Below, piece after piece: positions 1 to 38,540 of a stretch of 38,540 nucleotides of DNA (position 1 is its first letter; each line of letters begins with the position of its first letter). The notes beneath the pieces are model-generated. The model worked only from the letters and a program-made list of their open reading frames with translations. It made no database searches and was not told the DNA's origin. Source of the stretch: Candidatus Acutalibacter pullistercoris (lineage in GTDB: Bacteria > Bacillota > Clostridia > Oscillospirales > Acutalibacteraceae); contig DXDU01000118.1 in NCBI GenBank assembly GCA_019115285.1, positions 1 through 38,540 on the forward strand, given 5' to 3'. Position numbers and translations under genes: made by a program.

Positions 1-434
1 GCCGCGCCGATGATGCCGATAGAAGCGGCATCCTTGATCTCGAAGCCCAGCAGGGCCGCCAGCACGATGGTAAGGAAAATGCCGAACTGGGCCGCCGCGC
101 CGAAGAGGAACATCTTCGGGTTGGAGAGCAGGGGGCCAAAGTCGATCATGGCGCCGATGCCGATGAACAGCAGCAGCGGGAACGCCTCCGACGCCTCGAT
201 GCCCACTTCAAACAGCCACTGGATGATGCCGTGGGTCTCTCCCGCGCCCTCCATCACCTGGTTGAGCACGCCGGAGCTGGGCAGGTTCACCAGGATGGCG
301 CCAAAGCCCATGGGCAGCAGCAGGGTGGGCTCGTACTCTTTCTTAATGGCCAGCCAGATGAGCACCGCGCCCACCAGGTACATGACCAGCTGCTGCCAGG
401 TGATAGACAGCAGGCCTTCCCACAAAAATTCCAT
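1..434 (-). CDS. Na+-transporting decarboxylase beta subunit, N-terminal part
   Basis: Beta subunit of a membrane-bound, biotin-dependent sodium-pumping decarboxylase (oxaloacetate, methylmalonyl-CoA or glutaconyl-CoA type). In this family the subunit decarboxylates carboxybiotin and couples that to Na+ export. Only the first 144 codons are in the window; the family is usually about 370-400 residues. Visible features are a hydrophobic helix at about residues 14-31, the family-typical segment GIGAMIDFGPLL at 92-103, and another helix at about 107-130. The ATG at 434 follows an A/G-rich ribosome site (AGGAAGGAAG). The gene has a leader of about 215 bases with its own promoter and an attenuator, so expression is probably RNA-controlled. 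Which acyl substrate the complex uses cannot be told without the alpha subunit, which lies outside the window. Confidence 0.88.
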   Translation of the reverse strand, partial: MEFLWEGLLSITWQQLVMYLVGAVLIWLAIKKEYEPTLLLPMGFGAILVNLPSSGVLNQVMEGAGETHGIIQWLFEVGIEASEAFPLLLFIGIGAMIDFGPLLSNPKMFLFGAAAQFGIFLTIVLAALLGFEIKDAASIGIIGA

Positions 435-521
435 GTTTTTCTTCTTCCTTCCTTTTTGGACATAATACCCCCCGCAGGGGACGGACTGAAGCAGCGGCCG
501 GCCGCCGGCTCCTGGTCACAG

Positions 522-559
522 CTATAAAAAGAGACCCGCACCATGGCTGGCACGGGTCT
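522..559 (-). terminator. Attenuator terminator in the decarboxylase leader
   Basis: On the minus strand a 12-bp stem (AGACCCGUGCCA, loop GCCA, UGGUGCGGGUCU) is followed by CUUUUUAU. It lies inside the 5' leader, about 90 bases upstream of the start codon, so it terminates the gene's own transcript early. Its 5' arm contains AGACC, which in the yybP-ykoY aptamer belongs to the ligand-stabilised core. The two folds would therefore be mutually exclusive, an ON-switch layout. Confidence 0.8.
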
Positions 560-650
560 GGTCATTTCAAGCTAAAACCAGGGCTTGGGCCCAGAGTGTT
601 GGCTTAGCTACACCAAGGCTCTCCCCCGGTGCCGACTACTCCCCCATATC
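535..650 (-). promoter_or_regulatory. Candidate cation riboswitch (yybP-ykoY-like) leader
   Basis: The predicted RNA begins almost exactly at this structure. On the minus strand it reads GAUAUG, then the purine-rich loop GGGGAGUAG, then an arm AGCUAA (604-609) that pairs with UUAGCU (570-575). That arm encloses CCAACAC and a GGGC/GCCC hairpin. The element ends in CAGACC, shared with the terminator. The GGGGAGUAG loop near the 5' end and the AGACC near the 3' end are hallmarks I associate with the yybP-ykoY (manganese-sensing) family. The downstream gene is a sodium pump, so a variant ion specificity, or relation to the Na+ (DUF1646) riboswitch, is possible. P1 pairing (UAUG with CGUG) is weak. 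A covariance-model search was not available. Confidence 0.5.
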
Positions 651-656
651 GACTAG

Positions 657-685
657 AGTGTATCATTTTTCGGGGGCAGTGTCAA
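657..685 (-). promoter_or_regulatory. Promoter of the decarboxylase beta gene
   Basis: On the minus strand a perfect -35 TTGACA (680-685) is followed by a 17-base spacer and -10 TACACT (657-662). The expected start is near 650, immediately before the structured leader, which supports the leader being a real transcript 5' end. The deoB stop is 49 bases upstream. Confidence 0.8.
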
Positions 686-733
686 GAACAACCGCCCGGA
701 GATTCCAAGTGTTGTGAAGTTCCCCTGTTTTCC

Positions 734-1921
734 CTAGGAAAGCTCCCCCAAAAGGGAGTGGCCGATGCAGTGCGGGGGCAGCTCCACCCCGAAGTTTTGG
801 GCGATGGTGGCCCCCAGCACGGCGAAGGTGTCCTGCTCTTCCAAGGGCCCGGAAAGGTCCCGGCCCGGGGCCCAGGCCAGCAGGGGGACTTTCTCCCGGG
901 TGTGGTCGGTGCCGGCGTAGGTGGGGTCGTTGCCGTGGTCCGCGGTGAGGAGCAGCAGGTCCCCCTCCCGCAGTTTTTCCATGAGCAGGCCCAGCTTCCC
1001 GTCAAAGGCTTCCAGCTCTTTTGCGTAGCCCGCGGGGTTCCTCCGGTGGCCCCACAAGGCGTCGAAGTCCACCAGGTTCACAAAGCACAGGCCGGTAAAG
1101 TCCTCCCCCGCCAAAGCGATGGTCTGCTCCATGCCCTGGACCGAGCTGTCCGAGTGCAGGGACCTGGTGAGCCCCTGGCCGGAGAAAATGTCGCCGATCT
1201 TCCCCACGCCGGTCACTTCCAGTCCCGCCTGCTGCAGGGCGTCCAGCACGGTGGGGGCCGGCGGGGCCAGGGCGTAGTCCCGGCGGTTGCTGGTACGCTT
1301 AAATTCCCCCCGCTTTCTCCCCACGTAGGGCCGGGCGATGACCCGCCCCACCCGCCACTGGGGCTGCAGGGTCAGCTCCCGGGCCTGTTCGCAGTAGCGG
1401 TAGAGGGTCTCTAAGCCCATGGTCTCCTCGTTGCCGCAGATCTGCAGCACCGAGTCGGCGGAGGTGTACACAATGAGCTTTCCCCGCTCTACCTCCTCCT
1501 CCCCTAGCTCCTCCAGAATCTCCGTGCCGCTGGCGGCCTTGTTCCCGATGATCTCCCGTCCGGTGCGCTGTTCCAGCTCCCGGATGAGCTCCGGGGGGAA
1601 GCCGGTGTCCGTAAAGGTCTGGAAGGGCTCGGTGGTCAGCAGGCCCATCATCTCCCAGTGGCCGGTCATGGTGTCCTTGCCGGCGCTGCGCTCCCGGAGC
1701 TTGCCGTACCGGGCCAGGGGCCGCTCTGTGGGGGCCACCTTGTCCATGGGGTGCAGGTTTCCCAGCCCCAGCTTTTGCAGGTGGGGCAGGGAGAGCTTCT
1801 CCACCGCCTGGGAGATGTGCCCCAGGGTGTCGGCCCCGGCGTCGCCGTAGTCCCCGGCGTCGGGCATGGCCCCCGCCCCCACCGAGTCCAGCACGATGAG
1901 AAAGATCCGGCGGTAGGTCAT
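734..1921 (-). CDS. deoB: Phosphopentomutase
   Basis: Cytosolic phosphopentomutase; interconverts ribose-1-phosphate (or deoxyribose-1-phosphate) and the 5-phosphates, feeding sugars from nucleoside phosphorolysis into the pentose phosphate pathway. The protein has 395 residues, the usual length. It starts [20 protein letters not shown] with the metal-binding Asp12. It carries [13 protein letters not shown] at about 81-93, where Thr84 matches the phosphorylated threonine of the family, and ends with the metal motif TADHGND and a later GTDHTRE. The ATG at 1921 overlaps the TGA of the upstream udp gene (ATGA, 4 bases), so translation is coupled. Together they form a salvage operon: phosphorolysis, then mutation of the released sugar phosphate. 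No U-rich terminator is visible between its stop and the next promoter. Confidence 0.97.
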
Positions 1922-2706
1922 AGCTTCCCCGCCTCCCTGTCTTGGGCGATCAGCCGCCGCAGTGCTTCCACGCCTGTGCGGATGGCCAGGTCCGTGTCGT
2001 GGGCCTGGGGGTTGGGCAAGCCGGCCTTGGCCCGCTCCTGGTTGGCCACGGTGAGGAGCACCGTGCCGCAGCGCACCTTCAGGCAGCTGGCCACCACGAA
2101 CAGGGCCGCCGACTCCATCTCCGAGGCCAGGGCCCCGCACCGGACAAAGGCCTCCCACTTGGGGAGCAGCTCGTAGCTCACGGGTTTTACCTCGGGCTCG
2201 TGCTGGCCGTAGAAGCTGTCTTTGCACTGCACCACCCCGATGTGGCTCCTGGCCCCCAGGGCCCGGGCGGCGGCGGCCAGGGCGTTTGTCACCTCCAGGT
2301 CCGCCACGGCGGGGAACTCGATGGGAGCGTACTCCTTGCTGGTCCCCTCCATGCGGATGGCTCCCGTGGCGATGACCAGGTCGCCTCCCACCACCGGCAG
2401 CTGCATCCCCCCACAGGTGCCCACCCGCACGAAGGTGTGGGCCCCGCACCGGGTGAGCTCCTCCATGGCGATGGAGGCCGACGGCCCCCCGATGCCTGTA
2501 GAGGTGACGCTGACCTTCACCCCGTCCAGCAGGCCGGTGTAGGTCACGTACTCCCGGCTGTCCGCCATGAGCTGGGGCTCCTCAAAGTAGGCGGCGATCT
2601 TCTCGCAGCGCTTGGGGTCTCCCGGCAGCAGGACGTACTGCCCCACCATGCCGGGGCCCAGGCCCACGTGGTACTGCAGGCCGCTGCCTTCCGTGTAATC
2701 GATCAT
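1918..2706 (-). CDS. udp: Uridine phosphorylase family nucleoside phosphorylase
   Basis: Nucleoside phosphorylase of the PNP/UDP family; cleaves uridine-type nucleosides with phosphate to base plus (deoxy)ribose-1-phosphate, the substrate of the downstream deoB. The protein has 262 residues. It shows [13 protein letters not shown] near the N-terminus (phosphate loop), RVGTCGGMQ (phosphate/ribose site) and EMESAALF, the ribose-binding glutamate segment typical of uridine phosphorylases. The ATG at 2706 has GGGAGG 8-9 bases upstream. It overlaps deoB by 4 bases. No clear promoter of its own is seen in the 83 bases before it, so read-through from the polyphosphate gene or a weak promoter is possible. 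The uridine rather than purine preference is inferred from overall resemblance. Confidence 0.9.
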
Positions 2707-2730
2707 CTTCTCTTCCTCCCGTTTTCACAG

Positions 2731-2755
2731 AAAGGCCCCGGGAGACCCGGGGCGC
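2731..2755 (-). terminator. Hairpin after the polyphosphate phosphotransferase gene
   Basis: An 8-bp GC-only stem, GCCCCGGG with CCCGGGGC (loop of 3), lies between two minus-strand genes and is followed by CUUUCUG. The U-tract is weak, so termination is probably partial and may let some transcription through to udp-deoB. Confidence 0.55.
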
Positions 2756-2789
2756 TTTCGCCTGACGATGGATGTGTTCCCTGGGCCGC

Positions 2790-4262
2790 TCAGTCCAGCC
2801 GCTTCTCCAAGGCGTCCACCACGATCTGCAGCGCCTTGATCCGAGCGTACTTCTTGTCCACGGACTCCAGGATGTGCCAGGGGGCGTAGGTGGTGCTGGT
2901 CTTTTGCAGCATCTCGTCGATGGCCACTTCGTACTGGTCCCACTTCTCCCGGTTGCGCCAGTCCTCGTCGGTGATCTTCCACTGCTTGGAGGGGGTGTTC
3001 TGCCGCTCGGTGAACCGGGCCAGCTGGGTGTCCTTGTCGATCTGCACCCAGAACTTGAGGATGACAGCGCCCCAGTTGTACAGCTCCTGCTCGAACTCGT
3101 TCATCTCGTAGTAGGCCCGCTGCCAGTCGTTTTCGGAACAGAACCCTTCCAGCCGCTCCACCATCACCCGGCCGTACCAGGTGCGGTCGAAAATGGCGAT
3201 GTGCCCGTCCTTGGGAAGCCTGGTCCAGAAGCGCCACAGGTAGTGGCGGGCCTTCTCCTTGGGCTCGGGACTGGCGATGGGATGCACTTCAAACCCCCGG
3301 GGGTCCAGGGCCCCGGTGAGGCGCTTGATGTTGCCCCCCTTGCCCGCGGCGTCCCAGCCCTCGTAGCAGATGATCACAGGCACCCGCTTGCGGTAGAGCC
3401 TGTTGTGCAGCTGGCCCAGCTTTTCCTGCAGGTCGTGGAGCTGCTGCTTGTACTCCGCCTCGGACAGGTACTTGTCCAGCGCCACGTCCTTGAGCTTGGG
3501 CATTTTGATCAGGGGGAAGGTGTTCTGCAGCAGGGGCACCGCCAGGCTCTCGTTGTGCAGCGCGGTGTCAATGCCCGTGCACAGGAACTCCAGCGCTTGC
3601 AGCTCGGCGAACTTTTTATTCTTGGCGTCGATGATATACCAGGGGGCGCTGGGGGTGTTGGTGTCCTCCAGGTACCGGTCGAAGTCGTCCAGGGTCTTGT
3701 TGTAGTGCTTGTTCTGCCACAGGTCCCGCTGGCTCACCCGCCAGGAGGTGTCCTTGCTGGAGAGCAGCCCGTCGATGCGCTCTTTCTGCTCTTTCTGGCT
3801 GATGTGGAAGAAGAACTTCAGCACCAGGTACCCGTTGTCAGTAAGGGACCGCTCGAACCGCTTGATGCTGTCCACCCGCTGGGCGTAGGCCTTGCTGTCC
3901 AGCTGGTCGTTCTCCAGCTCCTTGATGGTCTGGTCCATCCAGCCGGAGTCCAGGAAGGTGAACTTCCCGGCCTCGGGGATCTTCTCGAAGAAACGGTAGA
4001 GGAAGGGCTTGCGGGACTCCTCCTCCGTGGGGGTGGAGGGCATGGAGAACACCTTGAAAAACCGGGGATCGATATTTCGGATGATCTGCCCGATGACGCT
4101 GCCCTTCCCGGCGGCGCCCCATCCCTCGATGAGCACCAGCACCGGCAGCTTCTTCTCCTTGAGCAGCATCTGCTGGGTCGCCAGCTTTTCCTTGACAGCG
4201 TCCAGGCGCTGCTTCATTTCCTCTTTCCCGGGTTTTTCCGGGCGGTTCCAATTTTTCAGCAT
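2790..4262 (-). CDS. pap: Polyphosphate:AMP phosphotransferase (two-domain PPK2 family)
   Basis: Two-domain PPK2-family enzyme that uses inorganic polyphosphate to phosphorylate AMP (to ADP), linking the polyphosphate store to nucleotide energy charge. The protein has 490 residues in the chosen frame. The N-terminal domain has Walker A EGWGAAGKG at 46-54, but where active domains have DRSWYxR it reads LDSGWMDQ (about 104-111), so it looks degenerate. The C-terminal domain has Walker A EGWDAAGKG (301-309) and intact DRTWYGR (359-365), as in two-domain PAP enzymes. The reading frame is open further upstream, but the ATG at 4262 has GAGGTGA eight bases before it and matches family starts. The gene is preceded by an extended -10 promoter. 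Confidence 0.92.
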   Translation of the reverse strand: MLKNWNRPEKPGKEEMKQRLDAVKEKLATQQMLLKEKKLPVLVLIEGWGAAGKGSVIGQIIRNIDPRFFKVFSMPSTPTEEESRKPFLYRFFEKIPEAGKFTFLDSGWMDQTIKELENDQLDSKAYAQRVDSIKRFERSLTDNGYLVLKFFFHISQKEQKERIDGLLSSKDTSWRVSQRDLWQNKHYNKTLDDFDRYLEDTNTPSAPWYIIDAKNKKFAELQALEFLCTGIDTALHNESLAVPLLQNTFPLIKMPKLKDVALDKYLSEAEYKQQLHDLQEKLGQLHNRLYRKRVPVIICYEGWDAAGKGGNIKRLTGALDPRGFEVHPIASPEPKEKARHYLWRFWTRLPKDGHIAIFDRTWYGRVMVERLEGFCSENDWQRAYYEMNEFEQELYNWGAVILKFWVQIDKDTQLARFTERQNTPSKQWKITDEDWRNREKWDQYEVAIDEMLQKTSTTYAPWHILESVDKKYARIKALQIVVDALEKRLD

Positions 4263-4331
4263 GGCCTTCACCTCGCGTCCGGGCCGGGCCCGGAGAATTC
4301 CAGAGCGGGCGCGCCCGCTCCCATTACCGCT

Positions 4332-4340
4332 ATTATAACA
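4332..4340 (-). promoter_or_regulatory. Extended -10 promoter of the polyphosphate gene
   Basis: On the minus strand TGTTATAAT is a perfect TATAAT with the TGn extension. No convincing -35 at 16-18 bases is seen. The start would be about 60 bases before the ATG at 4262. Confidence 0.6.
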
Positions 4341-4411
4341 ATTTCCCCGGAAAAAAGCATCCTTTTTTGTCAAAAAATCGGAAAAATATTTTTTCCGACC
4401 CCATTTCGGTC

Positions 4412-4445
4412 AAAAAGGCCCCCCGAAGCACTGCCTCGGGGAGCC
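4412..4445 (-). terminator. Terminator of proC
   Basis: On the minus strand GGCUCCCCGA and UCGGGGGGCC form a stem (with small mismatches) followed by UUUUUGACC, 6 bases after the proC stop codon. This is a standard intrinsic terminator. Confidence 0.75.
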
Positions 4446-4450
4446 TTTTC

Positions 4451-5236
4451 TCACTTGTTCATCACCGCATGGATGGCGTCGATCACCGCGGCGCGGAAGC
4501 CCTTGCGCTCCAGCTCCGCCACACCCACAATGGTGGTGCCCCCGGGGGAGCACACCCCGTCCTTCAGCGCGCCGGGGTGGGCGCCGGTCTCCAGCTGGAG
4601 CTTTCCCGCCCCCGCCAGCATCTGGGCCGCCAGCCGGTAAGAGAGCTCCCGGGGCAGCCCGTGGAGCACCCCCGCGTCCCCCAGCGCCTCCAGGAACATG
4701 GCGGCGTACGCTGGGCCGCAGCCGGAGATGGTCCCGGCGATGCCCATCTGTCCTGACGGCAGGCGCACCGCCGTGCCCAGGGAGGACAGCAGCCCCCACG
4801 CGGTGTCAAATTCCTGGGGGGTCAGGTTGTGGCGGTCCTCCACCAGCACCACGCCCTCCCCCACGGACACCGGGGTGTTGGGCATGATGGACAGGCAGTG
4901 GACCTCCTCCCCCAGCAGGGCGGAGAGCTTCTCAAAGCTCCACCCCGCCGCCACGGAGATGAGCACTTTCCCCCCAAGGGCCTCCTTCACTGGAATGAGC
5001 ACCTCTTCCATCAGGTAGGGCTTCACCGCCGCCACCACCACCTGGGAGCGCTCCGCCACCTCCCGGCTGTCCCGGCAGGGAACCATGCCCCTGGCCCCCG
5101 CCGTGGACTGCAGCCGCTCCCAGCGCTTGGCGCAGGCGCACATGGCCCTGCCCTCCAAAGCTCCCGCCTTGAGAAAGCCGTCGGCCATGGCCTGGGCCAT
5201 GTTGCCAAATCCTAAAAATCCCACTGTGACCGCCAT
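4451..5236 (-). CDS. proC: Pyrroline-5-carboxylate reductase
   Basis: NAD(P)H-dependent reductase that makes L-proline from 1-pyrroline-5-carboxylate, the last step of proline synthesis, in the cytosol. The protein has 261 residues, the normal length. The Rossmann motif GFLGFGNMA lies at 6-14. A central VAAVKP segment is followed by SIMPNTP, and the C-terminal dimer/substrate region reads SGCGPAYAAMFLEAL, with the late SPGGTTIVGV motif of the family. The ATG at 5236 follows a modest GGCGG site. The gene stands alone: its own promoter upstream, its own terminator downstream, and the divergently oriented ltaS-like gene on the other side. Confidence 0.96.
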   Translation of the reverse strand: MAVTVGFLGFGNMAQAMADGFLKAGALEGRAMCACAKRWERLQSTAGARGMVPCRDSREVAERSQVVVAAVKPYLMEEVLIPVKEALGGKVLISVAAGWSFEKLSALLGEEVHCLSIMPNTPVSVGEGVVLVEDRHNLTPQEFDTAWGLLSSLGTAVRLPSGQMGIAGTISGCGPAYAAMFLEALGDAGVLHGLPRELSYRLAAQMLAGAGKLQLETGAHPGALKDGVCSPGGTTIVGVAELERKGFRAAVIDAIHAVMNK

Positions 5237-5278
5237 TTGTCATCCCGCCTTTTCTGTGATCTGGAATCTCTCCCTTAG

Positions 5279-5307
5279 ACTTTACCACGGCAGGGGCCTG
5301 GGCGCAA
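5279..5307 (-). promoter_or_regulatory. proC promoter
   Basis: On the minus strand TTGCGC (5302-5307), a 17-base spacer ending in TGG, and TAAAGT (5279-5284). It sits back to back with the ltaS-like promoter, as expected for divergent genes. Confidence 0.5.
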
Positions 5308-5340
5308 GGGGGGACGCCCCTTTCAGGACCTGACTTTTTC

Positions 5341-5369
5341 TTGTGTTTTTCCCCTAGATGTGGTATAGT
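5341..5369 (+). promoter_or_regulatory. Promoter of the LtaS-like gene
   Basis: TTGTGT (5341-5346), a 17-base spacer, and TATAGT (5364-5369) preceded by TGG (extended -10). It lies 60 bases before the chosen TTG start. Confidence 0.6.
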
Positions 5370-5428
5370 TAACCTTGATTTTACAAAGGGATTGGGGTCT
5401 GCCCCTTTCCGAAAAAGAGGTGTCTTCT

Positions 5429-7306
5429 TTGAAAGATCTGTGGGCCAAGGCCAAAAAGCTTTCTTTTCTCAGCCTTCCCCTGTGTTTTTGCAGCCTGGTC
5501 TGTTTCGACGCCACCCTGCGCCTCATCTACCGGTTCGTGGGGGACACCAGGTTCCTGGCATGGCAGCCCTGGGTTTTCACCCTGTGCTGGAGCCTGGCTC
5601 TGACCGGGCTTGTGTCCCTCCTGCCCCGGCTGGGCCGGCGCGTCGCCATGGGGGTCCTGGGGGCCTTCTTCGCCCTGCTCACCCTGGTCCACGGGGCCCT
5701 GTACAACATCTTCGGCCACTTTTTCACCTTCTCCGACTTAAACTTCGCCGGGGACGGGGCCAAGTTCTTCAGCTGGTCTTACCTGAACTTCCGCACCCTG
5801 TTCCTGCTGCTGCTGGGTTTGGGCCTGGTCCTCATGGCCTTGGCCATCGCCCTGGCGGCCAAGCCCCAGCAGGGCGCTCCCCGGTGGAGGCGCCCTGTCC
5901 TGGCCCTGGCGGCCCTTCTGGTGGGGGCCGCCGGCATCGCCGCCACCCACTTTTCCCTGCTGCCTGAAGAAAAGGGCATGACCTGGGAGGACAACTACGA
6001 CCCCAGCGACGTGCGGGCGGCCTACGGGCAGTTTTCCGATCCCAACCGCTGCATGATGATCACCGGCCTCTACCAGTACACCTTCCGAGACCTGGGGGTG
6101 GCTCTGGGCATCGGCAGCGAGGTGGCCACCGTCTCCGACCTGGACAGCTACTACGAGCAGCGGGCCCAGGAGATCAGCGGGGAGAATGAGCTCACCGGGG
6201 CCTTGGAGGGCAAGAACCTGATCATGGTCATGCTGGAGTCCATGGACACCTGGCTCGCCACCCCGGAGATCATGCCCAACCTGTGCGCCCTGCGGGACCA
6301 GAGCGTGGACTTTGTAAACTTCTACACCCCCCTGTTCCTCTCCGCCGGCACCTTCAACACGGAGATCACCTCCCAGACGGGGCTGCTCCCCGCCAACACA
6401 GGGATGCCCACGGCGGCCTACTCCACCAACAGCTTCCCCCTGTCCCTGGCCCATCTTTTCCGGGAGGAGGGCTACACCGCCAACTCCTTCCACGCCGCCA
6501 GCCCGGGGATCTACAGTCGGGGGAGCATCCACCAGAACCTGGGGTTTGAGGCCTACCACAGCTATGTGGACATGGGCATGGACGACTACATGCTGGACAG
6601 CCAGATGCTCCGAGCCTACGACCAGATGGCCCCCGATGGCAGCTTCTTCTCCTATGTGATCACCTACTCCGGCCACGGCCCCTACAACGAGAGCCTCTCT
6701 AACATCTCCGACCCCCACCTGCAGGCCGCCCAGGAAGTGGCAGCCGCCTCTGGGGCGACGGGCTCCCCGGAGAACCTGGAGGAGTACACCCTGGCCATCG
6801 CCCACGCCATGGAGACCGACGCCTTCCTCGGCGGCCTGGTGGAGCAGCTGGAGGCCGACGGCAAGCTGGAGGACACGGTGCTGCTGGTGTACACCGACCA
6901 CTACGGCAAGTACATCACCGATACGGAATTCCTTCTCCAGCTCAAGGGCGTCTCCTCCGGCGACCCTGACCTGTACCGCACCCCCTGCTTCCTGTACAGC
7001 GCGGACCTGCCCGCCCAGAAGGTGGAGAAGTACGTTTCCACCGTGGACCTGGTGCCCACCCTGGTGAATCTGTTCGACCTGCCCGCCGACCGGCGCTATT
7101 ACACCGGCGACGACATCTTCGGGGACAAGGGCGGGTACGTGCTCCTGCCCCACGGGGGGTGGCTGGACGGGGAGGAGTGCTACTCCCCCGGCTACACCGC
7201 CGACCCCACCCAGGAGGCCCTGGACCGCAGCGCCCAGTGCCTGGAGCGGATCACCATGTCTATGGACACCCTCCGGCGGGACTACTTCCGCCACTGGACC
7301 TACTGA
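5429..7306 (+). CDS. LtaS/MdoB-type phosphoglycerol transferase (sulfatase fold)
   Basis: Membrane enzyme of the lipoteichoic acid synthase family, which moves glycerol-phosphate from phosphatidylglycerol onto an envelope acceptor outside the cell. The protein has about 625 residues. Five hydrophobic helices occupy roughly the first 180, followed by an extracellular sulfatase-fold domain. Active-site features: MVMLESMDTW (metal Glu), SAGTFNTEI with the nucleophilic threonine, and VYTDHYGKY (Asp-His metal ligands). The frame opens upstream with a TTG at 5375, but the TTG at 5429 is preferred because AAAGAGGTG lies 7-8 bases before it. The gene is monocistronic, with a strong terminator directly after. 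Whether the product is true lipoteichoic acid or another phosphoglycerol polymer cannot be told. Confidence 0.88.
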   Translation: MKDLWAKAKKLSFLSLPLCFCSLVCFDATLRLIYRFVGDTRFLAWQPWVFTLCWSLALTGLVSLLPRLGRRVAMGVLGAFFALLTLVHGALYNIFGHFFTFSDLNFAGDGAKFFSWSYLNFRTLFLLLLGLGLVLMALAIALAAKPQQGAPRWRRPVLALAALLVGAAGIAATHFSLLPEEKGMTWEDNYDPSDVRAAYGQFSDPNRCMMITGLYQYTFRDLGVALGIGSEVATVSDLDSYYEQRAQEISGENELTGALEGKNLIMVMLESMDTWLATPEIMPNLCALRDQSVDFVNFYTPLFLSAGTFNTEITSQTGLLPANTGMPTAAYSTNSFPLSLAHLFREEGYTANSFHAASPGIYSRGSIHQNLGFEAYHSYVDMGMDDYMLDSQMLRAYDQMAPDGSFFSYVITYSGHGPYNESLSNISDPHLQAAQEVAAASGATGSPENLEEYTLAIAHAMETDAFLGGLVEQLEADGKLEDTVLLVYTDHYGKYITDTEFLLQLKGVSSGDPDLYRTPCFLYSADLPAQKVEKYVSTVDLVPTLVNLFDLPADRRYYTGDDIFGDKGGYVLLPHGGWLDGEECYSPGYTADPTQEALDRSAQCLERITMSMDTLRRDYFRHWTY

Positions 7307-7323
7307 CCCAACTAAAAAGCGAA

Positions 7324-7347
7324 GGGGGCCTTCCGGCCCCCTTTTTT
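7324..7347 (+). terminator. Terminator of the LtaS-like gene
   Basis: GGGGGCC, loop TTCC, GGCCCCC, then six Ts. On the opposite strand the same stem is followed by TTCGCTTTTT, so it may also catch transcripts arriving from the ABC transporter genes. Confidence 0.9.
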
Positions 7348-7352
7348 CATGC

Positions 7353-7603
7353 CCTCCGCCGGGTGTGCGGGGAAGTTTTGTGGTGCCCGCCCGCGTATCG
7401 CCTGCTGTGCGGGCAAGCTCTGTGGTGCCCACCTCCTGCACACCTGCCGGTGGGGAGGCTACACGCTTCCCACCCCCTGGTCTCAGCTCCCGCTTCGGGC
7501 GCTGAGACCAGGGGGTGGGGCGCAGATAACTTGCCCCACGCTGGACGGCAGGCGAGACCAGGGGTTGGGTTTAACAAAGCTTACCGCCCAGGCAGGCGAG
7601 AAG
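7353..7603. repeat. Degenerate tandem repeats and long palindrome between convergent genes
   Basis: No gene is seen in the 308 bases between the LtaS-like and ABC genes. There are two copies of a 42-bp unit (starting near 7364 and 7406; 21 of 25 compared bases match). A perfect 19-bp inverted repeat follows (arms 7469-7487 and 7501-7519), whose loop contains CCCG-CTT-CGGG. A roughly 50-bp repeat (from 7504 and from 7554) begins with GAGACCAGGGG in both copies, and GGCAGGCGAGA recurs at its end. The DNA is GC-rich and has no U-tract after the palindrome. Confidence 0.7.
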
Positions 7604-7614
7604 ATCAAAACCTT

Positions 7615-9381
7615 TTAATTGGCCTCCGCCCCGCCGTGGTCGAACTGGCTGTTGTACAGCTCGGCGTAGAAGCCGCCTTTGGCCAGCAGGCTCTGGTGGT
7701 CGCCCTGTTCGATGATGTGCCCGTCCTTCATCACCAAAATCACGTCGGCGTCCTGGATGGTGGACAGCCGGTGGGCCACGATGAAGCTGGTACGGCCCTC
7801 CATCATCCGCTGGAAGGCCTTCTGGATGCGCACCTCCGTGCGGGTGTCGATGGAGGAGGTGGCCTCGTCCAGGATGAGCATGGGCGGCAGGCACAGCATC
7901 ACCCGGGCGATGCAGAGAAGCTGCTTCTGCCCCTGGGAGATGGCGCCCCCGTCCTCCCCGATGACCGTGTCGTAGCCCTGGGGGAGCCGCCGGATAAAGC
8001 TGTGGGCGTGGGCGGCCTTGGCGGCCTCGATCACTTCTTCCAAGGTGGCGTCGGGTTTGCCGTAGGCGATGTTCTCCCGAATGGTTCCCTTCTTTAGCCA
8101 GGTGTCCTGGAGGACCATGCCGTAATTCTGCCGCAGGCTCTTCCTGGTGATCTGGCGCACGTCAGTGCCCTCCACCTGGATGGACCCGGAATTCACGTCG
8201 TAAAACCGCATGAGCAGGTTGATCACCGTGGTCTTGCCGCAGCCGGTGGGGCCTACCAGGGCCACCCGCTGGCCGGGCCGCACGTCCAGAGTAAAGTCCT
8301 CGATGAGCCGCTGGTCCTTCCGGTAGGAGAAGAACACGTCCTGGATCTCCACATGGCCCTGGGGCTGGGCGAGCACCGCGGCGCCGGGGGCGTCGGGGGT
8401 CTGAGGCTTTGCCTCGATGAGCTCGAACACACGGCCGGCGCAGGCCAGAGCGTTTTGCAGCTCGGTGATGACCCCGGAGATCTCGTTAAAGGGCTTGGTG
8501 TATTGGTTGGCGTAGGTGAGGAAGCAGGACAGCTGTCCCACGGTCAGGCCCCCGGAGATGACCAGCAGCGCCCCCACAATGCCCACCCCGGTGTACACCA
8601 GGGAGTTGACGAACCGGGTGGAGGGGTTGGTGATGGAGGAGAAGAAGATGGCCCGCAGGCTGCACCGGCGCAGCTCCTCGTTGAGCTGGTCGAAGCGCTC
8701 CATGGCCTCCGCCTCGTGGTGGAAGGCCTGCACCACCTTCTGGCCCCCCACCATCTCCTCCACAAAGCCGGTCTGCTCCCCCCGCACCTGGGACTGCAGC
8801 CGGAACATGGCGTAGGTCCGCTTGGCGATGAAGGCCGCCACCAGCAGGGAAACCGGGGTGATCACCACCACCACGGCGGTGATGGTGCCGCTGACGGTGA
8901 GCATAAAGCCCAAGGTCCCCAAAATGGTGATGACCCCGGTGAACAGCTGGGTAAAGCCCATGAGCAGGCCGTCGGCGAACTGGTCCACGTCGGCGATGAC
9001 CCGGCTGACGATCTGCCCGGTGGGGTGGCCGTCCAGGTACTTCAGGGGCAGCTTCTGCAGCTGATCGAAAGCCTTGTTGCGGATGTCCCGGACCACCCGA
9101 TAGGTGATGCGGTTGTTAAAGAGGCTCATCAGCCACTGGGCCAGGGCCGCGATGGCGATGATGACGCAGATCTCCAGTAAGATCTTGAAAATGCCGGCGA
9201 AGTCTACTTGCCCGGGGCCCAAGATCAGGTCCACGGCGTTGCCGGTGAGGATGGGAATGTATAGGGAGGCGGCCACGGTCACCGCCGCCAGCAGGATGGA
9301 AAAGGCCACCAGGGGCCAATAGGGCCGGATGTAGCGCAAAACTTTTTTCAGTGTGCCCTTCTGGGCTTTTTCCCCTTTCAT
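7615..9381 (-). CDS. ABC exporter half-transporter, catalytic subunit
   Basis: Membrane-spanning ABC exporter half (six-helix domain then ATPase), 588 residues, second gene of a pair. The ATPase part has Walker A GPTGCGKT, Walker B MLILDEATSSID with the catalytic Glu, and switch histidine in IVAHRLSTI. Its signature is ISQGQ rather than LSGGQ. The partner is degenerate in the complementary way, so the two form a heterodimer with one active and one inactive ATP site, as in BmrCD or TM287/288-type exporters. The ATG overlaps the upstream TGA by 4 bases (9378-9381). Substrate unknown; drug or lipid export is typical. No terminator follows directly; the repeat-rich spacer lies downstream. Confidence 0.93.
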   Translation of the reverse strand: MKGEKAQKGTLKKVLRYIRPYWPLVAFSILLAAVTVAASLYIPILTGNAVDLILGPGQVDFAGIFKILLEICVIIAIAALAQWLMSLFNNRITYRVVRDIRNKAFDQLQKLPLKYLDGHPTGQIVSRVIADVDQFADGLLMGFTQLFTGVITILGTLGFMLTVSGTITAVVVVITPVSLLVAAFIAKRTYAMFRLQSQVRGEQTGFVEEMVGGQKVVQAFHHEAEAMERFDQLNEELRRCSLRAIFFSSITNPSTRFVNSLVYTGVGIVGALLVISGGLTVGQLSCFLTYANQYTKPFNEISGVITELQNALACAGRVFELIEAKPQTPDAPGAAVLAQPQGHVEIQDVFFSYRKDQRLIEDFTLDVRPGQRVALVGPTGCGKTTVINLLMRFYDVNSGSIQVEGTDVRQITRKSLRQNYGMVLQDTWLKKGTIRENIAYGKPDATLEEVIEAAKAAHAHSFIRRLPQGYDTVIGEDGGAISQGQKQLLCIARVMLCLPPMLILDEATSSIDTRTEVRIQKAFQRMMEGRTSFIVAHRLSTIQDADVILVMKDGHIIEQGDHQSLLAKGGFYAELYNSQFDHGGAEAN

Positions 9382-11111
9382 GCGGTGGCCTCCTTTCCCG
9401 TGTTCTGAGATCCCACGATCTCCTGATAGACCTGGCAGGACCGGAGCAGCTCCTGGTGGGTGCCCACGCCCACAGCCTCCCCGTCGTCCAGCACCACGAT
9501 CACGTCGGCGTGGCGCAGGGACGAGGCCCGCTGGGACACGATGAACACCGTGGGGCAGCCCTCCATCCGCTGCAGGGCTGCCCGGAGCCTGGCGTCCGTG
9601 GCGAAGTCCAGGGCGCTGGCGCTGTCGTCCAGGATCAAAATCTTAGGCTGCCGCACCAGGGCCCGGGCGATGGTGAGACGCTGCCGCTGGCCGCCGGAGA
9701 AGTTCCGCCCCCCCTGCTCCACCGGGGAGTCCAGCCCCTTGGGCTTTTCCCGGACGAAGTCCGCGGCCTGGGCGGTCTCCAGGGCCTGCCACAGCTCCTT
9801 GTCGCTGGCCCCGGGCTTGCCCCACTGCAGGTTCTCCCGAATGGTCCCCTGGAACAGGGCCGCCCGCTGGGGCACCACCCCCACCGCTTCCCGGAGCTGG
9901 TCCAAGGGCCAGTCCTTCACGTTCACCCCGCCGATCTCCACCACGCCCTGGGTGGCGTCGTAGAACCGGGGGATGAGGTTCACCAGAGAGGACTTGCCGC
10001 TGCCTGTGCCCCCGATGACCCCCACGGTCTGACCGGGCTTGGCTGAGAAGCTGATGCCCGACAGGGAGGCGTCCCCCGCCCCGGCGTAGGTGAGGCCCAC
10101 GTTCTCAAAGCGCACACCGCTGTCCGCCCCCGGGCGGCCCCGCAGGGGGGCGCGCAGGCTGGGCTCCACCTCCAGCACCCCGGAGACCCGGTCGGCGCAG
10201 GCCAGGGCCTTGGTGATGTTCAGGATCAGGTTGGCCAGTTTGATGAGCTCCACCAGGATCTGAGACATGTAGTTGATCAGGGCCACCACCTCGCCCTGGG
10301 TGAGGATGCCCCCATCCACCTGGAGGGCCCCCACCCAGATGAGCACCGCCGTGGCCAGGTTGATGAGCACGTAGGTGGCGGGGTTCATCAGGGCGGAGAC
10401 ACGGCCCACGAAGATCTGGAGTTTCGTCAGGCTCTGGTTCTCGGCCTGGAAGCGCTGGGTCTCCGCCTCTTCCCGGCCGAAGGCCCGCACCACCCGGACG
10501 CCGGTGAGGTTCTCCCTGGTGGCGGACAGGACCTTATCCAGCTTCCCCTGTACCTGCTGGTACCGGGGCATAGTCCACAGCATCACCCCGAAGACCACCG
10601 CCGCCAGCAGGGGGATGGCCACCACGAACACCAGGGCCGCTTTCCAGTCGATAGTAAAGGCCATGACCATGGCCCCGAACACCACAAAGGGAGAGCGCAG
10701 CAGCAGGCGCAGGGCCAGGTTCATGCCGTTTTGCACCTGGTTGATGTCGCTGGTCATGCGGGTGATGAGGGTGGCGGTGCCGGTGGTGTCCAGCTCGGTG
10801 TAGCTCAACGACTGGATATGCCCGAACAGGGCCCGGCGCAGCTTGGCGGCAAAGCCCACCGAGGCCTTGGCCGCGAAGTACTGGGCGGTGATGGAGCACA
10901 CCAGCCCCACAATGCCTAATCCCACCATCACCAGGCACATGCGCACCACGTAGCCCTGGTCCTTGTGGGGGATGCCCACGTCGATGATGGCGGCCATCAC
11001 CAGGGGCACCAGCAGTTCGAAAGAGGCCTCCAGGAGCTTAAAAAGCGGCCCTAAGACGCACTCTTTCTTATACTCTGTCAGATAGCACAGCAGTTTCTTC
11101 AAAGGTTTCAT
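9378..11111 (-). CDS. ABC exporter half-transporter, degenerate-site subunit
   Basis: First gene of the ABC exporter pair, 577 residues, six-helix membrane domain plus ATPase. Walker A is GGTGSGKSS and the signature FSGGQ is canonical. However, Walker B reads ILILDDSASALD, with Asp instead of the catalytic Glu, and the switch histidine is Gln (IVSQRASSL). This is the expected degenerate partner of a heterodimeric exporter. The ATG at 11111 is directly abutted by AGAAAGG with no spacer. A TTG three codons later (11102) would have good spacing and give the common N-terminus MKKLLCYL, so the true start may be 11102. A promoter lies just upstream. Confidence 0.93.
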   Translation of the reverse strand: MKPLKKLLCYLTEYKKECVLGPLFKLLEASFELLVPLVMAAIIDVGIPHKDQGYVVRMCLVMVGLGIVGLVCSITAQYFAAKASVGFAAKLRRALFGHIQSLSYTELDTTGTATLITRMTSDINQVQNGMNLALRLLLRSPFVVFGAMVMAFTIDWKAALVFVVAIPLLAAVVFGVMLWTMPRYQQVQGKLDKVLSATRENLTGVRVVRAFGREEAETQRFQAENQSLTKLQIFVGRVSALMNPATYVLINLATAVLIWVGALQVDGGILTQGEVVALINYMSQILVELIKLANLILNITKALACADRVSGVLEVEPSLRAPLRGRPGADSGVRFENVGLTYAGAGDASLSGISFSAKPGQTVGVIGGTGSGKSSLVNLIPRFYDATQGVVEIGGVNVKDWPLDQLREAVGVVPQRAALFQGTIRENLQWGKPGASDKELWQALETAQAADFVREKPKGLDSPVEQGGRNFSGGQRQRLTIARALVRQPKILILDDSASALDFATDARLRAALQRMEGCPTVFIVSQRASSLRHADVIVVLDDGEAVGVGTHQELLRSCQVYQEIVGSQNTGKEATA

Positions 11112-11137
11112 CCTTTCTCAAAAGCTCGACTTTTTTT

Positions 11138-11165
11138 ATTCTACCACAAAACGCCACCAAGACAA
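11138..11165 (-). promoter_or_regulatory. Promoter of the ABC exporter operon
   Basis: On the minus strand TTGTCT (11160-11165), a 16-base spacer ending in TGG, and TAGAAT (11138-11143), about 27 bases before the start codon. Confidence 0.6.
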
Positions 11166-11259
11166 AGCCCCCTTCCCCATTTTCTGTGTGAGGGAACCAG
11201 TCCTTTTCCCGCCGCCTGTAAAGCGGTTGCTGTGTCTGGGAGCTGGAAAGGGCCCGCCC

Positions 11260-11288
11260 TTGACTTCTCCCCCGGTCTGGGGTATCCT
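11260..11288 (+). promoter_or_regulatory. Promoter of the sugar O-acetyltransferase gene
   Basis: TTGACT (11260-11265), 17-base spacer, TATCCT (11283-11288), 27 bases before the ATG at 11315. Confidence 0.6.
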
Positions 11289-11314
11289 GGTGCAAAAGAA
11301 AGGGAGGGATCGCC

Positions 11315-11899
11315 ATGACAGAGCGGGAGAAAATGCTGGCTGGTCTTTTGTACAACTGCGGCGACGGGGAACTGCTGGCCCGGTGGCACCAGGCAAAAGA
11401 CCTGACCCAGGCCTACGCCCAGCTCCCTTCCCAGGACCTGGAAGGGAAAAGAAAAATCCTGGAGGAGCTTTTAGGGGGCTTTGAGAAAGGGCTGTGGATC
11501 ACCCCGCCCTTTTACGTGGACTACGGGGAGAACATCTACTTCGGGGACAACTGCGAGGTAAACGGCAACTGCACCTTCCAGGACGACAACGTAATCCGGA
11601 TCGGGCGCAACGCCCTGATTGGCCCCAACGTACAGATCTACACCGCCTTCCACCCCACCCAGGCGGCCCAGCGCTTCGGCCCGCCCCTGCCAGACGGCTC
11701 CTTCGCCTTTTGCAGGACCCAGTCCGCCCCGGTGACCGTCGGGGACAACGTGTGGATTGGCGGGGGCGCCATCCTGCTGCCCGGGGTCACCATCGGGGAC
11801 GACGTGGTCATCGGAGCGGGAAGCGTGGTCACCCGGGATATTCCAAGCCATACCGTGGCCTACGGCAACCCCTGCCGCCCCGCCCGGGACAATCGCTGA
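11315..11899 (+). CDS. Sugar O-acetyltransferase (maltose/galactoside acetyltransferase family)
   Basis: Cytosolic acetyl-CoA-dependent O-acetyltransferase of the Maa/LacA group, which acetylates sugars taken up by the cell, probably for detoxification. The protein has 194 residues, close to the family norm. An N-terminal helical Mac domain (about 5-55) is followed by left-handed beta-helix hexapeptide repeats, with the catalytic-type histidine in YTAFHPT (His113) and the C-terminal hexapeptides VWIGGGAILLPGVTIGDD. The ATG is preceded by GGGAGGG. It is monocistronic and divergent from the ABC exporter. Its exact sugar is unknown; proximity to the exporter is not proof of linkage. Confidence 0.93.
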   Translation: MTEREKMLAGLLYNCGDGELLARWHQAKDLTQAYAQLPSQDLEGKRKILEELLGGFEKGLWITPPFYVDYGENIYFGDNCEVNGNCTFQDDNVIRIGRNALIGPNVQIYTAFHPTQAAQRFGPPLPDGSFAFCRTQSAPVTVGDNVWIGGGAILLPGVTIGDDVVIGAGSVVTRDIPSHTVAYGNPCRPARDNR

Positions 11900-11997
11900 G
11901 CTTCCCCGAAATCCACAAGAAATAGTGTCCTCTCCCCCGCACAATCTATATCTTGTGGGAAAAACCACGGCAAATCCCACTTTTCCAAGAATTGCCC

Positions 11998-12026
11998 TTG
12001 CTTTTTTCAAAAGGCTCTGGTACAAT
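11998..12026 (+). promoter_or_regulatory. pflB promoter
   Basis: TTGCTT (11998-12003), 17-base spacer ending in TGG, TACAAT (12021-12026). The expected start near 12033 is five bases before the first stem of the ZTP aptamer, so promoter and riboswitch fit each other. Confidence 0.75.
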
Positions 12027-12037
12027 ACCCACAGAGA

Positions 12038-12160
12038 CCCCCGCGACTGACGGGCTAATGTGGAACTCACCACAGGGGAGCGGGGGACCGGGGAGATCCC
12101 CCGGGGAAAATGCCGACCGTCTGGGCAGTGTCGCTGGCGCGATGCTGCTCTTTTTGTTTT
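12038..12160 (+). promoter_or_regulatory. ZTP (pfl-motif) riboswitch
   Basis: Leader sensing ZTP/ZMP, the purine-synthesis intermediate that builds up when 10-formyl-tetrahydrofolate is short. Visible parts: stem P1 CCCCCGC with GCGGGGG; the conserved CGACUGACGG; hairpin GUGG/CCAC; the GGGGAGC segment; and the 3' core GCCGACCGUCUGGGCA. GACGG pairs with CCGUC as the pseudoknot. The terminator that follows reuses the GGGCAG of the core, so ligand binding should prevent termination (ON switch). This agrees with the riboswitch class first found upstream of pfl genes. The rest of the 322-base gap upstream of pflB holds the promoter, this element and the ribosome site. Confidence 0.93.
12123..12160 (+). 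terminator. Attenuator of the ZTP riboswitch
   Basis: GGGCAGUGUCGC, loop UGGC, GCGAUGCUGCUC form a 12-bp stem followed by UUUUUGUUUU. The 5' arm begins in the conserved CUGGGCAG of the aptamer, making aptamer and terminator mutually exclusive. Confidence 0.88.
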
Positions 12161-12221
12161 GCGGGAAAGAGCGGCCCCCAGGGCACCTACCTCTTCGCCT
12201 AGGAGAAAGGATGGACACGGG

Positions 12222-14456
12222 ATGAAACAGCAGGAATGGAACGGGTTTGTGCCCGGCGTATGGGAAGACGAGATCGACGTGCGGGGGTTCATCCAGAAGA
12301 ACTACACCCCCTATGAGGGAGACGGCAGCTTCCTCTCCGGACCCACCCAGCGCACGCGGGAGGTGCGGGAGAAGTTCGAGGACCTGCTCCGCCAGGAGCG
12401 GGAAAACGGCGGGGCCTTAAAGGTGGACACGGACACGGTGATCACCGTCACCAGCTTCGGCCCGGGGTACCTGGACAAGGAGAAGGACATCATCGTGGGC
12501 CTGCAGACCGACGAGCCCTTAAAGCGGGCCTGCAACCCCTTCGGCGGCATGCGCATGGTGCGCTCCGCCTGCAAGGCCTACGGCTATGAAGTGTCGGAGA
12601 AGATCGAGGACGAGTTTACGTTCCATAAAACCCACAACGACGGGGTGTTCTCCGCCTACACCCCGGAGATCAAAGAGGCCCGGCACTGCGGCCTGATCAC
12701 CGGCCTGCCCGACGCCTACGGCCGGGGGCGCATCATCGGCGACTACCGCCGGGTGGCCCTCTACGGCATCGACCGGCTCATCCAGCAGAAGAAGGCCGAC
12801 AAGATCGCCTTGGGCGACTGCGTCATGAGTTCCCCCTCCATCCGGGCGGCGGAGGAGTTAAACGACCAGATCAAAGCCCTGGAAGACATGAAGGTGATGG
12901 CGGGGATGTACGGCTTTGACATCTCCGGGCCGGCCAAGAACGCCAAGGAGGCGGTGCAGTGGCTGTACTTCGGGTACCTGGCCGCCATCAAGGAGCAAAA
13001 CGGCGCCGCCATGAGCCTGGGCCGGGTGTCCACCTTCCTGGACATCTACTTCCAGCGGGACCTGCAGGCCGGCGTCCTCACCGAGGAAGATGCCCAGGAG
13101 ATCTTCGACGACTTTGTCTTAAAGCTGCGCATGGCCCGGCACCTGCGCACCCCCGAGTACAACGAGCTCTTCGGCGGCGACCCCATGTGGATCACCGAGA
13201 GCGTAGGCGGCATGGGCGAGGACGGCCGGCCCCTGGTGACCAAATCCTGCTTCCGGATGCTGCAAACCCTGTATAACTTAGGCCCCGCTCCCGAGCCCAA
13301 CCTGACCGTGCTGTGGAGCGAGCACCTGCCCATGAACTGGAAGCGCTTTACCGCCAAGGTCTCCTGTGACACCGACGCTCTGCAGTACGAGAACGACGAC
13401 GTGATGCGCCCTGTCTACGGGGACGACTACGCCATCGCCTGCTGCGTCTCCGCCATGCGGGTGGGCAAGGATATGCAGTTCTTCGGCGCCCGGGCCAACC
13501 TGGCAAAGCTGGTGCTTCTGGCTATTAACGGCGGCCGGGACGAGCTCAAGGGCGACCAGGTGGGCCCCAAGATGCCCGTGTGGCCCGAGGATTACCTGGA
13601 CTACGAGGGCCTGATGGAGCGCATGGACTTCTACCGTCCCTGGCTTGCCAAGACCTACGTCAACGCCATGAACATCATCCACTACATGCACGACAAGTAC
13701 TCCTACGAGAAGAGCCAGATGGCCCTCCACGACTCCACCGTCCGGCGGCTGATGGCCTTCGGCATCGCCGGCATGAGCTGCATGGCCGACTCCCTCTCCG
13801 CCGTGAAGTACGCCAAGGTCCGGTGCATCCGCGACCCGGAGACAGGCCTGGTCACCGACTTTGAGACCATCGGGGACTTCCCCAAGTTCGGCAACGACGA
13901 CGACCGGGTGGACCAGATCGCCTGCGAACAGGCGGAGAAGTTCTACCACGCCCTGTGCCAGTACACCCTGTACCGCCAGGCCCAGCACACCCTCAGTATC
14001 CTCACCATCACCTCCAACGTGATGTACGGCAAGAAGACCGGCAACACCCCCGACGGCAGAAAGCACGGGGAGCCCCTGGCTCCCGGCGCCAACCCCATGT
14101 CCGGCCGGGATATCAGCGGGGCCCTGGCCTCTCTGAACTCGGTGGCCAAGCTCTCTTACGACTACTGCCGGGACGGCATCTCCAACACCTTCTCCATCAC
14201 CCCCCAGGCCCTGGGCAAGACCGAGGAGGAGCGGGTGGGCAACCTGGTGACCATCCTCACCGGGTACTTTAGGCAGAAGGCCCACCACCTGAACGTAAAC
14301 GTCCTCAACCGGGAGACCCTCATCGACGCCTACCACCACCCGGAGAAGTACCCCAGCCTGACCATCCGGGTCTCCGGCTACGCGGTGAACTTCTACAAAC
14401 TCTCCCGGGAGCAGCAGCGGGAAGTCATCTCCCGGACCTTCCACGTGTCCCTGTGA
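12222..14456 (+). CDS. pflB: Formate C-acetyltransferase (pyruvate formate-lyase)
   Basis: Glycyl-radical enzyme converting pyruvate and CoA to acetyl-CoA and formate in anaerobic fermentation. The protein has 744 residues, the usual length. The catalytic cysteine pair is Cys407-Cys408 in [11 protein letters not shown]. The radical glycine is Gly719 in RVSGYAV near the C-terminus. The ATG at 12222 is chosen because MKQQEWNGF matches family starts, although the frame is open to 12060. The site AGGAG lies 16 bases upstream and serves a four-codon upstream frame (ATG at 12211, Met-Asp-Thr-Gly-stop) whose TGA overlaps the pflB ATG, so initiation may be coupled. pflA follows with a 4-base overlap. 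Controlled by the ZTP riboswitch. Confidence 0.97.
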
Positions 14457-15151
14457 AGGGCCGGGTCAGCTCCCTCCAGTCCCTGGGCACGGTAGACGGC
14501 CCCGGGCTGCGGTATGTGATCTTTCTCCAGGGCTGCCCCCTGCGCTGCGTCTACTGCCACAACCCAGAGACCTGGGACCCGGCCGGGGGCACCGAGTACG
14601 CCCCGGAGGAACTGGTGGAAAAGGTCCTGCGGTGCCGGGCCTACTTCGGGGAACAGGGCGGAGTCACCGTCTCCGGCGGGGAGCCTCTGCTCCAGGCCCC
14701 CTTCGTGGCGGAGCTCTTCCGCCAGCTGAAAGAGGCGGGGATCCACACCGCCCTGGACACCTCCGGGGCCGGGGACCTGAAGCAGGCCGCCCAGGTCCTG
14801 GACTGGACCGACCTGGTGCTGCTGGACCTGAAATTCCCCGACGAGGCAGGCTACCGGCAGTACTGCCGGGGCAGCTGGGCCCAGACCCAGGCCTTCGCCG
14901 CCCTGGCCGGGGAGAAACGCGTGCCCCTGTGGGTGCGCCACGTGGTGGTCCCCGGCCTCAACGACAGCCTGGAGGACCTGCGGGCCATCAAAGCCCAGGC
15001 GGAAAGCCTGCCGGGGTTCCAGAAGCTGGAGTGGCTGCCCTTTCACAACATGTGCCTGGAAAAGTACCAGCAGCTGGGCCTCCCCTTCCCCCTAGCGGGC
15101 ACCCCCGCCCTGGAGGACCAGGACCTGGCCCGGCTCCTGGCCGCCCTGTGA
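14453..15151 (+). CDS. pflA: Pyruvate formate-lyase activating enzyme
   Basis: Radical SAM enzyme that installs the glycyl radical on PflB. The protein has 232 residues. The cluster motif is CPLRCVYC (Cys28, Cys32, Cys35), followed by [13 protein letters not shown] is the SAM-binding GGE region. The GTG start at 14453 overlaps the pflB stop (GTGA), so translation is coupled. The last 24 codons lie inside a 174-bp segment that is tandemly duplicated just downstream; this first copy is the intact gene end, and the second copy carries a non-coding echo of it. Confidence 0.96.
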
Positions 15152-15169
15152 CTGGCCCTTCGCAAAACC

Positions 15170-15203
15170 AAAGGACGGAAGACCAGCGTCTTCCGTCCTT
15201 TTT
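15170..15203 (+). terminator. Terminator of pflBA (copy A)
   Basis: A 14-bp perfect stem, AAAGGACGGAAGAC with GTCTTCCGTCCTTT, loop CAGC, then T-run, 19 bases after the pflA stop. Confidence 0.9.
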
Positions 15204-15343
15204 GCTAGGTTCGTCTCTTGTTCCCTTTGGGCCCCTCCGGGGCGAGGAGCAGCCTCCCCTTCCCCCTGGCGGACACCCCCGCCCTGGAGGACCAGGACCT
15301 GGCCCATCTCCTGGCCGCCCTGTGACTGGCCCCTCGCAAAACC

Positions 15344-15376
15344 AAAGGACGGAAGACCAGGGTCTTCCGTCCTTTT
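15344..15376. terminator. Second copy of the terminator, probably bidirectional
   Basis: The duplicated stem (AAAGGACGGAAGACC with GGTCTTCCGTCCTTT) lies 5 bases after the smr stop on the minus strand, so it serves smr in one direction and backs up pflBA in the other. Confidence 0.85.
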
Positions 15377-15380
15377 CGCG

Positions 15381-15662
15381 TTAACTTCGCTTCTTATTCC
15401 CTTTGGGCCTCTCCGGGGTGAGGAGCAGCCGTGTCTCCCCGGGGTTGAGAGACAGGAGCTTCCGGTGGATGCGGGGGTGCTTCAGCTCTTTGCGCACCAT
15501 GTCCCGGAGCACCGTGCCCCGGTTAGAGCCGTGTATCACCCGCAGCTCCGTGACGCCTGGGGGTGCATGGTCCAGCCAGTTTTTCAAAAGCCAGCGGGCG
15601 TCCTCGCTGGTGCAGCCGTGCAGGTCCACCGTGACCACCGGGCCCTCTCTTGTAAAGCGCAC
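15381..15662 (-). CDS. Small Smr-domain protein
   Basis: Stand-alone Smr (small MutS-related) domain, 93 residues; in the family this domain nicks or cleaves branched DNA or RNA. Family motifs are VDLHG (12-16) and the loop VIHGSNRGTVLRDMV (about 43-57). It is much shorter than MutS2, so this is the single-domain form. The GTG start at 15662 lies 3 bases after the TAA of the upstream GH3 gene, so it depends on coupling; no good ribosome site of its own is seen. Its last codons are in the duplicated segment described at 15079-15428. Biological role unknown. Confidence 0.82.
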   Translation of the reverse strand: MRFTREGPVVTVDLHGCTSEDARWLLKNWLDHAPPGVTELRVIHGSNRGTVLRDMVRKELKHPRIHRKLLSLNPGETRLLLTPERPKGNKKRS

Positions 15663-15665
15663 AGC

Positions 15666-18083
15666 TTACAGCCTGTCCCGGTCCACCCGGCGCAGCAGGC
15701 CCAGCAGCCGCCGCACCGACCGCTCCAGGTCCTCCCGGGTGACCCTTCCCTCTTCCAGGCCCCGGAGGATCTGCTCCGCCACAGGGGGGCCTCCGGGCAT
15801 GATTACATCGTTGCCGGCAGCCACGGCGTCGGCCCCGTCCACCACCTGGTCCATATCTCCCCAGTCGGTGACCACCAGGCCGTCGAAGCCCCACTCCTCC
15901 CGAAGGATGCCGGTGCACAGGTCCCGGCTGCCCCCGGCGAAGGTGCCGTTGATCTTGTTGAAAGAGGTCATGACGCAGTGCAGGCCCCCTTCCCGCACGG
16001 CCATCTCAAAGGGGCGCAGGTACAGCTCCCGCAGGGCCCGGGGAGTGGCCAGGGTGTCCACCGCGTCGCAGCGAAGCTTGTGGCTGCCCCGGCGGAAAGT
16101 CTCCTGCTCGTTGCCGGCGAAGTGCTTGGCGCAGCACATGACAGGCCTGCCCTCCTGTACTCCCTGGATCACCGCGGCGGCCAGGGTCCCGGAGAGGAAG
16201 GGGTCCTCGGAGTAGTACTCAAAGTTCCGGCCCCCCAAAGGGTGGCGGTGGAGGTTCAGGGCCGGGGCCAGCCACACGTTGACCCCCAGGTCCAGGCACT
16301 CGTCGCCGATGGCCTGCCCCACGGACTGAAGAAGCTTCCTGTCGAAGGAGCAGGCCAGGAGCATCTCCGTGGGCCAGGCCACGCCCCCCACCCCGGCAGG
16401 GCCGTCCTTGTAGAACAGGGAGTGGATCCCCTTCTCCGGGATGGCGGGAGAGCTGTTTCCCGCCCAGCCCACCGGGTGGTCGTTGACCGTCAGCGGCTTG
16501 CCGCTCTCCTCAGTCAGGGAGCTGGGGGCTTCTGTCTCCAAAAAAGCGGAGAAGGGCACCCCGGGGCCGTAGCCCACGCACAGGCAGGCAAGCTCCCGCT
16601 GGGAGAGGCCCTGGGGCAGAGGGGGCAGCAGCAGGGGCTGGCCCTTTTCCGGGGCGGGCACAAAGGTGAGCCGCCACACCGGGCAGTTCCCCGGCTCTAT
16701 GGCGTCCTCCCGCTGGGGCCCCTGGAGGAACTCCAGCTTTTCCCGGTAGTCCTCCCGCAGCAGCAGCCGGGGGGCGCCCTGCTCCAGGAGAATGTCTTCC
16801 TCGGCCTGGATCACCGCCGCCAGCTCCAGGGAGCGGGAGCAGTCCCCCACCTCCAGGGCGTACACTCCCGCCTCCACCACCCAGGCGGAGCGGTCTTCCG
16901 CAAAGCAGGCAAGCTCCCGCCAGGGCACGAAGAGCTTCACCGTCTCCCCCTGCCCCGGGGCCAGCATCCTTGTCTTGCCGAAGGCCTTCAGCTCCCGCAA
17001 GGGCCTGGGGGACCTGGTCCCCTGGGCGCGCAGGTAGGCCTGTACCACTTCCCGGCCCGGGCGCTTTCCGGTGTTCTGCACCTCCACCTCCAGGAAGACG
17101 CCCTCTCCCACCCGGCGGCCCGTGAGGGGCTTTAAGGAGAAGCTGGTGTAGGAGAGCCCAAAGCCAAAGGGGTAAAGGGGCTCCACGCCGAAGGTGTCGA
17201 AGTACCGGTAGCCAAGATAGATGTCCTCCCGGTAGGGAGTCACCGGCCGCAGGGCGAAGTCCCCTCCCTTAGGGGGCAGGAGGCCGTACGTCTCGTAGGT
17301 CCTGGTGGTCTCCGGGTGGTCCTTGTCCCAGGTGAAGTCCTCCCAGCTGGGGTAGTCCTCCACCTGCCGGGGCAGGGTGAAAGCCAGCTTCCCACAGGGG
17401 GTGGCCGCCCCGGTGATGAGCCGTCCCAAAGCCACCGGCCCCGCCTCCCCGGGCACCCCCAGGAACAGCAGGCTTCTCACCTGGGGGCAGTCCGCCGCCC
17501 AGGTCAGGTCCACGACCCCGTTGCTGTTGACCACCACCACAATGTTTTGGAAGCACTGCCGCAGGCTTTCCAGCAGTTCCTTCTCCTGCCGGGAGAGGTA
17601 ATAGTCGTTCTCCAGGCGCCGGTCGCACTCCTCGCCCCCGGCCCGCCGTCCCAAGATCCACACGGCGGTGTCCGTCTCCCGGGCGGCGGCCTCCACCAGC
17701 TCCCGGGGCACAGAGGGCTCTGTGGGGTTGGGGGTATAGGTCCCGAAGATCTCGTACATGGCCCCGCTGTTGACCAGCTCCTTCATCTGGGCAAAGTCCA
17801 GCTGGGAGCCGGCGTCCTGCCGGGTCTCCCGCCGCCACTGCCTGTAAAACTCCAGCACGCTCTCCACCGGGGCGATCCCCGCCTGCTCACAGGCGGAGAC
17901 GAAATTCAGCTCCCGCTGGCTGCGGGCCGCCCCCGAGCCGTTGCCGGAGATCACCGGGTCCTCCTGGGCCCAGCCGAAAAAGGCGGCCTTACTCCCCCGG
18001 GGAAGGGGCAGCAGATCGTTTTCATTCTTCAGCAGCACGGCGGACTCCTCCACCGCCTGCTGGGCCATACGCGCCGCGTCCAT
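15666..18083 (-). CDS. Domain-permuted GH3 beta-glycosidase
   Basis: Glycoside hydrolase family 3 enzyme, 805 residues, no signal peptide, so probably acting on imported oligosaccharides. The domains are in permuted order. The alpha/beta sandwich comes first (about 1-270, with GGEECDR at 149-155 as the acid/base region), followed by a fibronectin-III-like domain (about 300-420). The TIM-barrel domain is last and carries KHFAGNEQE and the nucleophile segment VVTDWGDM with Asp740. Usual GH3 enzymes have the barrel first. The ATG at 18083 has GGGAGGA seven bases before it. It is followed by smr with 3 bases between. Substrate is likely a beta-glucoside or xyloside. Confidence 0.9.
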   Translation of the reverse strand: MDAARMAQQAVEESAVLLKNENDLLPLPRGSKAAFFGWAQEDPVISGNGSGAARSQRELNFVSACEQAGIAPVESVLEFYRQWRRETRQDAGSQLDFAQMKELVNSGAMYEIFGTYTPNPTEPSVPRELVEAAARETDTAVWILGRRAGGEECDRRLENDYYLSRQEKELLESLRQCFQNIVVVVNSNGVVDLTWAADCPQVRSLLFLGVPGEAGPVALGRLITGAATPCGKLAFTLPRQVEDYPSWEDFTWDKDHPETTRTYETYGLLPPKGGDFALRPVTPYREDIYLGYRYFDTFGVEPLYPFGFGLSYTSFSLKPLTGRRVGEGVFLEVEVQNTGKRPGREVVQAYLRAQGTRSPRPLRELKAFGKTRMLAPGQGETVKLFVPWRELACFAEDRSAWVVEAGVYALEVGDCSRSLELAAVIQAEEDILLEQGAPRLLLREDYREKLEFLQGPQREDAIEPGNCPVWRLTFVPAPEKGQPLLLPPLPQGLSQRELACLCVGYGPGVPFSAFLETEAPSSLTEESGKPLTVNDHPVGWAGNSSPAIPEKGIHSLFYKDGPAGVGGVAWPTEMLLACSFDRKLLQSVGQAIGDECLDLGVNVWLAPALNLHRHPLGGRNFEYYSEDPFLSGTLAAAVIQGVQEGRPVMCCAKHFAGNEQETFRRGSHKLRCDAVDTLATPRALRELYLRPFEMAVREGGLHCVMTSFNKINGTFAGGSRDLCTGILREEWGFDGLVVTDWGDMDQVVDGADAVAAGNDVIMPGGPPVAEQILRGLEEGRVTREDLERSVRRLLGLLRRVDRDRL

Positions 18084-18131
18084 CGGTCATTCCTCCCTTG
18101 GCCCGCCCCTGGGGCAGGCGTCTTTCCCTCT

Positions 18132-18160
18132 ATTATACCGAGCTGGCCCCCGGCTTGCAA
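18132..18160 (-). promoter_or_regulatory. GH3 gene promoter
   Basis: On the minus strand TTGCAA (18155-18160), a 17-base spacer, and perfect TATAAT (18132-18137). The TAA inside this -10 box is also the stop codon of the preceding GNAT gene. Confidence 0.75.
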
Positions 18161-18699
18161 GGCTCTGGGTTCAACTGTTTTTTCAGTTTGTGAACAGCCC
18201 GGCCCTCCCAAAGGCCCCGGCCCTCTTCCGCAAAGCCCCGGGAGCGCCAGAACCTCAACCCAGGCAGGTTCGCCTCCAGGCACCCCAGCCCCAGGAAGGA
18301 AAACCCGGCGGCTCTCCCCGCCCCTTCCAATCCGTCCATGAGCCCAGTGCCCAGGCCCTTGCCCTGCTCCCCAAGCTGAAGCTCCAGCAGGCCCAGGTAC
18401 AGGGTGTCCTCCTGGGGGTAGCCCTCTACCAGATCCACCACGGCGGCCAGCCTCCCCTGGCGGAAGACCCCTAAAAACAGCTTCTCCTCCCTGGTCTTCC
18501 CAGGGGGCAGGGCTTCCAGGTCCTCCCGGCACAGGGCCAGGTCCGGCTGCCGGTCCAGTGCCACACTGTTGTAAAAGGCGTTGCCCTCATAGAGCTCCAA
18601 CACCTGGGGCAGGTCTTCCTCTCCCAGGGGCCGGAGAGTCAGCCCTTCCCCCAGCTGGGCGCCGAACTCCTGCCGGAGCGTCTCCATCCTGCTCCCCAT
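18133..18699 (-). CDS. GNAT-family N-acetyltransferase
   Basis: GCN5-related acetyltransferase, 188 residues; uses acetyl-CoA on an unknown amine. The acetyl-CoA loop region reads LQLGEQGKGLGTGLMDGL, close to the family Q/RxxGxG/A pattern, followed by LGCLEANLPGLRFWRSRGF, the usual late GNAT strand. It starts 6 bases after the stop of the esterase-like gene, so the two are probably co-transcribed. The first ATG (18699) lacks a ribosome site and would rely on coupling; the ATG at 18687 has GGGGAG upstream and is an alternative. Substrate not predictable. Confidence 0.8.
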   Translation of the reverse strand: MGSRMETLRQEFGAQLGEGLTLRPLGEEDLPQVLELYEGNAFYNSVALDRQPDLALCREDLEALPPGKTREEKLFLGVFRQGRLAAVVDLVEGYPQEDTLYLGLLELQLGEQGKGLGTGLMDGLEGAGRAAGFSFLGLGCLEANLPGLRFWRSRGFAEEGRGLWEGRAVHKLKKQLNPEPCKPGASSV

Positions 18700-18705
18700 G
18701 GCCCG

Positions 18706-19518
18706 TTACAGTTGGAACTGGAAGGTCTTCCCCAGCCAGGCCAAACACAGGTCCATCCACCGGGCGGTGTAGTCGTCCCGGCTGCCGGCTTCCTCCGTGC
18801 ACACAGAGAGCCCGTGGCCGCCCCAGGGGAACACGTGAGCCTCGAAGGGCACCCCGTTTCTGTGCAGGGCCGCCATCATGGCCAGGGTGTTCTCCACGGG
18901 GACGCAGTCGTCCTGGGCGGTATGCCACAGAAAAGCCGGGCAGGTGTCCTCCCTCACGTGGCGGTCCAGGCCGAAGTACTGGTACTCCGGGGTCCCGGGT
19001 TCCCTGCCGCTGACGTTTCTCAAGGAGCCCTCGTGGGCGTACTGGTCCGCTGTGATCACCGGGTAGCACAGGATCATGGCATCCGGGCGGTTCAGCCCTT
19101 GGAAGTCCCCCCGCAGGGCCACAAACCGGGGGTCGTCGTACAGCGTGCCCAGGGACCCGGCCAGGTGGGCCCCGGCGGAGAACCCGCACACCGCCACCCG
19201 CCGGGGGTCGCAGCGCCATTCCTTTCGCAGCCGGACTTGCCGCACCACCTCAGAGAGTTCCCCCAAAGGCCGGAAGTCCCTGGCCCGCTCCCCCACGGAA
19301 TAGGTCTGCAGGGTGAACACATTGTACCCCGCGGCAAAAAACCGCTGGGCCACCGGGTCCGCCTCCCGCTGGGAGACCATCTCGTACCCGCCCCCGGGGC
19401 AGAGCACCACTGTGGGGAAGGTCTCCCGGTGCACCGCCATCTCCGTAATGGGAGTGTGGAGCATGGCCTCCACCTGGCAGTCCCCCTCTTCCACAGGCCT
19501 AAAACGCAACAGTTCCAT
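18706..19518 (-). CDS. Alpha/beta hydrolase, carbohydrate-esterase-like
   Basis: Alpha/beta-hydrolase of the type annotated as acetylxylan esterase or BD-FAE-like, 270 residues, no signal peptide. The oxyanion segment is CPGGGYEMVS (40-49), the nucleophile Ser114 is in GFSAGAHL, the acid is in TAQDDCVPVENT, and the histidine is in WGGHGLS. The frame is open upstream, but the ATG at 19518 has GGAGG eight bases before it and gives a family-like N-terminus. Next to a GH3 glycosidase it may remove acyl groups from plant-polysaccharide oligomers; that role is inference. Confidence 0.82.
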   Translation of the reverse strand: MELLRFRPVEEGDCQVEAMLHTPITEMAVHRETFPTVVLCPGGGYEMVSQREADPVAQRFFAAGYNVFTLQTYSVGERARDFRPLGELSEVVRQVRLRKEWRCDPRRVAVCGFSAGAHLAGSLGTLYDDPRFVALRGDFQGLNRPDAMILCYPVITADQYAHEGSLRNVSGREPGTPEYQYFGLDRHVREDTCPAFLWHTAQDDCVPVENTLAMMAALHRNGVPFEAHVFPWGGHGLSVCTEEAGSRDDYTARWMDLCLAWLGKTFQFQL

Positions 19519-19539
19519 ACAAAATTCCTCCTTTTTTTC

Positions 19540-19569
19540 ATTATGGGATTTTTTCTTCTTCTTTGTCAA
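19540..19569 (-). promoter_or_regulatory. Promoter of the hydrolase-GNAT operon
   Basis: On the minus strand perfect TTGACA (19564-19569), an A-rich 18-base spacer, and CATAAT (19540-19545). It lies 22 bases before the start codon. Confidence 0.75.
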
Positions 19570-19578
19570 GGGGAAGGC

Positions 19579-19607
19579 TTGCATTTTTCCAGAAATTCCG
19601 TTAGACT
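19579..19607 (+). promoter_or_regulatory. Promoter of the DUF3006-like small gene
   Basis: TTGCAT (19579-19584), 17-base spacer, TAGACT (19602-19607). It is divergent from the neighbouring minus-strand promoter. Confidence 0.45.
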
Positions 19608-19629
19608 GAATACAAGGAGGACGATGACC

Positions 19630-19803
19630 ATGGGACCTTACGAGTATGTAGTGGAGAGCATCAATGGGGATTACGCCGCCCTGCGGCGCACGGACTTAGA
19701 AGACCCGGGAGAGCCCATGGTCGTGGCCATGGCCCTGCTCCCCGACGGCACGGACGTAGGCGCCCGGCTGCGGTGGGAGAACCTGAGCTACACCCTGCTG
19801 TAA
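19630..19803 (+). CDS. Small DUF3006-like protein
   Basis: 57-residue acidic protein: a YEYVVESINGDYAALRR strand-rich start, an LLPDGTDVGARLRW centre and a short tail. The pattern (a strand, a turn, then LLPxGxxxGxxL) resembles DUF3006, a small barrel-like family of unknown function; the match is by eye. AAGGAGG ends nine bases before the ATG at 19630; another ATG at 19624 is only three bases from it and is less likely. It sits between a divergent esterase promoter and the BlaI-type gene, with no obvious partner. Confidence 0.65.
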   Translation: MGPYEYVVESINGDYAALRRTDLEDPGEPMVVAMALLPDGTDVGARLRWENLSYTLL

Positions 19804-19853
19804 CAGCTGCCCAAGAGTATTTCCAGTAAAGAAAATTTTTGTATTAAATTGTA

Positions 19854-19882
19854 TTGACAAACGGGTAGGGATGGATTATTAT
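19854..19882 (+). promoter_or_regulatory. Promoter of the BlaI-type repressor gene
   Basis: TTGACA (19854-19859), a 17-base spacer, and TATTAT (19877-19882). The RNA would have a leader of about 110 bases. A TTGT..ACAA palindrome overlaps the -35 and could be an operator, but it does not match the usual TACA/TGTA BlaI site. Confidence 0.65.
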
Positions 19883-19999
19883 AGTTGTGATAACGACATT
19901 CCTCGCGGTTTTGTACTTGTTTTCGACTGCCGCGTTCTTTTGCGCGTTCTCAAACCCGCCGACTTTTGAACCACCAAATACACCAAAGGAGAGAGACCT

Positions 20000-20350
20000 A
20001 TGCCAGAGCAATACTTTACCTTTTCGAAAAAAGAGCAGGAACTGATGGAACTGTTCTGGGACGCCGGGACCCCTCTGGCCCGGGGCGAGATCCTGGAGCG
20101 GGCCGCCAACCGCAAGACTTCCTGGAAGCCCAACTCTGTCCACATCCTGGTGAATTCCCTGATGGAAAAGGGCGCCCTGGAGGTGGCCGGGTACTATCTC
20201 AGCTCCCGGAAGCTGGGCCGCACCTTCCAGCCCACCCTCACCCTGCAGGACTACCGGCTGATGCAGGTCAAGCACGCTGTGATCCTGGCTGTGGAGGCCG
20301 GCGTCTCCGCCAAGGAGATCAAGGCCGCTGTGGACGAGGGGCTGAAATAA
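20000..20350 (+). CDS. BlaI/MecI/CopY-family transcriptional repressor
   Basis: 116-residue winged-helix DNA-binding protein of the BlaI/MecI/CopY family (PF03965). Helix-turn-helix region: SKKEQELMELFWDAGTP through WKPNSVHILVNSLMEKGAL (about 9-58), followed by a C-terminal dimerisation part. In well-known cases these repressors are cut by a BlaR/MecR sensor protease, but no such gene is adjacent, so this is an orphan whose signal and targets are unknown. Strong ribosome site (AAAGGAGAG) upstream; two terminators downstream. Confidence 0.88.
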   Translation: MPEQYFTFSKKEQELMELFWDAGTPLARGEILERAANRKTSWKPNSVHILVNSLMEKGALEVAGYYLSSRKLGRTFQPTLTLQDYRLMQVKHAVILAVEAGVSAKEIKAAVDEGLK

Positions 20351-20360
20351 GCTGAAAAAA

Positions 20361-20392
20361 GAGCGCGGGTCTCTCACCGCGCTCCTTTTTTT
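20361..20392 (+). terminator. Terminator of the BlaI-type gene
   Basis: GAGCGCGG and CCGCGCTC form a stem followed by CTTTTTTT, ten bases after the stop codon. Confidence 0.88.
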
Positions 20393-20433
20393 GCCGCTGT
20401 GCATTCCGCCATGGAATTTTGCCTGCGCACAAA

Positions 20434-20462
20434 GGCCCTCGGTTTCTCCGGGGGCCTTTTTT
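20434..20462 (+). terminator. Second terminator between convergent genes
   Basis: GGCCCTCGG and CCGGGGGCC (one T-G pair) form a 9-bp stem followed by six Ts on the plus strand. On the minus strand it is followed only by TTTG, so it mainly backs up the first terminator. The minus-strand phosphodiesterase gene ends at 20476. Confidence 0.7.
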
Positions 20463-20475
20463 CTGATCCGAACTT

Positions 20476-21024
20476 TTACTCCCCCAGGGCAAGGCTTTCG
20501 TACTCCCTGCCGGACAGGTCCTTCCACCGGAAGGTCCCCTCCTCCAGGGTCATGTAGCTGTGGGGGGAGTCCTCCTTGGGAATGGACACGGAGCCGGGGT
20601 TCAAATACCAGAACCCGGCGGAGCAGTCCTTGGCGGGCACGTGGGTGTGGCCGTGGAGCAGCACGTCCCCGGCCTTGAGGGCGGGAGGCGTCTGGAGGTT
20701 GTATTGATGGCCGTGGGTGGCGAACACCAGCCTCTCCCCTGCCTGGAGGAGACAGTAGTCCCCCAGCACAGGGAAGCGCAGCATCATCTGGTCCACCTCC
20801 GCCTCGCAGTTGCCCCGGACGCAGAACACCCGGCAGTTCAGGCCGTTGAGCAGGGCCGCCACCTTCTGGGGGTCGTACTCCGGGGGCAGGGCGTTGCGGG
20901 GGCCGTGGTAGAGCAGGTCCCCCAGCAGGAGCAGGGACTGGGCCCCCTCCCGCTCCAAGGCCTCCAGCAGCTGGCCGCAGTACAACGCGGAGCCGTGGAG
21001 ATCCGACGCGATCAGCAATTTCAT
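20476..21024 (-). CDS. yfcE: YfcE/MJ0936-family metallophosphoesterase
   Basis: Calcineurin-like phosphodiesterase, 182 residues, normal for the YfcE group. Metal-binding motifs in order: SDLHG (7-11), GDLLYHGPRN (35-44), GNCEAEVD, ATHGHQYN and GHTHVP. Members hydrolyse phosphodiesters in vitro; the physiological substrate is unclear. GGGGAAGAG precedes the ATG at 21024. It lies 19 bases downstream of the HD-domain gene and is probably co-transcribed with it, giving a pair of two phosphohydrolases. Confidence 0.92.
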   Translation of the reverse strand: MKLLIASDLHGSALYCGQLLEALEREGAQSLLLLGDLLYHGPRNALPPEYDPQKVAALLNGLNCRVFCVRGNCEAEVDQMMLRFPVLGDYCLLQAGERLVFATHGHQYNLQTPPALKAGDVLLHGHTHVPAKDCSAGFWYLNPGSVSIPKEDSPHSYMTLEEGTFRWKDLSGREYESLALGE

Positions 21025-21043
21025 AGCTCTTCCCCTTTCCGGC

Positions 21044-21592
21044 TCACAGGCCCAGGTCCTCGTGGCGCTCCCGCAGGCCCTGGATGCACTCCTCCATCAC
21101 CTGGTCCAGTTCCATCCCCAGGCGCTGGCAGCCGTCTAAAATGACCTCCCGGTTCACCCCGCCGGCGAAGCGCTTGTCTTTGAACTTCTTCTTCAGGCTC
21201 TTCACTTCCAGGTCCATCACCGACTTGGAGGGCCGCATGAGCACCGCCGCGTGGATCAGCCCGCTGAGCTCGTCAATGGTGTAGAGCACTTTTTCCATGT
21301 AGAGTTCCGGCTCCACCTGGCACACCAGGCCGTAGCCGTGGCTCACCACCGCGTGGATGAAGGCCTCGTCGTACCCTGCCTCCTTCAGGATGTCCACCGC
21401 TTTCTCGCAGTGCTCCTCCGGGTACTTCTCGTAGTCCACGTCGTGCAAGAGCCCTACGCTGCCCCAGTAGTCCGGGTCCTCCCCGGCCTTTGTGGCGAAG
21501 TGCTCCAAAATAGCCCCCACTTCCCGCCCGTGCTGCACCAGGGCCTCGCTCTCGTTATACTGCCGCAGCAAGGCCAATGCCTGTTCTTTCAT
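21044..21592 (-). CDS. HD-domain phosphohydrolase-like protein
   Basis: 182-residue HD-superfamily protein. Candidate metal ligands: His21 in VQHGREV, His50-Asp51 in LLHDVDYEKYPEEH, and His85 in VVSHGYG. Single-domain HD proteins of this type are widespread in Firmicutes and usually uncharacterised. The frame is open for 76 codons upstream, but the ATG at 21592 is chosen because of GAGGCGG just before it, and because the upstream part would run across a promoter and the palindromic element. Operon with the phosphodiesterase. Confidence 0.85.
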   Translation of the reverse strand: MKEQALALLRQYNESEALVQHGREVGAILEHFATKAGEDPDYWGSVGLLHDVDYEKYPEEHCEKAVDILKEAGYDEAFIHAVVSHGYGLVCQVEPELYMEKVLYTIDELSGLIHAAVLMRPSKSVMDLEVKSLKKKFKDKRFAGGVNREVILDGCQRLGMELDQVMEECIQGLRERHEDLGL

Positions 21593-21625
21593 ACATCGCC
21601 GCCTCTTTCTCAAAAGATTTCCTCC

Positions 21626-21653
21626 ATTATACCACGGCTGCAACCCAGCGCAA
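21626..21653 (-). promoter_or_regulatory. Promoter of the HD-phosphodiesterase operon
   Basis: On the minus strand TTGCGC (21648-21653), a 16-base spacer ending in TGG, and perfect TATAAT (21626-21631), 34 bases before the ATG. Confidence 0.65.
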
Positions 21654-21697
21654 GGCCCTGGCGGAAAATCTTGCGGGCTTGCCCCCACCTGGGCGGG

Positions 21698-21785
21698 AGG
21701 CCGCCGGTCCTGCACGCGCCCCGCCGGGGCGCTGGACCCGTCCCGGGTCCCGGTGCCCTGCGGGCACCCGCAGGACCGGCGGCCT
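21698..21785. repeat. Cloverleaf-forming palindromic element
   Basis: A perfect 16-bp inverted repeat (21698-21713 with 21770-21785) encloses three successive hairpins. Each has a 7-bp perfect stem and a 3-base loop: GCGCCCC-GCC-GGGGCGC (21716-21732), GGACCCG-TCC-CGGGTCC (21734-21750) and GGTGCCC-TGC-GGGCACC (21752-21768). They are joined by only 1-2 bases. No U-tract follows on either strand. It lies between the GH130 terminator and the HD promoter. The triloops rule out a tRNA. Function unknown. Confidence 0.85.
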
Positions 21786-21830
21786 GGCTCCCCCCTGCCG
21801 GAACGAGAGACAAACCCCACCCGGGCACAA

Positions 21831-21857
21831 GAAAAGAGCGCACCCCCAGGCGCGCTC
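21831..21857 (-). terminator. Terminator of the GH130 gene
   Basis: On the minus strand GAGCGC and GCGCTC close a hairpin that is followed by TTTTCTTG, 14 bases after the stop codon. Confidence 0.75.
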
Positions 21858-21871
21858 CCTTTTTGTTTTGT

Positions 21872-22873
21872 TTACTTGTTCTCCTGGTCGCCCAGCTCCA
21901 TGGGGTACTGCCGCATGTAAGAGAGCAGCTCGTCCACGGTGGTAAAGGCCAGGCCGGTGACGGTGTCCGCCGCGCCGTAGTAGATGGTGATCCGCCCGGT
22001 CTCCGGGTCGGTGAGGGTGGCGCAGGGGAATGTGACGTTGGGCACATCCCCGGTGAGCTCGTACTGCTCCTCGGGCCCGAAGACGTAGAAGTTGCCTCTG
22101 GCCTTGACGATCCAGGGACGGTCGATGTCCAGCAGGGCCACGCCGAAGCGGTACACGAAGCCGTTGCAGGAGTTGAGCACGCCGTGATAGATCATCAGCC
22201 AGCCCTCGTCCGTCTCAATGGGGGTGGGGCCAGGGCCCACTTTCTTGGACTGCCAGCCGCCGGCGGTGCCGAAGACGAAGCGGTGCTTGCCCCAATAGGT
22301 CATGTCGGGGCTCTCGCTGTAGAAGATGTCGCCGAAGGGGGTGTGGCCGGTGTCGCTGGGACGGGACACCATGGCGAACTTGCCACCTATCTTCCGGGGG
22401 AAGAGCACGCCGTTTCTGTTGTAGGGCAGGAAGGCGTTCTCCAGCTGGTAGAAGGTCTTGAAGTCGTAGGTGTAGCCAATGCCGATGGTGGGGCCGTGGT
22501 AGCCGTTGCACCAGGTGATGTAGTACCGATCCTCGATGAAGCACACCCGGGGATCGTACCGGTACTCTTTCCGGGTCACGTCCTTGTCGCCCTCAAAGAC
22601 GATGGGCTCGTGGTTGATGTCCCAGTGGATGCCGTCCTTGGAGAACCCGGCGAAGATGTCCATCTCCACGCCCCGGTTGTCGCAGCGGAACACACCAGCG
22701 TAGCCGTCCTCATACACCACCACAGCGGAGTTGAACACGCTGTTGGAGGTGGGGATGGCGTCCCGGGGGATGATGGGGTTCTCGGTGTAGCGCCACACGG
22801 GCTTGGTGTACCCGGCGGGCTTGTCCTGCCAGGGCATGTTGGGCAGGGCGGGCCTGCCAATGATCTTTGCCAT
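21872..22873 (-). CDS. GH130 glycoside phosphorylase (mannoside type)
   Basis: Family GH130 protein, 333 residues; members phosphorolyse beta-mannosides such as mannosyl-glucose, mannobiose or mannooligosaccharides, giving mannose-1-phosphate. Five-bladed propeller pattern: [19 protein letters not shown], then [11 protein letters not shown], then [17 protein letters not shown]. The family catalytic acid corresponds to Asp107 in [19 protein letters not shown] and VTFPCATL blades follow. No signal peptide, so it acts on imported oligosaccharides. GGAG lies about ten bases before the ATG at 22873. Single gene with its own -10 and terminator. Linkage specificity (1,4 or 1,2) is not resolvable by eye. 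Confidence 0.88.
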
Positions 22874-22922
22874 AAGAATACAACTCCTTCAAAAAAATAG
22901 TCCGGCGGTCTTGCTTGCCCTT

Positions 22923-22928
22923 ATTATA
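22923..22928 (-). promoter_or_regulatory. -10 box of the GH130 gene
   Basis: Perfect TATAAT on the minus strand, about 50 bases before the ATG. No good -35 is visible at standard spacing, which would suit an activator-dependent or regulated promoter. Confidence 0.5.
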
Positions 22929-23033
22929 GCCTGTCCGGCCAAAGAAAGGAAGGGGGAAAATCATATTTTTCCAGAAAAGAAGGGAAATCTTTCCAAAAAC
23001 TGGGCAAATTGAAGGTTTCTTCCCCAAAAAGCC

Positions 23034-23062
23034 TTGCCATCCCCCCCGGGGAGGACTACAAT
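23034..23062 (+). promoter_or_regulatory. Promoter of the S9 peptidase gene
   Basis: TTGCCA (23034-23039), 17-base spacer, TACAAT (23057-23062), 42 bases before the ATG at 23105. Confidence 0.65.
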
Positions 23063-23104
23063 AGGGGCGTACTTCAATCTTTTCGGGAAAGGACTTGCTG
23101 CCTT

Positions 23105-25108
23105 ATGGAACAGCTTTTGTTGGAAGATTTTCTGCGCTACCGCTTTTTGTCCGGCCTCAAGGCCGCCCCGGGCGGGGAGGACCTGGCCTTTCTCTGCGCC
23201 ATGGCGGACCGGGAGGAGAACAGCTACCCCACGGACCTGTGGCTCTTAGAGAAAGGCGAAACGCCCCGGCGCCTGACTGGGGACGGCAAGACCGGGGCCT
23301 TTCTGTGGGACGGCCCCCACACCCTGCTGTTCGTGTCACGGCGGGACCCCCAGGCCCAGAAGCTCCAGGAGGCCGGCGAGGAGGCCACCGCCTTCTACCG
23401 GCTGGACACCACCGGGGGCGAGGCCGTCAAGGCCTTCCAGGTGCCCCTTGCCGCCTCTCCCCTGGAGAAGGTCGGGGACGGCCGGTACCTGCTCTCCGTG
23501 CAGTGGGACATGGCCTTCTCCAAGGCCTACCGTTTAAAGGGCAAGCAGAAGGAGGAACTGCTCCAGGCCAAGCGGGAGGAGCGGGACTACCAGGTCCTGG
23601 ACGAGCTGCCCTTCTACTTCAACGGCAAGGGCTATGTGAACAAAAAGCGCACCGCCCTGTTCCTCTACGAGGAAGTCACCGGCGCCCTCACCCGGGTGAC
23701 GCCGGAAGCCTTTGACACCGCCTCCGCCCACCTGAGCCCCGACGGGAAAAAGCTCCTCTACACCGGGGAAAAGTTTTTAAGCAAGCGCCGGGAGAAGTCC
23801 GGGGTGTGGGTGTACGACCTGCTCACCGGCAAGACGGAAGAACTGCTCCCCGCCCGGGAGTACGAGCTCTACGACGCCCTGTGGTGGGGGGAGAAGATCC
23901 TCCTGCTGGCCACCGCTCAAAAGCGGTACGGCCTCAACGAGAACGCCCAGTTCTACACCCTGGACCCCCAGACCAGGGAAGTCGCCCTGCTGTGCCCTTA
24001 CGAGGATGCCCTGGGCTCCTCGGTGGGCAGCGACTGCCGCTTAGGCGGCGGGGATGACTGGACCGTTCACAACGGGAAGCTGTACTTTACCGCCACCATC
24101 CGCAACGCCTCCCACCTGTACGCCCTGGACCAGGCAGGGACCATCTCCCCGGTGTACACGGGAGAGGGCTCGGTGGACTGCCTCTGCCTTTTGGGGGATA
24201 CCCCCTACTTCGTGGGGATGCAGCAACATAAGCTCCAGGAGATCTACGCCGTGGAGCAGGGCGCCCTGCGCCAGGCCACCGCTCTCAACCGGGAGGTCCT
24301 CTCCGGGAAGTACGTGGCCCAGCCCCAGAAGCTCACCTTTGTAAACGAGGGCACCGACCTGGACGGCTGGGTGCTGCTGCCCAAGGACTTCGACCCCCAG
24401 AAGACTTACCCGGGGATTTTGGACATCCACGGCGGGCCGAAAACCGTGTACGGGGAAGTGTTCTACCACGAGATGCAGGTCTGGGCCAACCTGGGGTACT
24501 TTGTGTTCTTCTGCAACCCCAGGGGCGGCGACGGCCGGGGCAACGAGTTCGCCGACCTGCGGGGCAAGTACGGCACCATCGATTACCGGGACCTGATGGC
24601 CTTCACTGACCAGGTGGTGGCCGCCTACCCCCAGCTGGAGGAGACCCGGCTGTTCGTCACCGGGGGCAGCTACGGCGGCTTTATGACCAACTGGATCGTG
24701 GGCCACACCCAGCGGTTCCGGGCGGCGGCCACCCAGCGGTCCATTGCCAACTGGGTGGGCTTCGGCTTCACGTCCGACATCGGCGAGGGCTTCGCCCGAG
24801 ACCAGATGGGCCTGTCCGAAAAGGGCTCCGTGTGGAACAGCATGGAAAAGCTGTGGGAACACTCCCCCTTAAAGTACCTGGACCAGGCCAGAACCCCCAC
24901 CCTCATCATCCACAGCGACGAGGACTACCGCTGCCCCATCAGCGAGGGTTACCAGATGTACGCCGCCCTGAAGCAGCGGGGGGTGGAGGCCAGGATGGTC
25001 ATCTTCCACGGGGAGAACCACGAGCTCTCCCGGTCGGGCAAGCCCCGGCACCGGGTGCGCCGCCTGCGGGAGATCACCCAGTGGTTTGAGAGCCACGACA
25101 AACGATGA
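23105..25108 (+). CDS. S9-family prolyl oligopeptidase-like peptidase
   Basis: Cytosolic serine peptidase of family S9 (acylaminoacyl-peptidase-like S9C type), 667 residues. An N-terminal beta-propeller (about 20-410) controls access and an alpha/beta-hydrolase domain (about 430-667) carries out cleavage of short peptides. Triad: Ser522 in GGSYGGF, Asp605 in HSDEDYRCP, His639 in ENHELSR. The frame is open back to 23009, but the ATG at 23105 gives the family-like MEQLLLEDFLRYRFLSGL and lies after AAAGGA. No signal peptide. Single gene; a candidate small RNA and spoIIQ follow on the same strand. Confidence 0.93.
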   Translation: MEQLLLEDFLRYRFLSGLKAAPGGEDLAFLCAMADREENSYPTDLWLLEKGETPRRLTGDGKTGAFLWDGPHTLLFVSRRDPQAQKLQEAGEEATAFYRLDTTGGEAVKAFQVPLAASPLEKVGDGRYLLSVQWDMAFSKAYRLKGKQKEELLQAKREERDYQVLDELPFYFNGKGYVNKKRTALFLYEEVTGALTRVTPEAFDTASAHLSPDGKKLLYTGEKFLSKRREKSGVWVYDLLTGKTEELLPAREYELYDALWWGEKILLLATAQKRYGLNENAQFYTLDPQTREVALLCPYEDALGSSVGSDCRLGGGDDWTVHNGKLYFTATIRNASHLYALDQAGTISPVYTGEGSVDCLCLLGDTPYFVGMQQHKLQEIYAVEQGALRQATALNREVLSGKYVAQPQKLTFVNEGTDLDGWVLLPKDFDPQKTYPGILDIHGGPKTVYGEVFYHEMQVWANLGYFVFFCNPRGGDGRGNEFADLRGKYGTIDYRDLMAFTDQVVAAYPQLEETRLFVTGGSYGGFMTNWIVGHTQRFRAAATQRSIANWVGFGFTSDIGEGFARDQMGLSEKGSVWNSMEKLWEHSPLKYLDQARTPTLIIHSDEDYRCPISEGYQMYAALKQRGVEARMVIFHGENHELSRSGKPRHRVRRLREITQWFESHDKR

Positions 25109-25200
25109 GTTCCCCCACGTTTCGGGAAAGTTCACAAACTCTGCGGAATTTCTTTAAGGTTTATTCACAGCATCGTAACAACTCCCCGGGGCCGTGGGGG

Positions 25201-25206
25201 TATAAT
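25201..25206 (+). promoter_or_regulatory. -10 box of a candidate small RNA
   Basis: Perfect TATAAT 93 bases after the S9 peptidase stop; no matching -35. The only things between it and the next terminator (25293) are about 85 transcribed bases. Confidence 0.45.
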
Positions 25207-25212
25207 AACAGC

Positions 25213-25322
25213 GTACTCAAAAGAAATGGACCGCACCTTTTCTATGAGATACATGTTCTACCCTCCTCAATAATACCCCTCAAGCTAATGGAGAGAGGCC
25301 GGCGACTTCGCCGGCCTCTTTC
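25213..25322 (+). ncRNA. Candidate small RNA between the S9 peptidase and spoIIQ
   Basis: The stretch from just after TATAAT (25201) to an intrinsic hairpin (25294-25319) gives a transcript of about 110 bases, the classical layout of a bacterial small RNA. It contains single-stranded-looking C-rich motifs CCCUCCUC (25261-25268) and ACCCCUC (25275-25281), complementary to ribosome-binding sites. No convincing protein is encoded on this strand. The 302-base gap 25109-25410 otherwise holds the spoIIQ promoter. A competing reading is a small minus-strand ORF (25165-25254) described in the findings. Confidence 0.35.
25294..25322 (+). terminator. Terminator upstream of spoIIQ
   Basis: AGAGGCCGGC, loop GACTTC, GCCGGCCTCT: a 10-bp stem followed by a short TTTCC. 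Probably ends the candidate small RNA or S9 peptidase transcripts and insulates spoIIQ. Confidence 0.65.
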
Positions 25323-25331
25323 CATGTTCCT

Positions 25332-25360
25332 GCATAATCCCCTTTCCTTTCGCCCACACT
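25332..25360 (+). promoter_or_regulatory. Candidate sigma-F-type promoter of spoIIQ
   Basis: GCATA (25332-25336), a 15-base spacer, and GCCCACACT (25352-25360). This fits the forespore sigma-F pattern (GYATA, 15-16 bases, GGnnAnAnT) with one mismatch in the -10. spoIIQ is a known sigma-F target in Bacillus subtilis. The sequence does not look like a sigma-A promoter. Confidence 0.5.
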
Positions 25361-25410
25361 AGGGGTACCGCCAAACATCGGTACTCTACACCGAAAGGAA
25401 TGTGCATCGC

Positions 25411-26244
25411 ATGAACGGAAAACGCTTTTCCAAAGAGAAACGCCGGGGCGGGTTTTACCTGGCCCTGGCGGTGTGTCTTACCGCCGTAGGCATCGCCGCC
25501 TGGAGCACCTACGACTCTGTCACCAGCTACACCGCCCCCCAGTCCTCCCAACAGGAGACGGCCGACCCGGAGGACCCGGAAGCACGGAAGAAGCCCTCCC
25601 AGGAAGAGGAGACTTCGAAGGCGAGCCCTTCGGCGGCAGAGCCCTCCCCCGCCCCCACCCCAAAGCCAGCTGAGGAGGAGTCCTCCCAGGCCCAGGAGGC
25701 CGCGGGAGAGCCCTCCCCCACCCAGGAGCCCGCCCGGGAAGAGCCTTCCCAGGCGGAGTCTTCCGGGGAGGAGACAGTGACCCCCCAGGAGACCCAGGTC
25801 CCCGCCAACGCCCCTCTCTATGAGATCAGCGCCAAATTCATCTGGCCTGTGGCCTCCCGCCAGGTGAGCCAGGCCTACAGCGCCGGGGCGCCGGTGTACT
25901 CCCAGACCATGAAGGACTGGCGCATCCACACCGGCACGGACCTGTCCGCCCAGGCTGGGGAGGAAGTGCTGGCCTGCGCCAACGGCCAGGTGCTGGAGAC
26001 CGCCACCGACCCCCTGCTGGGGAACCTGGTCACCATAGAGCACGGGGACTTTGTGTTCTCCTACTGCGGCCTGGGAGAGGACTTCGCCGTCTCCCCCGGG
26101 GACACAGTGGCCCAGGGCCAGGTGATCGGCACCGTCACCGCCGTGCCCCAGGAGTCCGCGGAGAGCCCCCACCTCCACCTGGAGGTCCGGCGGGATCAAG
26201 TCTGTCTCGATCCCCAAAGCCTGTTAGAGGGCACCTGGCAGTGA
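25411..26244 (+). CDS. spoIIQ: Stage II sporulation protein Q, M23 peptidase domain
   Basis: Forespore membrane protein of the SpoIIQ type, 277 residues. In Clostridia it pairs with SpoIIIAH across the intermembrane space during engulfment. One membrane helix (about 13-31), a long Pro/Glu/Ser-rich linker (about 42-138), then a LytM/M23 domain with FIWPVASRQVSQAYSAGAPV and KDWRIHTGTDL. The zinc ligands look complete: His173, Asp177 and the HLH at 254-256; Bacillus SpoIIQ has lost one. The ATG at 25411 is used with AAAGGA eleven bases upstream; a GTG at 25402 is in frame but too close. It converges on spoIIID, a neighbourhood common in Clostridia. Confidence 0.9.
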   Translation: MNGKRFSKEKRRGGFYLALAVCLTAVGIAAWSTYDSVTSYTAPQSSQQETADPEDPEARKKPSQEEETSKASPSAAEPSPAPTPKPAEEESSQAQEAAGEPSPTQEPAREEPSQAESSGEETVTPQETQVPANAPLYEISAKFIWPVASRQVSQAYSAGAPVYSQTMKDWRIHTGTDLSAQAGEEVLACANGQVLETATDPLLGNLVTIEHGDFVFSYCGLGEDFAVSPGDTVAQGQVIGTVTAVPQESAESPHLHLEVRRDQVCLDPQSLLEGTWQ

Positions 26245-26256
26245 GAAAAGAGGAAA

Positions 26257-26289
26257 AGTCCCGGGAGTGATCACCCCCGGGGCTTTTTA
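26257..26289. terminator. Bidirectional terminator between spoIIQ and spoIIID
   Basis: AGTCCCGGG and CCCGGGGCT form a 9-bp stem. The plus strand continues TTTTTATTTTT; the minus strand continues CTTTTCCTCTTTTC. The spoIIID stop codon lies inside the plus-side T-tract. Confidence 0.85.
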
Positions 26290-26541
26290 TTTTTGCGTCT
26301 GGTACTTCCGCCGGGTGGCGATGCCGCCCCGGATGTGGCGCTGGGCCTTGTTCACCTCCAGCACGTCTTTCACGTCGTGATACAGGCCGTTGTCGATATA
26401 CTTCAGCCGCTGGGATACGTCCTTGTGGACGGTGCTCTTGCTCACCCCGAACTTTTTGGCGGCCCGGCGCACGGTGGCCTTGTGCTCCACGATGTACTCC
26501 CCTAACCTGGTGGCTCGATCGTCTATGACGCTGTGTGACAT
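26287..26541 (-). CDS. spoIIID: Stage III sporulation transcriptional regulator
   Basis: Mother-cell DNA-binding protein acting between sigma-E and sigma-K, 84 residues, as expected. The helix-turn-helix TVRRAAKKFGVSKSTVHKDV (23-42) is nearly diagnostic, followed by the basic tail HIRGGIATRRKYQ. The frame is open to 26685, but the ATG at 26541 with GAGGGG six bases upstream gives the family N-terminus MSHSVIDDRA. Upstream, GTCTATCC, 13 bases, and CATAGGTA (minus strand) is a weak sigma-E-like candidate. Confidence 0.96.
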   Translation of the reverse strand: MSHSVIDDRATRLGEYIVEHKATVRRAAKKFGVSKSTVHKDVSQRLKYIDNGLYHDVKDVLEVNKAQRHIRGGIATRRKYQTQK

Positions 26542-26641
26542 GGGCACCCCTCGCTTCCAAATGTGGTACATACCTATGAGGGGCAAGCCCGGGATAGACC
26601 ATCGGCCCTCTCCCAAAAAAGGAAGGAAGCGGGAAAAATAC

Positions 26642-26657
26642 GCAAACAAAGGTTTGC
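26642..26657 (+). promoter_or_regulatory. Candidate LexA operator
   Basis: Perfect palindrome GCAAAC-AAAG-GTTTGC. It keeps the geometry of the Firmicutes SOS box (GAACnnnnGTTC, four-base centre) but reads AAAC/GTTT in place of GAAC/GTTC. It overlaps the lexA -35 element, a good place for autorepression. Confidence 0.55.
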
Positions 26658-26682
26658 TTTTTCTCTCATTCCGTGTTATAAT
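26654..26682 (+). promoter_or_regulatory. lexA promoter
   Basis: TTGCTT (26654-26659), a 17-base spacer ending in TGT, and perfect TATAAT (26677-26682) with extended -10. The preceding palindrome covers the -35. Confidence 0.75.
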
Positions 26683-26734
26683 CAATTAAATGGAAGCAAC
26701 GCAGCCGCCGGACCAGCGCAAAGGGAGGCACGCC

Positions 26735-27316
26735 ATGGAACCACTCACCAAAAGCCAGCAGAAAGTTTACGACTTCCTCCGCCAGGAGGCCCCCAAGGGC
26801 ATCCCCCCCACAGTGCGGGAGATCTGCGCCGCCACAGGGCTGCGGTCCACCTCCACAGTCCACGCCCACCTGCGCACCTTAGAGCGATTGGGGTACATCA
26901 GCCGCCAGGCCGGCCACAACAGGTCCATCCGCATCGAGGGCAGCGAAAACGCCGCCCAGGTGCCCATCCTGGGCAAGGTCACCGCCGGCATGCCCATTCT
27001 GGCGGTGGAGGACATCGAGGGCTACCTGCCTTTCCCGGAAAAGCCCGGGAAGGAGCTGTTCGCCCTGCACGTCAGCGGCCTGAGCATGAAAAACGCCGGC
27101 ATCCTAGACGGGGACTACGTGGTGGCGGAGCGGGCCTCCACCGCCGAGGACGGGGACATTGTGGTGGCCATGATCGACGAGGAGGCCACCGTAAAGCGCC
27201 TGTACCGGGAGAAAGGCGGGGTGCGCCTGCAGCCGGAAAACCCGGACTTCTCCCCCCTCTTCTCCGACCACGCCTCGGTGCTGGGCAAAGTCATCGCCGT
27301 GGTGCGCTACTATTGA
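26735..27316 (+). CDS. lexA: SOS repressor LexA
   Basis: Repressor of the DNA-damage (SOS) regulon that self-cleaves when RecA is active, 193 residues. N-terminal winged helix: PTVREICAATGLRSTSTVHA (25-44). Cleavage site Ala84-Gly85 in KVTAGMPI. Catalytic Ser117 in SGLSMKNAGI and Lys154 in ATVKRLYR. The ATG at 26735 is preceded by GGGAGG; an in-frame ATG at 26690 lacks a ribosome site. It has its own promoter with an operator-like palindrome and a strong terminator shared with the convergent flavodoxin gene. Confidence 0.97.
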   Translation: MEPLTKSQQKVYDFLRQEAPKGIPPTVREICAATGLRSTSTVHAHLRTLERLGYISRQAGHNRSIRIEGSENAAQVPILGKVTAGMPILAVEDIEGYLPFPEKPGKELFALHVSGLSMKNAGILDGDYVVAERASTAEDGDIVVAMIDEEATVKRLYREKGGVRLQPENPDFSPLFSDHASVLGKVIAVVRYY

Positions 27317-27333
27317 AAAAACACAGCCTGTGA

Positions 27334-27366
27334 AAAAGCCGCCCTCTGTGGGCGGCTTTTCTTTTT
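27334..27366. terminator. Bidirectional terminator between lexA and the flavodoxin gene
   Basis: GCCGCCC, loop TCTGT, GGGCGGC, with TTTTCTTTTT on the plus side and TTTTTCAC on the minus side. Confidence 0.92.
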
Positions 27367-27382
27367 GCCCCAGGGGGAAGCC

Positions 27383-27904
27383 TCATCCCCGCAGGTATTC
27401 CTCCAGGGGTTCCAGGTACCCGCGCTGCGCCTTATCATAAGAGGAAGCCACCATCTGGGCGGCCATCCGGTCCTCTTGGGTGGGGTTTTTCTTCCCGGCC
27501 AGCATTTTGCGGAATACGCCCATCATCCACTTGTCCACGGGGCCCATGGCCTCGTAGTTCAGGCCGCCCCACAGGTAGAAGGCCCGCACCTGCCGCCTCT
27601 CTTCCGGGGTCAGGTTCTGGGCCACGCACTGCTCCACAGCGCTTTTCTCAGGAGGCATGGCCCCGGTGAAGAACACCGCCAGCCGCTTTCCCTTCAGCCG
27701 GGGCATCTGCTTTTTGAACCACCCCAGCTTGCGGATGCGCCCGGCGTGGACGCTGGAGCCGAACACCACCTTGTCATAGGCAGCCAGGTCCACGCTGCCC
27801 CGCTGGGAAAAGGGGACGCAGCGGCAGGCCAGGTCCTCCTCCAGCCACTGGGCGTAGCGCTTGGAAAATCCTGTTTTGGAATAGTAAATGACCAGCGTTT
27901 TCAT
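27383..27904 (-). CDS. Flavodoxin-domain protein
   Basis: 173-residue protein with the FMN phosphate loop YSKTGFSKRYA (8-18) and a flavodoxin-like core (YDKVVFGSSVHAGRI, LAVFFTGAMPP). It resembles HemG-like or single-domain flavodoxins found in Clostridia; it probably carries FMN, with electron transfer or oxidoreductase activity in the cytosol. The partner is unknown. The ATG at 27904 has GGGAG seven to eight bases upstream. It lies 81 bases after the GNAT gene and has its own promoter. Confidence 0.82.
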   Translation of the reverse strand: MKTLVIYYSKTGFSKRYAQWLEEDLACRCVPFSQRGSVDLAAYDKVVFGSSVHAGRIRKLGWFKKQMPRLKGKRLAVFFTGAMPPEKSAVEQCVAQNLTPEERRQVRAFYLWGGLNYEAMGPVDKWMMGVFRKMLAGKKNPTQEDRMAAQMVASSYDKAQRGYLEPLEEYLRG

Positions 27905-27943
27905 ACCATCGCTCCCTTTCAGGCGGGCAAAGCTCTTTTCTCC

Positions 27944-27972
27944 AGCATATCCAACGGCGCGGCCCCTGTCAA
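27944..27972 (-). promoter_or_regulatory. Flavodoxin gene promoter
   Basis: On the minus strand perfect TTGACA (27967-27972), 17-base spacer, TATGCT (27944-27949). It lies between the GNAT stop and the flavodoxin start, so the flavodoxin need not depend on the upstream operon. Confidence 0.65.
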
Positions 27973-27985
27973 GTTAAATCTTGGC

Positions 27986-28693
27986 TCACTCCGGCATCAC
28001 CCAGTACATGGACTTCTGGCTCAAGGTCCACCCCACCCGCCGGTGCAGGGACAGGGAGGCCTCATTTCCGGCGAAGATCTGGGAGAAGGGCACCCAGCCC
28101 CGGGCCAGGCACCAGTTGGTCATAAAGGCCATAAGGGCCGCGGCGGCCCCCTGCCGCCGGTGGGGCGGCAGCACTTCCAGCATGCCCACACTGCCCTCGT
28201 CGTGCATGCCGATGAACCCCAGCAGCTCCCCTTCCCGGAAGGCCCCGTGCATCACCCCGGCGTCGATGCGCCGCCGGACGTACGCCGCGTCGGTGAAGGT
28301 GTGGTAGTTCTCCAGTATCACCGAAAAGTAAGACTGGCCCAGCTGCAGGATCTCCACCTCCCCCTCCAGGGGCAGAGGGGTGGAGACCAGGTAGGCCGCC
28401 TGGGTGCAGGGCTGCAGGTCCGGCAGGCCGTAACGGTCCCGCAGGAACTCCCCGGCCTCCCGGCTGTGGGCGGTGGCGATTGCCATGGACTCCACCCCGG
28501 CGCACAGGGCCTCCGCCTCTGCCCGGGTGTCCGCCGCCAGCATGTAGGCTCTGCCCGGGACGTTGTACAAAAGGAGCCCTTCCCCGCTCTGGGCCACAAT
28601 CTCTGTCATCCCCCGGTGAAAGGGCCCCAGCATGTCCATATACAGCACCGGGTCCCGCTCCATAAGCTCCAGGGCTTTTTCTTTCGCTCCCAT
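27986..28693 (-). CDS. GNAT-family N-acetyltransferase
   Basis: 235-residue acetyltransferase of the GNAT superfamily. The N-terminal half resembles a degenerate GNAT lobe. The C-terminal half is canonical: MLEVLPPHRRQGAAAALMAF (the acetyl-CoA RxxGxA loop) and GWVPFSQIFAGNEASLSLHRRVGW, the late GNAT strand. Substrate unknown. The ATG at 28693 has GGAGGGAGA just upstream and lies 10 bases after the cyclase stop, so it is part of the mtnN-cyclase-GNAT operon. Confidence 0.85.
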   Translation of the reverse strand: MGAKEKALELMERDPVLYMDMLGPFHRGMTEIVAQSGEGLLLYNVPGRAYMLAADTRAEAEALCAGVESMAIATAHSREAGEFLRDRYGLPDLQPCTQAAYLVSTPLPLEGEVEILQLGQSYFSVILENYHTFTDAAYVRRRIDAGVMHGAFREGELLGFIGMHDEGSVGMLEVLPPHRRQGAAAALMAFMTNWCLARGWVPFSQIFAGNEASLSLHRRVGWTLSQKSMYWVMPE

Positions 28694-28703
28694 GGTCTCC
28701 CTC

Positions 28704-29279
28704 CTACTGCAGGTCCAGCAGCACCGGCCGGACCTGGGCCCCGTCCAGGCCCCCGTATTTGAGGGGCTGGGCCGCCAGCAGGTACTCCCCCGGCTCCACC
28801 TGGGAGAGGTCCAGCGCCTCTAAAATCGCCACCTCTTTTGTGAGCAGAGCCCTGTGCACCTGGGGCCCGGTGCGGGTGGTGCCCACGGTGTAGTCCTCCA
28901 CCCCCAGCAGGAGAAGCCCCAGCTCCCCCATTTTCTCCGCCGCCTCCAGGGTGACTTCCCCCTGGCCTTTCAAAAGTAGCCTGGGCGACCCAAGGCGCAG
29001 GCGCTCCTCCACCCATTGGGCGGTGAGAGGCCCGTGGGCCTCCGCCACCTGGCAGGGCCCCACGCACCGGGAGAGCTCCACCTGATCGATGGTCTTTCCC
29101 CCGGGGACAAAGTGGCTGGGGGCGTCCATGTGGGTGCCGGTGTGGCTGCCCAAGGACAGGGCCGTCACGTTGCAGAGGTCGCCCTGTTCCAGGCGGTACA
29201 CCGGGGTGGTCCTGGGTTCCGGGTCCCCGGGGTAGACCCTGGCGGAAAACACTTCCCGGGAGATGTCGTAGACTTTCAC
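28704..29279 (-). CDS. Cyclase/kynurenine-formamidase-family metal hydrolase
   Basis: Member of the PF04199 cyclase family (kynurenine formamidase, isatin hydrolase and relatives), 191 residues. Metal motif HTGTHMDAPSHF (46-57; His46, His50 and Asp52 are the expected ligands). These enzymes hydrolyse amide or lactam bonds; the substrate here is unknown, and no tryptophan-catabolic genes are near. The GTG start at 29279 follows AAGGAGG, which overlaps the stop codon of mtnN (TAAGGAGG), so translation is coupled. Confidence 0.88.
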   Translation of the reverse strand: MKVYDISREVFSARVYPGDPEPRTTPVYRLEQGDLCNVTALSLGSHTGTHMDAPSHFVPGGKTIDQVELSRCVGPCQVAEAHGPLTAQWVEERLRLGSPRLLLKGQGEVTLEAAEKMGELGLLLLGVEDYTVGTTRTGPQVHRALLTKEVAILEALDLSQVEPGEYLLAAQPLKYGGLDGAQVRPVLLDLQ

Positions 29280-29289
29280 GGCGGCCTCC

Positions 29290-30009
29290 TTACAGCAGGG
29301 GCAGGGCCTGCTCTAACAGCTTGGCGCTCTTCTCCGAGGAAGACCTGGCGAAGGTGGGGAAATCCACGGTGGCGTCGCCGTTGGCGTTGTCGGAGATGGC
29401 CCGGAGCACGGCGCAGGGGATCTGGTTCATGCAGCACACCTGGGCGACGCTGCCCCCTTCCATCTCGATGGCCCGGGCGCCGTACTCCTCACCCAGGCGG
29501 CGGCTCCAGTCCTTGTCCGCCATGAAGCGGTCCCCGGTGGCCACCACGCCCCGGACCACCCCGCCGTAAATCCGCTGGGCCTCCTGAGCCAGAATGTCCC
29601 CCACCCGCTCGTCGCAGGGGAAGTAGAGCACCTCTTTGTCGGTGCCGTCGGGCTGGGCCAGCAGGATGGTCCCCCGGGGGGTGGGGTCCACGGCGGTGGT
29701 GTCGAAGTCGTACTGCACGCAGGACTGGGCCACCACCAGCCCGCCGATCTCCACGTCCACGCCGCCGGCCACCCCCAGGTTGATCAGAAGCCTGGGGTCA
29801 TACAGGCACACCATGGTCTGGGCGCACACCGCGGCGTTTACCTTTCCCGCGCCGCACCTGGCCACCACGCAGTCCACCCCGGAGATCTTCCCCCGGTGGA
29901 ACACCAGCCCGGCTACCACCCGGCTCTCCTCTTCCTCCATGGCCCCCAGCAGGGCCTCAATCTCCATCTCCATGGCGCCGATGATGGCCACGGGCTGTTT
30001 CCTTTCCAT
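29290..30009 (-). CDS. mtnN: 5'-methylthioadenosine/S-adenosylhomocysteine nucleosidase
   Basis: Hydrolyses methylthioadenosine and S-adenosylhomocysteine to adenine plus the thio-ribose, in methionine salvage and the AI-2 route. The protein has 239 residues, the family length. Motifs: IIGAMEMEIEAL at the N-terminus with the catalytic-type Glu, INLGVAGGVD, EMEGGSVAQV (ribose-binding Glu) and ISDNANGDA with the catalytic Asp. The ATG at 30009 has GAGGAGG upstream. First gene of a short operon with a cyclase and a GNAT. Confidence 0.94.
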   Translation of the reverse strand: MERKQPVAIIGAMEMEIEALLGAMEEEESRVVAGLVFHRGKISGVDCVVARCGAGKVNAAVCAQTMVCLYDPRLLINLGVAGGVDVEIGGLVVAQSCVQYDFDTTAVDPTPRGTILLAQPDGTDKEVLYFPCDERVGDILAQEAQRIYGGVVRGVVATGDRFMADKDWSRRLGEEYGARAIEMEGGSVAQVCCMNQIPCAVLRAISDNANGDATVDFPTFARSSSEKSAKLLEQALPLL

Positions 30010-30044
30010 AAGCCGCCTCCTCAGTAAAATAGTAAAGCGCGGCT

Positions 30045-30050
30045 ATTATA
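30045..30050 (-). promoter_or_regulatory. mtnN operon -10 box
   Basis: Perfect TATAAT preceded by TGG on the minus strand, about 35 bases before the ATG. A weak TTGTCC lies 18 bases further upstream. Confidence 0.55.
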
Positions 30051-30120
30051 CCACACTCCCTGGGAAAAGGACAAGGCTCTGCCGTCTGTGCTGAATTTTC
30101 CCACCCAGCGCAGGAAACCG

Positions 30121-30149
30121 TTGACGGAACGCCGGGAATGTCGTACAAT
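30121..30149 (+). promoter_or_regulatory. SDR gene promoter
   Basis: TTGACG (30121-30126), 17-base spacer, TACAAT (30144-30149), 36 bases before the ATG at 30186; divergent from the mtnN promoter. Confidence 0.75.
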
Positions 30150-30185
30150 CGAGGGGAAACATGAGAGAGAAAGGAAGTGGGACCT

Positions 30186-30947
30186 ATGGTGACTGCCGTG
30201 ATCACCGGGGCCTCCAGCGGGCTGGGAAAGGAATACATCAATGCCATCATCGCCCAGTATCCCAGCGTGGACGTGTTCTGGCTGGTGGCCAGAAGGAAAG
30301 AACTGCTCAAGGAGATTGCCCAGGAGCACCCGGACAAGACCATCGCCGCCATCTCCCTGGACTTGGGGAAGGAAGAGAGCCTGCAGCTCTTCGAGCAGCT
30401 GCTGAAGGAGAACCAGCCGGAGATCAAAGTGCTGGTGAACAACGCGGGCTACGGCAAGGCCTGCGATTTCTTCTCCGCCAACCGGGCCGCCCAGACGGGG
30501 ATGATCGACGTAAACTGCCGGGCCCTCACCGCCCTGACCCGCCTGTGCCTGCCCTATATGTTAGACGACAGCCTGGTGGTGAACGTGGCCTCCATCGCCG
30601 CCTTCGCCCCCACCCCCAGGATGTCCGTGTACGCCGCCACCAAGTCCTTTGTGCTGGCCTTCTCCAAGGCCCTCCACGAGGAGCTCCGCCCCCGGGGCAT
30701 CAAGGTGTGCGCCGTGTGCCCCGGCCCCATGGACACCCAGTTCTGGGAAGTGGCCGGCGCCACCGAGGGCAAAAGCCGCCTGATCGACAAGCTTCCCCGG
30801 GTGGACCCCACCGCCGTGGCCGTAGGCTCCCTGCGGGCCGCCAAGCGGGGCAAGGCCACCTACACCAAGGGGCTTTTCTACAAGTTCTATCACCTGCTGG
30901 CCAAGGTCCTCCCCCACAGCTTCCTGATGGAATTCACCGAAGTGTAA
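30186..30947 (+). CDS. Short-chain dehydrogenase/reductase
   Basis: Classical SDR, 253 residues. Cofactor loop TGASSGLG (7-14), NNAGYG (85-90), and the catalytic Ser136, Tyr149 and Lys153 in NVASIAAF and SVYAATKSF. NAD(P)-dependent reduction or oxidation of an unknown alcohol/ketone substrate. A GTG at 30177 is in frame but abuts the AAAGGA site; the ATG at 30186 has better spacing. Single gene between divergent mtnN and convergent folK. Confidence 0.9.
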   Translation: MVTAVITGASSGLGKEYINAIIAQYPSVDVFWLVARRKELLKEIAQEHPDKTIAAISLDLGKEESLQLFEQLLKENQPEIKVLVNNAGYGKACDFFSANRAAQTGMIDVNCRALTALTRLCLPYMLDDSLVVNVASIAAFAPTPRMSVYAATKSFVLAFSKALHEELRPRGIKVCAVCPGPMDTQFWEVAGATEGKSRLIDKLPRVDPTAVAVGSLRAAKRGKATYTKGLFYKFYHLLAKVLPHSFLMEFTEV

Positions 30948-30981
30948 AACAAAACCGGGAAGGCCTCCCTCCCCGGTTCCC

Positions 30982-31010
30982 CCTCCCCGGCCACCCGGGG
31001 AGGTTTTATT
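30982..31010 (+). terminator. Terminator between the SDR gene and folK
   Basis: CCTCCCCGG, loop CCAC, CCGGGGAGG, then TTTTATTT. It overlaps the folK stop codon. A second weaker stem (AACCGGG with CCCGGTT) lies just before it. Confidence 0.8.
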
Positions 31011-31482
31011 TATAGAGGTACACCCCGGACTTGTCCACAGCCTCGAAAGCGTCGTGGAAGGAGTACCCCAGCCCCTCGTGCAAGGGGAACAGGTCCGACA
31101 GGGGCACCAGCACAAAGGCCCGCTCCCGGATGTGGGGATGGGGCAGGGTCAGGGTCTCCGTCTGGCAGGTGACGCCCTCCCCGATGAGCAGGTCGATGTC
31201 CAAGGTCCTGGCCCCGTGGTAAGACTTGCGCACCCGGCCCAAAGCCTTCTCGATGGTCAGGCACTTATCCAGCAGGGCCTGGGGCTCCAGCTGGGTCTCC
31301 AGGAGCACGCAGCAGTTGAGATAGGCCCCCTGCTCGTCGGGCACGTCAAAGGGCTCTGTCTCGTAGACGTTGGACAGGGCCAGCACCTGGGTCTTGGGCA
31401 GCTTTTCGATCCTGTCCAGGCCCTGGGCCAGGTTGTCCTCCCGGTCCCCTAAATTGGTTCCCAATCCCAGTACGATTTTCAC
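31006..31482 (-). CDS. folK: 2-amino-4-hydroxy-6-hydroxymethyldihydropteridine pyrophosphokinase
   Basis: Activates the pterin with ATP for condensation with p-aminobenzoate in folate synthesis. The protein has 158 residues. Motifs: VLGLGTNLGDRE at the N-terminus, GARTLDIDLLI (metal and substrate site) and LPHPHIRERAFVLVPL. The GTG at 31482 overlaps the TGA of the upstream folP-folB gene by 4 bases and has GAGGAGG before it. It is last in the galT-comF-tcdA-folE-folPB-folK operon and makes the substrate used by the synthase domain encoded just upstream. Confidence 0.96.
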   Translation of the reverse strand: MKIVLGLGTNLGDREDNLAQGLDRIEKLPKTQVLALSNVYETEPFDVPDEQGAYLNCCVLLETQLEPQALLDKCLTIEKALGRVRKSYHGARTLDIDLLIGEGVTCQTETLTLPHPHIRERAFVLVPLSDLFPLHEGLGYSFHDAFEAVDKSGVYLYK

Positions 31483-32699
31483 AGCGATTCCTCCTCTCCC
31501 CGCCGGAGGGTGATGGTCACCCCGGCGTAGTCGAACACGGCGTTCATAGGGGCCTCGGGCTTTTTCAGGGTGAGGGTCACCGCCTGCACCAGGGGGTGTT
31601 CCCGCAGCACCGCCTGGCACACCACCTGGGCCGCCCGCTCGATGAGGTCGTACTTCGCCTCAGTAAAAACACGCTGCACCGTCTTGCGCACCCCGGCGTA
31701 GTTCACCGTGTCCCGCAGGTCGTCGCTGCCCCTGGCTTTTCTCAAATCCGCCTGCAGCTCCAAGTCCAGAAGGAACCGCTGTCCCTGCTCCTTCTCCTCC
31801 GGGTTTACCCCGTGGTAGGCGAAGATCTCCAATCCCTTCAGCCAAATGGTGTCCATGGTCTGTCCCCTTCCTTCCTGTGTGATCTTTCCCCGCAGCGCCC
31901 CAGCCATTCTGGCGGCGGTGACCGCCTCCTTCACGTCGTGGGCCCGCAGGAAGTCCGCCCCGGACAAGGCAGCCGCCGTGTGGGCCGCCAGGGTGGGGGC
32001 CAGCCTGTCCTCCAGGGCCAGGGGAGCGCTCTCCCCCCCGCCCCCCCGGGCGGTCACCCGCTTCCGGGAGGCCCCCACCAGCAGGGCGCAGTCCCCCATC
32101 CGCAGGCTGCCGGCATTGGCCAAAAGGGTCAGGTCTTCCTCATAGTTTGTGCCAAAGCCCACCCCTGGATCGAAACACAGCTGCTCCTCCGAAAAGCCCA
32201 GCCGGGCGGCTTCCTCCAGGCGGGTCTGGAAAAACCTCCTGGTGGCGGACAGCACCTCTCCCCCCTGGCCTCCCAGGGGGCAGTTCACCACGCAGCCGCA
32301 GCCGGAACCAGCAGCCGCCCGGAGCATCTCCTTCCCAAAGCCGGTGACATCGTTGACGATGTGGGCCCCGGCAGCCAGGGCCTTTTCCGCCACCTGGGGG
32401 TAGAAGGTGTCCACCGACAGAGGCGCGTCCAGCTCCCGGAGAAGCAGGGGCAGCACGTCTTTGAGGCGATTCCACTCCTCCTGCCAGGGCACAGCCGTGA
32501 ACCCCGGCCGGGTGGACTGTCCCCCCAGATCGATGACGTCCGCGCCCTGGGCCTGGAGCTCCAACCCCCTGGCCAAGGCAAGCTCCGGGGAACAGTACCT
32601 GCCCCCGTCGGAGAAGGAGTCCGGGGTCACGTTTAAAATGCCCATCACATAGGGCCGGGTGAGGGGGAACACCCGGCCCCTGGCAAGAAAGCGCCCCAC
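31479..32699 (-). CDS. folP-folB: Fused dihydropteroate synthase-dihydroneopterin aldolase
   Basis: One 406-residue protein with two folate enzymes. Residues 1-275 are dihydropteroate synthase (NVTPDSFSDGG 23-33, LGGQSTRPG 58-66, GASRKR 209-214, RAHDVKEA 252-259). Residues 282-406 are dihydroneopterin aldolase (MDTIWLKGLEIFAYHGVNPEE onwards, with DYAGV near the end). These proteins are usually separate. An ATG at codon 282 (31856) has GGAAGGGG about seven bases upstream, so a free aldolase could also be made by internal initiation. The GTG start at 32699 lies one base past the folE stop, after GGGAGGG. Confidence 0.94.
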   Translation of the reverse strand: MGRFLARGRVFPLTRPYVMGILNVTPDSFSDGGRYCSPELALARGLELQAQGADVIDLGGQSTRPGFTAVPWQEEWNRLKDVLPLLLRELDAPLSVDTFYPQVAEKALAAGAHIVNDVTGFGKEMLRAAAGSGCGCVVNCPLGGQGGEVLSATRRFFQTRLEEAARLGFSEEQLCFDPGVGFGTNYEEDLTLLANAGSLRMGDCALLVGASRKRVTARGGGGESAPLALEDRLAPTLAAHTAAALSGADFLRAHDVKEAVTAARMAGALRGKITQEGRGQTMDTIWLKGLEIFAYHGVNPEEKEQGQRFLLDLELQADLRKARGSDDLRDTVNYAGVRKTVQRVFTEAKYDLIERAAQVVCQAVLREHPLVQAVTLTLKKPEAPMNAVFDYAGVTITLRRGEEESL

Positions 32700-32700
32700 G

Positions 32701-33264
32701 TCAGCGCCCTCCCAGCAGGGACATGACTTCCGCCCTGGTCTTGGCGTCGGAGCGCATACAGCCCCGCAGGGCGGAGGTCTGGGTCTTGGCCCCGGCGGCC
32801 CTGGCCCCCCGCATGGTCATACAAAGGTGCTCCGCCTCGATAAACACCGCCACCCCCAAGGGCTGCAGCTCCTCATAGAGAAAGTCGGCGATCTGCCCGG
32901 TGAGGCGCTCCTGCACCTGGGGCCGGCGGGCGAAGCAGTCCACAATCCGGGCGAATTTCGACAGGCCGATGATCCGCCCTCCCTGGGGGATGTAGGCGAT
33001 GTGGGCCTTTCCGATAAAGGGCAGCAGGTGGTGCTCGCACACCGAGTACAGGGGGATGTCCTTCACCAGCACCAGCTCGTTGTGGCGGCTCTCCTCGTGG
33101 AAGATCTTCAAATGTTCCCGGGGGTCCGCCCCCAGGCCGGAGAAGATCTCCTGGTACATCCGGGCCACCCGGGCGGGGGTCTCCTGCAGGCCCTCCCGCT
33201 GGGGGTCCTCCCCCACCGCTTCCAGCAGCTCCCGCACGGCCCGCTCGATCCGTTCTCTATCCAT
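32701..33264 (-). CDS. folE: GTP cyclohydrolase I
   Basis: First enzyme of folate synthesis: GTP to 7,8-dihydroneopterin triphosphate plus formate. The protein has 187 residues. Zinc and active-site residues are in [11 protein letters not shown] (Cys76, His79) and [10 protein letters not shown] (Cys148), with the family C-terminus QTSALRG. The start codon overlaps the upstream tcdA gene by 8 bases, so expression is tied to the operon. The next gene supplies synthase and aldolase, so the genes follow the pathway. Confidence 0.97.
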
Positions 33265-33991
33265 GTTCCTTCCCTCCTGTTCCCGCCAGCAGACCCTTGA
33301 CGATCTCCCCCGCCAGGATCAAACCGGCCACGCTGGGCACGAAAGACACGCTCCCCGGGGCGATCCGCCCGGCGGTGCCCTTTGTCTCCAGGGCCTCCCC
33401 CTGGGGGAAGTCCCTGGCCTCCTCGGTAGACCACACCGCTTTCACCCCGGTGACCTGCCGCTTTTTCAGCTCCCGGCGCATAACCCGGGCCAGAGGGCAC
33501 ACGCTGGACTGTTCCAACGGCCCCACCTGGAAGGCGGTGGGGTCCAGCTTGTTCCCCGCCCCCATGCAGCTGATCACCGGCACCCCCGCTTCCCGGCAGC
33601 GGAGGATCAGCTCTATTTTAGAGCTGACGGTGTCTATGGCGTCGGCCACGTAGTCGAACCGGGAGAAGTCCATATTGTCCTCCGGGGTGAAGAACAGGAC
33701 CTTTGCCTCCACCTGGCACTCCGGGTTGATCTGGAGCACCCGCTCCCGGGCCACTTCCGCTTTGGGACGGCCCAGGGTGTCCTCCAGGGCCAGAATCTGC
33801 CGGTTGATGTTGGTCAGGCTCACGCTGTCCCCGTCCACGATGGTCAGGGAGCCCACCCCGCACCGGGCCAGGGCCTCGATGGTGTAGCCCCCCACGCCCC
33901 CGGCGCCGAACACCGCCACCCGGGCGGCCCGGAGCTTTTGAAGGCCCTGGGCCCCGATGAGCTGTTCTTCTCTGGAAAACCGGTGGATCAC
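33257..33991 (-). CDS. tcdA: tRNA threonylcarbamoyladenosine dehydratase (ThiF/E1 family)
   Basis: E1-like ATP-dependent enzyme that cyclises t6A in tRNA to ct6A, 244 residues. Nucleotide loop [11 protein letters not shown] (29-39), [17 protein letters not shown], and the central [16 protein letters not shown] segment, all typical of TcdA/YgdL. The GTG start at 33991 overlaps the comF stop (GTGA) after a GGAGAGAGG site. The open frame upstream is not used. Its place in a folate operon is probably only co-transcription. Confidence 0.9.
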
Positions 33992-34680
33992 CCTGTCCTC
34001 TCTCCTTTCTCCCGGGTGAGGGTGGCGTCCCCGGCGCACAGGCCCAGGACCTCCCCCGCCCCCGCCTGGTACAGCGCCAGGGCGCACTGGCTCAGGGTGG
34101 CGCCGGTGGTGACGATATCGTCGATCAGCAGCAGCGTCTCCCCCTGTAGTTTTCTGGTGGCCCCGTAGGCCCCGGCCACGTTCTCCAGCCGCTCCTCCCG
34201 GGAGAGGGTGTGCTGGGTCTTGGTCTCCCGGACCTTTTCCAGCACGTCCAGCAAGGGCAGCCCCAAGGCCCTGGCCGCGGACTTTGCCAGCAGCCTGCTC
34301 TGGTCGTAGCCCCGGGCCCTTCTCCCCTGGTGGGAAAGGGGCACGTAGGCCACCCCCTGGGCCTGCCAGGAAAGCCGCCCCGCCTGAAGAGCCAGCAGCC
34401 GCCCCAAGGGGCCGGCCTCTCCCCGCAGGCCCTGGAATTTGAACCCGTGGAGGGTCTTGCGAAAGCCCCCTTGGTACACCATGGGGCAGGCCACCGGCAG
34501 CACCTTCCCGTTCTCCAGGGGCAGCCGGCGCAGCAGGGGCTCCCGGGGGAGCTTCTCCCGGCAGTCCTCGCAGAAGAAGTCCTCCGGGTGGATCACCCTG
34601 CCGCAGGAAAGGCACCTGGCGGGAAACACCAGGGACAGGAGGAGTTCCCCCAGCCCCGGGGCGCCCAGATCCCGTTTCAC
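33988..34680 (-). CDS. ComF-family phosphoribosyltransferase-like protein
   Basis: 230-residue ComF/GntX-type protein. N-terminal zinc-ribbon CLSC (23-26) and CEDC (37-40), then a phosphoribosyltransferase fold with the PRPP loop LLIDDIVTTGATL near residue 195. ComF in Bacillus takes part in DNA uptake; in many bacteria the role is unknown and no other competence genes are here. The GTG start at 34680 lies one base after the galT stop; the longer upstream frame overlaps galT and is not used. Overlaps tcdA by 4 bases. Confidence 0.9.
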   Translation of the reverse strand: MKRDLGAPGLGELLLSLVFPARCLSCGRVIHPEDFFCEDCREKLPREPLLRRLPLENGKVLPVACPMVYQGGFRKTLHGFKFQGLRGEAGPLGRLLALQAGRLSWQAQGVAYVPLSHQGRRARGYDQSRLLAKSAARALGLPLLDVLEKVRETKTQHTLSREERLENVAGAYGATRKLQGETLLLIDDIVTTGATLSQCALALYQAGAGEVLGLCAGDATLTREKGERTG

Positions 34681-34681
34681 C

Positions 34682-36190
34682 TTACACCTGGGCGCAGAAC
34701 CGCCGGAAGGCCTCCCGGCCCTCTTCCGTGTCCTTAAAGACCCCGGCGTTGCCCAGAATCTTCCCAAACACCTGGCCGATGCTCTCCTGGATCTTCCGGC
34801 GGGTGTCCCCTTCCCCGGCGCCCTGGGCCTGCAGCTCCTCAAACCAGGCCTGGTGCTTCTCCATCTCCGGCCGGGCCAGGATCTCCTGGGCCTTCACAGG
34901 CTCTTTCAGGGCCTGCTCCAGAAGCTCCGTCTCGGCGAGGAGCCTGGGCGGCAGAATGGCCAGGCCCATCACCTCGATGAGGCCGATGTTCTCCTTCTTG
35001 ATGTGGTGGTACTCCCCGTGGGGGTGGAACAGCCCCAGAGGGTGCTCTTCGGTGGTGCGGTTGTTGCGCAGCACCAGGTCCAGCTCGTAGTCCTCCCCCC
35101 GCCGCCGGGCGATGGGGGTGATGGTGTTGTGAGGGGTGTCCCCGGAGTAGGCCAGGACGCCGGCGCTCTCGTCGGAGTACCCCCGCCAGCTTTGCAGGAT
35201 CTTGTCCCCCAGGTCGATGAGGGCCTCCCGGTCCCCGGAGCGCAGCCGGAGCACGGACATGGGCCACTTCACAATGCCGGCCTCCACCTGCGCAAAGCCC
35301 GGGAAGGCCACAGCCTCCCCCACCGGCGCCTTGGCCATGGGGAACTCAAACCGGCCTCCCTGGAAGTGGTCGTGGGTGAGGATGGACCCTCCCACAATGG
35401 GCAGGTCCGCGTTGGAGCCCACAAAGTAGTGGGGCAGGAAGGTGACGAACTCCAGCAGCCGTGCCATGGACTCCCGGCTGACCTTCATGGGCCGGTGCTC
35501 ACTGGAGAGGACGATGCAGTGCTCGTTGTAGTACACGTAGGGGGAGTACTGCAGGAACCACTGCTCCCCGCCCAGCTCCAAGGGGATGAGCCGGTGGTTG
35601 CCCCGGGCGGCCTGGTTCGCGCTGCCCAGGTACCCTTCGTTTTCCCGGCACAGGGCGCACTTGGGGTAGCCGGACTGAGGGGCGTTCTTGGCCGCGGCGA
35701 TGGCCTTGGGGTCCTTCTCCGGCTTGGAGAGGTTGATGGTGATCACCAGGTCCCCGTACTCCGTGGGGGCGGTCCAGAGCTTGTCCTTCTCCACCCGGTC
35801 CACCCGGATGTAGTTGGAGGCCCGGGAAAGATCGTAGTAATAGTCCGTGGCGGCCTTCTTGTCCTTCTCGTAAAGCTCGTAGAAGGTCTTCACCACCTGG
35901 GAGGGCCGGGGCATCAGGCAGTTCATCACTTCCGTGTCCAGCTGGTCCCTGGCGTCCCGGGTGTCCGGGTCCAGCAAACCCTGCTCCGCCGCCCAGTCGC
36001 AGATGCGCTCCAGGGGCTCTCTGGGGTAGGGCAAAGTCTCCTCCACCGGCTGGGGGGTGAATTCCCTTGCCCCCAGCAAAGCCAGCATTCTGTTGGCGGC
36101 ATAGGGCAGGTCTTCCCGCTCCAGCAAACCACGCTGCAAGCCGTACTGCAGCAGACGGCTCATCTCTCTGTTCAGTTCCCGCAGTTCCAT
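34682..36190 (-). CDS. galT: UDP-glucose-hexose-1-phosphate uridylyltransferase (Firmicutes type)
   Basis: Leloir-pathway enzyme exchanging UMP between UDP-glucose and galactose-1-phosphate, 502 residues: the long form of Firmicutes (about 490-510) rather than the 350-residue Escherichia type. Recognisable segments: SGYPKCALCRENEGYLG, LSSEHRPMKVSRE, SILTHDHFQGGRFEFPM and GLFHPHGEYHHIKKENIGLIEV. The ATG at 36190 has GGAGGAG about nine bases before it. First gene of a six-gene operon ending in the folate genes; no galK or galE is in the window. Confidence 0.95.
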   Translation of the reverse strand: MELRELNREMSRLLQYGLQRGLLEREDLPYAANRMLALLGAREFTPQPVEETLPYPREPLERICDWAAEQGLLDPDTRDARDQLDTEVMNCLMPRPSQVVKTFYELYEKDKKAATDYYYDLSRASNYIRVDRVEKDKLWTAPTEYGDLVITINLSKPEKDPKAIAAAKNAPQSGYPKCALCRENEGYLGSANQAARGNHRLIPLELGGEQWFLQYSPYVYYNEHCIVLSSEHRPMKVSRESMARLLEFVTFLPHYFVGSNADLPIVGGSILTHDHFQGGRFEFPMAKAPVGEAVAFPGFAQVEAGIVKWPMSVLRLRSGDREALIDLGDKILQSWRGYSDESAGVLAYSGDTPHNTITPIARRRGEDYELDLVLRNNRTTEEHPLGLFHPHGEYHHIKKENIGLIEVMGLAILPPRLLAETELLEQALKEPVKAQEILARPEMEKHQAWFEELQAQGAGEGDTRRKIQESIGQVFGKILGNAGVFKDTEEGREAFRRFCAQV

Positions 36191-36221
36191 TGTGATCGCT
36201 CCTCCTTTTCCTTGTTGCTTC

Positions 36222-36250
36222 ATTGTACTACAGATCCCGCCCCGGCACAA
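36222..36250 (-). promoter_or_regulatory. Promoter of the galT-folK operon
   Basis: On the minus strand TTGTGC (36245-36250), 17-base spacer, TACAAT (36222-36227), 32 bases before the galT ATG. No other good promoter is seen within the operon. Confidence 0.7.
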
Positions 36251-36324
36251 GGGAAAGGCAAAAAGTTGTGGGGAAAAGAAACGCCCATAACAGGGAACGG
36301 GCCGCCCCTTCCGGCAGCCCGTCC

Positions 36325-36688
36325 CGCGCTTTACGCTTTCTCTGCCGCGCCAGGGAGCAAATTAAACACCTTGTCGATGACCACCAGGGTCCTGGCGTAG
36401 GTCTCGCTGGCGTCTATGGTCAGGTCCTTGGGGTCCCCCGTGCCGGTGAGGCCTAAAGTCGTATACACCCGCTGGGCGCTGGCCCTGGCCCACTCTGGCA
36501 GGTCGGCGCGCTTTACGCTTTCTCTGCCGCGCCGGGGAGCAAATTTAACACCTTGTCGATGACCACCAGGGTCCTGGCGTAGGTCTCGCTGGCGTCTATG
36601 GTCAGGTCCTTGGGGTCCCCCGTGCCGGTGAGGCCTAGAGTCGTATACACCCGCTGGGCGCTGGCCCTGGCCCACTCTGGCAGGTCGG
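36325..36688. repeat. 182-bp tandem duplication of the GH25 gene 3' end
   Basis: Copies 36325-36506 and 36507-36688 differ at only about three positions. The coding gene ends inside the second copy (stop at 36513-36515). The first copy therefore lies just past the stop, as an echo of the last 57 codons. The unit is not a multiple of three. The 322 bases between the galT start and the GH25 stop hold this repeat and the galT promoter, with no other gene. Confidence 0.95.
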
Positions 36689-37379
36689 CGATGGTCTTAT
36701 ACTTGTCCTCGTTTTCCCGGTAGACCTGCTGGGCCTCCTCCCGGGCGATTGCAGCCGCTTCCTCTCGATCCACAGGTTCCTCCTTTCTCCCGCACAGCCC
36801 GGGAAAGTCCACATAGGCCTTGTTCATGTCGAACTTCTTCCCCAGCAGCACCCCGCTGTCGGTGTACTGCCACAGGGCCACGGGCTTGTCGTAGTCCAGG
36901 GTGCTGTTCCACTGGGCCACCCACTTCAGGTACTTGTCGAGCCTGGGGCTGTTGAGCCGTGTGACCATCCAGTATAGGAAGGAGTACACCCCGCAGCAGT
37001 ACCCGGCCTCCGCCACCCTGTCGCAGAAGGCCGCCACGTTGTCGATGAGGGCCTCCCCCTCCGGCAGGGAGCTGTCCTCCACGTCGTACCACACCCCGTA
37101 GAGGGGCTCTTTCCCGGCTAAGAGCCGCAAAGCGTGCCGGGCCTCGCTCTGGGCCATCTCCACCGTCTTGGCGTAGGAGTACAGATACGCCCCGTAGGGG
37201 ATCCCTGCCGCCTGGCACTTTCTCACGTTCTCCTCAAATTCCTTGTCGTCCTGGTTCACATAGTCGCTGCCGTAGCCGCAGCGGAGTATGGCAAAGTCTA
37301 TCTTCCCTTTCAGGGCGGCAAAGTCCACCGGGCCGTTGAATTCCGAAACGTCGATGCCCTTTGCCAAAACGCCCGCCAT
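36513..37379 (-). CDS. GH25 lysozyme-like peptidoglycan hydrolase
   Basis: Family 25 muramidase, 288 residues, cutting the MurNAc-GlcNAc bond. N-terminal barrel (about 1-205): GIDVSEFNG with Asp10, YGSDY, and the catalytic pair Asp99-x-Glu101 in WYDVEDSS. After a charged linker, the C-terminal segment DLPEWARASAQRVYTTLGL with the later TYARTLVVIDKVLNLL looks like an S-layer-homology-type wall-binding repeat. No signal peptide is seen, so it may act on spore or lysed-cell wall, or be exported atypically. The ATG at 37379 follows GGAGGAG. Its last codons sit in a recent 182-bp tandem duplication. Confidence 0.88.
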   Translation of the reverse strand: MAGVLAKGIDVSEFNGPVDFAALKGKIDFAILRCGYGSDYVNQDDKEFEENVRKCQAAGIPYGAYLYSYAKTVEMAQSEARHALRLLAGKEPLYGVWYDVEDSSLPEGEALIDNVAAFCDRVAEAGYCCGVYSFLYWMVTRLNSPRLDKYLKWVAQWNSTLDYDKPVALWQYTDSGVLLGKKFDMNKAYVDFPGLCGRKEEPVDREEAAAIAREEAQQVYRENEDKYKTIADLPEWARASAQRVYTTLGLTGTGDPKDLTIDASETYARTLVVIDKVLNLLPGAAEKA

Positions 37380-37521
37380 GGTCTCTCCTCCTTTGCTGAA
37401 AAGAAGCCGTGTTCCCCGGCTTTTCCCGGGGGGACTGGCCCCCCAGGCCATCTTATGCCAAGGCACCGGCACTTGCTCCCCTCCCCGCACGAAAACAGCC
37501 GCCCCCCGCACGGAAAAGCCT

Positions 37522-37550
37522 TTTACGGGCCTGGAAGAATTTGGTATCCT
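37522..37550 (+). promoter_or_regulatory. Possible promoter of the Nif11-like gene
   Basis: TTTACG (37522-37527), a 17-base spacer ending in TGG, and TATCCT (37545-37550). The boxes are weak. Confidence 0.4.
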
Positions 37551-37592
37551 AAGTCCTATCTGAACAATTACCCAAAGAAATGGGGAAAGAAC

Positions 37593-37847
37593 ATGGAGAT
37601 CAAAGAGAAGATCGAAGAGATTGTGGAGAAAGTGAAGAACGACAAGGACTTCGGCAAGAACTTCAAAGAGGACCCGGTGAAGGCCCTGGAAGAGCTGCTG
37701 GGCACCGACCTGCCCGACGAGCAGGTGAAGGCCGTCATCGAAGGGGTGAAGGCCAAGGTGAACCTGGACGAACTGGGCGACAAGGCCGGCGATCTCCTGG
37801 GCGGCGCCGTGGACAAGCTCAAGGGCCTGTTCGGCGGCAAGAAGTAA
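37593..37847 (+). CDS. Small Nif11/NHLP-leader-like protein
   Basis: 84-residue, highly charged, helical protein: KEKIEEIVEKVKNDKDFGKN, then FKEDPVKALEELLGTDLPDE, then a Gly-rich end (GDKAGDLLGGAVDKLKGLFGGKK). The first 50 residues resemble the Nif11/nitrile-hydratase-like leader (helix, DPxxALEEL, LPxE). In Clostridia similar small proteins occur both as RiPP precursors and alone. No modifying enzyme or transporter is near, so a precursor role is not supported here. The ATG at 37593 follows a weak GGGGAAAG site. A strong terminator follows. Confidence 0.75.
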   Translation: MEIKEKIEEIVEKVKNDKDFGKNFKEDPVKALEELLGTDLPDEQVKAVIEGVKAKVNLDELGDKAGDLLGGAVDKLKGLFGGKK

Positions 37848-37860
37848 GAAACCTCAAAAA

Positions 37861-37887
37861 GGAGGGGCGGCAAGCCCCTCCTTTTTT
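37861..37887 (+). terminator. Terminator of the Nif11-like gene
   Basis: GGAGGGGC, loop GGCAA, GCCCCTCC, then TTTTTT, thirteen bases after the stop codon. Confidence 0.92.
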
Positions 37888-37917
37888 CATTCTCCATCCC
37901 CCCTTTGGGCGACGAAC

Positions 37918-37951
37918 GACAAAGAAAACCCCCAGCCGCATGGGCCGGGGG
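37918..37951 (-). terminator. nifU terminator, outermost copy
   Basis: Minus strand CCCCCGGCC and GGCUGGGGG stem followed by UUUUCUUUG. Confidence 0.75.
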
Positions 37952-38072
37952 TCGTTTTTTCTCATACTTCGCAGGCGCACTCCTCGCATTCGGGGATCTC
38001 CCCCACAAAGGGCGTGGGGTCGATGGCTCCATTGTTCCCGCTCCGCCGCCTCCCTTTTGGGCGGGGAACGCT

Positions 38073-38106
38073 CAAAAAAACAACCCCCAGCCGTCCAGGC
38101 CGGGGG
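38073..38106 (-). terminator. nifU terminator, middle copy
   Basis: Minus strand CCCCCGGCC and GGCUGGGGG stem with the best U-tract of the three (UUGUUUUUUUG). Confidence 0.8.
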
Positions 38107-38227
38107 TCGATCTTTATCACACTTCGCAGGCCCGCTCCTCGCACGCGGGAGTCTCCCCCACAAATAGGCGTGGGGGCAGCGACTCCATGTTTCACGCTCC
38201 AGCGTGTCCCCATTGGGCGGGGGACAC

Positions 38228-38261
38228 CCAAGAAACAACCCCCAGCCGTCCAGGCCGGGGG
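38228..38261 (-). terminator. nifU terminator, first copy after the gene
   Basis: Minus strand CCCCCGGCC and GGCUGGGGG stem followed by UUGUUUCUUGG, eleven bases after the nifU stop. This is the terminator the gene meets first. Confidence 0.78.
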
Positions 38262-38271
38262 TCAGTCTTTA

Positions 38272-38540
38272 TCACACTTCGCAGGCGCACTCCTCGCACT
38301 CGGGGATCTCTCCCACAAAAGGCGTGGGGTCGATGCCCTGCTTCCGGTAGTAGTCCGCCACCGCCGCCTTGATGGCCTGCTCGGCCAGGACGGAGCAGTG
38401 AACCTTCACCGGCGGCAGGCCGTCGAGGGCTTCCATCACCGCTTTGTTGGTGAGCTTCAGAGCCTCCTCGATGGTCTTACCCTTGATCATCTCCGTGGCC
38501 ATGCTGCTGGTGGCGATGGCCGCCCCGCAGCCGAAGGTCA
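38272..38540 (-). CDS. nifU: NifU-like iron-sulfur cluster scaffold protein, C-terminal part
   Basis: C-terminal part (about 89 residues) of the IscU/NifU scaffold on which Fe-S clusters are built with sulfur from a cysteine desulfurase; the gene begins outside the window. Visible: the cysteine motif [20 protein letters not shown], the helix [18 protein letters not shown], and the second cysteine [10 protein letters not shown]. It ends in a Cys-rich tail ([10 protein letters not shown]) common in Clostridia. The tail and terminator are duplicated twice more downstream (37892-38182). The family-typical upstream partner would be nifS/iscS, not in view. Confidence 0.93.

Follow-up and report, generated by a model that had tools for sequence, protein, structure and literature searches.

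What is an 88-bp stretch of intergenic DNA whose letters describe a perfect outer stem closing three perfect hairpins, and is it one of a kind? The question is raised by a locus in Candidatus Acutalibacter pullistercoris (contig DXDU01000118.1, positions 1 to 38,540 of the forward strand; this whole stretch of 38,540 nucleotides is called the window), where an earlier note made from the sequence alone had described a 16-bp stem around three 7-bp triloop hairpins with junctions of one or two bases. Inspection of the sequence reproduces this description exactly in both letters and geometry: the element occupies positions 21698-21785, every pair of its outer stem is Watson-Crick, and the junctions measure 2, 1, 1, and 1 nt (Table 1).

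Table 1. Positions of the cloverleaf and of the neighboring features in the window
Feature	Position	Strand	Evidence
HD-domain protein gene	21044-21592	-	PF01966, E 9e-06
Outer stem, 5' arm (16 bp)	21698-21713		Sequence and DNA fold
Hairpin 1, 7 bp, loop GCC	21716-21732		Sequence and DNA fold
Hairpin 2 (central), 7 bp, loop TCC	21734-21750		Sequence and DNA fold
Hairpin 3, 7 bp, loop TGC	21752-21768		Sequence and DNA fold
Outer stem, 3' arm (16 bp)	21770-21785		Sequence and DNA fold
Terminator-like GC hairpin after GH130 gene	21836-21857	-	By eye; not reported by consensus scan
GH130 family gene (beta-1,4-mannooligosaccharide phosphorylase)	21872-22873	-	PF04041, E 1.3e-66

On the plus strand the fold of lowest energy is the cloverleaf, with DNA parameters (-51.3 kcal/mol, z -7.7) and RNA parameters (-87.8 kcal/mol, z -6.6) alike, and in neither case did any of 200 shuffles fold as well. 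With RNA parameters, however, the centroid is not the cloverleaf but a rod, and the minus strand likewise gives a rod and no cloverleaf. On a shape descriptor the element scores 32, against a top score of 18 in 400 dinucleotide-preserving shuffles of the whole window. The window cloverleaf is far beyond chance, as had been supposed. That it is neither a tRNA nor a terminator is borne out as well: ARAGORN finds no tRNA in the window, no T-tract lies beside the element on either strand, and a consensus scan reports no intrinsic terminator there. Gene calls and Pfam agree with its description as intergenic, placing it in the gap that separates two minus-strand genes, one for a GH130 protein and one for an HD-domain protein. 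The further claim that it lies between a terminator and a promoter is less well supported: a terminator-like GC hairpin followed by TTTTCTTGT is seen by eye on the minus strand, but the consensus scan of 21560-21900 reports neither signal.

Copies of the window element were sought in its own genome (G000), in its closest relative, a member of the same genus (G025), in congeners including G004 and G026, and more widely. In G000, weak short matches only were returned, together with the reverse self-match of the element, and the twelve stretches around these weak matches hold no cloverleaf by a perfect-stem descriptor. Ninety-eight relatives gave two short matches, neither of which lies in any cloverleaf; a collection scan with the left arm gave three unrelated records, none with a cloverleaf; and the intergenic region of the window found no match in a phage collection.

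The same intergenic locus does exist in G025, where the ortholog of the HD protein (94% identity) adjoins a GH130 gene at 96% identity, and it holds a diverged counterpart of the element at L027:2366-2448 (equivalent to L095:3510-3592). The outer stem of this counterpart, 11 bp long, ends in CCTGC/GCAGG as in the window element, and its three hairpins carry mismatches or bulges. It fails the shape descriptor, its plus strand as DNA folds only moderately better than shuffles (4 of 200 fold equally well), and as RNA it forms no cloverleaf on either strand, the minus strand folding as a rod. The evidence for the counterpart is weaker than that for the window copy. A covariance model built from the two elements, run on 60 genomes with stricter filters and E values up to 1, matched those two places only. 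Downstream of the GH130 gene in 18 further congeners (the survey, which took in G000 and G025, covered 20 loci out of 24 matching genomes) no cloverleaf was found, and there the next gene is mostly one other than the HD gene, hence the gap is not the same one. Other repeats were noticed as well: a hairpin-rich repeat composed of CTCCCCC..GGGGGAG, a second hairpin, and TGAGGGGG occurs in the same intergenic regions of G025, at L027:2150-2290 and at L222 upstream of xth, and in G022 tandem repeats built on GGCCCGTGRCCGGGCAGGACRAGCC (L043:1180-1330) adjoin the HD-gene match.

The architecture, as distinct from the sequence, recurs. A first, shape-only descriptor, applied to 1.18 Mb made up of stretches from four genomes and the three short records of the left-arm scan, gave 34 hits, 24 of which score at least 30; eight of the 34 have two arms, and all eight score 25 or less. 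Local dinucleotide shuffles (20 x 1.16 Mb) gave 38 hits, two of them with three hairpins and none scoring 30 or more. When only perfect stems were allowed, in the stretches of G000, G025, G004, and G026, three arms were found in 14 of 14 elements, and two, four, or five arms in none. A second, defect-tolerant descriptor found 27 cloverleaves in stretches of 20 genomes, 26 three-armed and one four-armed (L102 19790-19890 in G025, which was retained); 14 of them are in G004 (200 kb), seven in G025 (346 kb), and six in G000 (414 kb), while the other 17 genomes (882 kb, including one masked stretch of 549 bases) gave none. An extra 182 kb of G000 yielded two more elements, and 48 kb of G002, G012, and G006 yielded none. 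The element-bearing genomes have a G+C content of 0.63-0.64 and the unmasked others 0.41-0.62, so that G+C and distribution are confounded.

The class is defined here by an outer stem of 7 bp or longer that encloses three hairpins, with junctions of no more than 3 nt, in intergenic DNA; its elements are 77-108 bp long, and the window element, with its score of 32, falls within it. One AT-rich candidate (L200 4723-4843), which has four hairpins and six G-T pairs, was left out before counting. The eight two-arm hits include a relative that is itself repeated in G025, a 9-10 bp outer stem closing two 6-bp hairpins at L095:18-72 and 249-301. Compared at E 1e-6, most G000 and G025 elements share nothing, the exceptions being the L053 pair and the C5/C19 family described below, and outer stems differ from family to family. 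The window element is, with little room for doubt, one copy of a recurring cloverleaf class. Other copies had been named as a test of the earlier note, and the outcome is mixed: the architecture recurs, but no copy with the window element's own sequence was found. The pattern suggests that the identity of the class lies in shape, not sequence, its copies keeping three arms while their letters change.

Individual loci were then compared between congeners, the xth-, cmk-, and wecB-like gene names being read by eye from translations. Upstream of an xth-like gene on G000 contig C5 lies an element with 92.5% identity to one that precedes a cmk-like gene on G025 contig C19; the similarity ends at the element borders, and the flanks do not match. 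The positional counterpart of the C19 copy is another G000 element, on C82, whose flanks are 84-87% identical and the element only 80%. The wecB-like locus carries a cloverleaf in both G000 and G025 (about 70% identical in a gapped alignment) and is a short gap with no cloverleaf found in G026 and G004. At the xth locus the cloverleaf is present in G000, the best G025 candidate is weak (score 18 with relaxed settings), and none was found in G026 and G004. These comparisons show that the presence of a cloverleaf at a given locus differs between congeners, and that in two species the copies of at least one family occupy unlinked sites. Dispersal of the elements is likely.

A family of high copy number was found in G004, where the pattern CCGTCTCGC-N-GCGAGACGG occurs 39 times (38 distinct copies); the same pattern is absent from 28 other genomes of the genus, viral contigs match the bare outer-stem pattern at 24 places without a cloverleaf at any of them, and one G004 element, compared with a plasmid collection, found no match. 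All 39 copies fold to three arms, with a near-constant central hairpin and two variable ones. In a MAFFT alignment of the copies, 10 of 30 pairs are changed on both sides; the nine outer pairs are invariant by construction, the copies having been retrieved by the exact outer-stem pattern. Cells changed on both sides number 70, against 21.3 in shuffles (0 of 500 reach this value) and 9 at most in registers slid by one to three columns; of five measures of covariation the weakest, which counts further pair types, was reached by 24 of 500 shuffles. These counts show that the side arms of the G004 family vary by paired compensatory changes. The covariation that had been proposed as a check is thereby found for the class, in this family, and not for the sequence of the window element.

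Many of the G004 copies lie in long non-coding mosaics, and some are paired in the same direction at a spacing of 0.6-1.1 kb, the interval holding a conserved AT-rich module. At L164:1480-2175, L187:1430-2495, and other loci, such pairs flank a palindromic AT-rich module with a core like ATTTGTTCAAATATGAACAAAT (up to 4 mismatches). The fetched G004 loci hold 19 of these modules, each with a cloverleaf in the same locus, an association biased by the choice of most loci for their cloverleaf; the stretches of G000, G025, and G026 hold none. Cloverleaf pair and module may together constitute a composite non-coding mobile or regulatory unit.

Gene context was scored with home-made gene calls for 63 elements, leaving out those that score below 25, have only one or two hairpins, or contain three or more G-T pairs; L221 and the G025 element at L093 18142, which is the same place as L218, are absent from this set. 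All 16 G000 and G025 elements lie outside genes, one of them at the edge of its stretch, and the gaps that hold them are tandem, convergent, and divergent. In G004, 10 of 47 elements overlap a home-made gene call, overlaps that we presume to be wrong-strand calls. The class is thus shown to sit mostly or wholly in intergenic DNA. The G000 and G025 elements have a G-rich flank on one side of the outer stem, with a mean of 7.75 G in 14 nt where control intergenic places have 5.18; an orientation-specific G-rich flank was dropped as a defining feature, since G004 copies carry the tract on the opposite side. The sequence GGCGGGCTG adjoins two G025 copies that are not linked to each other (L096 9624 and L220).

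On balance, we read the cloverleaf as a non-autonomous, structure-defined intergenic DNA repeat, dispersed in trans or by template switching. Once the strand folds, three hairpins set nearly without linkers inside an outer stem would become a four-way junction. This structure would act as DNA, on a strand exposed in replication or under supercoiling, and would be recognized by shape instead of sequence; copying to new intergenic sites would be non-autonomous, via a trans factor or replication template switching, and template switching within the arms may help keep the stems perfect. An active trans-acting mover, as against passive copying, is proposed tentatively, at rather less than even weight. 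Among the suggestions made from the sequence alone, that of a cruciform-forming or palindromic mobile DNA element is the one to which the recurrence, the covariation in the G004 family, and the position differences between species point.

If, instead, the element were transcribed in untranslated regions, it could be a structured RNA, serving as an mRNA stabilizer, an RNase barrier, or a regulatory RNA. The RNA fold of the window element is very stable, many copies have a gene start or stop no more than about 110 bp away, and all 39 G004 copies are three-armed with DNA or RNA parameters, as RNA on both strands, so that folding alone cannot separate DNA from RNA. Among the 20 G000 and G025 elements, DNA parameters give three arms on both strands in 19, the remaining one being four-armed; RNA parameters give three arms in 16, and the failures include the window element, on one strand, and its G025 counterpart, on both strands. 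The pairs themselves argue against RNA, with 1401 Watson-Crick pairs and only 5 G-T pairs in the 39 G004 copies. In the column counts for the orientation used, 14 A-C mismatch cells exceed 7 G-T cells, and since the A-C cells are G-T on the other strand, they leave room for a weak RNA bias there. The pairing shows little tolerance of G-U, and none that is strong on either strand. Copies are found in gaps where two genes converge and not only ahead of gene starts, which also speaks against an RNA role. Rfam gave no match at the element: in the window it reports only a ZMP/ZTP riboswitch aptamer (12033-12133, plus strand, above the gathering score, E 1.2e-07), a permissive scan of 21600-21900 gave one hit far below the gathering score, and 12 element-bearing loci gave no match. 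The evidence favors DNA: the element probably acts at the DNA rather than the RNA level, and a structured RNA is improbable.

We likewise doubt that the shape is a functionless mutational by-product, built and perfected by template switching in GC-rich intergenic DNA with nothing to move it. In the accessible text of PMC8794818, PMC8604942, and PMC7202029, template switching is reported to homogenize the arms of inverted repeats and to create and maintain hairpins, and the arms described here are near-perfect and covarying; such a process, however, predicts neither three arms as a rule nor the same element at unlinked loci. Spacer inversion, a named outcome of template switching (PMC8604942, accessible text), is not seen in the central hairpin, where the loop reads TCC in 33 of the 39 oriented G004 copies and the inverse, GGA, in none.

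Two kinds of known mover fit less well still. It is highly improbable that the elements are classical MITEs, which carry the terminal inverted repeats of a DDE insertion sequence and are flanked by target duplications: the copies are dispersed and their outer stem is equivalent to such repeats, but outer stems differ between families, and in 31 elements the best flanking direct repeat averages 1.74 nt against 1.71 nt when permuted, which is no excess (46% of permutations are as high). A single element has a 7-nt flanking direct repeat, in a G-rich flank. REP/BIME-like repeats moved by a Y1 (RAYT) transposase share with the cloverleaf its palindromes, intergenic position, many copies, and, in G004, mosaic surroundings, but are scarcely credible given the four-way rather than single-hairpin architecture, families that share no sequence, and the outcome of the search for a REP- or IS200-type transposase that the earlier note had proposed: the Y1 family (PF01797) has no match in G000, G004, and G025 (87, 97, and 85% complete), yet 21 of the 60 genomes searched have one, and so do other congeners, G026 and G012 for example, in which the stretches scanned are without elements. 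In the three element-bearing genomes, as in 14 of 14 control genomes, the integron integrase model (TIGR02249) gave matches below its cut-off and none above it. Loss of SbcD as an explanation for tolerated palindromes was considered and rejected, the SbcD gene being found in all three.

The reading of the cloverleaf as a structure-defined DNA repeat has a bolder form, which we consider rather unlikely: a mobile DNA element identified by shape alone, its four-way junction being recognized and copied while the sequence drifts freely and the three arms stay fixed. Dispersed palindromic repeats are common; a constant architecture combined with lineage-specific sequence would make it possible to ask whether DNA shape by itself is read, be it by a cell or by a mobile enzyme, and whether selection or template switching maintains the perfect stems. 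Since its copies are unlike each other, the class is missed by sequence-based repeat and RNA-family searches, and it may therefore be more widespread than known.

Several described systems resemble the class in part. Integron attC sites, each a single imperfect hairpin with core sites and the IntI integrase, resemble it as recombination sites recognized as a single-strand fold; unlike them, the cloverleaf occurs in three genomes with no integrase over the family cut-off. REP sequences are single hairpins with a conserved GTAG-type foot, and in the REP/RAYT system they are recognized as a folded single strand. REP/BIME repeats with RAYT are, like the cloverleaf, short intergenic palindromic DNA repeats of high copy number in mosaic arrangement (PMC2817692, accessible text), but the cloverleaf class has three hairpins closed by an outer stem, families without common sequence, and host genomes without a detected Y1 gene. 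The palindromic repeats of green-algal organelles, in Volvox and its relatives, are likewise abundant and apparently selfish, but they are organellar, and a fixed four-way architecture is not mentioned in the accessible text (PMC2670323). Dispersed palindromic repeats are thus already known, while dispersed bacterial cloverleaf repeats, or a three-arm four-way cloverleaf class, are described in none of the open-licence papers found, as far as their text is accessible; this accords with the earlier note, which knew of no element with this exact architecture. The word "cloverleaf" is absent from the main texts of PMC2229807, PMC2267715, and PMC10969869. Bacterial MITEs and other small mobile sequences (NEMIS/Correia, RPE, RU) are also non-coding, dispersed, inverted-repeat structures; theirs, in the accessible text of PMC2229807, are stem-loops with terminal repeats, whereas the cloverleaf class has no excess of target duplication and is built around an inner three-arm junction.
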